Shown: positions 1 through 64,000 of the stretch, in pieces
Layout: every line of letters starts with the position of its first letter
Numbering within the stretch: position 1 is the first letter of the stretch
From: Enterococcus crotali
GTDB taxonomy: Bacteria; Bacillota; Bacilli; Lactobacillales; Enterococcaceae
Reading direction: 5' to 3'
DNA length: 64,000 bases
NCBI RefSeq assembly: GCF_000633635.1
Contig: NZ_AYPQ01000009.1
Span: 2,356-66,355, forward strand
Program-made: the position numbers and the translations under genes
Notes under the pieces: model-generated
Seen by the model: the letters and a program-made list of their open reading frames with translations, nothing else
What the model was told of the DNA's origin: nothing
The model's database searches: none

Positions 1-24
1 CATCTGACTTTGTTCCTTGTTTTA

Positions 25-98
25 GCACCCATAGCTCAACTGGATAGAGTGCTTGACTACGAATCAAGAGGTTAGGGGTTCGACTCCCTTTGGGTGCA
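25..98 (+). tRNA. tRNA-Arg (anticodon ACG)
   Basis: A complete 74-nt cloverleaf can be folded by eye. The acceptor arm GCACCCA (25-31) pairs with TGGGTGC (91-97), with discriminator A98. The anticodon stem CTTGA/TCAAG closes a loop carrying ACG. The T arm contains GGTTCGA. CCA is not encoded. It is the first of two tRNA genes upstream of ctsR. Confidence 0.96.
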
Positions 99-183
99 TA
101 GTTGAAATGTTTGGCTGCACTTTAGAAGGTAATGAAGTATTAGTTCCTTTTAAACGTTTAGTCTTTTTTTATTATTATAGCTA

Positions 184-257
184 CGGGAAGTAGCTCAGCT
201 TGGTAGAGCACTTGGTTTGGGACCAAGGGGTCGCAGGTTCGAATCCTGTCTTCCCGA
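184..257 (+). tRNA. tRNA-Pro (anticodon TGG)
   Basis: This is a 74-nt cloverleaf. The acceptor CGGGAAG (184-190) pairs with CTTCCCG (250-256), with discriminator A257. The anticodon stem CTTGG/CCAAG encloses TGG, and the T loop is GGTTCGAATCC. CCA is not encoded. It lies 85 bp after tRNA-Arg, probably in the same transcript, and is followed at once by a terminator. Confidence 0.96.
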
Positions 258-261
258 TTTT

Positions 262-292
262 AAGAACAGAGTAAATACTCTGTTCTTTTTTT
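262..292 (+). terminator. Rho-independent terminator after tRNA-Pro
   Basis: The inverted repeat AAGAACAGAGTA / TACTCTGTTCTT with a two-base loop is followed by a T run. It ends the tRNA transcript before the ctsR promoter. Confidence 0.88.
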
Positions 293-374
293 GTTCTACT
301 ATTTAAATATAGAAAAATATTTATCTTTTTTTATCAAATTAGGCATTCTCCTTTATTAAACAGTTGAAGTTATG

Positions 375-400
375 TATAATTAAGGTCAGTATTAGTCAAG
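375..400 (+). promoter_or_regulatory. ctsR-clpC promoter with CtsR operator
   Basis: A consensus -10 TATAAT lies at 375-380. Directly behind it, at 384-400, is a tandem heptad GGTCAGT-ATT-AGTCAAG. It resembles the CtsR operator RGTCAAA-NAN-RGTCAAA, matching 5/7 and 6/7 positions. The site overlaps the likely transcription start, as expected for repression of the operon by its own product. Confidence 0.75.
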
Positions 401-417
401 GGAAAAGGATGAGTGTG

Positions 418-885
418 ATGAGTAATCAAAATACTTCGGATTTAATAGAAGCATATTTAAAGAAGATTCTTGAAGAAAGCAGTAAAATTGAGATTCGCAG
501 AGCTGAAATGGCTCATTTATTCAATTGTGTTCCTTCCCAGATTAATTATGTCATCAATACACGTTTCACGATTCAACGTGGTTATTCTGTTGAAAGTAAA
601 CGAGGCGGTGGTGGTTATATCAGAATCGCTAAAGTACAAATTTCTGATAGTGATCAATTATTAAAACAAATCGCCCAATTTACGGGAAATGAACTCTCAG
701 AAAAAGATGCGTTGATTTTTGTACAGAAGTTGTATGAAGAAGAGGTTATCACTAAAAGAGAAGGAAATCTGATGTTGTCTGTTCTTGGAAAGCAAGTTTT
801 AGGCAAAGCAGGATCAAATGAAGATTATTTACGTGCTCAATTGATGCATTCATTTTTAGAACGTTTGAGTTACGAGGAGGAATGA
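418..885 (+). CDS. ctsR: CtsR, class III heat-shock repressor
   Basis: This is a 155-aa DNA-binding repressor of clp genes. The N-terminal winged helix-turn-helix (about residues 20-70) carries the diagnostic R62 plus tetraglycine wing (RGGGG). The C-terminal half is the dimerisation domain. I chose the ATG at 418 because AAAAGG (403-408) sits nine bases upstream; the ATG at 409 directly abuts that site. The stop codon lies within the ribosome-binding region of clpC four bases away, so the two genes are co-transcribed and probably translationally coupled. Bacillus has mcsA and mcsB between ctsR and clpC; here they are absent, as in lactic acid bacteria, so repressor control by the McsB arginine kinase is not encoded in this operon. 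Confidence 0.95.
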   Translation: MSNQNTSDLIEAYLKKILEESSKIEIRRAEMAHLFNCVPSQINYVINTRFTIQRGYSVESKRGGGGYIRIAKVQISDSDQLLKQIAQFTGNELSEKDALIFVQKLYEEEVITKREGNLMLSVLGKQVLGKAGSNEDYLRAQLMHSFLERLSYEEE

Positions 886-889
886 TAAA

Positions 890-3379
890 ATGGACGAATT
901 ATTTACAGAAAGTGCCAAAGCGGTATTAGCTATTGCACAAGAAGAAGCAAAATATTTTAGGCATCAATCTGTTGGCTCAGAACACTTACTATTAGCATTA
1001 GTTTTAGAACCAAATGGTATTGCAGGAAAATCATTACGTCAGTTGAATGCAGATAAAAATGATATTCGCGAAGAAATCGAGCACTTAACAGGCTATGGAA
1101 CTGTTAAGGCCTATCCTAAAGGTGTTTATTTACCTTATTCTCCTCGTGCAAAACAAATATTTACTTATGCAGGTGATGAGGCAAAACGTTTGGGCGCACC
1201 AAACATTGGAACTGAACATATCTTATTAGGTTTATTAAGAGATGAAGATATATTAGCTTCACGTATTTTGTTGAATTTAGGATTAAGTTTATCTAAAATG
1301 CGTCAGTTATTAATGAAAAAAATCGGAGTTACTGATCCGCAAATGAGTGGTAATGTTGGTCGTCGTAGAAATAATCAAGCACAGAAAGCAGCACCTAAAG
1401 GAACACCGACTTTAGATTCATTAGCACGTGATTTAACGAAATTAGCGCGCGAAAAAGATCTTGATCCAGTTGTTGGTCGTTCACAAGAGGTTAGACGCTT
1501 GATTCAAATTCTGAGTCGTCGTACAAAAAATAATCCAGTTTTAGTTGGTGAACCAGGTGTTGGTAAGACCGCAATCGCTGAGGGTTTAGCACAAAAAATT
1601 GTGAACGGTGAAGTACCTGAAGATATGCAGGAAAAACGTTTGATGATGTTAGATATGGGCGCTTTGGTAGCTGGTACTAAGTATCGTGGAGAATTTGAAG
1701 ATCGATTAAAAAAAGTCATTGATGAAATTTATCAAGACGGTGAAGTGATTTTGTTTATCGATGAATTGCATACTTTAATTGGTGCAGGTGGTGCTGAAGG
1801 TGCGATCGATGCATCAAATATTTTAAAACCAGCACTTGCAAGAGGAGAATTGCAGACAATCGGTGCAACAACTTTGGATGAATACCAAAAATATATCGAA
1901 AAAGATTCTGCTTTGGAACGTCGGTTTGCTCGTGTGCAGGTTGATGAGCCAACGCCAGAAGAAGCCGAAGAAATTTTAAAAGGCCTTCGTTCTCGTTATG
2001 AAGAACATCATGGTGTAGAAATCACGGATGAAGCTCTGCATGCAGCAGTTCAATTATCTGTACGTTACATCAATTCACGCCAATTACCAGATAAAGCCAT
2101 TGACTTGATGGATGAGTCTTCAGCTAAAGTTCGTTTAGATTTAGCAGATGAACCTTCTGAAATCAATAATTTACGTGTAGAAATCGCTCGTTTAGTTCAA
2201 GAAAAAGAAGAAGCGATTCAGTCCCAGTCATTTGAAAGTGCAGCAAGATTGCGCCAAAAAGAGAAAAAACTAGCACGTAAATTGGAAAATATTTTATTAC
2301 TAGAACAAAAAGAAGCTTCTGGTTACGCGAATCAAGTGACAGAACAAGATGTTGCAAATGTTGTTTCACAATGGACAGGTGTGCCGTTGCAGCAGTTAGA
2401 GAAAAAAGAAAGTGAACGTTTACTTGAACTAGAGAGTATACTTCATCATCGAGTAGTTGGTCAAGATGAAGCTGTTCAAGCGGTGTCACGTGCGATTCGT
2501 AGAGCCCGTAGTGGCTTGAAAGACCCAGACAGACCAATTGGTTCATTCATGTTCTTAGGCCCAACAGGTGTCGGTAAAACAGAGCTTGCCAAAGCACTAG
2601 CTGAAACAATGTTTGGTAGTGAAGATGCCCTTGTTCGAGTGGACATGTCTGAATTTATGGAAAAATATAGCACTAGTCGTTTGATTGGTTCTCCTCCAGG
2701 TTATGTGGGGTATGAAGAAGGCGGCCAGTTAACTGAAAAAATCCGTCAAAAACCATATTCCGTCATTTTATTGGATGAAGTGGAAAAAGCGCATCCAGAT
2801 GTCTTCAATATTCTATTGCAAGTATTAGATGATGGCCATTTAACTGATTCAAAAGGACGTAAAGTGGACTTTAGAAATACAATTTTGATCATGACATCAA
2901 ATATTGGAGCAACAGCGATTCGTGAAGAAAAAAATGTTGGTTTCAATGTAAAAGATCTGACAAAAGATTACGATGCGATGCAAAAACGAATTATGGAAGA
3001 ACTGAAAAAAGCATTCCGTCCAGAGTTCTTAAACCGTGTGGATGAGACAGTTGTCTTCCGTTCATTGGACCAAGAAGAAATCCATGAAATCGTGAAAATC
3101 ATGAGCAAATCTATCGTTCAGCGTTTGAGAGAGCAAGACGTCAATGTGAAGATCACAGCTGCAGCCATCGAAGTGATTGGAAAAGTTGGTTTTGATCCAG
3201 AATATGGCGCACGACCGATTAGACGTGCGTTACAAAAAGAGGTGGAGGATCGTTTAAGTGAAGCATTACTTTCCGGTCAAATCCATCTAGGTGATAAAGT
3301 AACCATTGGTGCAAGTAAGGGCAAGATAACCTTGAACGTCAAATCCCCTAAACCTGAACAAGTATTACAAACAATTTAA
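890..3379 (+). CDS. clpC: ClpC, AAA+ unfoldase of the Clp protease
   Basis: This 829-aa HSP100 chaperone would feed substrates to the ClpP peptidase in the cytoplasm. Visible parts are a double Clp N domain (about residues 1-150), D1 AAA+ with Walker A GEPGVGKT near residue 220 and Walker [10 protein letters not shown], a UVR/middle-domain coiled coil (about 425-460), and D2 AAA+ with Walker A GPTGVGKT near residue 557 and Walker [14 protein letters not shown]. Length and order match ClpC rather than ClpB or ClpE; there is no N-terminal zinc finger. The start ATG has AGGAGG upstream inside the end of ctsR. It is regulated by the CtsR operator at 384-400. Confidence 0.97.
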
Positions 3380-3397
3380 TAAAAAAATCAATAATTC

Positions 3398-3433
3398 GCT
3401 GTGCAAAACGAATCCGTTTTGTACAGCTTTTTT
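3398..3433 (+). terminator. Terminator after clpC
   Basis: A 13-bp stem GCTGTGCAAAACG / CGTTTTGTACAGC (one G-T pair) with loop AATC is followed by TTTTTTA. Confidence 0.88.
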
Positions 3434-3500
3434 ATTTTAATAAAAGTAAAACTATAGCATTTATTTTGTGAAAAATGTACGTTAAAATAAAGAGAGGCTA

Positions 3501-3529
3501 TTGGAAAGTTTGTGAACCTGTGCTACTAT
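3501..3529 (+). promoter_or_regulatory. Promoter of the U32 protein pair
   Basis: The -35 TTGGAA (3501-3506), a 17-bp spacer and the -10 TACTAT (3524-3529) preceded by TGc (extended -10) form a good sigma-A promoter. A short stem GCTGA/TCAGC (3581-3600) followed by TTTT lies in the leader just before the ribosome-binding site. Confidence 0.6.
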
Positions 3530-3619
3530 AAAACAGTTGTTAGAAGACTATGGAAAAAAGTAAAAAGACATTTTTTTAGGGCTGAACGAATCCACTCAGC
3601 TTTTAAAGGAGGATACAAA

Positions 3620-4540
3620 ATGATTGAACTTATTGCGACTGCTGAGTCGATTGAACAAGCAGAGGCTTTGTTAGCAGTAGGAGTAGACACGTTATACATT
3701 GGAGAAGAGATGTTTGGATTGCGCTTACCAACGTCATTTTCTCGTGAGGAACAGCGGACTATTACAGAAAAAGCGCACGAAGTTGGTAAAAAAGTAACGA
3801 TTGCATTAAATGGCATTATGCATCCTGAAAAAATGAAAAAAGTGCCAGAATATTTGGCATTTTTACAAGAAATCAAAGTAGATCAAGTAACAGTGGGTGA
3901 TCCAGGAGTCGTATTTGTGATGCAACGTGATGGAATCGATATTCCCTATATCTATGACGGGGAGACTTTAGTGACTAGTTCACGCCAAATCAACTTTTGG
4001 GCTAAACGAGGAGCAATTGGTGCGATATTGGCGCGCGAAGTTCCTTTTGAAGAAATGAAAGCGATGAAGGAAAACTTGATGGTTCCAGCAGAAGTCCTTG
4101 TTTATGGAGCTACATGTATCCATCAGTCTAAACGTCCATTGCTGCAAAATTATTACAATTTTACTAAAAACGATGAATCTGCTAGCAAAGATCGTGGATT
4201 GTTTATATCTGAACCAAAAAAAGAAGAAACACACTACTCGATTTATGAAGATAGTCATGGCACACATATATTTGCAGATAATGACGTAAATTTAATTGGT
4301 GAATTAGACAGGCTTCATGAATATAATTACACAAAGTGGAAACTTGATGGGATCTATGCGCCAGGAGAAAACTTTGTAGAAGTAGCAAAACTATTCGTAG
4401 ACGCAAAAGAAAAAATCGAGACAGGTCTTTGGTCGAGTGAACAAGCTCAAGAAGCAATTGATCAAATCGAAGCTTTACATCCAGAAAACCGTGGGTTAGA
4501 TATTGGATTCTTTGATTTAGATCCAGACGAGATAAAATAA
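3620..4540 (+). CDS. U32 family protein, TrhP1/YrrN-like (tRNA hydroxylation)
   Basis: This 306-aa TIM-barrel-like U32 protein was historically called a collagenase-like peptidase. Paired U32 genes in Bacillus (yrrN/yrrO, trhP1/trhP2) are needed for 5-hydroxyuridine at the tRNA wobble position, and the same role is inferred here. Seen in the sequence: the N-terminal IATAESIEQAEALLAVGVD motif and YIGEEMFGLR, typical of the shorter partner. The ATG at 3620 is chosen because AAAGGAGGA is ideally placed; a longer reading frame reaches back to 3512 but runs through the leader hairpin. It is separated from the longer U32 gene by 13 bp with its own ribosome-binding site, so this is an operon. Confidence 0.85.
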   Translation: MIELIATAESIEQAEALLAVGVDTLYIGEEMFGLRLPTSFSREEQRTITEKAHEVGKKVTIALNGIMHPEKMKKVPEYLAFLQEIKVDQVTVGDPGVVFVMQRDGIDIPYIYDGETLVTSSRQINFWAKRGAIGAILAREVPFEEMKAMKENLMVPAEVLVYGATCIHQSKRPLLQNYYNFTKNDESASKDRGLFISEPKKEETHYSIYEDSHGTHIFADNDVNLIGELDRLHEYNYTKWKLDGIYAPGENFVEVAKLFVDAKEKIETGLWSSEQAQEAIDQIEALHPENRGLDIGFFDLDPDEIK

Positions 4541-4553
4541 GGAGAAAAAACAC

Positions 4554-5795
4554 ATGACAAACGAGCGAACATTGAAGCGTCCTGAGGTCTTAGCACCAGC
4601 AGGGACGCTAGAAAAACTAAAAACAGCCATTCATTATGGAGCAGATGCGGTATACATTGGCGGAAATGCTTATGGTTTACGTAGCCGTGCAGGTAATTTC
4701 ACAAAAGAAGATATGATCGAAGGCGTAGCATTCGCCAAAGAACATGGAGCAAAAGTTTATGTAGCAGCAAATATGGTTACTCATGAAGGAAATCAAGAAG
4801 GTGCAGGGGACTTTTTCAGAGAAATCCGCGATGTTGGTATTTCTGCTGTAATCGTATCTGATCCAGCTTTGATTGAAATTTGTGCAGCAGAAGCTCCAGG
4901 TTTGCCGATCCATTTGTCTACACAAGCGTCAGCTACGAATTATGAAACATTAGAATTCTGGAAAAACGAAGGACTTGAACGTGTTGTATTGGCGCGTGAA
5001 GTATCGATGGATGAAGTAGCTGAAATCCGTAAAAACACAGATGTGGAAATAGAAGCATTTATCCATGGGGCAATGTGTATTTCTTATTCAGGTAGATGTA
5101 CGTTGTCTAACCATATGTCAATGCGAGATGCTAACCGAGGCGGTTGTTCACAATCTTGCCGCTGGAAATATGAGCTTTACGATATGCCTTTTGGTGCTGA
5201 GCGTACAAGTTTAACTGATAAAGGTGAAGTGGAAGAAGAATTTTCAATGAGTGCGGTGGATATGGCAATGATCCAACATATTCCTGAACTGATTCAAAAT
5301 GGTGTGGATAGTTTTAAAATTGAAGGTCGTATGAAATCAATCCACTATGTTTCAACTGTAGCGAATGTGTATAAAAAAGCTGTTGATACGTATATGGAAG
5401 ATCCGGAAAATTATGAATGTAAACAAGAATGGATCGATGAACTATGGAAAGTCGCTCAAAGAGAGCTTTCAACAGGTTTTTATTATCATGTTCCGACTGA
5501 TGAAGAACAATTATTTGGAGAGCGACGCAAGATTCCTCAATATAAATTTATCGGTGAAGTTATGGCATATGATGCTGAGACAAAAGTTGCAACGATTCGT
5601 CAGAGAAACCATTTCAGTGTTGGCGATGAAATTGAATTTTACGGTCCTGGGTTCAATCACTTCCATCAAACGGTAGAAGTTATGTATAATGAAGAGAACG
5701 AGTCGATCGATCGGGCACCAAATCCAATGATGATTTTAACAATGCCGGTTGTAGAAACAGTAGCAGTTGGCGATATGATTCGTAAGAAGAAATAA
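4554..5795 (+). CDS. U32 family protein, TrhP2/YrrO-like (tRNA 5-hydroxyuridine synthesis)
   Basis: This is the 413-aa larger U32 protein. It starts with RPEVLAPAGTLEKLKTAIHYGADAVY and contains the cysteine cluster HGAMCISYSGRC...GGCSQSCRW (about residues 175-205), which in this family binds an iron-sulfur cluster. The C-terminal beta-barrel domain follows residue 330. By homology to YrrO/TrhP it hydroxylates U34 of tRNA in the cytoplasm. AAGGAGAAAAAACAC precedes the ATG. It is second in an operon with the shorter U32 gene. A weak dyad follows in the spacer, but it is not a convincing terminator. Confidence 0.88.
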   Translation: MTNERTLKRPEVLAPAGTLEKLKTAIHYGADAVYIGGNAYGLRSRAGNFTKEDMIEGVAFAKEHGAKVYVAANMVTHEGNQEGAGDFFREIRDVGISAVIVSDPALIEICAAEAPGLPIHLSTQASATNYETLEFWKNEGLERVVLAREVSMDEVAEIRKNTDVEIEAFIHGAMCISYSGRCTLSNHMSMRDANRGGCSQSCRWKYELYDMPFGAERTSLTDKGEVEEEFSMSAVDMAMIQHIPELIQNGVDSFKIEGRMKSIHYVSTVANVYKKAVDTYMEDPENYECKQEWIDELWKVAQRELSTGFYYHVPTDEEQLFGERRKIPQYKFIGEVMAYDAETKVATIRQRNHFSVGDEIEFYGPGFNHFHQTVEVMYNEENESIDRAPNPMMILTMPVVETVAVGDMIRKKK

Positions 5796-5860
5796 ATAAA
5801 TTAAGTGAGGGATTGGCTGTTACAGCTTGTCCCTTTCATTGCAGAGAGGATAGGTAAACA

Positions 5861-7213
5861 ATGGCAAAACAATATGATTACATCGTAATTGGTGGTGGAA
5901 GCGGCGGAATTGCTTCTGCTAATCGTGCAGGTATGCATGGTGCTAAGGTTTTATTAATCGAAGCAGGTGACATCGGCGGAACATGCGTCAATGTTGGTTG
6001 TGTACCTAAAAAAGTGATGTGGCAAGCAAGTTCAATGATGGAAATGATGAAGCGTGATACAGAAGGATATGGCTTTGACGTAGATGTAAAAGATTTTAGT
6101 TTTAAAAAGCTTGTTCAAAATCGTGAAGCCTACATTGATAATTTACATGCGGCGTATCATCGTGGATTAGATAGTAATAAAGTAGAAGTTTTATCTGAAT
6201 ATGCAACATTTGTTGATGATCATACAATCAAGGCGGGGGATGAAACATATACAGCGCCCAATATCTTGATTGCCACTGGCGGTCGTCCTAAAAAGTTAGG
6301 GATTCCTGGTGAAGAATACGCAATAGATTCTAATGGTTTTTTTGCCTTAGAAGAACTGCCAAAACGAGTCGTGTTTGTGGGAGCAGGTTATATAGCCGCT
6401 GAACTTGCTGGAACGATCCATGGTTTGGGTGCGGAAACTCATTGGGCATTTAGAAAAGAACGTCCGTTGCGGGAATTCGATGAGATGCTTTCTGAAAAAG
6501 TGGTTGAGCACTATCTTGAAGATGGGATGCATATTTATCCTCATTCAACACCTCGTTCAATTGAGAAGTTTGAATCTGGAGAATTGATGATTACCTTTGA
6601 AAATGGGACTAAAATCACAGCTGATAGCATTGTATTTGGTACAGGACGTCAACCAAATACAGATACGCTAGGTTTAGAGAATACACATATTGAGTTGACA
6701 GATAAAGGCTATGTAAAAGTCGACAAATTCCAAAATACGACTCAATCAGGTGTATATGCCGTTGGAGATGTCATTGGTAAAATCGATTTAACACCTGTTG
6801 CTATTGCGGCAGGAAGAAGATTATCAGAACGTTTATTTAATGGGAAAGAAAATGAATATTTAGACTACGAAACGATTCCGACCGTTGTCTTTACTCATCC
6901 ACCGATTGCGACAGTTGGTCTAACTGAAATCGAAGCTGAAGAAAAATACGGTGATGAAAATATCAAAATCTATCAATCCACTTTTACGCCGATGTATTTT
7001 GCGCTAGGAGAGTATCGCCAAAAATGTGATATGAAACTAGTTTGTGTGGGTGACGAGGAAAAAATCGTTGGGTTGCACGGAATAGGTTTAGGTGTAGATG
7101 AAATGCTGCAAGGTTTTGCAGTAGCTATTAAGATGGGGGCGACGAAAAAAGATTTTGACAATACAGTCGCAATTCACCCAACAGGTTCAGAAGAATTTGT
7201 AACGATGAGGTAA
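5861..7213 (+). CDS. gor: Glutathione-disulfide reductase
   Basis: This 450-aa flavoprotein reduces oxidised glutathione with NADPH. The N-terminal FAD motif GGGSGG is followed by the redox-active disulfide CVNVGC within [14 protein letters not shown] second nucleotide-binding motif GAGYIA lies near residue 172, GVYAVGDV marks the second FAD contact, and the C-terminal interface domain ends with HPTGSEE, which carries the catalytic His-Glu pair. Length is normal. It is a single-gene unit bounded by a bidirectional terminator. The ribosome-binding site is AGAGGATAGG. Glutathione reductases differ from dihydrolipoamide and mercuric reductases by the motif set seen here. Confidence 0.94.
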
Positions 7214-7255
7214 GAAAAAAGACAGGGCGGAAAAAATCGCCTTGTCCTTTTTTTC
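7213..7255. terminator. Bidirectional terminator between gor and dmkB
   Basis: GACAGGGCG / CGCCTTGTC (7221-7246) is flanked by an A run on the left and a T run on the right. It serves both converging genes. Confidence 0.85.
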
Positions 7256-8242
7256 TTAATTTGTTCTTGCAAGAATTGCTTGTGTAATAGTTAAGAGTTT
7301 ACCTTTAGCGTCAGCTGATGTATCAGGCAGTTTAGTGATGCCTTTTAAGGCTTGTTGTGTATATTTTTCTGCAAGTTTTTGTGCCTTAGCAACACCGTCA
7401 AATGAATGAACCAGTTCGTAGATTTTATTGGTTTCAGCATCAGTCAATGCTTCCCCTTTTTCTAGATAGGGAAGTAAAACTTCTTTTCCTTCTTCTAAAG
7501 CGTATAATAAAGGAAGCGAATAAACACCTTGACGGACATCTTCTAAGACAGGTTTCCCAATTTGTTCAGGACTTTGCGTATAGTCTAAAACGTCATCAAT
7601 AATTTGAAAAGCAATACCAATGTTTTCCCCGATCTTTCCGCAATTTTTAGCAAATCGTTCCGAAGTTCCACTTTCGTAAGCTCCAACAAAACAACTTAGT
7701 GAAAAAAGCTCAGCAGTTTTACCAGAAATGTTTTCAAGATATTGATCGATCGTCATCTCAAGGTTATAGCGATTGTCCATTTGGCCTAATTCACCGCTTA
7801 GTATTTTTTCCATGCTTCGGGAATTTAACTGGATGCTCTTTAATGAAGAAGAGTAGTCAGCCAACAATTTGAAACAACTGACAAATAGATAATCACCAGC
7901 GTAAACGGCTGTGCTATTGCCAAATTGAGACCGAATAGTTGGTAAGCCGCGTCTTATATCTGCATCATCTACAATATCATCATGAATCAATGTTGCAGTA
8001 TGCAGTAATTCAATAGCGGCGGCAAGAGCAACTGTTTTTTTCGACTCTCTATTCTCTCCAAATTGAGAAAATAGAAGTTGATAAGCTGGTCGAAGTAACT
8101 TTCCACCAGAATGAATCATCGACATAACGGCATTTTCGACTTCTTTGTTTTTCAAATTAACACTATTTTCCATCAGCTTTAGTGTGCTGTTTAATTCTTT
8201 TGCTAGTTCAGGATATTTTTTCCACATTGGGTGAATGTTCAT
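7256..8242 (-). CDS. dmkB: Polyprenyl diphosphate synthase (DmkB) of the EET locus
   Basis: This 328-aa trans-isoprenyl diphosphate synthase resembles heptaprenyl diphosphate synthase component II. The first aspartate-rich motif lies in HDDIVDDADIRRG (about residue 90) and the second in IIDDVLDY (about residue 215). It builds the polyprenyl tail later joined to dihydroxynaphthoate by DmkA to make demethylmenaquinone. AAAGGAG lies upstream of the ATG. It is last in the minus-strand run ndh2-eetA-eetB-dmkB. The position matches the Listeria EET locus, where DmkB supports a dedicated quinone pool. A general cellular prenyl synthase role cannot be excluded by sequence alone. Confidence 0.88.
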   Translation of the reverse strand: MNIHPMWKKYPELAKELNSTLKLMENSVNLKNKEVENAVMSMIHSGGKLLRPAYQLLFSQFGENRESKKTVALAAAIELLHTATLIHDDIVDDADIRRGLPTIRSQFGNSTAVYAGDYLFVSCFKLLADYSSSLKSIQLNSRSMEKILSGELGQMDNRYNLEMTIDQYLENISGKTAELFSLSCFVGAYESGTSERFAKNCGKIGENIGIAFQIIDDVLDYTQSPEQIGKPVLEDVRQGVYSLPLLYALEEGKEVLLPYLEKGEALTDAETNKIYELVHSFDGVAKAQKLAEKYTQQALKGITKLPDTSADAKGKLLTITQAILARTN

Positions 8243-8281
8243 AAAATGACTCCTTTGATTGTACTCGATCAGACTAAGATG

Positions 8282-8809
8282 TTATTGGAAATATTGACTC
8301 CATTTATGCTTGGTTGTTGATTCATAATTCAATTGAAATTGTCGCAAGGTTTGAACATGACGAAGTAAGTAGTTGGCTGCAATACCTATGGCGATCCCAG
8401 ATAATAAGCCGATAAATGAAAGAAACGGTAGATAAAGCATTGGAGCCCACGATTGCGCAAAGAAACAAGTGGTCAATAGCTGCCCAACGTTATGCAAAAA
8501 TCCACCTGCAGCACTAATACCGATAATGCTGACGCGTTTTGGTCCTAATTGCATGATGAGCAACATACCAAAATAACTAAGTAGAGCGCCACTAGCGCTG
8601 TAAAAGAAGGTCGAGATCGTTCCGCCAAGTAAAGTCGTCAAAATTAGACGCATGCAAACTAAAAAGAAACTGTCTCTTTTTCGCATTGTGAAAATAGCAA
8701 TGATCGTAATCAAGTTAGCCAGTCCAAGCTTTGCACCAGGAGCGAAAGCAAAGGGATAAGGAATCATATTTTCAATCAAACCAATGATCACACCCTGAGC
8801 GACTAACAT
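8282..8809 (-). CDS. eetB: EetB, Gx-transporter/heptaprenyl-PP synthase I family membrane protein, apparent N-terminal frameshift
   Basis: This roughly 175-aa integral membrane protein has several hydrophobic segments. The pattern IENMIPYPFAFAPGAKLGLANLITII is the hallmark of the Gx transporter/HepI family (an ECF S-component-like fold). In Listeria this gene is eetB and is needed for extracellular electron transfer. The ATG at 8809 has no ribosome-binding site. Upstream, an out-of-frame ATG at 8841 encodes MSKLQK, and one extra A in the six-A run (8823-8828) would join it to IYISMLVAQG, the usual start of the family. I therefore suspect the true gene spans 8282-8841 with a one-base deletion or an assembly error. 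It lies 48 bp after eetA. Confidence 0.8.
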   Translation of the reverse strand: MLVAQGVIIGLIENMIPYPFAFAPGAKLGLANLITIIAIFTMRKRDSFFLVCMRLILTTLLGGTISTFFYSASGALLSYFGMLLIMQLGPKRVSIIGISAAGGFLHNVGQLLTTCFFAQSWAPMLYLPFLSFIGLLSGIAIGIAANYLLRHVQTLRQFQLNYESTTKHKWSQYFQ

Positions 8810-8857
8810 GGAAATATAGATGTTTTTTGTAATTTACTCATAAAATGTTGGCAATGT

Positions 8858-9280
8858 TTAGTATATCAAACTGCCATCCTCACTCCCGTCAGAAGCTTCA
8901 ACTGTGATGAATAAATTATGGGGCAAACACGCAATCGGTGTTTCTCCAGCTTTAGATATCCAGCCTCGTTGTACGCAAATTTGATCTCCGCAATTTGTTT
9001 CTGCCATACGGATTTTATCTCCACTAACTTCAATCACATTGTAATCACCATCAGTGGCTTCGTATCTGTATGTATAAGTAGGGCCATCTTCTTTTAAGTC
9101 GAAGACCTTGATAACTTCACCGTCTACTTTTAGTACTGCCTGTTTCGTGGCATCATCTTGTGCTGTGTTTTGTATGCCAAAAACAACAAGGGGCAAGAAA
9201 GAACTGATCGTTAGAAGTAAAATAATGACAATATCCCAAGGACGTATATAACTTTTTTGAATAAATTCTTTAAAATCCAA
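8858..9280 (-). CDS. eetA: EetA, membrane-anchored NusG domain II protein
   Basis: This 140-aa protein has one N-terminal membrane segment (WDIVIILLLTISSFLPLVVF) and an extracytoplasmic NusG-II domain with the conserved NCGDQICVQRGWISKAG and ACLPHN motifs. The family is EetA of the flavin-based EET system, proposed to move electrons from quinone to extracellular carriers. I favour the TTG at 9280, which has AAAGGAGAGG at good spacing. The upstream ATG at 9325 lies in a stretch containing a -10-like TATGAT/TAGAAT and has no ribosome-binding site, so the longer 155-aa reading is less likely. It is followed by eetB. Confidence 0.85.
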   Translation of the reverse strand: MDFKEFIQKSYIRPWDIVIILLLTISSFLPLVVFGIQNTAQDDATKQAVLKVDGEVIKVFDLKEDGPTYTYRYEATDGDYNVIEVSGDKIRMAETNCGDQICVQRGWISKAGETPIACLPHNLFITVEASDGSEDGSLIY

Positions 9281-9388
9281 CTCTTTCCTCTCCTTTGTAG
9301 TTTTTAGTTTAATATATTCTATCATAATGAGAAAAGAAAGTTCTAGGAGTAAACCTAGAACTCTCTTAGATTTTTACTATAAAAGTAA

Positions 9389-11296
9389 TTATTTGCTGCC
9401 GTATCTAGATTTAGGTGTTCCGTACCACCATTTACCTAATGTACGTTGTACCCAAGGGATGACCCAGCGGTCTAAACCAAGTGAACGTCCAGATCCATTC
9501 ATCAAAGCAAAAGCTACAAAGATAAACCAAATATTTACCCAGTAGAACATGCCTGATAGACAGAATGCAATAGTTAAACCAATTGTAGCAGCACTACTTA
9601 ACCATGTGAATAATCCAGCGATCAATGCTAAAGCGATCAACACTTCAACGATCGTCATGAATTTTTGCATGAATAAAGCAACTTCTTGGTTTGGCATCAT
9701 GAACTTCATCACACTTTCAAACCATTTAGGCATGTGATCAAAGACTTGCATTGGTTCTTCACCATATGCATAGCTTAAACCAAATTGAGCAGCTTTAGCT
9801 GTTGTTTCAGTTGCCTCAGCACCGCCACCTGCAGCAGATGCACCAGTCGTTACTTGTTCTTGTAACCATGGGAATGGGAATGCAACTTTATCTGTAAACC
9901 ATGAACCGTCACCAAACCAAGTACTTGGTTTCAAGTAATCACCAGTTCCGACAATTTTCTTCATAGATTCGACTAACCAAACCATACCATAGAATACACG
10001 TAATGGAACACTCCATAAAACATTACCATAACGTGAAGAATGTCCGCGTGTTACATTACGATCATCTTTAATATGGAAGAACTCGTGCATGATATATTGG
10101 AACATGTAATAACCAGAACGAATATCAAAGAAATATTTCAAGTTAACGATGTGTTTCATGATGATTGCTAAGAAACCGCTAAGGTGAATTTTATCAAATA
10201 AGTTCGCAACACCCCATTTAGCGCCGACAGAAACCATGAATCCTTGATAATTTCCTTTGAATTTGTGTTTTTCGCTACCTTTAATATCAGCTACGATATT
10301 TGCTGCAGCAGTGTGACCTGTTTGTTCAGCAGCTTGAACGATTTGTGGTGTTGGTGTTTCAGGAAATTCTTCGTAATAAACCAAGTCACCAACAATATAA
10401 ATGTTTTTGTCTTCATAACCTTTAGCTTGCATAAATTCATTTGCGATCAAACGATTTCCACGAGCAGATTCTAAACCGAAGTCAGCAGCATCAGAAGTTG
10501 CTTTGACACCAGCAGTCCAGATCAATGTGTGCGTAGGAACTGTAGAACCATCTTTTAATTTGATGTGATCTGCAGCGACTTCAACGATTGGTGCGTTAAG
10601 CAACAATTTTACATTTTTCTTCTCTAAGTAACGTTCAGCTTTTGCAGCATCATTACGAGATAACATGTTTAAGATTGTCGGCATTGCTTCAACGACCATT
10701 AATGTAAATTCATTAGGGTCAAGTTTAAAGTCTTTGGCAAGACGATCTTTCCAGTCGATCAGTTCGCCGACCATTTCAATACCCGTAAATCCTGAACCAC
10801 AGACAACAAATGTCAGCATTGCTTTACGAACTTCTGGATCTGGTTCGATAGCTGCTTTTTCAACTGTTTCCAAGATATGTTCACGAATTTTCAGAGAGTT
10901 TTCAAAAGACCATAGAGTAAAACCATGTTCTTTAACTCCAGGGGTACCAAAATCATTTGGTTCGCCACCCATACCGATGATCAATTGGTCAAATTCATAA
11001 GAACCTAACTTTGTTTGAACAACTTTTTTGTCTTTATCGATACCAGTTACAGTGTCTGTTACAAGAGTAACATTCTTTTTACGTGAGAATAAACGTTGTA
11101 GATCGTACTGAATCGCTGAAGGCTCAACGCGTCCTCCGGCTACTTCGTGCAGCTCAGTCATCATGGTGTGGTAAGAATGACGATCAATTAAAGTAATCTC
11201 AACGTCAGAATCTTTTTTCAATTTTTTGGCTAAAAATTTAGTAGCTGAAACTCCAGCATAACCAGCTCCCACAACGACAATTTTTTGCTTTGTCAT
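9389..11296 (-). CDS. ndh2: Type II NADH dehydrogenase with C-terminal membrane domain (EET Ndh)
   Basis: This 635-aa protein is longer than stand-alone NDH-2 (about 400 aa). The N-terminal part has the FAD motif VVVGAGYAGVSA (residues 7-18), the NAD motif VVCGSGFTGIE (about 165) and a third motif, NIYIVGDLVYY (about 300). The C-terminal 230 residues contain amphipathic and membrane segments, including a DoxX-like stretch near residues 540-600 ending in SGRSLGLD. This two-part architecture is that of the Ndh2/Ndh3 enzyme of the EET locus, which oxidises NADH and reduces demethylmenaquinone without proton pumping. AAGGAG precedes the ATG. The gene is divergent from pplA, with a Fur/PerR-like box in its promoter. 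Confidence 0.93.
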   Translation of the reverse strand: MTKQKIVVVGAGYAGVSATKFLAKKLKKDSDVEITLIDRHSYHTMMTELHEVAGGRVEPSAIQYDLQRLFSRKKNVTLVTDTVTGIDKDKKVVQTKLGSYEFDQLIIGMGGEPNDFGTPGVKEHGFTLWSFENSLKIREHILETVEKAAIEPDPEVRKAMLTFVVCGSGFTGIEMVGELIDWKDRLAKDFKLDPNEFTLMVVEAMPTILNMLSRNDAAKAERYLEKKNVKLLLNAPIVEVAADHIKLKDGSTVPTHTLIWTAGVKATSDAADFGLESARGNRLIANEFMQAKGYEDKNIYIVGDLVYYEEFPETPTPQIVQAAEQTGHTAAANIVADIKGSEKHKFKGNYQGFMVSVGAKWGVANLFDKIHLSGFLAIIMKHIVNLKYFFDIRSGYYMFQYIMHEFFHIKDDRNVTRGHSSRYGNVLWSVPLRVFYGMVWLVESMKKIVGTGDYLKPSTWFGDGSWFTDKVAFPFPWLQEQVTTGASAAGGGAEATETTAKAAQFGLSYAYGEEPMQVFDHMPKWFESVMKFMMPNQEVALFMQKFMTIVEVLIALALIAGLFTWLSSAATIGLTIAFCLSGMFYWVNIWFIFVAFALMNGSGRSLGLDRWVIPWVQRTLGKWWYGTPKSRYGSK

Positions 11297-11332
11297 TGAT
11301 AATCCGCTCCTTAAAATAAATGAAATGAAAAA

Positions 11333-11386
11333 TGATAATAATTACACAATCGAATTCATTATAAAGCCATTTTTAGGTTTTGTCTA
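11333..11386 (-). promoter_or_regulatory. ndh2 promoter with Fur/PerR-like box
   Basis: On the minus strand, -35 TAGACA (11386-11381) and -10 TATAAT (11363-11358) are separated by 17 bp. Just downstream of the expected start, TGATAATAATTACAC (11333-11347) matches the first half of the Fur 7-1-7 box TGATAAT-N-ATTATCA fully and the second half at four of seven positions. Control by a Fur-family metal regulator is inferred. Confidence 0.5.
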
Positions 11387-11475
11387 ATAACAATTCTTAA
11401 ATATAGGAAATAATTTTTTTTTATTAAAAAGTCGTGAAAAACGGGTAAAATTTTGTCTTTCTTTTATAACTTTAA

Positions 11476-11532
11476 TTGACATAATTGGAAAATTCTATAG
11501 AATGTAAATTATATCACAAACAAAATTTGTGA
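11476..11532 (+). promoter_or_regulatory. pplA promoter and downstream palindrome
   Basis: TTGACA (11476-11481), a 16-bp spacer and TAGAAT (11498-11503) form the promoter. A perfect inverted repeat TCACAAA-CAAAA-TTTGTGA (11514-11532) lies at the predicted transcript start. It could be an operator or a 5'-end stabilising hairpin. Confidence 0.6.
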
Positions 11533-11562
11533 ATGCATAAGAAAAGGAAAAGGTGAACAAAA

Positions 11563-12492
11563 ATGAAAATGAACAAAATTGTAAAGGGCTTCACAGCTAT
11601 CGCACTTTCATCTCTTTTATTAGCAGCATGTGGATCAGATCAAAAGAAAGACACAGCGAAATCTTCTGAATCAACTACTGCAACATCAAAAACAGCTGAA
11701 TCTTCTACAGTAGCAGAAAAAGAAGCTGGTGCAGATTTACAAGATGGTACGTATAAATTAGAAGAAAAAAATGAATCTAATGGTTACCGTGCAACATTTG
11801 AAATGACTGTTAAAGATGGTAAAATCACTGAATCTAAATATGACAATATCAATGCTGATGGCAAATCAAAAGCAGATGATAAAGACTACAACAAAAATAT
11901 GAAAGACAAATCAGGTGTAGGTCCAGATGAATACATCAAAGAATTAAACGAGTCTTTTGTTAAAGCACAAAGCGCTGATGGCGTAGAAGTAGTAACAGGA
12001 GCGACTCACTCTAGTGAATCATTCCAAAACTATGCACAACAATTGATCCAAGCAGCTCAAGCAGGAGATACTAAAACAATCGAAATCGATAATGGTGCTG
12101 ACCTTAAAGACGGTACGTATGCATTGAAAGAAAAAAATAATTCAAATGGCTACCACACTGAATTTTCAATCGTTGTTAAAGATGGTAAAGTAACAGAATC
12201 TAACTACGATAATGTTAATGATGAAGGCAAATCTAAAAAAGATGACGCTGACTACAACAAAAACATGAAAGACAAATCAGGCGTAGGCCCAGCTGAATAC
12301 ATCAAAACATTGAACGAAGAATTAGTTAAAGCAATGAATGAAGAAGACGGCTCAGCTGCAAACGTGGAAGTAGTAACAGGCGCAACTCACAGCTCTCACT
12401 CATTCGTAATCTATGCAGAACAATTAGTGAATGCTGCTGAAAAAGGCAATACTGATGAAATCGTTGTAGACAACATCGTAATGAAAAAATAA
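11563..12492 (+). CDS. pplA: PplA, double-flavinylated surface lipoprotein of extracellular electron transfer (Cad/cAD1-precursor-like)
   Basis: This 309-aa lipoprotein has a signal peptide ending LLLAAC, with lipidated Cys23, then a Ser/Thr-rich linker and two tandem FMN-binding domains. Each domain carries VEVVTGATHSS, the ApbE flavinylation motif; the acceptor threonines should be T148 and T275. The two domains are clear internal duplicates, sharing DGTY, NGY, DYNKNMKDKSGVGP and EYIK. In Listeria PplA carries electrons outside the membrane. From memory, the E. faecalis cAD1 pheromone precursor Cad is also 309 aa and is the orthologue. The signal-peptide tail here, LSSLLLAA, is five of eight identical to cAD1. 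AAGGAAAAGGTG precedes the ATG, and a strong terminator follows, so it can be expressed alone. Confidence 0.93.
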   Translation: MKMNKIVKGFTAIALSSLLLAACGSDQKKDTAKSSESTTATSKTAESSTVAEKEAGADLQDGTYKLEEKNESNGYRATFEMTVKDGKITESKYDNINADGKSKADDKDYNKNMKDKSGVGPDEYIKELNESFVKAQSADGVEVVTGATHSSESFQNYAQQLIQAAQAGDTKTIEIDNGADLKDGTYALKEKNNSNGYHTEFSIVVKDGKVTESNYDNVNDEGKSKKDDADYNKNMKDKSGVGPAEYIKTLNEELVKAMNEEDGSAANVEVVTGATHSSHSFVIYAEQLVNAAEKGNTDEIVVDNIVMKK

Positions 12493-12527
12493 TTTTTTAC
12501 ACAAGTGAACTAAAAAATATATATGTG

Positions 12528-12568
12528 GCAGAATTCAGGTATGACTCTGAATTCTGCTTTTATTTTTA
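12528..12568 (+). terminator. Terminator after pplA
   Basis: A perfect 11-bp stem GCAGAATTCAG / CTGAATTCTGC is followed by TTTTATTTTT. Confidence 0.9.
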
Positions 12569-12599
12569 TCAAAATACATAAATAGTAGATAGAAAATCC

Positions 12600-12628
12600 T
12601 TCCCATTCACGAAAAAAAGCGCTACTAT
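12600..12628 (+). promoter_or_regulatory. Promoter of fmnB-dmkA
   Basis: TTCCCA (12600-12605), a 17-bp spacer and TACTAT (12623-12628) sit downstream of the pplA terminator. This suggests separate expression of the two-gene fmnB-dmkA unit. Confidence 0.45.
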
Positions 12629-12661
12629 AAACAAGACAATTTTCTATTTAGAAAGAGGGAT

Positions 12662-13738
12662 ATGATGAAGAACAAAAAAACACTAATCACTATAGTAATA
12701 GCATTATTTTTAGTTGTTTTAGCAGGATGTAACTCCAAAGACACGCAGTCAAAAATCAATAAAGAACCTTATTCAGATCAACAATCATTGTTAGGAACAT
12801 ATGTCCAAGTAAGAATCTACGATGATGGAAAAGAAGATGTTTTGGAAAAGGCATTTGACCGAGTAAAAGAATTGGGCGATAAAATTACTGTAAACGAAAA
12901 AGGCTCTGAAATAGATGAAATCAATGAACAAGCTGGTATCAAACCAGTCAAAGTTTCTGATGATATTTATCCGTTATTGAAACGTGCCTATGAATACAGC
13001 GAGGATTCTGCTGGCGGTTTTGATATGGCGATCGGACCGATCACACAATTATGGCATATTGGCTTTGACGATGCGCGCAAACCTTCACAAGAAGAGATCG
13101 ACCAAGCGTTAAAATTAGTTGATTATCATAAAGTGAAATTAAATGATGAAGATAAGACAGTCTACCTTGAAGAAAAAGGTATGCAGCTTGATTTAGGTGC
13201 AATCGCAAAAGGATTTATTACAGATGAAGTGGTCAAAGTGTTAAAAGACAACGGTGTAACAACTGCAATCGTTGATTTAGGCGGAAATGTTTATGTGCTT
13301 GGACATAGTCCTCGTGGCAAGGATATGGATTGGAATGTTGGAATCCAAGATCCTAACAAGGCACGTAATACAGTAGTTGGAACTGTTCAAGAGAGTAATA
13401 AAACGTTGGTAACCTCTGGAATCTATGAGCGCTTTTTAGAAGTAGATGGAAAAAGCTACCATCATTTATTCGATCCAAAAACGGGTTATCCTTTTGACAA
13501 TGATATTGCCGGTGTAACGGTAATCACAAATAAATCGATCGATGGAGATGGATTATCAACAGCAGTCTTTGCTATGGGCGTCAAAAAAGGCTTAGAATAT
13601 GCTGAAGGACTGAAAGATGTCGATGTGATTTTTGTTACTAAAGATGACAAGGTATTCGTAAGTAAAGATATTGAAAAAGTTTTTGAGTTAGGAAAAGATT
13701 CAGGTTACACGATGGGTGATCGTAAAGACCTGAAATAA
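12662..13738 (+). CDS. fmnB: FmnB, lipoprotein FAD:protein FMN transferase (ApbE family)
   Basis: This 358-aa secreted lipoprotein has a lipobox VLAGC with Cys23. The body is a full ApbE domain, with YVQVRIYDDG near the start, GGFDMAIGPIT (about residue 115), the flavin-contact region LDLGAIAKGFITDEVV (about 175), DLGGNVYVLG (about 200) and the metal-site region GDGLSTAVFAMG (about 295). It transfers FMN from FAD to threonines of PplA on the outside of the membrane. The ribosome-binding site is AAAGAGGG; tandem ATGs at 12662 and 12665 are both possible starts. The signal-peptide tail LFLVVLAG is six of eight identical to the cAD1 pheromone. dmkA follows after 11 bp. Confidence 0.93.
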   Translation: MMKNKKTLITIVIALFLVVLAGCNSKDTQSKINKEPYSDQQSLLGTYVQVRIYDDGKEDVLEKAFDRVKELGDKITVNEKGSEIDEINEQAGIKPVKVSDDIYPLLKRAYEYSEDSAGGFDMAIGPITQLWHIGFDDARKPSQEEIDQALKLVDYHKVKLNDEDKTVYLEEKGMQLDLGAIAKGFITDEVVKVLKDNGVTTAIVDLGGNVYVLGHSPRGKDMDWNVGIQDPNKARNTVVGTVQESNKTLVTSGIYERFLEVDGKSYHHLFDPKTGYPFDNDIAGVTVITNKSIDGDGLSTAVFAMGVKKGLEYAEGLKDVDVIFVTKDDKVFVSKDIEKVFELGKDSGYTMGDRKDLK

Positions 13739-13749
13739 GGAGAACGGAT

Positions 13750-14703
13750 ATGTCGTTGAAAGTATTTTTGCAGGTAGTGGAAATTCAGACGAAATTAGCG
13801 AGTCTGTTTCCTTTTGCAGTTGGGGTATTATTTTCTATTGCTTACTTTGGTCAGTTACAAGTAGGATATACAGTATTGTTTTTTATTGGAATGGTTGTCT
13901 TTGATATGGCAACGACAGCAATCAATAACTATATGGATTTCAAGAAAGCGAAGTCTGAAGTGTATAAATATGAAGAAAATATTATAGGTAGTTCTGGAAT
14001 TGCACCAACGCTCGTTAGAAATATGATTTTTGGGATGATTGCTTTTTCAGCAGTAATCGGTCTCTTTTTAACGGTCAAAACGGGTTGGCTATTCTTAGTG
14101 ATGGGCGGCATATGTTGTTTTATTGGTATATTTTACACATTTGGACCGATTCCGCTTTCGCGAATGCCTTTAGGTGAAGTATTTAGCGGTTTTACAATGG
14201 GATTGGGTATTTTTGCGATGACGATTTATTTGAATGTTCAAGAAAATCGTCCATTTTATTTATTGTTAGACTGGCATCGAGGAACATTTGCTTTGACGGG
14301 GAATTTGTGGGCAGTACTCGCCATTATTTGGGCCTCTTTACCGATGGTGTTTACGATTGCAAATATCATGCTGGCAAATAACTTGAGAGATTTAGATACA
14401 GATATTGAAAATCATCGTTATACGTTGGTTTACTACGTTGGTCGGGAGCATGGGGTGGTTTTATTCCAAGCGTTGATGCTAGCGTGTTATGCAGTTGTTT
14501 TGCTTGGATTACCGTTTGGCGTATATCACTGGCCGATTTTGACCGTCTTTGTATCGTTGCCAGTTGTTTGGAAAAATCTTCAGCTATTCAAAAAAGAATT
14601 ACCCCACCCTAAAAGCTTTGGTTATTCGATAAAAAATTTGATGGCGTTTAACGGAAGTTATTTAGTAGGGTTATTGTTGACGATTGTTTTAGAAAAAATA
14701 TAA
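13750..14703 (+). CDS. dmkA: DmkA, MenA-like UbiA prenyltransferase
   Basis: This 317-aa polytopic membrane protein with about eight or nine hydrophobic helices belongs to the UbiA superfamily. The first Asp-rich loop is NNYMDFKKAKSE (about residue 57), a variant of NDYYDYxxG. The second is NNLRDLDTDIENHRYTL (about 214), with the conserved D-x3-D pattern. It attaches the polyprenyl chain to dihydroxynaphthoate to form demethylmenaquinone for the EET branch. AAGGAGAACGG lies upstream. It is last in the plus-strand part of the locus and ends at a bidirectional terminator. Whether this is the cell's only MenA cannot be told from the window. Confidence 0.9.
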   Translation: MSLKVFLQVVEIQTKLASLFPFAVGVLFSIAYFGQLQVGYTVLFFIGMVVFDMATTAINNYMDFKKAKSEVYKYEENIIGSSGIAPTLVRNMIFGMIAFSAVIGLFLTVKTGWLFLVMGGICCFIGIFYTFGPIPLSRMPLGEVFSGFTMGLGIFAMTIYLNVQENRPFYLLLDWHRGTFALTGNLWAVLAIIWASLPMVFTIANIMLANNLRDLDTDIENHRYTLVYYVGREHGVVLFQALMLACYAVVLLGLPFGVYHWPILTVFVSLPVVWKNLQLFKKELPHPKSFGYSIKNLMAFNGSYLVGLLLTIVLEKI

Positions 14704-14705
14704 AT

Positions 14706-14754
14706 AAAAAAGAAGAAAGCAGTAACCAACAACGACTCTGCTTTCTTCTTTTTT
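14706..14754. terminator. Bidirectional terminator after dmkA
   Basis: AAAGAAGAAAGCAG pairs with CTGCTTTCTTCTTT, with A and T tracts on the two sides. Confidence 0.88.
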
Positions 14755-14786
14755 ACGATCTATTTTAACAACCCTTTTTTTTAAAA

Positions 14787-15773
14787 CTACTTTTTATTCT
14801 TTTTACTTTTAATAAATAGAAATAGCACAGCTAATAAAATAATAGCGATACCTACAATTGAATAGTAAACAGTTTTCTTTTCTCCAGTATTTGGGAACAG
14901 GCCTTTTTTCTGTTCTTCTTTTTTAGCAGTTGATGACTCGGTGCTTTTAACTGGTGTAGAACTATCTGCTGTACCAACTGCTGCTCCGGCAAAGGTTTTG
15001 TCATTCAATGTGCATATAGGTGAATAATCTCCTGTTTCTGGAGAAAAAACTGTAAAAGTGAAATTATCTTTATACGGAAGGGTAAAATAACCTTCCGCGT
15101 CCGTCAAAATGGGAGCGTGAACATCCCAATTTGTATACGGATAGAACTCTTTTATATTTGTAGGCAGACTGTCAATCATCCCACCGTAAACAGCAACGTT
15201 ACTTGTTGAAGCACCATCTGTAGCCACAATTTTTCCCTTAATTTGATTGTTATCCGAGTCATAAGAGACGAATTGAATATCAAAAGTAGGGGTAGATTTC
15301 GCTACTAAATACTGCATATTTAGCTTAACTTCTTGTTTTTCTCCTTGATTTTCTTCCAATGGATACAGCATGAAGCTCACTTTGACTGAATTTTTTCCTA
15401 ATTTTTCTGTTGAAGCCTCTTCTAACAGTTTAAGATCCCTATATGCAGTACCATGAAACCCAGCATCTTTGGAAAGCAATTCAGCGGTCACTTTTTCTCC
15501 TGGAAAGACAACTACTGTTGTGGAAAGAAGATTAACGCCGTCATACATATTTTGAATCGTACTGGATGTTTCTGTAGCACTTGAATCTACTGTGGAAGAA
15601 ACGCTACTATCAACTGTTTTCTCATCATTTTTTTCTATGTTTTGTGTTGAAGCTGCTACTTCCGAAGAGCTTTCAATTTGTGAAGGTTCAGATGTAGATG
15701 TTGTTTCCTCTGCAAAACTTGTGATTGGAAGCGCAAACGATAATGCAACCAAACAAAAAACCAATTTTTTCAT
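14787..15773 (-). CDS. Sortase-anchored (FPxTG) surface protein of unknown function
   Basis: This 328-aa protein has an N-terminal Sec signal peptide (KLVFCLVALSFALPITSFAEE), a Ser/Thr/Glu-rich low-complexity stalk to about residue 75, a central region with a DAEGYFTLPY motif suggesting a beta-sandwich of the Ig-like type, and a cell-wall sorting signal. The signal is FPNTG, then a hydrophobic helix (YSIVGIAIILLAVLFLFI) and the basic tail KSKKNKK. FPxTG is a known variant of LPxTG. The second ATG (15773) is chosen because AAGGGAG is seven bases upstream of it and only one base from the ATG at 15779. Its function is unknown; it is a stand-alone gene. Confidence 0.85.
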   Translation of the reverse strand: MKKLVFCLVALSFALPITSFAEETTSTSEPSQIESSSEVAASTQNIEKNDEKTVDSSVSSTVDSSATETSSTIQNMYDGVNLLSTTVVVFPGEKVTAELLSKDAGFHGTAYRDLKLLEEASTEKLGKNSVKVSFMLYPLEENQGEKQEVKLNMQYLVAKSTPTFDIQFVSYDSDNNQIKGKIVATDGASTSNVAVYGGMIDSLPTNIKEFYPYTNWDVHAPILTDAEGYFTLPYKDNFTFTVFSPETGDYSPICTLNDKTFAGAAVGTADSSTPVKSTESSTAKKEEQKKGLFPNTGEKKTVYYSIVGIAIILLAVLFLFIKSKKNKK

Positions 15774-15905
15774 AATCATTCTCCCTTTGTAATATTCGTA
15801 TCATTCGCAATACAAATGTAACATAAGTGAAATATATAGCAAATAGTTGTAAGAAAAGAATCTTTTTTCTTAAGAAATTCTTAATGTTTTTGTTTGGCAA
15901 GTGGT

Positions 15906-16892
15906 TTAAATCGTCGGGTTTATTTTATTAAGACTGATTTCTCCAGAAGAAAGTACTTTTTCTGTTTTATCATGAAGTTGAACAACCAATTCACCATGAT
16001 CGTTGATTGCTGTAGCGATCCCTTCATAGTCGACTCCGGCTTGTGTAAATGAAACTGTTTTGCCAAGGACAAAAGATTTTTGGCGGTATTCTTCTAAGAA
16101 ACCTTGTTCTGGTAGTCGATTTAGTATGGCGTAAAATTGATTCCAGATTGCTCCGATCAATTCGTTTCTTGTGATAGTTGGTTCATTTTCTGGAAATAGG
16201 GAGGTTGCTTTTTCTCTTAGGTCTTTTGGAAATTCATTTTGTTTCAAAGAAAAATTGATACCCATACCGATAATGACATTCGAGATTTGCCCAGATTCAA
16301 CATCGCTCATGGCTTCTGATAAAATACCACAGACCTTTTTCCCATTGATATAGATGTCGTTGACCCACTTGATCTCTGTTTTAACTTTGACCAAAGTATC
16401 CATCGCACGTGCGATTGCGACGGCCATAATCACAGTATATTGCGCCATTTCTTCGAAATTTTGATTAGGCCTTAGCAGCATACTCATGTAGATGCCACTG
16501 CCAGCCTTTGAAAAGAACGGTCGACCAAAGCGTCCTTTGGGTGCTTCTTGGATATCTGCTACGATCAATGTATTATTTGGTTCGCCGTTGATTGCGGCTA
16601 GCTTAGCATCTTTCATTGTGGACTCCGAGGCGTTTAAAACAGTGATTGAAAGATCGGGCGTTGTAGGTTCTAAAGTTAGACGAATCCCTTCTATAGATAA
16701 AACATCTGATTTATCATAGGAGTAGCCTTTGTTGCGGCTGCTAGTGATAAGATGTCCTTCTTTTTTCAATTCATTGATTGCTTTCCAGATGGCAGTTCGA
16801 GACAAGGAAAGTTCTTGAGCCATCTCTTCACCAGAAATAAATGCTGGGGCTTGTTTCATTAATAGAGTTAACACCTGGCTTTTTGTAGACAT
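15906..16892 (-). CDS. birA: BirA, biotin protein ligase and biotin operon repressor
   Basis: This 328-aa bifunctional protein has an N-terminal winged helix-turn-helix (SGEEMAQELSLSRTAIWKAINELKKEGHLI, residues 20-50). The catalytic domain has GRFGRPFFSKAGSGIYMS, a variant of the GRGRRGR biotinyl-AMP loop, then KWVNDIYINGKKVCGIL and a small C-terminal SH3-like domain. It joins biotin to carboxylase carrier proteins and represses biotin genes when loaded with biotinyl-AMP. AAAGGAGCGG precedes the ATG. It is transcribed alone. Confidence 0.95.
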   Translation of the reverse strand: MSTKSQVLTLLMKQAPAFISGEEMAQELSLSRTAIWKAINELKKEGHLITSSRNKGYSYDKSDVLSIEGIRLTLEPTTPDLSITVLNASESTMKDAKLAAINGEPNNTLIVADIQEAPKGRFGRPFFSKAGSGIYMSMLLRPNQNFEEMAQYTVIMAVAIARAMDTLVKVKTEIKWVNDIYINGKKVCGILSEAMSDVESGQISNVIIGMGINFSLKQNEFPKDLREKATSLFPENEPTITRNELIGAIWNQFYAILNRLPEQGFLEEYRQKSFVLGKTVSFTQAGVDYEGIATAINDHGELVVQLHDKTEKVLSSGEISLNKINPTI

Positions 16893-17013
16893 AACATCCG
16901 CTCCTTTATAGTAATTTCATTGTAGCTGATGGGTACAGCGAGGGTCAACCACAATACGGCTGAAAGAGGAGAGGAAAATCCTTCTTAAGATGTATGATTT
17001 CTTTTGCAGGACT

Positions 17014-17022
17014 TGCTATACT
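17014..17022 (+). promoter_or_regulatory. Extended -10 promoter for the zinc-ribbon gene
   Basis: TGCTATACT matches the extended -10 form TGnTATAAT, lying about 50 bp before the start codon. The -35 is poor. Confidence 0.5.
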
Positions 17023-17069
17023 TGTGTGGTAGGAACGAAAGATGATTATAGAGATGGAGTGGGGAAAAA

Positions 17070-17282
17070 ATGGAAAAGCAACAATATGTTTGTGATAAGT
17101 GCGGCAACACGCATTATGTGTCAGATCAGTTTCAAGCAACAGGAGGAAACTTTTCGAAGATCTTTGATATACAAAATAAAAAGTTTATTACGGTTAGTTG
17201 TACGAAATGTGGGTTTACGGAATTATACCGTGGGCAAACATCAGATGGTTGGAATGTTCTAGACTTTTTAATGGGTGGCTAA
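17070..17282 (+). CDS. Small zinc-ribbon protein (DUF2082 type)
   Basis: This 70-aa protein has two CxxC knuckles, CDKCGN (residues 8-13) and CTKCGF (residues 44-49), the metal ligands of a zinc ribbon predicted to bind nucleic acid. Between them is FSKIFDIQNKKFITVSC, and after them TELYRG, typical of this small family in Firmicutes. The biological role is unknown. The start ATG follows GGAGTGGGG. It is single-gene, with its own promoter and a strong terminator. Confidence 0.85.
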   Translation: MEKQQYVCDKCGNTHYVSDQFQATGGNFSKIFDIQNKKFITVSCTKCGFTELYRGQTSDGWNVLDFLMGG

Positions 17283-17301
17283 TAGCCAATCCAATAAATA
17301 G

Positions 17302-17346
17302 AAAAAGGAACTTGAGTGCACGATTCACTCGAGTTCCTTTTTTGTC
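17302..17346. terminator. Bidirectional terminator
   Basis: AAAAAGGAACTTGAGTG pairs with CACTCGAGTTCCTTTTT (one mismatch). It is shared by the zinc-ribbon gene and the convergent ABC operon. Confidence 0.88.
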
Positions 17347-18148
17347 TAAACCAATAATAATTGGTCGTCTTTTAATTCAGTGCCGCTATTTTTGTGGAAC
17401 ATGTCCATCAATTCATTAACAGTCAAATCTTTTTTCTGCTCCTCAGGTACATCGACCACGACTTGGCCTTGATGAAGCATGATCAGGCGGTTGCCGTAGC
17501 AAATCGCATCTTCCATATCGTGTGTCACCATAAATGCAGTTAAATGTTGTTCTTGAATCAACTTTTCAGTCAGCTCCATGACAGTGATCGATGTTTTAGG
17601 ATCAAGGGCTGCGGTATGTTCATCTAGTAAAATCAATTCTGGCGAATCAAGGTAGCCATGAGTAAAGTAATCGCTTGACGTTGTCCACCAGATAATAAAC
17701 CAATTTCTGCACCTAGACGATTCTCTAGGCCTAAATTCAAGCTGGCTAATTGTTCTTTGAAGAAATGGCGGTCATTTTTGCGAACACCATTTCCCAAACC
17801 GCGTTTTTTTCCACGTTTCATAGCAAGTGCCATGTTTTCTTCTACAGTTAAACGAACAGCGGTCCCCATTTTAGGATCTTGAAACACGCGGCTGATTTGT
17901 TTTGAGCGAGCAACAACACGTTGTTTTGTGATGTCTTTGCCATTTAGTGTAAGTTGACCTTCTTCAATAGGTAAAGTTCCTGCGATGCTGTTTAGTAACG
18001 TTGACTTACCGGCACCGTTTCCGCCGATGATCGTAATGAATTCACCTGGATTGATCGTTAAATCGATTCCTTTTAATACGTGGTTTTCATTAACTGTTCC
18101 GCGTTCAAAATATTGGTGTAAGTTTTTGATTGTTAATACAGGTTGCAT
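17346..18148 (-). pseudogene. ABC transporter ATP-binding protein, disrupted by a one-base frameshift
   Basis: This is the ATPase of an operon with the permease and substrate-binding protein upstream. The N-terminal part (18148 down to 17633) has Walker A GGNGAGKST and signature LLSGGQRQA, then stops after ATLIRQN. The C-terminal part (from 17636) continues with Walker B ILLDEHTAALDP and switch His FMVTHD. Adding one C to CGCCAG (complement of 17639-17644) gives ATLIRPELILLDEH and an intact protein of about 267 aa. No other damage is seen, so a sequencing error or a very recent mutation is likely. The ATG overlaps the permease stop. If the frameshift is real, the transporter lacks a complete ATPase. 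Confidence 0.85.
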
Positions 18149-19098
18149 TAATTTGTGCCTCCTTTACGTTTTCCAAGTTTAGAAAAGCCTAATTTTTTTT
18201 GAATCAGAGGTGAAGAGAGACAGATGACCAGAATGATCGCTGAGAATAATTTTAAATCAGCTGGATCAACGCGCAACTCTAAAACGCAAGCAAGAATAAA
18301 GCGGTATAAGATTGCACCGATCACAATCGTAATCAAACGCAAACCAAGTGATTTATTTTTAAAGAGCACTTCAGCAATGATGATCGAAGCAAGTCCGATA
18401 ACGATTGTTCCAATACCGGAATTCAAATCAGCAAAGTTATTATTTTGTACGAGTAAAGCACCTGCTAAAGCGATGCAACCATTTGAGAGCATATAACCGA
18501 TGATTTTCATGTTATCTGTTTTGATTCCATTTGCTTCACTCATATCGATATTGTCACCCGTTGCACGGGTCGCTAAACCAATTTCTGTTTTGAAAAATAA
18601 GACAAGTAGAACAATTACAATCAGTACAATGATCGTACCGACAGCTATCGCACTGTTAACTTTAGAAAAACCTAGTGACTGAGCATGTGAGAAAATTGAA
18701 TCTGTTCCAATCAAGGAAATATTTGGGGCACCCATGATTCTAGAGTTGATACTGTAAAGTCCAGTCATTGTAATGATCCCTGCTAACAAAGCGGGGATTT
18801 TTAATTTTGTGTGTAAAAGTCCAGAAACCAAACCTGCCAACATGCCAGCAATAAAAGCAATGATCAATGCAATAATCGGCGCTATCATATAATGACTATC
18901 AAATAAAGACTGGATCGGCGCCGGCCAAGTCGTTGGATCTTTAGCTAAAATAACTGCAGCGACAGCGCCACCTAAAGGAAAACTTCCTTCTGTCGTTAAA
19001 TCAGCAATGTCTAAAATACGGTAAGTTAGAAAGACTCCAATGGCGAGTAAAGACCACAGAAGACCTTGTGAGGTTGAGGAAAGTAGTATGTCTAACAA
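18148..19098 (-). CDS. ABC transporter permease (branched-chain/TrpY-like family)
   Basis: This 316-aa permease has about eight membrane helices and belongs to the PF02653 type, with TLTTEGS-like and LGGA motifs near residue 35 and a conserved GLxSG cytoplasmic turn. Family members paired with a PF04392 binding protein include TrpXYZ-type importers; the substrate here is not established. It lies 71 bp downstream of the binding-protein gene and overlaps the ATPase gene by one base, indicating one operon. Confidence 0.87.
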   Translation of the reverse strand: MLDILLSSTSQGLLWSLLAIGVFLTYRILDIADLTTEGSFPLGGAVAAVILAKDPTTWPAPIQSLFDSHYMIAPIIALIIAFIAGMLAGLVSGLLHTKLKIPALLAGIITMTGLYSINSRIMGAPNISLIGTDSIFSHAQSLGFSKVNSAIAVGTIIVLIVIVLLVLFFKTEIGLATRATGDNIDMSEANGIKTDNMKIIGYMLSNGCIALAGALLVQNNNFADLNSGIGTIVIGLASIIIAEVLFKNKSLGLRLITIVIGAILYRFILACVLELRVDPADLKLFSAIILVICLSSPLIQKKLGFSKLGKRKGGTN

Positions 19099-19169
19099 TA
19101 AAATCAGCTTCTTTCAATAATATTTATGTATTTCCCGCAGCTCTTGATTGAAGTGCGGGAAAAGTTCAA

Positions 19170-20147
19170 TTAAGGCGCTTTAATAGTATCTGGATCGATA
19201 TCTAAGGCTTTAGCCATATCTTTATTTACGAAAAGTTCTAAGTCTTTCGCTTTTTCAACAGGCATGTCCTCAGGTTTTGCTTCGCCTTTGAGAATTTTTG
19301 CGGCCATAACACCTGTTTGTTTGCCGAGTGATTTGTAGTCGATTCCGACGGTTGCCAAGCCACCTTCTTCAACTTGTTCGATCGAACCTGCGATGACAGG
19401 TGTTTTGTGTTCTTTGGCTACTTCGCCGATAACGGCAGCGGCTGAAGCAAAGGTGTTGTCAGTTGGAATGTAAATCGCGTCAACATCTTTTGCCAAACTG
19501 GTCGTTACTTGCTGGACATCGTTTGTAGAGTTAGCCGTTAGAACTTTCGATTTGATTCCGGCATCTTTTAAGGCTTTTTCAGCCATGTCAGCTTGAATCT
19601 TAGAATTTGCTTCACCAGCATTGTACATAATACCGACAGTTTTAGCGTCAGGCACGATGTTCAATAGCAAAGCAATCTGTTTATCGATTGGGACGATATC
19701 GGTTGTACCAGTGACATTTCCGCCTGGTTTTTCATCTGATTTGACTAATTTAGCGCTAACTAAGTCAGTAACAGCTGTGACTAGAATTGGGATATCCGTT
19801 GTTTCGTTCAACAATGATTGAGCTGCAGGCGTTGCGATTCCTAATAATAGATCTGGTTTTTCTTTGACTAATTTTTCGCTCATACTCTTTAATTGCGCTT
19901 GATCGTTTTGAGCATTGCTATAGTCAATCGTCAAATTATCACCCTCTTTAAAGCCATTATCAGCTAATCCTTCTTTAAATCCTTCAAATGCAGCATCCAA
20001 TGAACCATGCTCAACGGGTTGTAAAACACCGATCTTTTTATTCTCGCTGTTTGTTCCACTATCCGCTTTTTTACCATCTCCACATGCGCCAAGAGTCAGT
20101 AGTGCTACTGCCGATATAATACTCAGTCCTAAAAGTTTCTTTTTCAT
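19170..20147 (-). CDS. ABC transporter substrate-binding lipoprotein (PF04392 / TrpX-like)
   Basis: This 325-aa lipoprotein has a signal peptide ending LTLGAC with Cys22, followed by a two-lobed periplasmic-binding fold of the ABC_sub_bind family. The phrase KKIGVLQPVEHGSLDAAFEGFKEGL and later GIATPAAQSLL, IPILVTAVTD and GTTDIVPI are characteristic. TrpX of streptococci is in this family, so an aromatic amino acid or a peptide is a reasonable but unproven ligand. TTGGAGGA precedes the ATG. The gene sits behind a leader containing a short peptide gene and a terminator, suggesting attenuation. Confidence 0.88.
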   Translation of the reverse strand: MKKKLLGLSIISAVALLTLGACGDGKKADSGTNSENKKIGVLQPVEHGSLDAAFEGFKEGLADNGFKEGDNLTIDYSNAQNDQAQLKSMSEKLVKEKPDLLLGIATPAAQSLLNETTDIPILVTAVTDLVSAKLVKSDEKPGGNVTGTTDIVPIDKQIALLLNIVPDAKTVGIMYNAGEANSKIQADMAEKALKDAGIKSKVLTANSTNDVQQVTTSLAKDVDAIYIPTDNTFASAAAVIGEVAKEHKTPVIAGSIEQVEEGGLATVGIDYKSLGKQTGVMAAKILKGEAKPEDMPVEKAKDLELFVNKDMAKALDIDPDTIKAP

Positions 20148-20174
20148 CTTGATTCCTCCAATATAATTTGTTAA

Positions 20175-20212
20175 AACAAAAAATCCATTCAGACAATATG
20201 CCTAAATGGATT
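20175..20212 (-). terminator. Leader terminator (attenuator) before the ABC operon
   Basis: On the minus strand, AATCCATTTAG and CTGAATGGATT pair over 11 positions (one wobble) with a nine-base loop, followed by TTTTTTG. It ends 27 bases before the binding-protein ATG, so it would block transcription of the operon unless it is prevented from forming. Confidence 0.8.
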
Positions 20213-20354
20213 GATAAAAGTCGTAGGTAAACACTTCTTTATTCGCCACTTAGGATTGTCTACGTGGCTGTTTGTTCAGTACAAAGCGCTCTAGCCATCA
20301 TAGATACAAAAACAGGTTTTTGCTGTTTGTACCCACGATTGCATGAATACAAAA

Positions 20355-20411
20355 CTATCTAAAGTAGCTAAAGTAAGCTTTATTCAGTTGTGGGTTGATT
20401 GTGTGTGTCAT
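20355..20411 (-). CDS. Leader peptide, aromatic-rich, 18 aa
   Basis: This short gene encodes MTHTINPQLNKAYFSYFR and ends in TAG. It has an ideal ribosome-binding site (GGAGGG seven bases before the ATG) and lies directly after a promoter. Four of its last six residues are Tyr or Phe (YFSYF), the kind of codon run found in ribosome-stalling leader peptides. About 140 bases of potentially alternative stems lie between its stop codon and the terminator at 20212-20175. I infer attenuation sensing charged tRNA-Tyr or tRNA-Phe, or direct peptide-ligand stalling. No T-box motif was found. Confidence 0.65.
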   Translation of the reverse strand: MTHTINPQLNKAYFSYFR

Positions 20412-20442
20412 AAAAAATCCCTCCGCAATTTGAATTGTGTTT

Positions 20443-20472
20443 AGTATAAAGGAAAGAGGAGCTTGCTGTCAA
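20443..20472 (-). promoter_or_regulatory. Promoter of the ABC transporter leader
   Basis: On the minus strand, TTGACA (20472-20467), an 18-bp spacer and TATACT (20448-20443) lie about 32 bases upstream of the leader-peptide start codon. Confidence 0.75.
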
Positions 20473-20526
20473 CAGATTATTTTAAATTTTCTGAAAATTC
20501 ATATAATAACTTTGTGGAAAAACGAA

Positions 20527-20626
20527 TTCATGCTATAAAGATCTTTGTGAATTTTTTAAATTAATTCCAATAAAACAGATAAAAGGAGATATCTTTGTGA
20601 ATTTTTGCTCGTTCATGCTACTATTT
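20527..20626 (+). promoter_or_regulatory. Duplicated promoter-like modules upstream of a lipoprotein gene
   Basis: Two copies of TTCATGCTA (20527-20535 and 20612-20620) each provide an extended -10: TGCTATAAA and TGCTACTAT. Two copies of ATCTTTGTGAATTTTT lie at 20541-20556 and 20591-20606. This appears to be a local duplication of promoter or operator sequence. Confidence 0.5.
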
Positions 20627-20662
20627 AGTTAAATAAATAGTCAATAATTAGGAGGATGTAGT

Positions 20663-21235
20663 ATGATTTCGAAAAAATTGATCACATTAGGAACATTGGC
20701 GGCAACAGTATTGGTATTGGGAGCATGTAATAGTGACAATAAAGCGTCTAAAGATAGTTCTTCTGATAGTAAAACAGAAACGTCAATGAGTTCAAGTGTG
20801 GATGCAGTCAGTGGTGCGTCAATCAGTGATAAACCAGAAGTAATCGAAAAAGCGTTAAGTAAAGATGGAAACTGGATCGTTGCAGCGACAGCAGATTTGA
20901 CATTTGATAAAGATGTAACTGTTGCAGGTGAGTTCCATGATAAAGGGGAAGAATCAGGCGATATTTATAGAAAATTAGCATTATACGCGCAAGATTCAGA
21001 TAAAAAAGTGACAGCTGAGTATACAGTAACGGTTCCTCAATTGATCGTTGAAACAGAAAACTTCAATATTGTGAACGGGACTGTTAAAGGAGATATCTTG
21101 GTTAAAGCAAACGGCTTTGTTTTAAATGGAACAAAAGTTGAAGGAAACGTAACTTTTGAAAAAGAAGAATACAAAACTTCTGCTACTTTAGATAAAGAAG
21201 ATGCTGAAGTAACTGGAGATATCACTGTTCAATAA
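20663..21235 (+). CDS. Lipoprotein of unknown function with cOB1-like signal peptide
   Basis: This 190-aa lipoprotein has Cys22 after LVLGA, then a Ser/Lys/Asp linker and a domain ending in regularly spaced beta strands (FNIVNGTVKGDILVKANGFVLNG...), which suggest a small beta-helix. DAVSGAS near residue 50 resembles, but does not match, the flavinylation motif, because Thr is replaced by Ser. I do not recognise the family. The signal-peptide tail ATVLVLGA is six of eight identical to the enterococcal pheromone cOB1 (VAVLVLGA). AGGAGGATGTAGT precedes the ATG. The gene has its own duplicated promoter and a terminator. Confidence 0.78.
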   Translation: MISKKLITLGTLAATVLVLGACNSDNKASKDSSSDSKTETSMSSSVDAVSGASISDKPEVIEKALSKDGNWIVAATADLTFDKDVTVAGEFHDKGEESGDIYRKLALYAQDSDKKVTAEYTVTVPQLIVETENFNIVNGTVKGDILVKANGFVLNGTKVEGNVTFEKEEYKTSATLDKEDAEVTGDITVQ

Positions 21236-21256
21236 AACTTGCTCTTTAGATAAATA

Positions 21257-21291
21257 AAAAAGGTGCTCAACTTTTGTTGAGTGCTTTTTTT
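21257..21291 (+). terminator. Terminator after the lipoprotein gene
   Basis: GCTCAAC-TTTT-GTTGAG stem with flanking A and T runs (CTTTTTTT). Confidence 0.82.
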
Positions 21292-21334
21292 ACAAATCAG
21301 CAAAAGTCAAAGCTAAAAAATGGAGGTGCAATAA

Positions 21335-22312
21335 ATGAAATTTTTGAAAAAAAGTTGGATTTACCTTTTGATCATAGTTGGTTTAATCGTGGTGGCAATT
21401 ACTATTCCGCTCCCTAATTTGTATACGATGACCGCAGGGCCTTTGGTAACTTTGAATAAAGCAGTTACATTGACTAATACTTCAAACAGAAAAGAGGAAT
21501 CAATTTTTGTGACGACCGTTTCCAGACGGCAGGCCACTTTTTTTGGTGCTTTACAGGCCTCTTTGAGCCCTTATGCAGATATTGAGAAGGTCAACCCTGA
21601 AACAAGTGACGTTGAAAGACAGGACATGCGCTTAGTACAGCAAGCTCATATGGCGAATTCTCAGCAAACTTCGGTCGTTCAGGCGTTTCGCTTGGCAGGG
21701 AAAGAAGCAGATTTGGTGATGATCGGCGGACGTTTGATTTTCATTGATCGGGATCAAAGTGAATTAGATCCGTTGTTGCCAGGAGATATCATTACTAAAG
21801 TAAATCAAAAAGTATTTACGAATCAAGAACAGCTAAATGGTCAAACAGCGGTAACGGTACTAAGGTCTAACAAAGAACACGATGTGAGTATCAATTTCAC
21901 CAATTTAACACAAGATAGCTTAGTTGCGCTGCCAGCTGTTCAACAAAGAGAAGAACAAATTCGTATGGATCTTGGTGGCGTAGGCGGCCCTTCTGGAGGT
22001 GCGATGTTAACATTACGTATTTATGATTTATTGACTGGACAACAGTTGTTACAAGGGAGGAAAATTGCAGGAACTGGAACGATTACTTCTAGTGGTACGG
22101 TTGGAAGAGTTGGTGGAATTGCACAAAAAGTATTTGCCGCCCATAATGAAAACATGGATGTGTTCTTTGTACCAAATGATGATGTCAGCGGATCAGAAGC
22201 GATCGTTAGTAATTATGCAGAAGCGCTAAAAACGAAAGAACGATTGCGAACCAAAATGGCGATAGTTCCAGTAAAAAATATGGATGATATTTTGAATTAT
22301 TTAAAAAAGTAA
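21335..22312 (+). CDS. SepM/YlbL-like membrane protease (PDZ plus Lon-type S16 domain)
   Basis: This 325-aa protein has one N-terminal membrane anchor (WIYLLIIVGLIVVAITI). The middle part contains the PDZ-like stretch LLPGDIITKVNQKVF. The C-terminal Lon-like peptidase domain has catalytic Ser in GGPSGGAM (about residue 215) and the dyad Lys in GRVGGIAQKVFAAH. Relatives include B. subtilis YlbL and S. mutans SepM, which trims a competence pheromone outside the cell. The substrate here is unknown. AAATGGAGGTGC precedes the ATG. It lies between a lipoprotein gene and the rpoB promoter. Confidence 0.85.
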   Translation: MKFLKKSWIYLLIIVGLIVVAITIPLPNLYTMTAGPLVTLNKAVTLTNTSNRKEESIFVTTVSRRQATFFGALQASLSPYADIEKVNPETSDVERQDMRLVQQAHMANSQQTSVVQAFRLAGKEADLVMIGGRLIFIDRDQSELDPLLPGDIITKVNQKVFTNQEQLNGQTAVTVLRSNKEHDVSINFTNLTQDSLVALPAVQQREEQIRMDLGGVGGPSGGAMLTLRIYDLLTGQQLLQGRKIAGTGTITSSGTVGRVGGIAQKVFAAHNENMDVFFVPNDDVSGSEAIVSNYAEALKTKERLRTKMAIVPVKNMDDILNYLKK

Positions 22313-22384
22313 ACAGTATAAAAAATTCAAGTATTTCTACTCTGATCATAGTTTTATAAGCAGGATAAATGCTTGCGAAAACCC

Positions 22385-22413
22385 TTGACTTTTACTATAG
22401 AAGAAAGTATACT
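22385..22413 (+). promoter_or_regulatory. rpoB promoter
   Basis: TTGACT (22385-22390), a 17-bp spacer and TATACT (22408-22413) give a near-consensus sigma-A promoter, leaving a leader of about 240 nt before rpoB. Confidence 0.8.
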
Positions 22414-22570
22414 GTGTAGATGCAAAAACTATCTGAAAAATGACAAAGCAGGAGCGAAATATTGTCCGTTCCGGTTTTTAATAGGGAAACAAAAGTAGAA
22501 ACGCACGAGAAATTTTCAAGAGCACATTCTATTTTTGGTTTTTTTTGCCTAAAAACTGCAAAAAATGCTC

Positions 22571-22601
22571 AATATTACAGATATTTAATATTTGTAATAT
22601 T
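22571..22601 (+). promoter_or_regulatory. AT-rich hairpin in the rpoB leader
   Basis: AATATTACAGATAT and ATATTTGTAATATT pair over 14 positions around a three-base loop. No T run follows, so it is not a standard terminator. It may act as an RNA processing, stability or regulatory site. The rest of the 22313-22657 gap holds the promoter and no gene. Confidence 0.5.
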
Positions 22602-22657
22602 AAAGAAATATTTTCGGTTAGTGTTTTGATAGACTTTTAATTAGAGGAGTGAAGAGC

Positions 22658-25600
22658 TTGGCTGGACACGTAGTAAAATACGGAAAACACCGCGAACGTA
22701 GAAGTTTCGCCCGGATCAGTGAAGTGTTGGAATTACCCAACTTGATCGAGATTCAAACAGACTCTTACCAATGGTTTTTAGATGAAGGACTAAGAGAAAT
22801 GTTTGAGGACATTTTACCGATCGATGATTTTCAAGGAAACTTATCTTTGGAATTTGTGGATTATGAATTAAAAGAACCTAAGTATACGGTAGAAGAAGCG
22901 CGTGCACATGACGCAAACTATTCTGCACCGTTACACGTTACTCTACGATTGACAAACCGTGAATCTGGAGAAATCAAATCACAAGAAGTATTCTTCGGTG
23001 ATTTCCCTCTAATGACTGAAATGGGAACATTTATCATCAATGGTGCAGAACGTGTTATCGTTTCTCAATTAGTACGTTCACCTGGTGTTTATTTCCATGG
23101 AAAAGTAGATAAAAATGGTAAAGAAGGCTTTGGCTCAACAGTGATCCCTAACCGTGGTGCATGGTTAGAAATGGAAACTGATGCAAAAGACATCTCTTAC
23201 GTACGTATCGACCGTACACGTAAAATTCCTTTGACTGTATTAGTTCGTGCTTTAGGTTTTGGCTCTGATGATACGATTTTTGAAATTTTCGGTGAAACCT
23301 TAAGCTTACGTAATACGATCGAAAAAGATTTACACAAAAATGCTAGCGATTCTCGTACCGAAGAAGGGTTAAAAGACATCTATGAGCGTCTTCGACCTGG
23401 GGAGCCGAAAACGGCTGACAGTTCTCGTAACTTACTGAACGCTCGCTTCTTCGATCCAAAACGTTATGACTTAGCGAACGTTGGTCGTTACAAAGTCAAC
23501 AAAAAATTAGACTTAAAAACTCGTTTATTGAACCTGACTTTAGGTGAAACATTGATCGATGCTGAAACTGGCGAAATCATTGTTGAAAAAGGAACAGTAT
23601 TGACGCACCAAGTAATGGAAACTTTAGGTGAACATATCGATAACGGCTTAAACAGCGTAACCTATTACCCAAGCGAAGATGGTGTAGTTACTGAACCAAT
23701 GACAGTTCAAGTCATCAAAGTTCTTTCTCCAAAAGATCCAGAACGTATCGTTAACGTAATCGGTAATGGTTACCCTGATACAAGTGTGAAGACTGTTCGT
23801 CCAGCAGATATCGTAGCTTCAATGAGTTATTTCTTTAACTTACAAGAAGATATCGGTAACGTAGATGATATCGATCACTTAGGAAACCGTCGTATTCGTT
23901 CAGTTGGTGAATTACTACAAAACCAATTCCGTATTGGTTTAGCTCGTATGGAGCGTGTGGTTCGTGAAAGAATGTCTATTCAAGACACTGAAACATTGAC
24001 ACCACAACAATTGATCAATATCCGTCCAGTAGTGGCAAGTATCAAAGAATTCTTTGGTTCTTCTCAGTTATCACAATTCATGGATCAAACAAATCCTCTA
24101 GGTGAGTTGACACACAAACGTCGTCTATCTGCCTTAGGACCTGGTGGTTTGACTCGTGACCGTGCCGGCTATGAAGTTCGAGACGTTCACTATTCCCACT
24201 ATGGACGTATGTGTCCGATCGAAACGCCTGAGGGCCCGAATATCGGATTGATCAATAGCTTGTCAAGTTATGCTAAAGTCAATAAATTTGGATTTATCGA
24301 AACACCGTATCGTCGTGTGGATCGTGCTACAGGAAAAGTAACCGACAAAGTAGATTACCTAACTGCTGACACAGAGGATCACTATATCGTAGCGCAAGCA
24401 AACTCACGCTTAAATGAAGATGGAACATTCGCTGAAGAATTAGTAATGGCTCGTCTGCAAAGTGAAAACCTTGAAGTGACGATCGATAGAGTCGATTACA
24501 TGGACGTTTCACCTAAACAGGTAGTAGCAGTTGCGACAGCATGTATTCCTTTCTTGGAAAACGATGACTCCAACCGTGCCTTGATGGGTGCCAACATGCA
24601 ACGTCAAGCAGTGCCTTTGATCCAACCTCGTTCACCACTTGTGGGAACTGGTATGGAATACAAGTCAGCACATGACTCGGGTGCCGCTTTACTATGTAAA
24701 CATGATGGTGTCGTTGAATATGTGGATGCATCAGAAGTACGCGTTCGCCGTGACAATGGCGCATTAGACAAATATATGGTAACAAAATTCCGTCGTTCAA
24801 ATTCAGGAACAAGTTACAACCAACGTCCAATCGTTCTTTTAGGCGAAAAAGTTGAAAAAGGCGATACATTAGCTGATGGACCTTCTATGGAAGAAGGCGA
24901 AATGGCTTTAGGACAAAACGTCCTTGTCGGATTCATGACATGGGAAGGGTACAACTACGAGGATGCGATCATCATGAGCCGTCGTTTGGTGAAAGATGAT
25001 GTCTATACTTCTATCCATATTGAAGAATATGAATCAGAAGCTCGTGATACAAAATTAGGCCCTGAAGAAATCACGCGTGAAATTCCAAACGTCGGGGAAG
25101 ATGCATTAAAAGACCTTGATGAGATGGGTATCATTCGTATCGGTGCTGAAGTCAAAGATGGTGACCTATTAGTAGGTAAAGTAACGCCTAAAGGGGTAAC
25201 TGAGTTATCTGCGGAAGAACGTTTACTACATGCAATCTTTGGTGAAAAAGCCCGTGAAGTTCGTGATACATCTCTACGTGTACCTCACGGTGGCGGCGGG
25301 ATCGTTCATGATGTGAAAATCTTTACTCGTGAAGCTGGAGACGAATTATCTCCAGGTGTAAACATGTTAGTTCGTGTGTATATCGTTCAAAAACGTAAAA
25401 TCAACGAAGGCGATAAAATGGCCGGACGTCACGGTAATAAAGGGGTCGTATCCCGTATTATGCCGGAAGAAGATATGCCATTCTTGCCAGATGGTACACC
25501 GATCGATATCATGTTGAATCCACTAGGGGTGCCATCACGTATGAACATCGGACAAGTACTAGAATTGCACTTGGGTATGGCTGCTCGTCAGTTAGGTATC

Positions 25601-26275
25601 CACATTGCAACACCAGTATTTGATGGTGCAAATGATGATGACGTTTGGGAAACTGTTCGTGAAGCTGGTATGGCTAGCGATGCGAAAACAGTTCTATACG
25701 ACGGACGTACAGGTGAACCATTTGATAACCGTATCTCTGTTGGTGTGATGTACATGATCAAATTGGCCCACATGGTCGATGATAAATTGCATGCCCGTTC
25801 TATTGGACCATACTCACTTGTTACCCAACAACCACTTGGAGGTAAAGCTCAATTTGGTGGACAACGTTTTGGGGAAATGGAAGTATGGGCACTGGAAGCA
25901 TATGGTGCTGCTTACACATTACAAGAAATCTTAACGTACAAATCTGATGACGTGGTTGGTCGTGTGAAAACATACGAAGCGATCGTCAAAGGTGAACCAA
26001 TTCCAAAACCAGGCGTACCAGAATCATTCCGCGTATTGGTAAAAGAATTACAATCACTTGGATTAGATATGCGCGTATTGGACATTGAAGAACAAGAAAT
26101 CGAATTGCGTGATATGGACGATGATGATGATGACTTGATCACCGTTGATGCCCTAACAAAATTCGCAGAACAACAATCAGCGAAACAATTAGAAAAAGAA
26201 GCAGCGGAAGCAAAGGAAGCAGCTGATGCAGTGCTTGAACAAGAAATAGAAACTGCTGAAGATACAAAAGACTAA
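22658..26275 (+). CDS. rpoB: RpoB, RNA polymerase beta subunit
   Basis: This 1205-aa protein starts [17 protein letters not shown], the normal enterococcal N-terminus, from a TTG at 22658 with AGAGGAG eight bases upstream. A GTG at 22649 overlaps that ribosome-binding site and is rejected. Recognisable conserved blocks include the rifampicin region [33 protein letters not shown], the DxxD-like [34 protein letters not shown] near the active site and the C-terminal [24 protein letters not shown]. The rifampicin cluster shows the wild-type-like S, Q, D, H and R positions. The acidic tail [15 protein letters not shown] is typical of low-GC cocci. Confidence 0.98.
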
Positions 26276-26413
26276 TTGTTTTACATTTTGTATAAAGTGC
26301 CAATGAAATCCGTTAGTTATGGGCTAGAACGATCACTATGATTGCTTCTAGTTCCAAACTACGGTGAATAGCTCATTCAGCTTTTCTAACTAATTGAATG
26401 GAGGGAATCCCTT

Positions 26414-29400
26414 TTGATCGATGTAAATAAATTCGAAAGTATGCAAATAGGTTTAGCTTCTCCAGAAAAGATCAGAAGCTGGTCTTACGGTGAAGTAAAG
26501 AAACCCGAAACGATTAACTACCGTACGCTAAAACCTGAACGTGAAGGTTTGTTCTGTGAACGTATTTTCGGTCCAACTAAAGACTGGGAATGTGCGTGTG
26601 GAAAATATAAACGTATTCGTTATAAAGGTATCGTTTGTGACCGTTGTGGTGTAGAAGTAACTCGCTCTAAAGTTCGTCGTGAACGCATGGGACATATCGA
26701 GTTAGCAGCACCTGTTTCACATATCTGGTATTTCAAAGGTATTCCATCTCGTATGGGTCTTGTCTTAGATATGAGTCCTCGTGCATTGGAAGAGATCATT
26801 TACTTTGCGTCATACGTGGTAATTGATGCCGGAGATACTTCTTTAGAGAAAAAACAATTATTAACAGAACGTGAGTACCGTGATAAACGTGATCAATATG
26901 GTCAAGGTTTTTCTGCCGCAATGGGTGCAGAAGCTGTTAAACAATTATTAGACAATGTTGATTTAGATGGCGAAGTAGCTCAACTAAAAGAAGAGTTGAA
27001 ATCTGCCCAAGGTCAAAAAAGAACACGTGCGATCCGTCGTTTGGATATTTTAGAAGCATTCCGTGCTTCTGGAAACTTACCAAGCTGGATGGTTATGGAT
27101 GTTATTCCTGTAATTCCACCAGATTTACGTCCGATGGTTCAATTAGAAGGTGGTCGTTTTGCGACTTCTGACTTGAACGATTTATACCGTCGTGTAATCA
27201 ACCGTAACAATCGTTTGAAACGTTTATTAGATTTAAATGCGCCAAACATCATTGTTCAAAATGAAAAACGTATGCTGCAAGAAGCAGTCGATGCGTTGAT
27301 CGATAATGGTCGTCGTGGCCGTCCTGTTACAGGACCAGGTAACCGTCCGTTGAAATCTCTTTCTCATATGTTAAAAGGGAAACAAGGTCGTTTCCGTCAA
27401 AACTTACTAGGTAAACGTGTAGATTACTCTGGTCGTTCAGTTATCGTCGTAGGACCTAACTTGAAGATGTACCAATGTGGTTTGCCAAAAGAAATGGCGA
27501 TTGAATTATTCAAACCATTTGTAATGCGTGAGCTAGTTCAACGCGAAATCGCAACAAACATCAAAAACGCAAAACGTAAAATCGAACGCGGAGAAGATGA
27601 AGTTTGGGATATCTTAGAAGAAGTTATTCAAGAGCATCCAGTATTGCTTAACCGAGCACCTACACTACACAGACTTGGTATCCAAGCCTTTGAACCAGTG
27701 CTAGTTGAAGGTCGTGCAATCCGTCTTCACCCATTAGTTTGTGAAGCCTACAATGCCGATTTCGATGGAGACCAAATGGCCGTTCACGTTCCGTTGAACG
27801 AAGAAGCACAAGCAGAAGCACGTATGCTGATGTTAGCTGCTCAAAACATTTTGAATCCAAAAGATGGTAAACCAGTTGTAACACCTTCTCAAGATATGGT
27901 CTTAGGTAACTACTACCTAACAATGGAAGAAGAGAACCGTGAAGGGGAAGGCATGATCTTCCGCGACATGAACGAAGCTGTGTTAGCATGGCGTAATGGA
28001 TATGTGCATTTACATTCACGTATCGGTGTTCAAACAACTTTACTTGGCGACAAACCATTTACGGATTGGCAAAAAGAACGTCTTTTGATCACAACTGTAG
28101 GTAAGATCATTTTTAATGAAATCATGCCTGTAGAATTCCCTTATTTGAATGAACCAACAGATTACAACTTAACGGTGCAAACACCTGACAAGTATTTTGT
28201 AGAAGCTGGTACAGATATTCCTGCTCACATTAAAGAACAAGAATTAGTCTTACCATTCAAGAAGAAAAACTTAGGGAATATCATCGCTGAAGTCTTCAAG
28301 AGATTCCATATCACTGAAACTTCTAAGATGCTTGATAGAATGAAAGACTTAGGGTATAAACATTCGACTCATGCTGGTATGACCGTTGGTATCGCTGATA
28401 TCATGGTATTGCATGAGAAACAAGAAATCATCGATGATGCTCATAAACAAGTCGAAAATATTACAAAACAATTCCGTCGTGGTCTGATTACAGATGACGA
28501 ACGTTATGAACGTGTTATTGCGGTTTGGAACAAAGCTAAAGATGAGATCCAACAAAAACTGATCGAAAGTATGGATGCGAAAAATCCAATCTTCATGATG
28601 TCAGATTCTGGAGCCCGTGGTAACATCTCCAACTTTACTCAGCTTGCTGGTATGCGTGGTTTGATGGCGGCTCCAAACGGACGTATCATGGAACTTCCAA
28701 TCATCTCGAACTTCCGTGAAGGACTTTCTGTCTTAGAGATGTTTATCTCTACCCATGGTGCTCGTAAAGGGATGACCGATACAGCCTTGAAGACAGCCGA
28801 TTCAGGTTACTTGACTCGTCGTTTAGTTGACGTTGCCCAAGATGTTATTATTCGTGAAGACGATTGTGGAACTGACCGTGGTCTAGTGATCCAATCTATT
28901 CGTGAAGGGAATGAAATCATTGAACCTTTAGAAGAACGTCTACTTGGACGTTATACTCGTAAGTCAGTGATGCATCCTGAAACTGGCAAAATGATTATCG
29001 GCGAAGATCAACTGATTTCAGAAGATCTAGCTAGAGAAATCGTGGATGCTGGTGTTGAAACAGTAACGATTCGTTCCGTATTTACATGTAATACCAAACA
29101 TGGTGTATGTAAACACTGTTACGGCCGTAACTTAGCAACTGGTTCTGGTGTTGAAGTTGGGGAAGCAGTTGGTACAATTGCCGCTCAATCAATCGGTGAA
29201 CCTGGTACTCAGTTAACAATGCGTACGTTCCATACAGGTGGGGTTGCCGGAGATGATATTACTCAAGGTCTACCTCGTGTCCAAGAAATCTTTGAAGCAC
29301 GTAATCCTAAAGGACAAGCAGTCATCACAGAAGTTACCGGTGAAGTGATCGATATTTCTGAAGATCCTGCAACACGTCAAAAAGAAGTAACGATCAAAGG

Positions 29401-30067
29401 GAAAACAGATACTCGTACGTATACAGTTCCTTATACAGCTCGTATGAAAGTTGCTGAAGGCGATACGATCCATCGTGGTGAGCCATTGACAGAAGGTTCG
29501 ATCGATCCTAAACAATTGTTACAAGTTCGTGATGTTTTATCTGTTGAAAACTACCTATTGCGTGAAGTACAACGTGTGTATCGTATGCAAGGGGTGGAAA
29601 TCGGCGATAAACATATCGAGGTAATGGTTCGTCAAATGCTTCGTAAAGTTCGTGTCATGGATCCAGGTGACACTGAAATCTTACCAGGTACATTACTAGA
29701 TATCGCTGAATTTAAAGATCGTAACTACGACACATTAGTAGCCGGCGGCGTTCCTGCAACAAGCCGTCCAGTCTTACTAGGAATCACAAAAGCATCATTA
29801 GAAACAAACAGTTTCTTATCTGCTGCGTCATTCCAAGAAACAACTCGTGTGTTAACAGATGCTGCGATCCGTGGTAAAAAAGACCCATTACTTGGTTTGA
29901 AAGAAAATGTTATCATCGGTAAGATCATTCCAGCTGGTACTGGTATGGCTCGTTACCGTAACATGGAACCAAAAGAAGTTGGCGTAGCAAGCGAAAATGT
30001 CTACAGTATCTCTGATATTGAAGCTCAAATGGCTGCTGAAGATGCTTTGAATGAGTTGAATAAATAA
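26414..30067 (+). CDS. rpoC: RpoC, RNA polymerase beta' subunit
   Basis: This 1217-aa protein starts at a TTG with GGAGGG nine bases upstream. The N-terminal zinc ligands lie in [20 protein letters not shown] (about residues 58-80), and the catalytic magnesium motif NADFDGD is in [16 protein letters not shown] (about 450). The second zinc site uses CGT...[11 protein letters not shown] (about 820-900), and the trigger-loop helix is [19 protein letters not shown]. It is in an operon with rpoB. The 138-bp spacer contains a hairpin based on CTAGAA/TTCTAG (26322-26353) and a smaller TGAAT/ATTCA dyad just before the ribosome-binding site. Confidence 0.98.
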
Positions 30068-30075
30068 TAGATAAT

Positions 30076-30114
30076 AAAAAGGCTTGAAATCAATTGATTT
30101 CAAGCCTTTTTTTT
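30076..30114. terminator. Strong terminator after rpoC
   Basis: A perfect palindrome, GGCTTGAAATCAATTGATTTCAAGCC in two 13-base arms, is flanked by A and T tracts. It also fits the end of the convergent NagB-like gene. Confidence 0.93.
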
Positions 30115-30116
30115 GT

Positions 30117-30839
<723 letters not shown>

Positions 30840-30972
30840 TTAAACAGCTCCTTCTTTTTGTTTAATTTATCATATGGGAACCATCCCATGTCAATAGATT
30901 TTTTATAGGCAAAACAATATCATTATTCTTTTATTCGGCTTATGATAAGTAAAAAGAAGAGGTGAAGGAATC

Positions 30973-31506
30973 ATGGAACATAATTACGAAAAAGCAATTT
31001 TTGCTGGTGGCTGTTTTTGGTGTATGGTCAAACCGTTTGATACACAACCAGGCATTATTTCAGTTGTGGCTGGTTATACAGGTGGGCATATCGAAAACCC
31101 GACCTATGAACAGGTCACAACAGGAACAACAGGTCATACAGAAGCAGTTGAAATAACTTATGACCCAGCAATCATTCCCTACGAAAAACTAGTGGAAACG
31201 TATTGGCAACAAACAGATCCGACAGATGCATTAGGACAATTTGCTGACCGTGGCGATTCTTATCGGCCTGTCATTTTCTATGCCAATGAAGCGCAAAAAG
31301 AAATTGCAGAAAGATCGAAAGCGGCATTACAAGCGAGTGGTCGCTTTACTCAGCCAATTGTTACAAAAATAGAACCTGCGCAACCTTTTTATCCAGCTGA
31401 AGACTACCATCAAGATTATTATAAAAAGCACAGCGTTCATTACAACCTATATAAAGAAGGTTCTGGACGAGCTGGTTTTATTCGGAAAAATTGGAAAGAT
31501 AAGTAA
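30973..31506 (+). CDS. msrA: MsrA, peptide-methionine (S)-S-oxide reductase
   Basis: This 177-aa enzyme has the active-site motif GGCFWC (residues 12-17), followed by VVAGYTGG and the conserved [13 protein letters not shown]. The C-terminal half has [10 protein letters not shown]. It repairs oxidised methionine in proteins. There is no MsrB domain or neighbouring msrB gene. AGAAGAGGTGAAGG precedes the ATG. It is a single-gene unit ended by a dyad. Confidence 0.95.
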
Positions 31507-31514
31507 CTTGATAG

Positions 31515-31549
31515 AACGAGATAAAAGGGATTTTGACTTTTATCTCGTT
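31515..31549. terminator. Dyad between msrA and the prepilin peptidase gene
   Basis: AACGAGATAAAAG pairs with CTTTTATCTCGTT over 13 bp. The following T tract is short, so termination is probable rather than certain. Confidence 0.6.
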
Positions 31550-31551
31550 AG

Positions 31552-32238
31552 CTATTTACATAAGAAGATAACAAATAATCCAATACTTAAAAAAGGAACA
31601 AAAGGAAGTTGCTGCATTTTTTTCTTTAAGATCAATCGATAAAATAAAAGAAAGCATAGGCCGCTGCTGCTTGCAATGAACAATAAAAAAATCAGCGATT
31701 CAGCACCTAAAAGTGCTCCCCATAATGTTAAGATAAAGATATCTCCGCCGCCAATAGAATCTTTAAGGATATAACGTAAGCTGAGCAAGCATAGAAAAAC
31801 AATAAGGCTCGTAAAAAGATAGACTGGCAGTGCTAAATAAATATGCCAAATACATAAGAAGATGGCGAACAAATAAAAAATCTTAGGTTCAACAATTAAA
31901 TAAAAAATATCTGTCAAAGATAAGACGACTCCCATAAGTAAAAAGAAAAGGGAGTAAAGAGGATAGATAGCCTTAAATGACACAAAAAGACAAAGTAATC
32001 CACAAATCAATTCACTAAAAAAATAAATACACGATAATTTACGTTTACAGTAACGACAACGAAAACGCAAAAATAGAATTGAAATAATCGGAATCAATTC
32101 AATCATTTTTAATTTAGTCTGACAATATGAGCAGTGAGAAGCAGGAAATAAAATAGATTTACCAATGGGTACTCGTTCTGCAGTCAAACAAAGAAATGAA
32201 CCAATCACACAACCACAAATAAAATAAAGAATGAACAT
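31552..32238 (-). CDS. comC: Type IV prepilin peptidase (A24 family, ComC-like)
   Basis: This 228-aa polytopic membrane protease has an N-terminal cytoplasmic loop with two CxxC pairs (CSYC and CRYC), as in bifunctional prepilin peptidases, and the two A24 aspartates in SLTDIFYL and GGGDIF. In competent Gram-positives ComC cleaves pseudopilins of the DNA uptake machine. No methyltransferase function is certain, and no other com gene is in the window. It is divergent from gntK. Confidence 0.88.
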   Translation of the reverse strand: MFILYFICGCVIGSFLCLTAERVPIGKSILFPASHCSYCQTKLKMIELIPIISILFLRFRCRYCKRKLSCIYFFSELICGLLCLFVSFKAIYPLYSLFFLLMGVVLSLTDIFYLIVEPKIFYLFAIFLCIWHIYLALPVYLFTSLIVFLCLLSLRYILKDSIGGGDIFILTLWGALLGAESLIFLLFIASSSGLCFLLFYRLILKKKMQQLPFVPFLSIGLFVIFLCK

Positions 32239-32339
32239 CTAAAATCTCCTTTCATAAATAAGTACGCAAATAAAAACTTTTTTAACTAGACAATTCTTTT
32301 TTTATTAGGAATAATGAAGGTGAGAAATGAGGCGAGAAG

Positions 32340-33869
32340 ATGGAAAAAATAGCAATTGGTGTAGATATTGGTACAACACAAACAAAGGCTGTCGCTTTTA
32401 GGGAGAATGGATCCGTTCAGGCATCAGCTTATGTTCGTTACCCACTCATTCAGGAAACAGAGGGTATGGCAGAACAAGATGTAAATCAGATTTTTCAAGC
32501 AGTAGTGACGTGTATCAAAAAAGTAGTCACTAAAGTCCAACCTTTTGAAATCTCAGTGGTATCTTTTTCTACTGCGATGCATGGATTGATTGTCATGGAT
32601 AAAAATCATCAGGCTCTGACGCGTGTGATCACATGGGCAGATAATCGTGCGGAAAAGTATGCGGAAGAGCTGAAGGATACCGTATTAGGAAAGACGCTTT
32701 ACCAAAATACAGGATTGCCGATGCATCCAATGACACCGTTTCACAAAATCCGTTGGTTAAAAGAAGAATTCAGTGAAATCTACGAGCGGGCAGAGATGTT
32801 TATCGGGATGAAAGAATACATCTTTTATCGTCTATTCAATCAATACATTACGGATATAAGTACTGCCTCTGGAACTGGATTTCTAAATATTCATGAGTTG
32901 GATTGGGATCAGTTAGCTTTAACTGAGATGGGGATCGCAGCGGATCAACTACCATTGTTAGTAACACCGACCCATCAGATAACTGGCTTAAATGATGAAT
33001 GGGCAGAGCAGTTAGGCTTGACGGCACAAACGGTTTTTGTGTTAGGAGGAGCCGATGGGCCTTTATCAAATCTGGGATTAGGTGCGGTGACAAAAGGAAC
33101 AGCTACGTTAACTGTTGGAACGAGTGGTGCTTTGCGTTATATTGTTGAACAACCTCAAACACACCCACAGGCGGAGACGTTCTGTTGTGTGTTAGATGAA
33201 AATCATTGGGTAATTGGAGGGGCCACAAGTAATGGCGCTGGGATTTTCGATTGGGCTTGTGAAAATTTATTAAAGGAAGTTCAAACGGAAGCTCGTGCAG
33301 TTGGGGAAAATTCGTATGACGCTGTGATGGATCTTGTAAAAGAAACGCCAGCAGGAGCTAAAGGATTGATGTTTCATCCTTATTTGCTCGGCGAACGGGC
33401 ACCATTGTGGGATGCAGAAGCGACAGGCAGTTTTGTGGGTTTAAAACGAAATCATGATGACAAATTGATGATGCGTGCGGTGATTGAGGGGATTTGTTTG
33501 AATTTAAAGCGTGTTTTAACAGAGTTGGAGGAGTTAGGCGGACCAGTGAAAGAAATCCGTGCTACAGGTGGTTTTGCAGATTCGCAAGTGTTCAAACATG
33601 TGATGGCGGATGTTTTAGGCTATCAACTTTCATTGACGGAAAGTGTTGAAGCATCGGCATTAGGTGCTGTTTTATTGGGTTGGCAAAGTATAGGGAAAAT
33701 TACTGATTTAAAGACAGTTAGTGAACAAGTAGAAATTTATGAAACCGTAGAGCCTAACAGTGAAAATAATCAAATTTATCAACAAATGTATCCGTTATTT
33801 ATTATGACACAACAACAATTATCTTCGAGCTATCACCAATTAGCAAAACTAAGAGCAGATTTGGACTAA
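32340..33869 (+). CDS. gntK: Gluconokinase (FGGY family)
   Basis: This 509-aa sugar kinase starts with the ATP phosphate-1 motif GVDIGTTQTKAVAF. It has the FGGY signatures MHGLIVMDKNHQALTRVITWADNRAE (a gluconokinase-like motif) and GGATSNGAGIFDWA, plus the C-terminal signature RATGGFADSQVFKHVMADVLG. It phosphorylates gluconate to 6-phosphogluconate. No gluconate permease or dehydrogenase lies next to it. GAGGCGAGAAG gives the ribosome-binding site. Confidence 0.88.
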   Translation: MEKIAIGVDIGTTQTKAVAFRENGSVQASAYVRYPLIQETEGMAEQDVNQIFQAVVTCIKKVVTKVQPFEISVVSFSTAMHGLIVMDKNHQALTRVITWADNRAEKYAEELKDTVLGKTLYQNTGLPMHPMTPFHKIRWLKEEFSEIYERAEMFIGMKEYIFYRLFNQYITDISTASGTGFLNIHELDWDQLALTEMGIAADQLPLLVTPTHQITGLNDEWAEQLGLTAQTVFVLGGADGPLSNLGLGAVTKGTATLTVGTSGALRYIVEQPQTHPQAETFCCVLDENHWVIGGATSNGAGIFDWACENLLKEVQTEARAVGENSYDAVMDLVKETPAGAKGLMFHPYLLGERAPLWDAEATGSFVGLKRNHDDKLMMRAVIEGICLNLKRVLTELEELGGPVKEIRATGGFADSQVFKHVMADVLGYQLSLTESVEASALGAVLLGWQSIGKITDLKTVSEQVEIYETVEPNSENNQIYQQMYPLFIMTQQQLSSSYHQLAKLRADLD

Positions 33870-33930
33870 CTTTTTTTGACAAACATCACTGAACTTGTTT
33901 TACTAGTAGTAAGAGAACGGAGGAAAGGAA

Positions 33931-34668
33931 ATGAAAAAATTATGGATCGCTTCTTTGCTTTTAGTAGGGCTTTTCCTAACAAGTTGCGGCTCAAAAGGAA
34001 TTTCTGCAGAAGATGCTGGCGAATTATTTGTTGATCGTCTGGTGTATCAAAAAAGGGAAAATGAATTTGCTAAGGGATTTCGCGATGGGAAACAAGCAGG
34101 CGAAGAGCTGGATGAAAATAGCAAAGCGTTCGAGCAAAACTTTGCGAAAGGCTTATCCGCCACCGGTGCACAAGTCCCGGAAAAAGAAGCAAGTCAACTA
34201 ACAAAGGAACTCTTGCAACAGGCAAAAGAGAAAACATCCTATAGGATTATTAAAATAGATGAAACAAAAACTGGCGCCGTGATCTCTTATTATGTGACGG
34301 GGTTAGATCTAGTGAGTGCCATGCAGGAAATGACCAGACAGCTGGTAAAAGAAACTTTGGCTGATCCAGAAATAGCAAAAGATGATCAAAAAGCGCTAGA
34401 AGCAACTTTTTCTATCTTGGAAGAGCGGGTCAAATCAATTAAAATCAAAACAGATCCTGTTGAACTTGAGTTGCGTTTAGAAAAAGAAAAAGGAAAATGG
34501 TTTGTACCCAAAAATCAAAAAGAGGCCGTATCTAACTTGTTCATGGCATTTATTTCAGGTTCTGAAAATACAGAAGCGATGAATAAAGAGTTAGAAGAGG
34601 CAATGAATGAAGTAGCCAAAGAAATTGTTGATTCATTGGATACATTGCCAATACCTAGCAATAATTAA
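33931..34668 (+). CDS. Lipoprotein of unknown function (DUF5105-like)
   Basis: This 245-aa lipoprotein has Cys19 after LFLTS, followed by a mostly helical domain rich in Lys and Glu, ending in a short acidic tail. It resembles the broad DUF5105 lipoprotein family; no catalytic motif is visible. TTGACA (33876-33881) with TTTACT 17 bp later gives it its own promoter after gntK. The ribosome-binding site is GGAGGAAAGGAA. Confidence 0.7.
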   Translation: MKKLWIASLLLVGLFLTSCGSKGISAEDAGELFVDRLVYQKRENEFAKGFRDGKQAGEELDENSKAFEQNFAKGLSATGAQVPEKEASQLTKELLQQAKEKTSYRIIKIDETKTGAVISYYVTGLDLVSAMQEMTRQLVKETLADPEIAKDDQKALEATFSILEERVKSIKIKTDPVELELRLEKEKGKWFVPKNQKEAVSNLFMAFISGSENTEAMNKELEEAMNEVAKEIVDSLDTLPIPSNN

Positions 34669-34677
34669 TTCTTTAGT

Positions 34678-34710
34678 TTATAATTATTATTAAATGAGAA
34701 ATGATATAAT
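34678..34710 (+). promoter_or_regulatory. dps promoter with PerR box
   Basis: TTATAATTATTATTA (34678-34692) matches the PerR box TTATAATNATTATAA at 13 of 14 defined positions. It covers the predicted -35 region of the extended -10 TGATATAAT (34702-34710). Peroxide-responsive repression of dps by PerR is the expected consequence. Confidence 0.75.
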
Positions 34711-34789
34711 AATGAAGATTTTAGTGTACTTTTTTTCTGTTTCGTACTACAATATTAGTGTAGATAAAAATTTAGGAGGATGATGTATA

Positions 34790-35278
34790 ATGAAATTTGA
34801 ACAAACAAAAGAAGTATTAAACCAACTAGTTGCAGATCTAAGCCAGTTTTCAGTAGTGATTCACCAAACTCACTGGTATATGCGTGGCCCAGAATTCTTG
34901 ACATTGCACCCTAAAATGGACGAATATATGGATCAAATCAATGACCAATTAGACGTTATTTCTGAACGCTTAATTACTCTAGATGGTGCTCCTTACTCAA
35001 CTTTACAAGAATTTGCTGATCATACAGGTATCGAAGATGAAATCGGCACATACGAACGTACAATTCCAGAGCGCATGGAAAAATTAGTCGAAGGCTACCG
35101 TTATTTAGCTGATTTATATCAAAAAGGAATTGAAGTTTCTGGCGAAGAAGGCGATGATTCTACACAAGATATCTTTATTGCAAACAAAACAGACATTGAG
35201 AAAAATATCTGGATGCTGCAAGCAAAATTAGGTAAAGCACCTGGTATCGATGCAGATACACGTGCAAAAACTCGTTAA
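34790..35278 (+). CDS. dps: Dps-family ferritin-like DNA/iron protection protein
   Basis: This 162-aa four-helix protein is of the Dps/Dpr type. The inter-subunit ferroxidase ligands are visible in HQTHWYMRGPEFLTLHPKMDEYMDQINDQLDVISERL: two His, an Asp and a Glu in canonical spacing. It oxidises ferrous iron with peroxide and stores it in a 12-subunit shell. The lysine-poor N-terminus suggests no strong DNA binding, as in streptococcal Dpr. It has a PerR box upstream, AGGAGGATG as ribosome-binding site and its own terminator. Confidence 0.93.
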   Translation: MKFEQTKEVLNQLVADLSQFSVVIHQTHWYMRGPEFLTLHPKMDEYMDQINDQLDVISERLITLDGAPYSTLQEFADHTGIEDEIGTYERTIPERMEKLVEGYRYLADLYQKGIEVSGEEGDDSTQDIFIANKTDIEKNIWMLQAKLGKAPGIDADTRAKTR

Positions 35279-35289
35279 TCAAAAAAGTT

Positions 35290-35332
35290 AAAAGGTGATG
35301 AAAGATACATGCTATCTTTCATCACCTTTTTT
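35290..35332. terminator. Bidirectional terminator between dps and argH
   Basis: AAAAGGTGATGAAAGATA pairs with TATCTTTCATCACCTTTT around a five-base loop. Confidence 0.92.
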
Positions 35333-36716
35333 AGTTTTTTTCGCTTTCTAGTTTTTGCTTGCTACGTTCAATTGCAGCTTTTACTTGATCAAATCCAGTG
35401 CCGCCATACGAATGCCGACGTTCAATGGCTGTTTTTGATGATAGGGTTTGGTAGATATCTGATTGAATCAAAGGTGTGATCACTTGATACTGTTCTAAGG
35501 GCACATCTTGTAAATAAATCCCTTGTTTTGTACAATCTAAAACTAACTTTCCAACAACTTCATGAGCCTGTCTAAAGGGCATCCCTTTGCTTGCTAGATA
35601 ATCTGCTAGCTCTGTTGCATTTGAAAAATCTTTTTCAGTGGACTTTTCCATGATTTCTTGATTCAGTTTCATCGTCTCTACCATACCTGCCATGATCTCT
35701 AAACTAGTTAAAATCGTGTGAGACGTATCAAACATGCCCTCCTTGTCCTCTTGAAGGTCTTTGTTGTAAGCTAGCGGCAATCCTTTTAAAACCGTTAGAA
35801 GGCTGAATAAATTACCATATACGCGACCAGACTTTCCTCGAATCAATTCTGCCATGTCAGGATTCTTCTTCTGTGGCATAATCGAGCTGCCTGTAGAAAA
35901 GGTATCTGTTAATTCAATAAATTGAAACTCATGACTGCACCATAAAATGATTTCTTCGCAAAATCTGGAAAGATGCATCATTAAAATAGAACTATTGCTA
36001 AGGAACTCTAAGATGAAATCCCGGTCACTCACGCCATCTAAGCTATTTTCATAGATGGAAGAAAAACCTAGTAACTCAGCTGAGTAAGCACGATCGATAG
36101 GAAATGTCGTACCGGCAAGGGCTGCACAGCCTAAGGGCGAAATATCGATTCGCTTCAAGCTTTCGGAAAAACGTTCTTGATCCCGTGTCAACATACCGTA
36201 ATAAGCCATCATATGGTGAGCAAACGAGATTGGTTGTGCATGTTGTAAATGGGTGTAGCCAGGCATGATGGTATCGATATTTTCTTCGGCTTTATGAACT
36301 AGCACTTGGCGAAATAGGTGGATCTTGCTAATTACTTCTTGAACGATCTCTTTTAAATAGAGATGCATATCTGTAGCGACTTGATCATTTCTACTACGGC
36401 CTGTATGTAATTTTCCAGCAACAGAGCCAATTTCATCATGTAACAGTTTTTCGATATTCAAATGAACATCTTCGTTTTCTATACTGAAAGTAAGTTCACC
36501 AGCAAGTAGTTTCTCTTGAATTGTTGTAAGGCCCAAACTGATTTGTTTCGCCTCATCATCTGTTAAAATCCCTGTCTTAGCTAACATTTGTACATGGGCT
36601 AAACTTCCAATAATATCTTGTTTGGCTAACTTTTGATCAAAAGGAATCGAAGCGCCGAATGCATCGATCCATGCTTCGCTTTTTCCTTCAAAACGTCCAC
36701 CCCATAATTTTTCCAT
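35331..36716 (-). CDS. argH: ArgH, argininosuccinate lyase
   Basis: This 461-aa fumarase/aspartase superfamily enzyme cleaves argininosuccinate to arginine and fumarate. It shows MEKLWGGRF at the N-terminus, [13 protein letters not shown], the TxxHxQ-type [16 protein letters not shown] and the flexible signature loop [12 protein letters not shown]. The ATG at 36716 is chosen because it gives the conserved N-terminus and has GAGGTG upstream; an in-frame ATG at 36734 adds six unlikely residues. It is downstream of argG but separated by 295 bp containing a perfect ARG box, so it probably has its own ArgR-controlled promoter. Confidence 0.96.
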
Positions 36717-36737
36717 GATGCACACCTCATTCATTTA

Positions 36738-36751
36738 TGTATTAATATTCA
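36738..36751 (-). promoter_or_regulatory. ARG box upstream of argH
   Basis: TGTATTAATATTCA matches the ArgR operator consensus TGNATWWWWATNCA at every defined position. It lies 22 bp upstream of the argH start codon. Confidence 0.72.
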
Positions 36752-36767
36752 TTGTGATAAGAAATAA

Positions 36768-36826
36768 GGTTGGAACAGAAGTATTTTACTCCGAGAAAGT
36801 AAGAAGGAGTGATCTCTGTGCCAACC
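36768..36826. repeat. Structured intergenic element between argG and argH
   Basis: This 59-bp dyad has outer arms GGTTGGAACAGA and TCTGTGCCAACC (one mismatch) and an inner stem ACTCC/GGAGT. It resembles palindromic intergenic repeats I recall from enterococcal genomes, but only one copy is seen here. The remainder of the gap to 37011 holds no gene that I can support. Confidence 0.45.
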
Positions 36827-37011
36827 ATTTGTTGAGACTAAAAGTTCTTGATATGAAGACTTATCGATTCCTTTATTTCGATCCGCAGATCAAAAAGAAA
36901 TTCTCCGTGGATAAGTCATTTAAAATAGGTGAATCGGATAACCTTATTTACAACCATGTAAAAGTTAACTCACGTATAAATTCAACCTAGAAAAAACAAG
37001 AGTATCGCTGA

Positions 37012-38214
37012 TTATTTTTTGTGTAAAGATGCCTGAACTTCTGCGTTGACTTTGGTTGGAAGCCCCCAGAGTTTGATAAAACCAACAGCAGCGTCTTGAT
37101 CAAAGGTATCCGCAGAAGTGTAAGTCGCCAAATTTTCGTTGTATAAGCTGTTATCAGACTTACGACCTTCAACGATGGCGTGTCCTTTGAAGAGTTTTAC
37201 CCGCACTATGCCATTTACATATTTTTGAGTAGATTTTAAGAAAGCAATCAAGGCATCCGTTAACGGGTTGAACCATAATCCGTCATAAATAATTTGTGAC
37301 AATTGATTTTCGATGATAGGTTTGAAATGAGCTACTTCACGAACAAAAGTCAAGTCTTCCAACTCTTTATGCGCAGTCATCAGTGTGATCGCTGCTGGAC
37401 ACTCATAGACTTCACGCGATTTGATTCCAACCAAACGATTTTCCACATGATCGATCCGGCCGATGCCATGTTTACCAGCTAGATCATTCAAGTCCAAAAT
37501 TAAATCGGATAACAGCATTTCTTTTCCATTGATTGCTGTAGGCACTCCTTCAACAAAAGTTAGTTCGATGATATCAGCTTGATCAGGTGCATTTTCTAAG
37601 CTAGCAGTTAATTCATAAGCACCTTCTGGAGGTGTTGCCCATGGATCTTCTAAAATCCCACATTCATTGGCACGCCCCCAAAGGTTTTGATCGACAGAAT
37701 AAGGATTGTCTAAATCAGCAGGGACGGGTACACCTTTTTCTTTGGCATAATTGATTTCTTCTTCACGTGACCATTTCCATTCACGAACTGGAGCAATCAC
37801 ATTTAGCTCAGGTGCAAGGGCGTTGATCGCAACTTCAAAACGTACTTGATCATTCCCTTTTCCTGTACAGCCATGAGCGATTGTGGTTGCACCAGTTTCG
37901 TGCGCTAATTCGACTAATTTCTTAGCAATCAGCGGGCGGGATAAAGCCGATACTAAGGGATAAGATTGTTCATAAAAGGTATGGCCTTGTAGCGCAATCA
38001 AAGCAAATTCCTGCGCAAATTCTTCCTTAGCATCAATGGTATATGAAGCAGAGGCTCCGACTTCTAATGCTTTATTTTTGATGAAATCTAAATCTTTCTT
38101 TTCACCGACATCTAAACAACAAGCGATCACATCATATCCTTCGTCCACTAACCATTTAACAGCAACAGAGGTATCTAATCCTCCAGAATAAGCTAAGACT
38201 ACTTTTTCTTTCAT
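37012..38214 (-). CDS. argG: ArgG, argininosuccinate synthase
   Basis: This 400-aa enzyme joins citrulline and aspartate using ATP. The N-terminal PP-loop is [10 protein letters not shown], followed by [14 protein letters not shown] and [13 protein letters not shown] and the citrulline/aspartate contacts typical of the family. The ATG at 38214 is chosen because AAGGAGTG is correctly spaced. An in-frame GTG at 38223 lies inside that site. It is first of the argG-argH pair, with a promoter and a near-consensus ARG box upstream. With argH it completes arginine synthesis from citrulline; the rest of the pathway is not in this window. Confidence 0.96.
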
Positions 38215-38258
38215 AAGTAACACTCCTTATTTTTTAATTCTCTTTTTTGATTGTTCTC

Positions 38259-38310
38259 ATCATATCACTTGAAAATACAAAAATCAACACGTTTTATAAA
38301 TAAATATACA
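38259..38310 (-). promoter_or_regulatory. argG promoter and ARG box
   Basis: On the minus strand, TTGATT (38287-38282), a 17-bp spacer and TATGAT (38264-38259) form the promoter. Just upstream of the -35, TGTATATTTATTTA (complement of 38297-38310) matches the ARG box TGNATWWWWATNCA with one mismatch. Confidence 0.65.
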
Positions 38311-38466
38311 TAAAATTAAATATTTAGGAAATAATATACATTTTTATTTTTGGAGGTTGCATAATATCTATTACGCAATTCATACGGTGTTCCATTTCCT
38401 AATGAAGAATATTTTTTAAATAGGGAGGAACTAGTAAGAAAAATATAGGAAAACCTCAGAAATTCA

Positions 38467-38495
38467 TTGACTTTACTAGCGATAGAAGGTATCAT
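38467..38495 (+). promoter_or_regulatory. rplM-rpsI promoter
   Basis: TTGACT (38467-38472), a 17-bp spacer and TATCAT (38490-38495). Confidence 0.75.
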
Positions 38496-38499
38496 GTTA

Positions 38500-38580
38500 A
38501 ATGGTATTGTTTGCCCCACAATGAGCCCCGGAAACTCAAGTGAATGTCAAACATCGAATAGAAAATTGGAGGAAAGAATC
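38500..38580 (+). ncRNA. Probable L13 ribosomal protein leader
   Basis: This is the transcribed leader of rplM in a low-GC Gram-positive, the position of the known L13 leader RNA (Rfam L13_leader). It contains short complementary segments around GTTTGCCCCAC and GAGCCCCGG. I assign it mainly from position; a covariance-model search would be decisive. Confidence 0.45.
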
Positions 38581-39024
38581 GTGCGTACAACATATATGGC
38601 CAAATCTGGCGAAGTAGAACGTAAATGGTATGTAGTAGATGCAACAGATATCCCAATGGGACGTCTGTCAACTGTAGTTGCTTCTATCTTACGTGGAAAA
38701 AATAAACCAACATTCACACCACATGTGGATACTGGAGATTTCGTAATTGTAATTAATGCTGATAAAATCAAATTAACTGGTAACAAAGCAAGTGATAAAA
38801 TTTACTACCGTCACAGCCAATACCCAGGTGGGTTGAAATCTGTTACTGCTGGTGAATTACGCGATAAAAACTCTCGTCGTTTAATCGAAACTTCTGTAAA
38901 AGGTATGCTTCCTAAAAACACTTTAGGCCGTAAACAATTTACTAAGTTGAACGTATACGGTGGAGCGGAACATCCACATGCTGCACAACAACCAGAAGTA
39001 TTAGATATTACTAACCTAATTTAA
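38581..39024 (+). CDS. rplM: Ribosomal protein uL13
   Basis: This 147-aa large-subunit protein starts at a GTG with TTGGAGGAA ten bases upstream and begins [21 protein letters not shown], the standard N-terminus. The signature [30 protein letters not shown] is present. A longer open frame back to 38467 overlaps the promoter and is rejected. It is followed 13 bp later by rpsI, the conserved uL13-uS9 pair. Confidence 0.97.
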
Positions 39025-39037
39025 GGAGGGAAATTCA

Positions 39038-39430
39038 TTGGCTCAAGTACAATATATCGGCACTGGCCGTCGTAAAAATGCAGTTGCCCGCGTACGTTTA
39101 GTACCTGGTACTGGTAAAATTACTGTAAATAAAAAAGACGTTGAAGAATATATTCCACACGCTGACTTGCGTGAAGTTATTAACCAACCATTTGGTGTAA
39201 CTGAAACTAAAGGCGCTTATGATGTAATGGTAAACGTTAATGGTGGAGGCTACTCTGGTCAATCAGGTGCGATCCGTCACGGAATCGCTCGTGCATTATT
39301 AGAAGTAGATCCTGATTTCCGTGCTGCTTTAAAACGCGCTGGACTTCTTACTCGTGATGCCCGTATGGTAGAACGTAAAAAACCAGGTCTTAAGAAAGCC
39401 CGTAAAGCTTCACAATTCTCAAAACGTTAA
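39038..39430 (+). CDS. rpsI: Ribosomal protein uS9
   Basis: This 130-aa small-subunit protein starts at TTG with AAGGAGGG upstream. [14 protein letters not shown] at the N-terminus and the C-terminal [12 protein letters not shown], whose last Arg contacts P-site tRNA, are diagnostic. It is in an operon with rplM and closed by a strong terminator. Confidence 0.97.
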
Positions 39431-39487
39431 TTATTGGAGTCGTTGCGAATTTATTCGCTTACGAGTACTATTCAATTTCAACAGTTC

Positions 39488-39522
39488 AAGGCACTTTCCA
39501 AATTTTGGAAAGTGCCTTTTTT
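39488..39522 (+). terminator. Terminator after rpsI
   Basis: AAGGCACTTTCC pairs with GGAAAGTGCCTT around AAATTTT, followed by TTTT. Confidence 0.92.
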
Positions 39523-39637
39523 CTTTAGGATCGAAAATGTTACGACCTTTAAAATAAAACATACTTTAACGTATTAACAGTCGTCAATTCGTGTGTATAT
39601 TCAATGAATTCATGCTCAAAAACCATATTACTCCTCC

Positions 39638-40738
39638 TCAATTTTTTTCATGCCAGTAACTTTTCGGGGTCATATGTTCATATTTTTTGAATACTTTAAT
39701 AAAATAACTCGCATCGTTAAAGTGAAGTAAGGAGCTGATCGTGTTTAAATCGTACTGCTCAAATTCCAATAGCCGTTTGCTTTCTTCTATTTTTTGTTTC
39801 ATCACGTATTGATTAAGAGAAATCCCGACTTCTTTTTTAAACAACTTAGATAAATGAGGCACAGAATAATTAGTATAAGCCGCAATCATTGGGACAGATA
39901 AATTCGAATAGATATTTTTATGAATAAACTCACACGTTTTTTTGACCGTGGTAGAATAATCGATATAATTGTATTTCCTGACCTCGTTACAAAATAATAG
40001 TAGTATTTCCAATTCGGGCGGTTGTGTTCCATGAAAGTGATTTTTTCGTTCGATCTCTTGAATTAAGTTGTCACTCAACGTATACGCTCGTTCATATGGC
40101 ACGCCGCCTTTAATCGCATATCTTGTGGAAACGGCTACGGCCACAATTAAAATGTTTTTTTGATTTCGTAATTCTGATTCAGTTGAAAGGGTACCTGTTC
40201 GGCTATCCTTTTGAAAAGTGTAATAGTATCTTTTTAATCCTTCTTCATTACCATTCATTAATTCAATAAACATAGCCTCTTCGCTTTCAAAGTCGTGATG
40301 ATAAAGCTGCTGCTCAATTTGCTCACTTAGTATTTTTTCAATAATTGTTTCTCTTAGATAGAGAATGTTTTGGTTGAGAGACTGAACTTCTTTGGCTGTG
40401 AACTTTTTTTCCTTCATAAATAAATGTATAGTTTCAGAAATTTTTAGTAACCGGTCATTATGAGAAACAAAATTGCCGACTTCATCATCAATGAATAAAC
40501 AGATCAATTGATTTAGCTCGTCTGCATTGTAAGCGAATAGTAATAATTTCTGCTCTTTGAAGTAATAATTATGAATGACACTGGATTGCGTGATTAGTCG
40601 TTGAATCTGTTTAGCTGTTAACTGATGATTTGTCAGGTTCTTCTGATGACTGATCTGTCCATCAGTTTTATCCACAATAATGTAAGAAAAAATAGCGAGA
40701 TCTGATAGATGATTCAAAAAATTTATAAGCGCTATCAT
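39638..40738 (-). CDS. AraC-family transcriptional regulator
   Basis: This 366-aa protein has a C-terminal AraC DNA-binding domain. The first helix-turn-helix is LSVPMIAAYTNYSVPHLSKLFKKEVGISLNQYVMKQKIEESKRLL; the second is NTISSLLHFNDASYFIKVFKKYEHMTPKSYW. The roughly 250-residue N-terminal sensor region does not resemble a standard cupin and is unassigned. AAAGGAGC precedes the ATG. It is divergent from a ROK kinase and esterase operon, which it probably controls in response to a glycoside or related compound. Confidence 0.88.
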   Translation of the reverse strand: MIALINFLNHLSDLAIFSYIIVDKTDGQISHQKNLTNHQLTAKQIQRLITQSSVIHNYYFKEQKLLLFAYNADELNQLICLFIDDEVGNFVSHNDRLLKISETIHLFMKEKKFTAKEVQSLNQNILYLRETIIEKILSEQIEQQLYHHDFESEEAMFIELMNGNEEGLKRYYYTFQKDSRTGTLSTESELRNQKNILIVAVAVSTRYAIKGGVPYERAYTLSDNLIQEIERKNHFHGTQPPELEILLLFCNEVRKYNYIDYSTTVKKTCEFIHKNIYSNLSVPMIAAYTNYSVPHLSKLFKKEVGISLNQYVMKQKIEESKRLLEFEQYDLNTISSLLHFNDASYFIKVFKKYEHMTPKSYWHEKN

Positions 40739-40863
40739 TTTTTCAGCTCCTTTGATATAAAAATACCATTAATAATCAAATTATACTATTATTCCCTTCT
40801 GGAATGATTATAATAGATTTGTAAGCGTTTTTTCATAACGAGAAATAATAGGAGGAAATCTAT

Positions 40864-41781
40864 ATGACTGAATTAACCACTCATTTTCTTAGTATCGATA
40901 TTGGAGGAACTTATATTAAGCATGCGCTGATCAATCGAAGCGGTCAAATTATTTTTGTGAAAAAAGAAGGAACACCAAGGAATATAAAAGACTTTAAAAG
41001 CTGTCTAACAGGTATTCTTGATCAATATAAAGGACAAGTGAAAGCGGTAGCTGTTAGTTGTCCTGGCAAAATCGATTCAAAAGAAGGGGTTGTCTATTAT
41101 GGGGGAGCATTGTCTTATCTACATCAATTCCATTTGAAAGAATTTATTGAATCTTATATGAACTTACGATGTGCCATAATGAATGACGGTAAATCAGCTG
41201 CACTTGCTGAACTGTGGTTAGGGCAATTAAAGGACATCGAAAATGGTGCTGTGATGACACTTGGTACAGGAATTGGCGGCGGTCTTGTTTTAAATAAATC
41301 ACTTCACTCAGGCAGTCATTTCCAAGCAGGAGAATTAAGCTTCATGCTACTTTCAACTGATGTTCCGATCAGTTTAGAGACTGTGGCAGGGGCGAAAGGT
41401 TCTGCAGTAAAGTTCATTCAACAAGCATCGAACCTATTAAAGTTAGAGAACCCGTTAGACGGTAAGAAAGTGTTTGAAGCATTAGAAAAGAAAAATGAAA
41501 TGATTTATCCATTATTTGAAGAATTCTGTCGCAATGTGGTGATTGTCATCATGAATGTTCAGTCAGTCGTTGATTTACAACGAATCGCGATTGGCGGCGG
41601 CATTAGTGCGCAACCGATTCTTGTGGATGAAATAAAGAGACAGTATCAACAGCTACTTGCTTCTGCCCCGTTGTTAGAGACAATGCTGACGCCAGTTGAA
41701 ATTGTTTCCTGTCATTTTAGAAATGAAGCTGGGCTGTTGGGTGTATTGTATCATTTACTTGAAGAAATAGAAGAAAATTGA
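40864..41781 (+). CDS. ROK-family sugar kinase (BglK-like)
   Basis: This 305-aa protein shows the ATP motif SIDIGGTYIKHALI, GKIDSKEG, the catalytic Asp in IMNDGKSAALAE, and GTGIGGGLVLN. The zinc cluster CxCGxxGC found in many ROK glucokinases is absent, which is closer to beta-glucoside kinases such as BglK. AGGAGGAAATCTAT precedes the ATG. A cre-like TTTGTAAGCG (about 40819) followed by TTTTTTCA lies in the leader but has two extra bases. It lies 26 bp before the esterase gene. Confidence 0.82.
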   Translation: MTELTTHFLSIDIGGTYIKHALINRSGQIIFVKKEGTPRNIKDFKSCLTGILDQYKGQVKAVAVSCPGKIDSKEGVVYYGGALSYLHQFHLKEFIESYMNLRCAIMNDGKSAALAELWLGQLKDIENGAVMTLGTGIGGGLVLNKSLHSGSHFQAGELSFMLLSTDVPISLETVAGAKGSAVKFIQQASNLLKLENPLDGKKVFEALEKKNEMIYPLFEEFCRNVVIVIMNVQSVVDLQRIAIGGGISAQPILVDEIKRQYQQLLASAPLLETMLTPVEIVSCHFRNEAGLLGVLYHLLEEIEEN

Positions 41782-41807
41782 TTATTTAACTTTTAGGAGG
41801 AATCAGA

Positions 41808-42917
41808 ATGGCACGAGAGTACGATATAAAATTAGTAGAAGCAATCCGAAATAAACAATATACAGAAATGCGTCGTGATGTGTCGGTCATTGTGAAGCCA
41901 ATTCCAGATTGTGATATTGATGGTGCAATGGATCCGCGTGTCTATAAAGGGGCAAAAAAAATGAGTCTGATGATGAAATTTATTCCCAAAAGTATGCTGA
42001 AAATGGATGCTAGCCCAAAATCAATCAAACGTTTGCGTAAAATGTTTAACAGTATTGATTCGACGTCTATGGTTGAAGAAGATATTAAAGAAACGACTTT
42101 TACGATCAAAGCTGAAGATGGTTTTGATATTCCAATGACTCGTTTCCAATCTGAAAAAACGGTGGCTCATTCCCCTGTTCTCTATTTTATTCATGGTGGT
42201 GGTTTTTTTGCGGGGAGTACGGATGTTGTCAGAGAAGCATTGAAGTTATTTGTTAGTCAAACCAATATGATTGCGGTCAGTATCGATTATCGTTTAGCGC
42301 CTGAGAATCCTTTCCCGATAGGACATACGGATTGTTACACTGGCTTAAGATGGTTAGCCGATCATGTGGAAGAATGGGGAGCTGATCAACACAGTATCTT
42401 TGTTGCTGGAGACAGTGCTGGTGGGAACTTAACGGCTTATTGTAGTAATCGGAATATTGAAGAAAATCGTGAGGATGTATGTGGGCAAATTTTACTTTAT
42501 CCGACACTTAATATGGGCGGGATCAAGGATAAATATACTGAATTTGATATTGATCAAGATGTGGCGATTTATGAGAAACAAGCAAGTGTGATTCGTCCTG
42601 GTATTGAGATTTTTAGTGAAATGACGACTAGTTTATCTGATATTTTGGGAACAAAAGACGTTTTAAATAAATACCTAACACCTTATGTATCAGTAAGTGA
42701 AAAAACACCGACAACGATGATTACTTCAGGAGAGCATGACTTCTTGACGGTTGAAAGCTTGGCGTATGCTAAAAAGTTAATTGATTTAGGGATAGATACG
42801 ACATTTACTTTATACAGAGGAATGGGACATGCGTATATTGATCACGTAGGAAATTATCCACAGGCAGAAGATTGTATGCGAGATATTAGTGAATTTGTTA
42901 AGAAAAATAGGCGATAG
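41808..42917 (+). CDS. Alpha/beta hydrolase, hormone-sensitive-lipase family esterase
   Basis: This 369-aa enzyme has the oxyanion motif YFIHGGGFFAGS (about residue 130), the nucleophile elbow GDSAGGN (about 203), the acid Asp in SGEHDFL and the catalytic His in GMGHAYIDH. These define the HSL/GDXG esterases. No signal peptide is seen, so it acts in the cytoplasm. It is co-transcribed with the ROK kinase, so it may remove acetyl or acyl groups from an imported sugar. That role is inferred from context only. Confidence 0.85.
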   Translation: MAREYDIKLVEAIRNKQYTEMRRDVSVIVKPIPDCDIDGAMDPRVYKGAKKMSLMMKFIPKSMLKMDASPKSIKRLRKMFNSIDSTSMVEEDIKETTFTIKAEDGFDIPMTRFQSEKTVAHSPVLYFIHGGGFFAGSTDVVREALKLFVSQTNMIAVSIDYRLAPENPFPIGHTDCYTGLRWLADHVEEWGADQHSIFVAGDSAGGNLTAYCSNRNIEENREDVCGQILLYPTLNMGGIKDKYTEFDIDQDVAIYEKQASVIRPGIEIFSEMTTSLSDILGTKDVLNKYLTPYVSVSEKTPTTMITSGEHDFLTVESLAYAKKLIDLGIDTTFTLYRGMGHAYIDHVGNYPQAEDCMRDISEFVKKNRR

Positions 42918-43052
42918 AAGGTGAACATCAACAAAAATATTTTTGCATACTACTCATCTGTACTTTTAATGTAGACGGAATCTGTAATGTATATTACCAT
43001 GAGAGTTACATGTATATTTTAAAGGATATACGAAAGACTTGGAGGAGTTATC

Positions 43053-43781
43053 GTGAAAAAAATGAAAAAGACTATTTTGTTAGGTTTATGCATGGTAATT
43101 TTGGGCGTTTTAGTGGGATGTAATAAACCTACTAAATCAAGTGATGATACAGCTAAACCATCATCTAGTAGTAAAGAAACTACAGAATTAATCACTAGTA
43201 GTAAAGAAACGAATGAGACCAAAGAAACCACAGAACAAACTACGGAACAATCAAGCACCGTTCAGGAAACAAAAGAAACTGCTAGCTCAAGTGAACAAGA
43301 AAAAGAAGCATCAGAAGAGCAAGTAATTGCATCAATGGATCTTTCTCAAATTCAACAAGGAGAGTATTCAAGCTTAAATGGAGTTTGGGAAAATGGACTA
43401 GGTAATACAATTTTTGTGGGAAATACTACCATGAGTTTTACAGACATTTCTAACCAGAATCAAGCAGCGGAAATAAATGGGTTAAACGTAAATATTCCCA
43501 CTTTGAATTCACCTGAAGGGACACCTGAGTTAGTATCTTTTATGGGAGATACTAACAAAGTTCAATCGTATGAACAGCAATTAGGGATTGAAGAGAACCA
43601 AGGCTTTATTTCTTTAAGAAGCAATCTTCCAAGCGCAGTAATCTATGTATCATTTTTACCCAAAGGGATAATGGGTGATCTATTAGAAGGTGATGTCAAC
43701 AAAGATAAAATTGTCGCAGTAGGTACACAAAACACCGCCACATCTGTTCGAGCAGAATACGTCTATTACAAAGTCGACTAA
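43053..43781 (+). CDS. Lipoprotein with Ser/Thr-rich linker and DUF6287-like domain
   Basis: This 242-aa lipoprotein has Cys23 after GVLVG, a long Ser/Thr/Glu/Lys linker with repeated SSKET units (residues 30-85), and then a globular domain beginning MDLSQIQQGEYSSLNGVWENG, the start seen in DUF6287 proteins. It begins at a GTG with GGAGGAG upstream. No function is recognised. Confidence 0.78.
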   Translation: MKKMKKTILLGLCMVILGVLVGCNKPTKSSDDTAKPSSSSKETTELITSSKETNETKETTEQTTEQSSTVQETKETASSSEQEKEASEEQVIASMDLSQIQQGEYSSLNGVWENGLGNTIFVGNTTMSFTDISNQNQAAEINGLNVNIPTLNSPEGTPELVSFMGDTNKVQSYEQQLGIEENQGFISLRSNLPSAVIYVSFLPKGIMGDLLEGDVNKDKIVAVGTQNTATSVRAEYVYYKVD

Positions 43782-43796
43782 ATTTGTGCTTCGTAT

Positions 43797-44000
43797 TTGA
43801 ACGAGAAAGTATGGCTGCAAACCACACTCAATGACTTCGTAATTCTAATCGGTACAGCACAAGAAGAAAGAAAAGCCTTTGGAATTATATTTGAACACTT
43901 GATCGAATGATTGCTTGATAACACAAATGTAAAAAACTAGCTAGAATTGACGACTACCAACAATTGATTGAGGAACTTTATGCATTCATCGATAAGCAAT
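43797..44000 (+). pseudogene. Eroded coding remnant
   Basis: Two short peptide-like stretches remain: 37 codons from 43797 (NEKVWLQTTLNDFVILIG and onward to TGA at 43910), and DDYQQLIEELYAFIDKQ in another frame ending at 44000. Neither has a ribosome-binding site or a full domain. I do not recognise the parent gene. The rest of the 43782-44257 gap holds only the licT promoter. Confidence 0.35.
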
Positions 44001-44191
44001 GATTATTTTGATTCAAGAAACGGAAAAATACAAGCGTTGAAGTGAGAGCAGAAAGAGTTTTAGGTGGAGCTTTAAATCTCATCTATTTCTTGATCAAAAC
44101 ATGGAAAGTCTGAAAGTAAGAAGCAATCACTCCGCTTAATATTTTTCATATGTTTGATAAATGATAGACAAAATTTTCGGCTAGGGCTATC

Positions 44192-44220
44192 TTGACAGAA
44201 AATAAAATAGCGTGTACTAT
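44192..44220 (+). promoter_or_regulatory. Promoter of the antiterminator-PTS operon
   Basis: TTGACA (44192-44197), a 17-bp spacer and TACTAT (44215-44220). Confidence 0.75.
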
Positions 44221-44257
44221 GACTTATGAAAGCGCGACCGGAAATGAGTGATGTGAT

Positions 44258-45088
44258 TTGCTTAGGATAAAAAAGATTTTCAATAACAATGTTGTGTTAG
44301 TGATTGATTCAAAGGGTTTAGAACGCATCTTGATTGGAAGAGGCGTGGCTTTCGGGAAAAAAATTGGAGATATCGTCCAAAAAGAGAAGATTGAAAAGAC
44401 ATTCGTTGTCGATTCACCTAATATTGCGGACCGTTTTGTACAGTTGATAGAAGAAGTGCCGATTAATCGCTTGGAAATGGTGACCTTGATTATCAAGAAC
44501 GCAGAAGTTGAGTTGAAAAAGAATTTTGATGAGAATACTTATATCGGCTTAGCTGACCATATCAATTATGCTGTGAATCGTTTTAGAAAAGGGGAAACCA
44601 TTAGAAACGCTTTGTTGCTGGAAATCAAGAAATTCTATCCAAGAGAGTATGCGGCAGGATTACATGCACTGGAAACCATTTCTTATTATGAAGGTATTGA
44701 TTTAAATGAGGATGAAGCAGGTTTTATTTCCTTCCACTTCATTAACGGCAGCTTAGGAAATGATGCGGGACAAACATTGCTGACCGCTGAAATGCTGCAA
44801 AAAGTTGTCTTGATCGTTGAAGATTGTTTAGGGATCGAGTTAGATGAAGAATCGTTAAATTATCTTAGATTCATTACTCACTTGAAGTTTTTTATTCAAC
44901 GTGTCATAATTAACGAGCCGAGAAAAGAAGCTGTACCTGAGATGTTTGAACAGGTAGTACAATTTTATCCAAAAGCAGCAGAATGTGTCGGTATTATAGT
45001 GAATTATCTACAAGGTAAATTACATTGTCAGATTTATCCGGAAGAGGAAATGTATTTAATTTTACATATTCAACGGTTAATTAAATAA
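44258..45088 (+). CDS. licT: BglG/LicT-family transcriptional antiterminator
   Basis: This 276-aa RNA-binding regulator has a CAT domain (about residues 1-55: KIFNNNVVLVID, GRGVAFGKKIGD) followed by two PTS regulation domains with phosphorylatable His in GLADHINYAVNR, ISFHFING, FITHLKFF and LILHIQRL. When active it binds the RAT hairpin at 45092-45120 and lets polymerase read into the PTS gene. The start is a TTG at 44258 with a weak ribosome-binding site. It is first in a three-gene operon with EIIBCA and a DraG-like gene. Confidence 0.9.
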   Translation: MLRIKKIFNNNVVLVIDSKGLERILIGRGVAFGKKIGDIVQKEKIEKTFVVDSPNIADRFVQLIEEVPINRLEMVTLIIKNAEVELKKNFDENTYIGLADHINYAVNRFRKGETIRNALLLEIKKFYPREYAAGLHALETISYYEGIDLNEDEAGFISFHFINGSLGNDAGQTLLTAEMLQKVVLIVEDCLGIELDEESLNYLRFITHLKFFIQRVIINEPRKEAVPEMFEQVVQFYPKAAECVGIIVNYLQGKLHCQIYPEEEMYLILHIQRLIK

Positions 45089-45091
45089 ACG

Positions 45092-45120
45092 GGATTGTAA
45101 CTGATTAAGCAGGCAACACC
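45092..45120 (+). promoter_or_regulatory. RAT antiterminator site
   Basis: GGATTGTAACTG-ATTAAG-CAGGCAACACC matches the ribonucleic antiterminator consensus of the BglG/LicT/SacY family. Its 3' end overlaps the 5' arm of the following terminator, giving the mutually exclusive structures required for control. Confidence 0.88.
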
Positions 45121-45166
45121 CAAACAAGAGATGATCGACTCTCTTGTTTGAGTGTTGCCTTTTTAT
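45111..45166 (+). terminator. Conditional terminator before the PTS gene
   Basis: GGCAACACCCAAACAAGAG pairs with CTCTTGTTTGAGTGTTGCC, followed by TTTTT. It is controlled by the RAT site. Confidence 0.92.
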
Positions 45167-45192
45167 GCATAAAAAAGAAAGGATGAGGAAAA

Positions 45193-47121
45193 GTGGGAAA
45201 ATACCAAGCGCTTGTAGAATTCATTTTGAAAAATGTAGGAGGCAAAGAAAATGTGTTAAGTGTGACACATTGTATGACGAGATTACGATTTACTTTAAAG
45301 GATGATTCTTTGGTTCAAAAAGAGGAAATTGTAAAATCACCAGATGTTATGAGTGCCCAGTTTGCGAGTGGTCGTTTTCAAGTCGTTGTCGGCACGCAGG
45401 TTGCAGATATTTTTCAAGTGGTTCAAGAGAATTTAGGTAGTAGAACATCTGTGACGGTTGCAGATGAGAAAAAAGGCTTAGTGAGTACTTTGATCGATAC
45501 CATTACCAAAGTAATTACCCCAGTTTTAGGGATATTAACCGCTTCTGGTTTACTGCAAGGGATTTTGGCATTACTAACGGCGACGAAAGTTTTGTCAGTA
45601 GATGATGGTGCGTATATTATTTTGCACGCTATGGGACAGACCGTTTTTTACTTCTTACCAGTAACGTTAGGTTATACTAGCGCCAAAGCGTTCAAAATGA
45701 ATCCTTTTGTCGGGATGATGTTGGGCGCGACACTTGTTATTCCGGAGCTGATGAGTGGTTTAACAAGTGGGGATATTTTATACACGTTATTCAAAGGTAC
45801 CCTATTCCAAACGCCTGTTTATAATACATTCTTTGGTATTCCGATCCTATTTCCAGCTACAGGTTATCAATATACTGTGATTCCGATTATATTTATCGTC
45901 TATGTTGGTTCAAAAGTAGAAAAATGGCTGAAAAGAGTGGTACCAAGCGTTATTGCGCATAATGTAAATTCATTTTTAACCATTTTGATCACAGTTCCTG
46001 TAGCTATTCTAGCTATTGGACCAGTAACGAATGTACTGAGCTCATTGATCAGTGCAGGTGTATCAGGCCTTTACACGATTTCACCGATCGTTACCTCTGT
46101 TGCGGTAGCTTTGCTCTACCAACCTTTAGTGATTTTTGGGTTGCATTGGCCGATTTCAGCGATCGGGATCACTAATTTAGCACAATCAGGCGTAGATTAT
46201 ATTTTTCCTATGTCCTTTACCGCAAGCTTTGCTCAAACAGCAATTGTTTTAGCCGTTTTCTTCCGCACACGTTCTAAGGATCAAAAAGCCTTGGCAATTC
46301 CAGCAATTGTTTCCGGTCTATTTTGTATTATTGAACCAGCAATTTACGGATTTAGTTTACCAGTGAAAAAACGGTTTGCCTTTTCTATGATCGGTGGAGC
46401 AGTGGGTTCATTGATCTTAGCGTTGTTCTCTACGAAAATGTATGCAATGTCTTTTGGTATTTTAGGATTTGCTGCATTTATTGATCCGGAAACAGGCAGT
46501 ATGAAAGGGCTGATCGTTGCGATCGTGGCAACTATTGCCACTTCATTAGTTGCGTTTATTTTGACCTATATAACGTTTAAGCAAGAAGAAGATGTGGTGG
46601 ATGTAAATGAAAAGGAATTAGTGAAAGCCGAAGTGCTTGTCTCACCACTTAAAGGTCAGTTGAAACCAATCGAATGTTCTTCAGATGCTACTTTTGCTTC
46701 AAAAGCGTTAGGAAACGGAATTGTGATCATACCCGAAAATGGGGAGGTCATCTCACCAGTGAGTGGTGTGGTTGAAACAGTCTTTCCTAGTGGACATGCC
46801 ATTGGAATTATCAGCGATACAGGGATCGAAATCTTGATCCATATTGGTATTGATACGGTTGAACTGGAAGGAAAAGGGTTTACTCCTTTAGTGAAAAAAG
46901 GGCAGTCAGTGGTTCAAGGGGAAAAGATAGCAGAAGTTGATTTAGAGCAAGTCAAAGCAGCAGGGTATTCAACGGAGTCGATTGTTGTTGTAACGAATAC
47001 CGCTCACTTCTTAGATGTAATTTGTGAACCAGAAGGAAAGATCAAACGTAAAGAGAAAATTTTAACAGTGATTCCTTTTAATAATCAAACAGAAATAGAA
47101 AATTTAGTGGAGGTAAATTAG
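45193..47121 (+). CDS. PTS beta-glucoside-type transporter, fused EIIB-EIIC-EIIA
   Basis: This 642-aa permease has EIIB with the phosphocysteine in VTHCMTRLRF (Cys28), a membrane EIIC of about ten helices (residues 100-460), and a C-terminal EIIA with ATFASKALGNGIVIIP and the phosphohistidine motif IEILIHIGIDTV. The domain order BCA is that of the BglP/SacP group. It imports and phosphorylates a glycoside, induced through the adjacent antiterminator. The start is GTG with AAGGATGAGG upstream. The actual sugar is unknown. Confidence 0.92.
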   Translation: MGKYQALVEFILKNVGGKENVLSVTHCMTRLRFTLKDDSLVQKEEIVKSPDVMSAQFASGRFQVVVGTQVADIFQVVQENLGSRTSVTVADEKKGLVSTLIDTITKVITPVLGILTASGLLQGILALLTATKVLSVDDGAYIILHAMGQTVFYFLPVTLGYTSAKAFKMNPFVGMMLGATLVIPELMSGLTSGDILYTLFKGTLFQTPVYNTFFGIPILFPATGYQYTVIPIIFIVYVGSKVEKWLKRVVPSVIAHNVNSFLTILITVPVAILAIGPVTNVLSSLISAGVSGLYTISPIVTSVAVALLYQPLVIFGLHWPISAIGITNLAQSGVDYIFPMSFTASFAQTAIVLAVFFRTRSKDQKALAIPAIVSGLFCIIEPAIYGFSLPVKKRFAFSMIGGAVGSLILALFSTKMYAMSFGILGFAAFIDPETGSMKGLIVAIVATIATSLVAFILTYITFKQEEDVVDVNEKELVKAEVLVSPLKGQLKPIECSSDATFASKALGNGIVIIPENGEVISPVSGVVETVFPSGHAIGIISDTGIEILIHIGIDTVELEGKGFTPLVKKGQSVVQGEKIAEVDLEQVKAAGYSTESIVVVTNTAHFLDVICEPEGKIKRKEKILTVIPFNNQTEIENLVEVN

Positions 47122-47122
47122 A

Positions 47123-48105
47123 ATGAGAGAAAGAATTTGGGGAGTTTTAGCAGGTGGCGCATTAGGTGATGCGCTAGGTATGCCAACGGAGTGTTGGTCA
47201 CAGGAGAAAATTAGACAGCAATTTCCTAATGGTGTGACAACCTTAATTGCTTCAAATGAAGCAGATGTCTTTGGTAGAAAATTAGCTGCTGGATCAATAA
47301 CAGATGATACGATCAATGTCTTGATGATTTTATCAATGATCAAAAAAATAAGGGACGAATCCAAGTATCAGACTACGTGGCAGAATTACGAGAGTGGAAT
47401 GAAAATTCACCTGTATCAGCTTTTGTTTCAGGACCGTCGACCTTAAAAGCGTTAGATAAAATTGCGCAAGGTGTACCGATTGAAGAAACAGGAGTGACTG
47501 GGACGACGAATGGCGCTTCAATGAAAATTGCTCCTATCGGTTTGATTAGTGATTATCACAACCTGCCTGAATTAATTGGAAATGTAGCGGAGATTTGCTT
47601 ACCTACTCATAATACGAAAATCGCCATTGCTGGCGCTAGTGCTGTGGCAGCAGCAGTAAGTTATACAGTTAGAGGAGGGCAATCAATTGAGGAGATTTGG
47701 CAATTAGCTTTTGCAACGATCGAAGCGGCAAAAGCTTATGGCTATGATTTTCCTGCGGCCTCGTTAGCTTTTAGAATGAATCAAGCAAGAAAAATTCTGC
47801 AAGAAGAGTCTGACGAACAAATTATTTTACAACGTTTATATGAAGAAATCGGTACGGGTATGGAAACGATAGAGACAATACCAAGCGCATTTGCAATCGT
47901 TGACTTGGCGAAAGGAGATACGCTTAAGGCAGTTCAATTAAGCGCCTCAATTGGCTGGGATACAGATACAATTGGTGCCATTAGCGGTGCCATCTGTGGC
48001 GGCATGAATCCTGTATTACCAAAAGAAATGATTGCACAAATTGAAGCAGTTAATCAGCTAGATTTCAATCAATTAACAGAAGACATTTTGCCATTTGTTA
48101 AGTAA
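47123..48105 (+). pseudogene. ADP-ribosylglycohydrolase (DraG/Arh family), one-base frameshift
   Basis: The N-terminal part has GVLAGGALGDALGMPTE and the metal site SITDDT; the C-terminal part has GTTNGASMKIAPIGL and SIGWDTDTIGAISGAICGG, all hallmarks of DraG-family hydrolases. The two parts are in different frames. Adding one A to the seven-A run at 47342-47348 gives IKKNKGRIQVSDYVAELREW and a continuous protein of about 327 aa. No other lesion is visible. It sits one base after the PTS gene stop codon. A role tied to the imported glycoside (N- or O-glycosidic hydrolysis) is possible, as DraG relatives are found in sugar operons. Confidence 0.82.
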
Positions 48106-48176
48106 ATACATGAATAAGCAGTAATGGGATAAATGCTTGTGTGTTGAATGGATAGAGAATAAAATCATATGACTTT

Positions 48177-48216
48177 CCGTCAAAATTCTGTTGTAAGAGT
48201 TTTGGCGGATTTTTTA
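48177..48216 (+). terminator. Terminator after the PTS operon
   Basis: CCGTCAAAATTCT pairs with AGAGTTTTGGCGG (one wobble), followed by ATTTTTT. Between here and the next terminator (48217-48445) I see only short broken reading frames and no gene. Confidence 0.85.
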
Positions 48217-48445
48217 AAGTGACAATTCAACAACTCTAATCATGGACAACCATACTCAAATTGTTAGACGATTTTTCAACTTGTACAGATGATTTAGAAA
48301 ATCAATTTGAGAAAATAATGTTGAAAGAAAAAGTCAAAGTCTCGTAAGGATCTATTTGAGAGGGCATTCAAATTAGAGGAAAATCAAGGCCGTAAAAATC
48401 AGTGTCATCAAAAGCTTGAGTGAAAGCAATCACAGTCAGTCATTC

Positions 48446-48476
48446 AGTACCCACAAAAAAGTGGGTACTTTTTTTA
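48446..48476 (+). terminator. Terminator in eroded spacer
   Basis: AGTACCCAC-AAAAAA-GTGGGTACT followed by TTTTTT. With no intact gene in front of it, it is likely the relic of a lost gene. Confidence 0.85.
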
Positions 48477-48526
48477 GCTATTATTATGTCCTATAATCGT
48501 TAGTAATAAGGATAAGGAGTGAGGAA

Positions 48527-49168
48527 ATGAAGAAACAAAAGAAATGGTGGCTTACAATGATCTTGGGTGCGTTGCTAATAGTTGGTACTGCTTGTGCACC
48601 AAAGGCAGATAACCAAAATGGTAAAGAGGAAGAAAAAAAGCAAGAAACAAAAGAAATGTCTGTTAGCAGTACAGGCTTAGTAGATGGTGTGTGGCAGGAT
48701 AAATATGGGATGCGAGGAACGCAATTTAATGAAAATAAGGTGCCGAATTATTCGATTCCTTTTAAAATAGAAGATGCACCTGAAAAGACTAAATCGTATG
48801 CTATTATATTGGAAGATAAAGATGCGTATACAGTTACAAATGGGATCACCTGGACGCATTGGCTGGCGGCAAATATTACAAAAGATGAAGTACTTGAAAA
48901 TGAAAGTAAGTCTGCGACCGATTTTGTTCAAGGAGCAAATAGCTGGATGACACTTGAAGGGGGACAGCAAAGTAGAGAGCTTTCAAGTTTTTACGGCGGA
49001 ATGGCACCACCGGATAAGCCTCATACCTACGAATTACATGTTTTTGCATTAGATAAAGAATTAGCATTAGATAACGGCTTTACATTGAATGATTTATATT
49101 GGAAAATGGAAGGGCATATCTTAGATTCTTATACCCTAAAAGGATCATATGCAAACGAAAAAAAATAA
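48527..49168 (+). CDS. PEBP-like (YbhB/YbcL) lipoprotein
   Basis: This 213-aa lipoprotein has Cys23 in VGTAC, a Lys/Glu linker, and a phosphatidylethanolamine-binding-protein-like domain: PNYSIPF, YAIILEDKDA (anion-site Asp), TWTHWLAANI and a C-terminal LHVFALD stretch. The bacterial family has no settled function. AAGGAGTGAGGAA precedes the ATG. An HxlR regulator gene follows. Confidence 0.83.
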   Translation: MKKQKKWWLTMILGALLIVGTACAPKADNQNGKEEEKKQETKEMSVSSTGLVDGVWQDKYGMRGTQFNENKVPNYSIPFKIEDAPEKTKSYAIILEDKDAYTVTNGITWTHWLAANITKDEVLENESKSATDFVQGANSWMTLEGGQQSRELSSFYGGMAPPDKPHTYELHVFALDKELALDNGFTLNDLYWKMEGHILDSYTLKGSYANEKK

Positions 49169-49252
49169 ACAGTTTTGACGATCACTCACGGATTTTTATG
49201 CTTAGGTTGTCATTTGCCTGTTACGTATAAAGAAATGGAGGATCAAACCAAA

Positions 49253-49612
49253 ATGAAGTTGAGGGAAGAATTCACCTGTCCTGTTGAATTGACTCATGAT
49301 ATGATAAAAGGAAAATGGAAGCCAATTATTTTGTGGCTCTTAAGAACGGGGCCTATTTCGCTTGCAAATCTTGAGCGAAGAATTGAAGGAATCACTCAAA
49401 AAATGCTGTTATCTCAGTTAAAAGAATTGATTGCATTTGGCTTTGTGGAAAAAAAAGAATATACAGGCTATCCATTGAAAGTAGAGTATTTTCTGAGTTA
49501 TCCTAAAGGGCACAAAATCATTGCGGCGCTTGAAATCATGCAACAAATTGGGATTGATCATATGAAAAATGCTGGAAATGAGCATATTTTAAAAGAAAAA
49601 GGGATTATCTAA
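49253..49612 (+). CDS. HxlR-family winged-helix regulator
   Basis: This 119-aa MarR-like regulator has FTCPVELTHDMIKGKWKPIILWLL, the family's N-terminal signature with its redox-sensitive Cys, then GPISLANLERRIEGITQKMLLSQLKEL as the DNA-binding helices. I place the start at the ATG 49253, which has GGAGG upstream. The open frame to 49175 overlaps a good promoter (TTGACG, 16 bp, TATGCT). HxlR proteins respond to electrophiles or thiol stress; the target here may be the PEBP lipoprotein gene or itself. Confidence 0.85.
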   Translation: MKLREEFTCPVELTHDMIKGKWKPIILWLLRTGPISLANLERRIEGITQKMLLSQLKELIAFGFVEKKEYTGYPLKVEYFLSYPKGHKIIAALEIMQQIGIDHMKNAGNEHILKEKGII

Positions 49613-49633
49613 TCAGTTTGATTTAACATAGAG

Positions 49634-49670
49634 AAAAAGGTGATGCGTAAGTAGTTGCATCACCTTTTTT
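49634..49670. terminator. Bidirectional terminator between hxlR-type gene and dus
   Basis: AAAAAGGTGATGC pairs with GCATCACCTTTTT around a ten-base loop. Confidence 0.9.
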
Positions 49671-49688
49671 GATGGTTTTATAAAGCGT

Positions 49689-50666
49689 TTAGTCTGCGAT
49701 CATCCCTTGATTTTCATCAAATTTAGCTAAAATTTGTCTGACTTCATCCGTTGATTTTGTTTGCATTAATTGTACACGTAAATCACTGGCACCGGGGAAT
49801 CCCTTTACATAAATCTTAAAGAAACGATGTAAACCAACGATTGAGCGTGGCACCATTTCAGCATACTGATCTTGTAAATCAAGCTGCATCTCTAATAAAC
49901 CAAGCAACTCTTGAGTAGAATGCTCTTTTGGCTCTTTTTCAAACGCATAAGGGTTCTTAAAAATGCCGCGACCGATCATAATCCCATCTACCCCATATTG
50001 TTCCGCGAGCTTCAAACCCATTTGACGATCAGGAATATCGCCATTGATCGTAATCAGTGTTTGCGGTGCAACGCGATCTCGGATTTCCATGATTTGGGGA
50101 ATCAGGTCCCAATGGGCATCGACTTTACTCATTTCATTTCGTGTGCGCAAGTGAACAGAAAGGTTAGCAATATCTTGTTTCAATAAGTGCGTGATCCAGT
50201 TTTCCAGTTCAGCAATTTCTGCATACCCGATCCGTGTTTTAACACTGACTGGTAAACCACCAGCTTTGGCCGCTTCAATCAATTCAGCTGCTACGTCCGG
50301 TCGTAAAATAAGACCACTCCCTTTTCCGCGACCTGCAACATTTGGAACGGGACACCCCATATTGATATCGATGCCTTTAAAGCCCATTTCGGCTAATCCA
50401 AGACTCATTTTCCTGAAAAATTCTGGCTTATCGCCCCAAATATGAGCGACTATTGGCTGTTCATCTTCCGTAAACATTAAACGGCCGCGCACACTTTCTA
50501 TACCATCGGGGTGGCAATAACTATCTGAATTTGTAAATTCAGTAAAAAAGACATCAGGTGCGCCTGCTTCTTTGACAACATGGCGAAAAACTACGTCTGT
50601 CACATCTTCCATTGGTGCTAAAATAAAAAAAGGCTTCGGTAATTCTGCCCAAAAATTATTACTCAT
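49689..50666 (-). CDS. dus: tRNA-dihydrouridine synthase
   Basis: This 325-aa FMN enzyme reduces uridines in tRNA. It has LAPMEDVTD at the start, the catalytic Cys in [19 protein letters not shown] (about residue 100), SVKTRIGY and LSVHLRTR in the phosphate-binding barrel, and [15 protein letters not shown] near the FMN phosphate. The GRGKG sequence differs from KGxGxAL of DusB, so I do not assign a subtype. It is a single-gene unit. Confidence 0.93.
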
Positions 50667-50818
50667 TATATAATCTCCACTCTAGTGTTCTTTGTTAGTT
50701 TCTAAAAAATCATACTCATTATACTAATAATACTAAAAAGAATCAAAGGGAAGATTTGTACCTCGGATAAACTTATTGTTAGTAGCAATATAAGTTATGA
50801 GCGGTAAGTAAAAATAGT

Positions 50819-50872
50819 TTGCTTATTTTTAGTAAGTATATTATACTAGCGTTATCAGTTTAGTTCTAAACT
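50819..50872 (+). promoter_or_regulatory. marR promoter with operator palindrome
   Basis: TTGCTT (50819-50824), a 17-bp spacer and TATACT (50842-50847) form the promoter. A perfect palindrome AGTTTAG-TT-CTAAACT (50857-50872) lies at the predicted start site, well placed for autorepression by the MarR protein. Confidence 0.72.
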
Positions 50873-50890
50873 AAAGAGGAGGTTTAACTA

Positions 50891-51358
50891 ATGGAGAAGT
50901 TATCACTTACAGAAAAAGTAAAATTAAGTTGTTGGCTGTCTATTTTGCAGTTTGTTCAAAAAAGTAATATTCAGTCCAATGAATTTCTAAAGCAATACGA
51001 CTTAAACGTTTCAAAATTTGATATGCTTCATCGGATTCAAGAAAATCAACCGATTACCCAAAAAGAGCTGGGCGAAAAGTTGCTTATCTCTAAAGGTGGC
51101 GTTTCTCAAATGATCAAACAATTTGAATCGGATGGCTGGATCACACGCCAGCAAGAATGGAAGGAAAAATATATTTCCCTGACAGCTATGGGACAACAGC
51201 AGCTAGATAATTGCTTTGTTGCACAAAGTAAATTGCAAGCTTCAGCTTTTGATAATTTGACGAAACAAGAAGTCCTTCAATTAGCTAAAATCAGTAAAAA
51301 ACTCATGAACTCACAACAATATATAGAAAATGAAAAAGGAGTGCAGGAAAATGAATAA
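50891..51358 (+). CDS. MarR-family transcriptional regulator
   Basis: This 155-aa winged-helix repressor has ITQKELGEKLLISKGGVSQMIKQFESDGWI as recognition helices and the wing ITRQQEWKEKYISLTAMGQQ. AGAGGAGG precedes the ATG. Its stop codon overlaps the start of the following luciferase-like monooxygenase gene by eight bases, so the operon is translationally coupled. It probably represses this operon by binding the palindrome at 50857-50872. Confidence 0.9.
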   Translation: MEKLSLTEKVKLSCWLSILQFVQKSNIQSNEFLKQYDLNVSKFDMLHRIQENQPITQKELGEKLLISKGGVSQMIKQFESDGWITRQQEWKEKYISLTAMGQQQLDNCFVAQSKLQASAFDNLTKQEVLQLAKISKKLMNSQQYIENEKGVQENE

Positions 51359-52430
51359 AAAAATGAATGAAAAATTCGGTATCAATTCTTCAAAAGGCAT
51401 GGAAATCGGGTTATATTCACTAGGAGATCACGTGAAAAATCCGATGACAGGGAAGCTAATCAGTGAGCAACAACGAATCAATGATATTATCGAAGCGGCA
51501 AAATTTGCCGATGAAGCAGGAATCGATGTGTTTGGTGTTGGTGAAAGCCACCAAAGTCATTTTATCGGACAAGCCAACCAAGTGATTCTATCAGCAATCG
51601 CAGCTCAAACAAAAGATATCAAAATTTCTAGTTCAGTCACCGTTTTAAGCACCAATGATCCAGTCCGTGTTTATGAAGAGTATGCTACATTAGATTTAAT
51701 TTCAAATGGCCGTGCTGAGATCGTTGCAGGTCGAGGTTCCCGTGTGGGTGTGTATGAACTACTTGGATTTGATTTAAAAGATTATGAAGAATTATTTGAA
51801 GAAAAAATGCACTTGTTAAAATTATTAAATGAAGCTGCGCCAAATGAACGAATGAACTGGGAAGGTATATTCCGTGCACCGCTACAAAATGCAGAAATCT
51901 TGCCTCAGCCCGTTCGGGGGCATCTACCTGTGTGGCGAGCAGTGGGCGGACCAGCAGATAGTGCGATCAAAGCTGGATTAGATGGAATTGCCATGATGTT
52001 GACAACGTTAGCAGGACCGGCTCCTATTTTCAAACGGGCAGTGGATGCGTATCGGTTATCGTTGACAGAAGCAGGCTATGATGAAAAAGAATTTCCACTT
52101 GCGACAACAAGTTTATTTTATGTTGCAGAGACAGGCAGTCAAGCGCGCAAAGAAATGTATCCATTCTTAAATGCTGGTTGGTCGGCGATTCGCGGTGGAA
52201 CATATCCAAAACAACATTTTGCTCAATCACAAGATACCAGAGATACGCTAATGGTCGGAGGCGTCAATGAAATTATCGAGAAGATGCTTTACCAATATGA
52301 ATTATATGGACATCAACGTTTTATGGCGCAAATCGATTTTGGTGGTGTGCCACTTGATTTGGTGAAGAAAAACATTGAATTGATTGCGACAAAAGTGATG
52401 CCGGAAGTTAAAAAATACACCAAAGAATAG
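51351..52430 (+). CDS. LLM-class flavin-dependent oxidoreductase
   Basis: This 359-aa bacterial-luciferase-like TIM barrel starts GMEIGLYSLGDHV. GVGESHQSHF is the usual E-H-H pattern near the flavin, and GRAEIVAGRGSRVGVYELLGFDLKDYEELFEEKM is the family signature. The ATG at 51351 is chosen because AAAGGAGTG is correctly spaced. A flavin reductase gene follows after 11 bp, as expected for a two-component monooxygenase using reduced FMN. The substrate is unknown. Confidence 0.9.
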   Translation: MNKKMNEKFGINSSKGMEIGLYSLGDHVKNPMTGKLISEQQRINDIIEAAKFADEAGIDVFGVGESHQSHFIGQANQVILSAIAAQTKDIKISSSVTVLSTNDPVRVYEEYATLDLISNGRAEIVAGRGSRVGVYELLGFDLKDYEELFEEKMHLLKLLNEAAPNERMNWEGIFRAPLQNAEILPQPVRGHLPVWRAVGGPADSAIKAGLDGIAMMLTTLAGPAPIFKRAVDAYRLSLTEAGYDEKEFPLATTSLFYVAETGSQARKEMYPFLNAGWSAIRGGTYPKQHFAQSQDTRDTLMVGGVNEIIEKMLYQYELYGHQRFMAQIDFGGVPLDLVKKNIELIATKVMPEVKKYTKE

Positions 52431-52441
52431 GATAGTGCCTT

Positions 52442-53008
52442 ATGAAAATAGTTGCGATAATCGGGTCAGCTTTTGGTAGTAAATCAAGAGTGGCTGTCAA
52501 TTATACGATCAATAAAATAAAAGAAGTACGAGAAGATGCTGAAGTAGACGTGATTGATTTTTCTGAAATACAATTTCCATTTGCAGATGGACGGGAATAT
52601 CTTCAACACGAAGGTGAAGTCGGTGTAGCCTTGAAAAAAATCATGGAGGCAGATGGCTTGATTATTGGTACACCGATTTTCCAAGCATCGATGCCTGGAA
52701 CGCTGAAGAATTTGTTTGATATGCTGCCAGTCAATGCTTTTCGAAATAAGGTGGCAGGGATGATCGTTACGGCCGGATCAGAAAAACACTTTTTGATCCC
52801 TGAACAACAAATCCGTCCTGTTTTAAGTTATATGAAGGCTAATTTAGTACCGAATTATGTGTTTATTACGGATCAGGATATTATTCGGCAAGAAATCAAG
52901 AATCCTGATATTGAATTTCGCTTAGATCGATTCGTGGATGATTTCTTCTTATTGTTGGATACCTATCAAACAATGATTCAGCAAAAAGAAGCGGAATATG
53001 ATTTTTAA
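52442..53008 (+). CDS. NADPH-dependent FMN reductase
   Basis: This 188-aa flavodoxin-like protein has the FMN phosphate loop IGSAFGSKSRVAV at the N-terminus, GLIIGTPIFQASMPGTLKNLFD, and AGMIVTAGSEKHFL around the isoalloxazine site. It likely supplies reduced FMN to the adjacent LLM enzyme. It is last in the MarR-controlled operon; a GAGTGCA...TGCACTC hairpin follows. Confidence 0.88.
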   Translation: MKIVAIIGSAFGSKSRVAVNYTINKIKEVREDAEVDVIDFSEIQFPFADGREYLQHEGEVGVALKKIMEADGLIIGTPIFQASMPGTLKNLFDMLPVNAFRNKVAGMIVTAGSEKHFLIPEQQIRPVLSYMKANLVPNYVFITDQDIIRQEIKNPDIEFRLDRFVDDFFLLLDTYQTMIQQKEAEYDF

Positions 53009-53028
53009 GAGGTAATAATAGAACTTAT

Positions 53029-53069
53029 GAGTGCACACCAAAACTAAAAATCAGTTTTGGTATGCACTC
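53029..53069 (+). terminator. Hairpin after the flavin reductase gene
   Basis: GAGTGCACACCAAAACT pairs with AGTTTTGGTATGCACTC (one mismatch). No T run follows, so it may be a processing or weak termination site. Confidence 0.55.
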
Positions 53070-53124
53070 TAAAACCGAATAAACGGCGAGAAAAAAGCAG
53101 CTCCTTCGGAAATAAGCTGGAATT

Positions 53125-53320
53125 GCTATGAAACACAGCGAAGCATGAGCTGATGTAAAACAGTACCTACTTGGTCACAAAAATTTGAAGAGCACCAAGT
53201 AGGTACCAATCATCATCAGTTCGTAAAATCACTGTGATTCTTGGCAATTTTCGTACATTCCCTCTTATTGCTGTAAAACACAACGAGGTACGAGTTGATG
53301 TTGCACAGTACCTACTTGGT
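53125..53320. repeat. Pair of about 51-bp intergenic repeats with a 13-bp dyad
   Basis: Copy one (53125-53175) and copy two (53270-53320) are about 80 percent identical and both end in CAGTACCTACTTGGT. The end of copy one, GTACCTACTTGGT, is also followed by its exact reverse complement (53194-53206). No reading frame or known element explains these. They fill most of the 356-bp gap before 53365. Confidence 0.65.
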
Positions 53321-53364
53321 TCTCGGAGCTAAACACTTTTGTCTCGGCCTCGTTATTTTGATGC

Positions 53365-53892
53365 TCATGATTCGTTTGTTTCAGCCGCTTTTTTCTGACG
53401 TTCCAACTCTGCTTTGATCTTAGGCTCTGGGGCAAAATCAGCCTCCCAATTATCTGGCTTCATCACCTTATGTGTGACTGGATGATAGTGCGGCGTTCCA
53501 TCTGGGAATATTTTTCCCATGTTGGCTTCATGCACGATCGAAAAAACTTCGGTTGGATCAACGCCCAATAAAGAAAATGAACCATATGTAAAATACAATA
53601 GATCGATCAATGCATCCACTTGTTCTACCAAAGGGTCTGTTACTTCCTTTTGTTTGCTAAGCACTTTTTCTTCGGCTTGATCCACTGATCCTTTCAGTTG
53701 GTCCACTAATTCTTTAAAAACTACTGGATCATTATTTGCTGATCCATATAAAAATTCAACTAATTCTTCTACTTTAAACCCAGCTCGATCTGACGCTTGC
53801 TTAGCAGAAAACGGTGTGGGAATTGCAGGTTTTCTATTATCAAATTTTTTATGAAAGGCTTCCGTTTTTTCAAATGGATTATCAATTTTCAT
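53365..53892 (-). CDS. MazG-like nucleotide pyrophosphohydrolase
   Basis: This 175-aa all-alpha NTP pyrophosphatase-like protein has EELVEF and VDALIDLLYFTYG, together giving the acidic EExxE and ExxD-type metal ligands, followed by VHEANMGKIFPDGTPHYHP, a conserved lysine/aspartate segment of the PRA-PH/MazG superfamily. The likely role is hydrolysis of a nucleoside or related diphosphate; the substrate is unknown. It lies 52 bp upstream of a Cof-type phosphatase gene on the same strand. Confidence 0.75.
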   Translation of the reverse strand: MKIDNPFEKTEAFHKKFDNRKPAIPTPFSAKQASDRAGFKVEELVEFLYGSANNDPVVFKELVDQLKGSVDQAEEKVLSKQKEVTDPLVEQVDALIDLLYFTYGSFSLLGVDPTEVFSIVHEANMGKIFPDGTPHYHPVTHKVMKPDNWEADFAPEPKIKAELERQKKAAETNES

Positions 53893-53944
53893 AATACGTC
53901 TCCTCTTGTTAATAAAGTATTCATACGACTTTTCAGTTTGCTAA

Positions 53945-54784
53945 CTAGTTAATCACGCCATAATGCCTCAAAGCATGATAAATGCCATCTTCCTCGTTGC
54001 TTTTCGTCACATACTTAGCAGCTTCTTTAATTTCTTCTTCCGCATTGCCCATTGCGACACCAACACCAACATGGCTTAACATTTCCAAATCATTCCAGCT
54101 ATCACCAAAGGCCATGACTTCTTCTAATAAAATATCAAAATGGTCAATACACTGTTGAATTCCAACTAGCTTTGACCCACCAATTGGAATAATATCTACA
54201 GTATATGGGTTAGAACGTGTCAAATGACAATCAGGAAGCTGTTCCTTTAAAAAACGTTCTTCTGATTTTGCGCTCAATAAAACACACTGATAGATCGGTT
54301 CTTGCAAAATGGCTAAATCATGGTACCGCTGATTTTTTCGGTGTAGCGAAAATCGACTGATCAGATTTTTGGCAAGTGCCACAGGAAATCGTTTAGGTAA
54401 AAATCGTGTCAGCTTTTTGGCCCATTTTTTTTGCCCAAAACGCATCAACGAGCTGCCTTCGAAATTGTCCTTAGAACCAAACATGATTTGGCGATGATGC
54501 GTATCAGAAAATCTCACAATATTTCTCAACACATCATCAGAGAAAAGGACCGCTCGAATCGTTTCGTCTTTCGTATAAACGAACTGACCATTATACGTTA
54601 CAAAGACATCCAAGTTCAATTCATCGATCTGTTGACTTAAATGAACAGGCCCTCGACCCGTTGCAACACCGCAAATGATGCCTTGTGCTTGCGCTAATTT
54701 GATTGCTCGTTTGGTTGTTTCTAGAGCTTTAGCGTTTTTGTTGACTAGCGTGCCATCGATATCAAAGAAAATAGCTTTTATCAT
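53945..54784 (-). CDS. Cof-type HAD-IIB phosphatase
   Basis: This 279-aa haloacid-dehalogenase-superfamily phosphatase has motif I FFDIDGTLV, motif II GVATGR, and motifs III and IV in VEVMAFGDSWNDLEML-type sequence near the C-terminus. The large C2B cap lies between. Such enzymes dephosphorylate sugar phosphates or flavin precursors, and the specificity is not predictable. It sits between a DUF72 gene and a MazG-like gene on the same strand. Confidence 0.9.
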   Translation of the reverse strand: MIKAIFFDIDGTLVNKNAKALETTKRAIKLAQAQGIICGVATGRGPVHLSQQIDELNLDVFVTYNGQFVYTKDETIRAVLFSDDVLRNIVRFSDTHHRQIMFGSKDNFEGSSLMRFGQKKWAKKLTRFLPKRFPVALAKNLISRFSLHRKNQRYHDLAILQEPIYQCVLLSAKSEERFLKEQLPDCHLTRSNPYTVDIIPIGGSKLVGIQQCIDHFDILLEEVMAFGDSWNDLEMLSHVGVGVAMGNAEEEIKEAAKYVTKSNEEDGIYHALRHYGVIN

Positions 54785-54821
54785 CGTTTCCCTTTCCTTG
54801 TTTCATTTTATCTTAGTCTAT

Positions 54822-55655
54822 TTAAAACAAATCCATTTGTTTAGGATTTAGATTGTCGTATTCCAGTTTAAGCGCTGATTTCATTTCAAGTAGATTCCCT
54901 GCCGCATCACCGCCAGAATTGTTGTTAAAAATCACACCAACTTCTTTTGCTTCACGAGCAACTTTTTCTACGGCTTCACTTAACTCTGCGATTTCTTCAG
55001 CATTATAACGATATAAAGTACGTTTTTTACGCCAATCTTTATCATTTGCCATCCAGCCCGCAGCATTTCGTCCATGGAAACGGAACAACGCAAATCGATC
55101 ATTTGTTACATAGGGGAAGAATGGGACTGGATTGGTAGGAATTTGCGGTTCATCCACTGCAACAAGTGAAAATTCGTTGTGTTTCATAAATGATACCGTT
55201 TGCTTAATATATTTCGCTGTATACCATGAGCCATTGCGCAATTCTATCGCGATTGGAAGTCCAGGAAACCACCGACGAATCTTTTCTAGATACTGTACAT
55301 TCTCCTTTGTGCAGCTAAAGGTTCCCGAAAATTGAACGAGAAAAGCAAAAAGCTTGCCACTTTCGATCATGGGAGCCATGCTCGCTAGAAATGCTTCAAC
55401 CATTTCCTCTTCATTTTGATAATACTGCTGCCATTCTCCCTGACAACTGATCCCACTGTATACTTTCATGACAAAACGAAAATTTTCTGGAACTGATTTA
55501 GTCCATTCCCTAACGGAATCTTGTTTTGGAATACCATAATAGGCGGTGTCCATTTCGACCAGAGGTAAATAGCCTGCGTATTCATATAAAGTTGAACGCT
55601 TTTTTCCGGTTAATTTATCATGTTCATTAAAAGAAGTCAAACCTAATCGTATCAT
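54822..55655 (-). CDS. DUF72 family protein
   Basis: This 277-aa TIM-barrel-like protein of the widespread DUF72 family (YecE) has EMDTAYYGIP, NFRFVMKVYSG, IAIELRNGSWY and FRFHGRN, followed by VGVIFNNNSGGDAAGN. No biochemical function is established. The ATG at 55655 has GGAAAGG upstream and gives the normal IRLGLTSF start; the frame extends to 55685 without support. Confidence 0.88.
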   Translation of the reverse strand: MIRLGLTSFNEHDKLTGKKRSTLYEYAGYLPLVEMDTAYYGIPKQDSVREWTKSVPENFRFVMKVYSGISCQGEWQQYYQNEEEMVEAFLASMAPMIESGKLFAFLVQFSGTFSCTKENVQYLEKIRRWFPGLPIAIELRNGSWYTAKYIKQTVSFMKHNEFSLVAVDEPQIPTNPVPFFPYVTNDRFALFRFHGRNAAGWMANDKDWRKKRTLYRYNAEEIAELSEAVEKVAREAKEVGVIFNNNSGGDAAGNLLEMKSALKLEYDNLNPKQMDLF

Positions 55656-55734
55656 AGAACTAGTTTCCTTTCCTTGCTTGTTCAAGTTATTCTGTATAAA
55701 TGTTAAACTCGTTACTCTATCTGTTTATTTTATA

Positions 55735-55780
55735 CTAAAAAAGACTAAGACAAAACAAAAAGTTGTCTCAGTCAAAAAAT
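55735..55780 (-). terminator. Terminator of the acyl-ACP thioesterase gene
   Basis: On the minus strand, GACTGAGACAA pairs with TTGTCTTAGTC (one wobble), followed by TTTTTTAG. Confidence 0.8.
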
Positions 55781-55797
55781 GACTTCGTTTTATGATT

Positions 55798-56538
55798 TTA
55801 TTTACTTTTTTTCCACTTCATATTCGCTTCGCAGTAGGTTTGACCCTCAATCCGAATCTCATGTCTTGTTGTTTTTCCCTCTTCCGTATCAAGGATTTCA
55901 TAATGGCTTTCTACGACTTGCCCATATTCAACTTCCTTATCAAATTTAACATTGATATAAGTCGGCTCATAGGTGCTAAGAAAATCATATCCTAATACAT
56001 CCAGTAACCAATTGAAATAAATAGCGTTGTTCACGTGTTGATTACCATCAATATCAAAATAACGCACACGATAGGGTGAAAACGCACCATTTTCTACTTT
56101 TTCGATTTTTTCGCTACGATAAATTTTCTTGATTTTTTCACTTTCATACGGCTCGATGATTTCAGGTAAGACACTACTCATCTTACGATTTACTTTATCC
56201 ATCAACACGAAGGTTGACTTGATCAGCACGCATTCATTACCTGCTTCATCGTGAATCCAAAAGTTACGATAACAAAAATATTTATTATACGCGATTGCTT
56301 GTGTTGTCACAGCGAGTTTTTCTCCCACGATAGGTAAACGCGTGATCTGGATTTCATAGTTGGTGATGACCCAGCCAAGACCAAAAGAAGCGACAAAATC
56401 ACTGCCTCGATCTAAAGCATCACTTTGTTCTTCGGATGTTTTGATCACAACGGCTAGCATTGATGGAATCGTCATTTTTCTAGTAATATCGCCATCATAA
56501 TAAGCGACTTCGTACGGGGTTGTAAATTTTTTTGCCAC
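55798..56538 (-). CDS. Acyl-ACP thioesterase
   Basis: This 246-aa double hot-dog protein is of the FatA/bacterial TE family. The second half contains the catalytic block YFDIDGNQHVNNAIYFNWLLD, in which the Asn-His pair and nearby Glu/Cys make the active site. It releases fatty acids from acyl carrier protein. GGAAAAGGAGGAG precedes the ATG. -10 TATAAT is visible upstream on the minus strand. It is single-gene. Confidence 0.9.
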   Translation of the reverse strand: MAKKFTTPYEVAYYDGDITRKMTIPSMLAVVIKTSEEQSDALDRGSDFVASFGLGWVITNYEIQITRLPIVGEKLAVTTQAIAYNKYFCYRNFWIHDEAGNECVLIKSTFVLMDKVNRKMSSVLPEIIEPYESEKIKKIYRSEKIEKVENGAFSPYRVRYFDIDGNQHVNNAIYFNWLLDVLGYDFLSTYEPTYINVKFDKEVEYGQVVESHYEILDTEEGKTTRHEIRIEGQTYCEANMKWKKSK

Positions 56539-56734
56539 TGGATCTCCTCCTTTTCCACTTATAAAACTAGTTAAATTATAACATAAGTTAAGCAGATGAA
56601 AACAAGTATCTGATCATCGTTTAGCCCTTGTCATAATAATCACTCAAGATTATTTGATCATACTGAGAAATCATATTCACTGCCCCTTTTTTTCTGTTAT
56701 ACTTTGAATAATCATACTTAATCGGGAGGTAACA

Positions 56735-57535
56735 ATGGAAAAAACAAGTATTGTAGGGAAACTTCAGGATCTCGTTATTTCCACTACTGAAGGAAATATC
56801 AATACCACGATTGCACGAATCTTGTTAAAAAAAGTGGGACATGATGCGCCTGATATCACGATTGAAGCACTGGCAGCTGAATGCTTTACCTCTACGGCTA
56901 GTATCAGCAGGTTTTCTAAAAAAATAGGGTATTCAAAGTTTTCTGACATGAAACAGGCTTTTATTGATTATCAACTGGAAACCAAAAAATTTATCAACAA
57001 AAATAATTTTGAATTGACGATTGATGGTTCTACGAAAGAACAAACCCTCAATAACTATATCAAACATATCTCTACCTCACTGCAGTCGTTAGAAAAACAT
57101 CTGAATTTAGACCAGATCGATGCATTATGTCAACGAATCCACGACACGGAGGATGTTTATTTTTTCGGTACACACTCTTCTGGGCTATTATTAGAACAAT
57201 TTCAATACCTTCTATTCTCTTGTGGAAAATATGTCACTTATTTTAATGGACGAATGGATCAACGCAAAGCATTTCAACAAATGTCAAAAAACAGCTTAGT
57301 GATCATTCTTTCAACAGACGGCAACTATTTTATAAAGTTCAGTGATCTTTTGTTTGACATGTCTTCAAACGACAACTACACCGTATTGATCACCCAAAAT
57401 GTCCAAATGAAAATAGCTAATATCTTCGATGAAGTTCTTTACCTTGGGCAAAGCTCAATCAAAAAGGCCGCTCCTTATCAAGCCCAGTTATTGATCGATG
57501 TTCTATACTCCCGTTATTATCAACTTTATTCCTAA
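56735..57535 (+). CDS. RpiR-family regulator with SIS domain
   Basis: This 266-aa regulator has an N-terminal helix-turn-helix (ITIEALAAECFTSTASISRFSKKIGYSKFSDMKQAF) and a C-terminal sugar isomerase (SIS) domain with FFGTHSSGLLLEQF. RpiR proteins sense phosphosugars. It probably controls the convergent EIIC/6-phospho-beta-glucosidase operon to its right. The promoter TTCACT, 16 bp, TATACT and the ribosome-binding site GGGAGG are present. Confidence 0.88.
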   Translation: MEKTSIVGKLQDLVISTTEGNINTTIARILLKKVGHDAPDITIEALAAECFTSTASISRFSKKIGYSKFSDMKQAFIDYQLETKKFINKNNFELTIDGSTKEQTLNNYIKHISTSLQSLEKHLNLDQIDALCQRIHDTEDVYFFGTHSSGLLLEQFQYLLFSCGKYVTYFNGRMDQRKAFQQMSKNSLVIILSTDGNYFIKFSDLLFDMSSNDNYTVLITQNVQMKIANIFDEVLYLGQSSIKKAAPYQAQLLIDVLYSRYYQLYS

Positions 57536-57612
57536 TTTTTGATAGGAAAATAAGCTAGCATACCTAAGATTCAATCAAACAATTCTTAGGTGCTCTAGCT
57601 TATTATCAATTC

Positions 57613-60372
<2,760 letters not shown>

Positions 60373-60390
60373 TCATTTTTCTCCTCTATT

Positions 60391-60410
60391 TTTTGTAATC
60401 GATTACAAAA
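60391..60410 (-). promoter_or_regulatory. cre site (CcpA) upstream of the EIIC operon
   Basis: TTTTGTAATCGATTACAAAA is a perfect 20-bp palindrome matching WTGNAANCGNWNNCW. It lies 18 bp from the EIIC start codon, downstream of the likely promoter, as for roadblock repression. Confidence 0.8.
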
Positions 60411-60442
60411 ATAGAATAGCACAGCATTTACCTCAAAACGCA

Positions 60443-60493
60443 GACAAGTTTTGTACAATTTACAGAAGTAGTAACTTTTACAAGTTTTGTAAA
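60443..60493 (-). promoter_or_regulatory. Two operator-like repeats upstream of the EIIC operon
   Basis: TTTACAA-GTT-TTGTAAA (60477-60493) is a perfect palindrome. GACAAGTTTTGTACAA (60443-60458) is a near-copy 19 bp away. They are candidate binding sites for the RpiR regulator at 56735 or another local factor. Immediately to the right, 60505-60590 holds two direct A-tract repeats built on AAAAAAACTTTTTAAAA, probably bent DNA. Confidence 0.6.
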
Positions 60494-60643
60494 TGCTTAT
60501 TTCTTAAAACCCATAAAAAAAACTTTTTAAAAACAAATTAAAAAAAACTTTTTAAAACAGAATAAAAAAATACTTCCATTTTAAAAAGCTTTTTGTTCTA
60601 ACTAATTGTTCCAAAAAAATCCCTAATAACTAATTTTTTCACA

Positions 60644-60706
60644 CTACACGTGACCCGTATTGCCGTAACCAAGTACTTCAAACAATAGATCTAAAAATGT
60701 TAACAT
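60644..60706 (-). CDS. Small peptide, candidate signal peptide gene divergent from an RRNPP regulator
   Basis: This 20-aa gene encodes MLTFLDLLFEVLGYGNTGHV and ends in TAG. GGAGGG lies six bases before the ATG, one of the strongest ribosome-binding sites in the window. An extended -10 (TGGTATTAT, complement of 60743-60751) lies about 40 bp upstream. The hydrophobic first half with a polar Gly-rich tail resembles pro-peptides of Rgg/SHP-type systems, though it has no basic N-terminus. The regulator gene starts 97 bp away on the other strand. I infer a cell-cell signalling peptide. No homologue is known to me. Confidence 0.6.
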   Translation of the reverse strand: MLTFLDLLFEVLGYGNTGHV

Positions 60707-60742
60707 GCTTATCCCTCCAAAAAATTAGTTGATTCTAAAGGG

Positions 60743-60779
60743 ATAATACCATACTATTATATAAAACTAGAACTATAAT
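60743..60779. promoter_or_regulatory. Divergent promoter region of the peptide/regulator pair
   Basis: The minus-strand -10 (TATTAT, 60748-60743, extended by TGG) and the plus-strand -10 (TATAAT, 60774-60779) lie back to back with weak -35 elements, the layout expected when one regulator acts on both genes. Confidence 0.5.
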
Positions 60780-60802
60780 GCATAAACATAGAGGGGAAAA
60801 AT

Positions 60803-61648
60803 ATGAGAATCAAAGGAGATATCATCCGTTCAGTAAGAAAACAAAAAAAATTGTCGCAGGTCACTTTAGCTGCTGGAATTTGTACACAAGGAACTGTCAG
60901 TAATATAGAAAATAAAAACGTCTGTGACAGTCTTGAAATCCTTGACGCAATATGTAAGAGATTAAACCTAAGTCTTGAGAGTGTATTAGATGATAATGAT
61001 GAAAAGAAATTAACCTCTTTATTAAATCATGTTGAAGATTTATGTAATACATTTAAACATAAAGAAGCTCATTCACTTTTACAAGCAACATCAATCAATC
61101 CTGCTGATTTCCAAAATAAAGAGTTGGAAGTTCGTTGGCTGTATTTTAAGGGAATCACAAACTTATTAGGTTTCAACAACACAACGGATAGCTTATTTTA
61201 TTTCTACCGTGCCGATGAGCTTGGTGATCCAAACTCGATCTATGCCATTCTTTCCGTCAACAGTCTTGGTATCGTCTATGAAATGGCCAATGAGTTGGAT
61301 AAAGCCCAAGTTTATTATGAAAAATCGATCGATATGCTAAATAAAATGACAATCAAAATGCCTATTGAAGCAACGAAAATATTCTTCAATACTGCTAAAT
61401 TTTATTCGCTAATCAAAAATTACGATACAGCTTATGATTTAGCTACAAGCGGCATGGCCTTAAACCGAACATACCAATCTTTATATATGCTAGATCTTTT
61501 AGCCTATGAAGCAGCATTTAATGACTTTATGAAATCCCCAGATTTAACAGCTCCTGATTTTAAAAGTGCAAAGGTTTTTGCTGCCTTTAATGAAAATCAC
61601 TCTCTATTATCAGTGATTGCAAAGGATGAAAAAACATTAATTCGTTAA
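60803..61648 (+). CDS. RRNPP/Rgg-like HTH-TPR regulator
   Basis: This 281-aa protein has an N-terminal Xre helix-turn-helix (SQVTLAAGICTQGTVSNIENKNVC, residues 18-41) followed by about 220 residues of helical repeats, including YAILSVNSLGIVYEMANELDKAQVYYEKSI, a TPR-type unit. This architecture is that of peptide-binding regulators (PlcR, Rgg, PrgX). It is divergent from a 20-aa peptide gene and is followed, after a terminator, by LPMO and chitinase genes, which are its likely targets. AGAGGGG precedes the ATG. Confidence 0.88.
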   Translation: MRIKGDIIRSVRKQKKLSQVTLAAGICTQGTVSNIENKNVCDSLEILDAICKRLNLSLESVLDDNDEKKLTSLLNHVEDLCNTFKHKEAHSLLQATSINPADFQNKELEVRWLYFKGITNLLGFNNTTDSLFYFYRADELGDPNSIYAILSVNSLGIVYEMANELDKAQVYYEKSIDMLNKMTIKMPIEATKIFFNTAKFYSLIKNYDTAYDLATSGMALNRTYQSLYMLDLLAYEAAFNDFMKSPDLTAPDFKSAKVFAAFNENHSLLSVIAKDEKTLIR

Positions 61649-61664
61649 AAAAATCTTGATCAAC

Positions 61665-61712
61665 ACTCCGCTAGTAGGACATTTCAGCCTACTGACGGAG
61701 TATTTTATTTTT
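61665..61712 (+). terminator. Terminator after the RRNPP regulator
   Basis: ACTCCG-CT-AGTAGG pairs with CCTACT-GA-CGGAGT, followed by ATTTTATTTTT. Confidence 0.88.
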
Positions 61713-61845
61713 AACTATTACTAGTTATTATAGATAAATGCTCCGTGCTGAAAAGAGTTTTTTCACAGAATTGCTCACCATTTTATCATAATAAAAATAA
61801 TTGCATATCATTTGAATAATATAAAACAGCATGTTACATTTACAA

Positions 61846-61860
61846 TTGTAAGCGCTACAA
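61846..61860 (+). promoter_or_regulatory. cre-like site before the LPMO gene
   Basis: TTGTAAGCGCTACAA is an imperfect match to the CcpA cre, lacking one conserved base. It lies 24 bp before the LPMO start codon and just downstream of a possible promoter (TTGAAT, 17 bp, TACATT). Confidence 0.6.
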
Positions 61861-61883
61861 AAATACTTTTAGGAGGAATCACA

Positions 61884-62468
61884 ATGAAAAACACAATGCT
61901 CAAAGCAGTCCTTACACTTGGTTTATTGGCAGGAGGTCTATCTCTTTCAACTACTGTCACACATGCTCATGGATATGTTTCATCACCTGGAAGTCGGGCC
62001 TATTTTGGTAGTACCCAAGGTGGAAAAATAAATAAAAATGTTGGTCGTGCAGAGTGGGAACCTCAAAGTATCGAAGCTACAAAAAATACCTTTACGCCTG
62101 GAAAATTAGCCAGTGCAGGTGTCAGCGGATTTGAGCCTTTAGACGTTCAAACAGCCGATATTTGGCATAAAACAGACATTACGACTGGTCCTCTTGCTAT
62201 CAATTGGACACTAACAGCTCGTCACAGAACCTCTACCTGGGATTACTATATGACAAAACAAGGCTGGAATCCAAATCAACCTTTAGATATCAAAAATTTC
62301 GATTTAATTGGACGTGTTGACGATAAAGCAGCTATCCCAGAAGCTTCTGTCAATCATACAATCACTGTTCCAAGTGACCGCAAAGGCTATCATGTCATCT
62401 ACGCTGTTTGGAATGTTTATGATACGACCAATGCTTTCTATCAAGCAATCGATGTCAATGTAAAATAG
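61884..62468 (+). CDS. Chitin-active lytic polysaccharide monooxygenase (AA10)
   Basis: This 194-aa secreted copper enzyme has a signal peptide that ends THA, so the mature protein starts with His29 of HGYVSSPGSRAYFG. This is the N-terminal half of the copper histidine brace. His114 in LTARHRTSTWDY is the second ligand. The single domain with no extra binding module matches E. faecalis EfAA10A (CBM33A). It oxidatively cleaves crystalline chitin. AGGAGGAATCACA gives the start at 61884; the open frame extends to 61812 without support. It is in an operon with the chitinase, 31 bp apart. Confidence 0.95.
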   Translation: MKNTMLKAVLTLGLLAGGLSLSTTVTHAHGYVSSPGSRAYFGSTQGGKINKNVGRAEWEPQSIEATKNTFTPGKLASAGVSGFEPLDVQTADIWHKTDITTGPLAINWTLTARHRTSTWDYYMTKQGWNPNQPLDIKNFDLIGRVDDKAAIPEASVNHTITVPSDRKGYHVIYAVWNVYDTTNAFYQAIDVNVK

Positions 62469-62499
62469 GAACTAAAATAAATTAAAAGGAGTCCTGTCC

Positions 62500-63549
62500 A
62501 TGAAATTCAAACAGCTTATTCCTGCCTTTTTATTCGTCTCAGGTATACTAACAAGTACCTTACTAGCATCAACACCTGTTGATGCTGCAGACTCTGCCAG
62601 TGAAATGGTCAGTGTAGCAAATAAGAAAGTCCTTGTCGGTTATTGGCATAATTGGGCTTCTAAAGGTCGTGACGGCTACAAACAAGGAACTTCTGCCAAC
62701 ATTTCATTAGCAGAAGTGAATAAAGCGTATAATGTGGTGCCTGTTTCATTCATGAAAAGTGACGGTGTCAGCCGAATCCCGACGTTTGTTCCTTACAACA
62801 AAACTGATGCTGCTTTTAGGCAAGATGTTGCTTTACTTAACAGTCAAGGGCGAGCTGTTTTACTTGCATTAGGAGGAGCTGATGCACATATTCAATTAAA
62901 AACTGGTGATGAACAGGCTTTCGCTGATGAAGTGATTAGACAAGTGGAGACGTATGGATTTGACGGACTGGATATCGACTTAGAACAGTCCGCAATTACA
63001 GCTGGTGATAATCAAACGGTGATTCCCAAGGCCTTGAAAATCGTTAAAGAACACTACCGAACACAAGGAAAAAACTTCATCATCACGATGGCGCCTGAAT
63101 TTCCTTATTTAAAACCAGGCGGTGCTTATGAAAAATACATTACTTCCTTAGATGGTTACTACGACTACATTGCACCACAGTTATATAATCAAGGCGGTGA
63201 TGGTGTTTGGGTAGACGAGATCAATAAATGGATCCCACAAAGCAACGATGCGTTGAAATATGAGTTTCTTTATTATATGTCGGATTCAATGATCCACGGC
63301 ACACGGACATTCTTGAAGATTCCAAATGACAAACTTGTTTTAGGTCTTCCTGCAAATATCGATGGTGCCGGCAGCGGTTATGTGATTGATCCGACATCCG
63401 TTTACAAAGCACTTGATCAGCTAGCTAAAGATGGCAATCCAATCAAAGGACTGATGACTTGGTCCGCTAACTGGGATGTTGGAACGAATGTCAATGGCGT
63501 ACCTTACAATAATGAATTTGCTACTCGGTATGCACAAATTTTACAATAA
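62500..63549 (+). CDS. Secreted GH18 chitinase
   Basis: This 349-aa enzyme has a Sec signal peptide to about residue 29 (VDAAD), then a single GH18 TIM barrel. KVLVGYWHNW opens the barrel, and DGLDIDLEQ (residues 155-163) contains the DxxDxDxE motif with catalytic Glu162. MAPEFPYL, APQLYNQGG and GLMTWSANWD follow. It is similar in size to E. faecalis EfChi18A. It works with the LPMO encoded just upstream to degrade chitin or related glycans. AAAAGGAG precedes the ATG, and a strong terminator follows. Confidence 0.95.
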   Translation: MKFKQLIPAFLFVSGILTSTLLASTPVDAADSASEMVSVANKKVLVGYWHNWASKGRDGYKQGTSANISLAEVNKAYNVVPVSFMKSDGVSRIPTFVPYNKTDAAFRQDVALLNSQGRAVLLALGGADAHIQLKTGDEQAFADEVIRQVETYGFDGLDIDLEQSAITAGDNQTVIPKALKIVKEHYRTQGKNFIITMAPEFPYLKPGGAYEKYITSLDGYYDYIAPQLYNQGGDGVWVDEINKWIPQSNDALKYEFLYYMSDSMIHGTRTFLKIPNDKLVLGLPANIDGAGSGYVIDPTSVYKALDQLAKDGNPIKGLMTWSANWDVGTNVNGVPYNNEFATRYAQILQ

Positions 63550-63624
63550 TTGAATAAAGAGATTGGAATGAACGGTCCTATTTCCAAAGGGATTGCTTCT
63601 GATCCCACCGTTTATTCGGATTTA

Positions 63625-63673
63625 GAGCCCGAAGCAAAACTAATGTTTAGTTTTGTCTCGGGCTCGTCTTTTT
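63625..63673 (+). terminator. Terminator after the chitinase gene
   Basis: GAGCCCGA-AG-CAAAACTAA pairs with TTAGTTTTG-TC-TCGGGCTC (slightly offset loop), followed by GTCTTTTTTCTTTTTTT. Confidence 0.9.
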
Positions 63674-63680
63674 TCTTTTT

Positions 63681-64000
63681 TTATGATTTCTCTTCTACAC
63701 TACCCACTAATATTTTACTACTTTTAGAAACATCCGTTGTCTTTTTCGTTCGATAGACACCGTCTTTCCTTAAATGATGATAGATTGTCGAGATAGAAAT
63801 ACCGCAACGTTTTGAGATTTCTTCTGTTGAAATGTCGGTATTGTGGTAGAGCTCAAGTGCTTCATTGACTTGATTAACAAGCGGTGGACGACCTAGAACA
63901 ACACCTTTTTTTTTGGCTGCGCTCAAACCTGCCAGTACACGCTCACGAATAAGTTCTGCCTCCATTTCAGCAAAAGCGCCCATGATCGTAAAAAAGAAGC
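63681..64000 (-). CDS. Serine site-specific recombinase (resolvase/invertase), C-terminal part; continues beyond the window
   Basis: The frame is open to the right edge and reads FFFTIMGAFAEMEAELIRERVLAGLSAAKKKGVVLGRPP, the conserved helix E region of serine resolvases. It ends with a Hin-type helix-turn-helix (STEEISKRCGISISTIYHHLRKDGVYR). The catalytic Ser and N-terminal domain lie outside the window. Such genes belong to transposons, plasmids or invertible regions, so a mobile segment may begin here. Only the part from 63681 is seen. Confidence 0.85.
   Translation of the reverse strand, partial: FFFTIMGAFAEMEAELIRERVLAGLSAAKKKGVVLGRPPLVNQVNEALELYHNTDISTEEISKRCGISISTIYHHLRKDGVYRTKKTTDVSKSSKILVGSVEEKS

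Follow-up and report, generated by a model that had tools for sequence, protein, structure and literature searches.

A probable PlcR-type peptide-receptor pair with a Sec-less propeptide beside LPMO and chitinase genes in Enterococcus crotali

The chromosome of Enterococcus crotali encodes what we consider, with somewhat better than even confidence, to be a PlcR-like RRNPP peptide-receptor pair whose propeptide lacks a Sec-type signal and which probably controls the adjoining LPMO and chitinase genes. In the 64,000-nt stretch of DNA analyzed (the window), a gene for a 281-aa HTH-TPR regulator is divergent from a 20-aa peptide gene, and an LPMO_10 gene and then a GH18 gene lie downstream of it (Pfam). 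No published description of the pair was found in the literature searched. The features, by window position, are as follows.

60542..60595, minus strand: A+T-rich terminator-like hairpin 3' of the peptide gene, from the alignment of 17 loci
60644-60706, minus strand: 20-aa peptide gene MLTFLDLLFEVLGYGNTGHV, ATG start and TAG stop, missed by annotation
60712..60718, minus strand: ribosome-binding site GGAGGGA of the peptide gene, 5 nt upstream of its ATG
60743..60748, minus strand: candidate peptide promoter, an extended -10 (TGG-TATTAT) in a conserved alignment block, without a good -35
60803..61648, plus strand: PlcR-type RRNPP receptor by profile, model and Foldseek, HTH plus TPR
61805..61822, plus strand: candidate operator, imperfect palindrome ATATCATTTGAATAATAT over the presumed LPMO -35 (TTGAAT, 61812-61817)
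61835..61840, plus strand: presumed LPMO -10 TACATT, with TG-T before it and a 17-nt spacer, picked by eye from the alignment
61846..61859, plus strand: cre-like element TTGTAAGCGCTACA
61884..62468, plus strand: AA10 LPMO, secreted, chitin-active, probable target (LPMO_10, E 3.6e-40)
62500..63549, plus strand: GH18 chitinase with a signal-like N-terminus, probable target (Glyco_hydro_18; matches chitinase chains, best 9i2p, E 1.7e-151)

A conserved 20-aa gene with a selected C-terminus

A preliminary description of this DNA had proposed an unannotated 20-aa peptide gene with a strong ribosome-binding site, and the gene proved to be real. Among 22 same-genus genomes searched, 17 carried an orthologous regulator, and in all 17 the peptide ORF adjoined it, with 20 codons, an ATG start, a GGAGG ribosome-binding site and a distance of 95 to 97 nt from the regulator ATG. 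The frame is more than chance. Stops interrupt the two other forward frames over the gene in 15 and 16 of the 17 sequences, and a frame of this general kind occurred in 14 of 3,939 random control windows (453 nt). One of these 14 is the true peptide gene of E. rivorum; the strict motif was found in a single control window, the same E. rivorum window judging by the sequences.

Pairwise pN/pS over the 17 loci was 0.029 (pS 0.61) for codons 15 to 20, which encode the tail GNTGHV, compared with 0.57 for codons 2 to 12 and 0.116 for the regulator. The tail is under strong purifying selection and the N-terminus is variable, a pattern expected if the C-terminus alone is the signal; the mature signal is presumed to be the C-terminal 6 to 8 residues (GYGNTGHV). 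The preliminary description had proposed checking for conservation of the peptide next to the regulator and of its C-terminal residues across species, and had named loss of the frame, stops or neutral changes as grounds for abandoning the idea; both checks came out in its favor, and the intact frames and the low pN/pS exclude those grounds. GNTGHV was identical in 16 of the 17 Enterococcus species examined and would therefore be a shared, interspecies signal. The near-invariance counts somewhat against a signaling role, since typical pherotypes vary between species.

In the hairpin downstream of the gene, 7 stem pairs show both-sided (compensatory) change in at least 1 of the 17 sequences, and most of these pairs are also broken in 1 to 4 of the 17; a G+C-based terminator scan did not report the hairpin. 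A consensus promoter scan of positions 60350 to 61900 listed 9 sites against 7.7 expected, and these included neither the extended -10 of the peptide gene nor the LPMO promoter, whose -10 is too weak for the scan.

A PlcR-type receptor by profile and predicted fold

The preliminary description had also assigned the regulator to the RRNPP type, and this assignment held. Pfam matches were HTH_3 (above the cut-off) and TPR_12 (below it), and the protein has the architecture expected of the type (N-terminal HTH, C-terminal TPR, 250 to 500 aa), with a predicted model that is helical. A small adjacent propeptide gene of 10 to 100 aa, as in RRNPP(A) systems, was present in 17 of 17 loci. In a profile search of the PDB, PlcR matched over the full length (E 8.3e-32). 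With the AF2 model (mean pLDDT, 94.3) as the query, Foldseek ranked PlcR-PapR-DNA and PlcR-PapR first and second (TM 0.60-0.65), followed by ComR and Rgg2. Homology in both sequence and fold thus places the receptor in the PlcR branch. Receptor residues N153 and N196 align with PlcR N159 and N201, which we take to have a role in PapR binding; they are invariant and at least 90% conserved, respectively, in a 16-sequence alignment, and neither reaches 90% in a wider alignment of 78 sequences.

By these profile and model comparisons, the regulator is a PlcR-type RRNPP receptor and not an Rgg protein, so that the earlier likening of the pair to Rgg-SHP did not stand. Rgg-SHP and ComR-ComS do share with it a small peptide gene adjacent to an HTH-TPR receptor. 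Unlike in Rgg-SHP, however, the peptide tail is polar (GNTGHV), and the receptor had no Rgg-named match in NCBIfam at E 0.001, a library that may not include TIGR01716; membership in Rgg-SHP was rejected because no Rgg C-terminal model appeared among those matches. The basic N-terminus of SHP peptides is also missing, as the preliminary description had noticed: 16 of the 17 orthologous peptides have no K or R in the first 12 residues.

Linkage to LPMO and chitinase genes and a candidate operator

The conserved adjacency to chitin-degrading genes was likewise borne out, with the order peptide, regulator, LPMO in 17 of 17 loci and GH18 as well in 16. The best PDB match of the LPMO was a chitin-binding protein (4a02, E 6.5e-84). 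On the other flank, a PTS gene was found in 6 of the 17 loci and a GH1 gene in 5, and a PTS/GH1 operon was rejected as the target on these counts. Three genomes (G004, G011 and G016) have an LPMO in the same neighborhood without the regulator, the peptide or an adjacent GH18 gene, a state that may reflect one evolutionary event.

The palindrome over the LPMO -35, which was chosen after inspection of the alignment, has 5 to 8 of 9 palindromic positions (mean, 6.8) in the 17 regulator loci versus 2 to 3 of 9 in the three regulator-less genomes. No near-perfect counterpart was seen in the peptide-regulator gap of any of the 17 species; the idea of one operator shared by the peptide and LPMO promoters was rejected on this basis, and the proposed operator is therefore drawn from the LPMO side. 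A search of the E. crotali genome for the palindrome found 1 site without mismatch and 16 rows with one mismatch, which fall at 15 places; the reversed control gave 7. The motif is thus not specific enough for a regulon to be named. The PlcR box TATGNANNNNTNCATA, with up to 1 mismatch, was absent between 60644 and 61884 and was rejected for the intergenic gaps; 4 such sites lie elsewhere in the window, versus 3.5 expected. Downstream of the LPMO -10, the core TGTAAGCGCTA of the cre-like element occurs in 16 of 17 loci and, as a one-base variant, in the 3 genomes without the regulator. A strict cre consensus had 0 matches in the window, and the element is accordingly called cre-like only.

A wider class of peptides and receptors

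Receptor relatives with divergent peptides of 17 to 27 aa occur elsewhere in the Enterococcaceae, among probable Carnobacteriaceae and on plasmids from both E. faecalis and C. maltaromaticum. Thirty-four of the 38 distinct peptides end in GN plus 3 to 4 residues and 30 in [YF]GN plus 3 to 4 (17 and 15, respectively, of the 21 peptides outside the genus-level orthologues), an ending that is partly built in, since later peptides were sought in part by a rule requiring a G[NDS] tail; forms in YGD, YGS and YTS came from a listing based on ribosome-binding sites only. In a tree of 125 receptors, all peptide-bearing receptors fell in one 58-row group (31 of 58, versus 0 of 67 outside). The other 27 members, among them a close relative in G033, had no peptide by the rule used. 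The N-terminal parts of the 38 peptides are hydrophobic (58% A/I/L/M/F/V/W/C) and contain K or R in only 2 cases; judged by composition only, they lack a Sec-type signal (basic N-terminus, hydrophobic core).

Among the matches listed, Lactobacillaceae homologues (26-34% identity) had no peptide by the tree rule. In six of their loci a frame has GN close to its end; five of these lack a suitable ribosome-binding site, and the sixth (L144, ending NGNFNRI) is admissible under a laxer rule for that site. All were taken as chance, as were two further frames in plasmid loci L221 and L225 that passed a loose rule. A phage origin was rejected, because viral contigs yielded 27 pattern stretches, none of which encodes a relative.

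We give about even credence to a new class of Sec-independent signaling peptides, typically tailed by [YF]GN plus 3 to 4 residues, whose partners would be the PlcR-type receptors of Enterococcaceae, of probable Carnobacteriaceae and of the plasmids. In this class GNTGHV would be an interspecies signal controlling LPMO/chitinase, and the plasmid members would form an unrecognized pheromone circuit beside replication and transfer genes.

Proposed mechanism and alternatives

We infer the following course. The divergent gene would yield the 20-aa propeptide, which would be exported without a Sec-type signal, by PptAB/EcsAB-type export or another route, trimmed to about its last 6 to 8 residues, (Y)GNTGHV, brought into cells by an oligopeptide permease and there bound by the PlcR-like regulator in its TPR groove. 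The host genome encodes EcsB and 12 SBP_bac_5 matches (oligopeptide-binding proteins); counting against the export step, the propeptide has no basic, Sec-type N-terminus like those of PlcR/TprA propeptides. The regulator, bound or free, would act both on the peptide/regulator promoters and on the palindrome that overlies the LPMO-GH18 -35; together with the cre-like site, this palindrome would tie chitin attack to signal level as well as to carbon state. Either PlcR-like activation or TprA-like relief of repression is possible.

A rather unlikely alternative is that the peptide acts as the regulator's ligand inside its producer, without export, sensing translation, amino-acid or sugar state instead of density. 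The absence of a secretion signal by composition, the near-identity of the C-terminus across 17 species and the cre-like site at the target all fit self-sensing. Against it, the related receptors PlcR, ComR, Rgg2 and PrgX are described as sensing reimported peptides (PMC4873490), and leaderless peptides of E. malodoratus and others are presented as validated intercellular signals (PMC10518010). Still less probable is that the pair mainly regulates itself or distant genes, with LPMO-GH18 as merely a stable neighbor. The pair does lie beside unrelated genes in other genomes (LXG proteins, M60, MucBP and GH36), and the palindrome is unspecific in its own genome; however, the LPMO is linked in every locus, compared with 6 for the PTS gene on the opposite side, and the palindrome is strong with the regulator and weak without it. 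That the ORF serves the PTS operon as a leader peptide or attenuator, or encodes a small toxin-like protein active on membranes, would suit the hydrophobic N-terminal parts and the inverted repeat ACTAATTTTTT/AAAAAATTAGT that brackets the ORF, but is very improbable given the scarcity of the PTS gene, the hairpin 3' of the gene, selection on the polar C-terminus, and the lack of an Rfam match and an RNA fold z-score of 0.26 at the locus, values on which an RNA switch was also rejected. The long-range pairing of ACTAATTTTTT with AAAAAATTAGT showed both-sided change in no sequence of the alignment.

Relation to known systems

The proposed peptide-receptor pair resembles PlcR-PapR of the Bacillus cereus group, with a receptor homologous over its full length and of the same fold, an adjacent peptide gene, and secreted degradative enzymes among the target or neighbor genes. 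It differs in its 20-aa propeptide without a Sec-type N-terminus, in the lack of a PlcR box in the gaps and in a presumed ligand unlike PapR. The peptide gene is divergent here, whereas papR follows plcR at a distance of about 70 bp (PMC6753895). For TprA-PhrA of Streptococcus pneumoniae, TprA is reported to be an orthologue of PlcR within Lactobacillales, tied to sugar state and CcpA (PMC6753895, PMC4873490); unlike the peptides here, PapR/TprA-type propeptides of the salivarius group are given as 45 aa long, beginning with K/R-rich stretches and ending differently (PMC12445099).

The leaderless communication peptides that act with RopB are also encoded by unannotated tiny genes divergent from the receptor, in Enterococcaceae, and in E. 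malodoratus are tied to T7SS genes; they are described as mostly 8 to 10 aa and highly hydrophobic (PMC10518010). The ORF here, 20 aa in a class of 17 to 27 aa, is longer than such a mature signal.

A 2022 survey reports that Lactobacillales gave no evidence for PlcR systems (PMC9765709), although another paper counts streptococcal TprA as a PlcR orthologue (PMC6753895). At its strict level, one later survey depends on the presence of a Sec signal or an SHP profile (PMC10075063), and another on homology to RopB together with the model of the Rgg C-terminus, its receptors having been found by a RopB search filtered with TIGR01716 (PMC10518010). Surveys so designed would probably miss this peptide class. 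If the peptides signal, they supply many species with pheromones of 6 to 8 residues that are ready to test, link chitin LPMOs with cell-cell signaling and suggest which signal a group of E. faecalis plasmids may use.

In pMP8-1 and pEK4S, two plasmids of E. faecalis, repA flanks the pair on one side and a gene annotated as traE on the other, a position like that of prgX/prgQ in the PrgX-PrgQ system of pCF10. Unlike in that system, the plasmid tails are PYGNLPHV and TYGNLPHV, and the E. crotali regulator resembles PrgX weakly and in the HTH part alone (E 0.007, residues 5-65). When 398 genomes across the class were queried with the plasmid receptor, 2 matched at E 1e-35, and both belong to the genus of the window. 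Some plasmids that carry the pair are typed as conjugative.

A conserved peptide gene divergent from a PlcR-type regulator

The peptide gene reads MLTFLDLLFEVLGYGNTGHV, is preceded by GGAGGGA, and diverges from a gene for a 281-aa HTH-TPR protein; downstream of that gene lie an AA10 LPMO gene and then a GH18 chitinase gene. The preliminary description had placed these four genes in this layout, and both its coordinates and its description proved correct.

60644-60706, minus strand: 20-aa peptide gene
60803-61648, plus strand: PlcR-type RRNPP regulator (receptor) gene
61884-62468, plus strand: LPMO gene
62500-63549, plus strand: GH18 chitinase gene

Using whole-genome searches of 22 genomes of the genus, with loci oriented to one strand, we found an orthologous regulator in 17 (that of the window and 16 others with 82 to 97% identity); an eighteenth genome, G014, carried only more distant regulators. 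The preliminary description had proposed a search for conservation beside the regulator and had looked to conserved C-terminal residues as support for signaling; both were found. A divergent 20-codon frame with an ATG and a GGAGG ribosome-binding site is present at 17 of 17 orthologous loci, 95 to 97 nt from the regulator, and in the 17 sequences G15, N16, G18, H19, and V20 are invariant, with T17 replaced once by V. Third codon positions vary at residues 15 to 18 and 20 (H19 excepted), and pN/pS was 0.029 for codons 15 to 20, 0.57 for codons 2 to 12, and 0.116 for the regulator. Judged from these comparisons, the 20-codon frame is a gene.

The peptide unit ends in an A+T-rich hairpin that resembles a terminator and shows compensatory changes. 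Because the gene past it differs among species (PTS EIIC in 6 of 17 loci; in the other 11, the next of the window genes sought is one that we take to encode a thioesterase), the peptide is unlikely to be a PTS leader.

An 11-nt inverted repeat (window positions 60629-60639 and 60719-60729; arms on the peptide strand, ACTAATTTTTT and AAAAAATTAGT) flanks the peptide gene on both sides and is almost invariant among the 17 species, with no covariation; it may be an RNA clamp or a protein site. At one locus (L041), an RpiR-like gene was matched as two pieces, between 1978 and 1557 nt upstream of where the regulator begins, and GH1 was not detected at the PTS/GH1 island, which suggests that the island is decaying in that species.

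Receptor fold and proposed mechanism

A 78-sequence receptor profile matched PlcR in the PDB (E = 8.3e-32, profile positions 3 to 277). A Foldseek search with the AlphaFold2 model (mean pLDDT, 94.3; pTM, 0.77) ranked PlcR-PapR-DNA and PlcR-PapR highest (TM, 0.60 to 0.65), with ComR and Rgg2 after them. Receptor residues N153 and N196 align with PlcR N159 and N201, presumably PapR-contacting residues; both are conserved in the 16-sequence alignment but fall below 90% in the 78-sequence one.

A free N terminus and a frozen C terminus beside a PlcR-type receptor are best explained by a propeptide whose C-terminal tail would act as the receptor ligand. The propeptide would be exported without a Sec-type signal, the weakest step of the proposed mechanism; the genome encodes EcsB and 12 oligopeptide-binding-protein matches, which are ordinary. 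The main rival is a purely intracellular ligand. In PMC12700828, Sec export is called ancestral and is set against the PptAB export or leaderless peptides of the PrgX-TraA-ComR-Rgg branch.

A peptide class beside more distant receptors and on plasmids

Comparable short divergent frames adjoin more distant receptors: MFDLLALLTGISVRGNAPHQ and MFDLLALLTGTSTYGNVPHV in the genome G023, MLINFIIEIVPYGNAPW and LNLFTTILISITPYGNAGGI in E. rivorum, and MNLEQLVELLSDLQPNGNTSHV in the genome G058. A further series of them lies in three genomes of the G058 family (G052, G133, and G195), taken for Carnobacterium on the basis of plasmid matches. Among 38 distinct peptides, 34 terminate in GN plus 3 to 4 residues and 30 in [YF]GN plus 3 to 4, a likeness partly selected, since the search rule favored a G[NDS] tail; 20 match the full consensus [PTG][YF]GNx[GP][HYFW][VIG], and only 2 have K/R within the N-terminal part. 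The ORF rule fired in 14 of 3,939 control windows, one being a true case. The class was not found beside the Lactobacillaceae homologs fetched. In E. rivorum, eight paralogous genes for PlcR-like regulators stand in tandem at locus L050 (5580-13074; the same region in L080), headed by just one divergent peptide gene, MLINFIIEIVPYGNAPW.

Class peptides were present in 9 of the 11 plasmid loci opened (15 records in all) and in both phage-labeled contigs opened (of 4). Those of E. faecalis plasmids are MGSLISLIFGASPYGNLPHV, MFSLFSLIFGTSTYGNLPHV, and near-copies; C. maltaromaticum plasmid tails are PYGNVPYV and PFGNTPFT. On pMP8-1 and pEK4S (L221, L222, and L234), a YGNLPHV peptide is flanked by two divergent HTH regulators between repA and a traE-annotated gene, possibly an undescribed plasmid pheromone circuit. 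The unverified "Enterococcus phage Efs 1-1-1" contigs (L229 and L230; OR846587 and OR846629) carry the same peptides as G023 and are probably host DNA inside a phage record.

Of 128 receptors collected, 3 were dropped, and a tree of the other 125, without those of plasmids, placed all 31 peptide-bearing receptors inside one 58-row group (SH-aLRT, 92) and none among the 67 rows outside, with near-copies adding to this clustering and 27 of the 58 rows having no peptide.

The peptide strings were not found in the open-licence literature, where absence does not mean absence in print, and pEK4S was matched by plasmid name only. The same literature yielded no RRNPP report for Carnobacterium, no RRNPP system with Enterococcus and chitinase as judged by title and start of abstract, and, for PlcR-like peptide quorum sensing in Enterococcus, only one paper, which concerns Bacillus thuringiensis. 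PMC9765709 reports finding no PlcR systems in Lactobacillales, and the class would probably escape the system-detection rules described in PMC10075063 and PMC10518010.

LPMO-GH18 as a candidate target

The order peptide/regulator/LPMO is kept at 17 of 17 loci, with GH18 detected at 16. Three further genomes of the genus (G004, G011, and G016) have LPMO in the same neighborhood but lack this type of regulator in the whole-genome search; a scan revealed no peptide there, and GH18 is absent next to LPMO. As for the remaining two genomes without an orthologous regulator, G014 has LPMO at 49% identity only, and G021 has none at E = 1e-20. The LPMO promoter of the three genomes retains the presumed -35, the presumed -10, and a cre-like element; the 18-nt palindrome ATATYATTTGAATAATAT is not kept there. 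Palindromic positions, of 9, number 5 to 8 (mean, 6.8) at the 17 loci and 2 to 3 in the three genomes (shuffled mean, 3.8), for a palindrome selected after the alignment had been seen. Since the three genomes are probably kin, their regulator-less state with a weak palindrome may be one event. In the window's own genome the palindrome has one exact match, at LPMO, and 16 rows with one mismatch.

Neighbors of the pairs in a Carnobacterium-like genome

G195 has 11 paralogous receptor loci (E = 1e-45). One pair adjoins genes for an M60 mucin-binding protein and GH36, and another a MucBP protein gene. Two of the 10 neighbor proteins scanned had no family match, and one had weak matches only, including TPR. 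At three loci (L201, L204, and L205) the pairs adjoin LXG-domain genes, which are of the type VII secretion kind.
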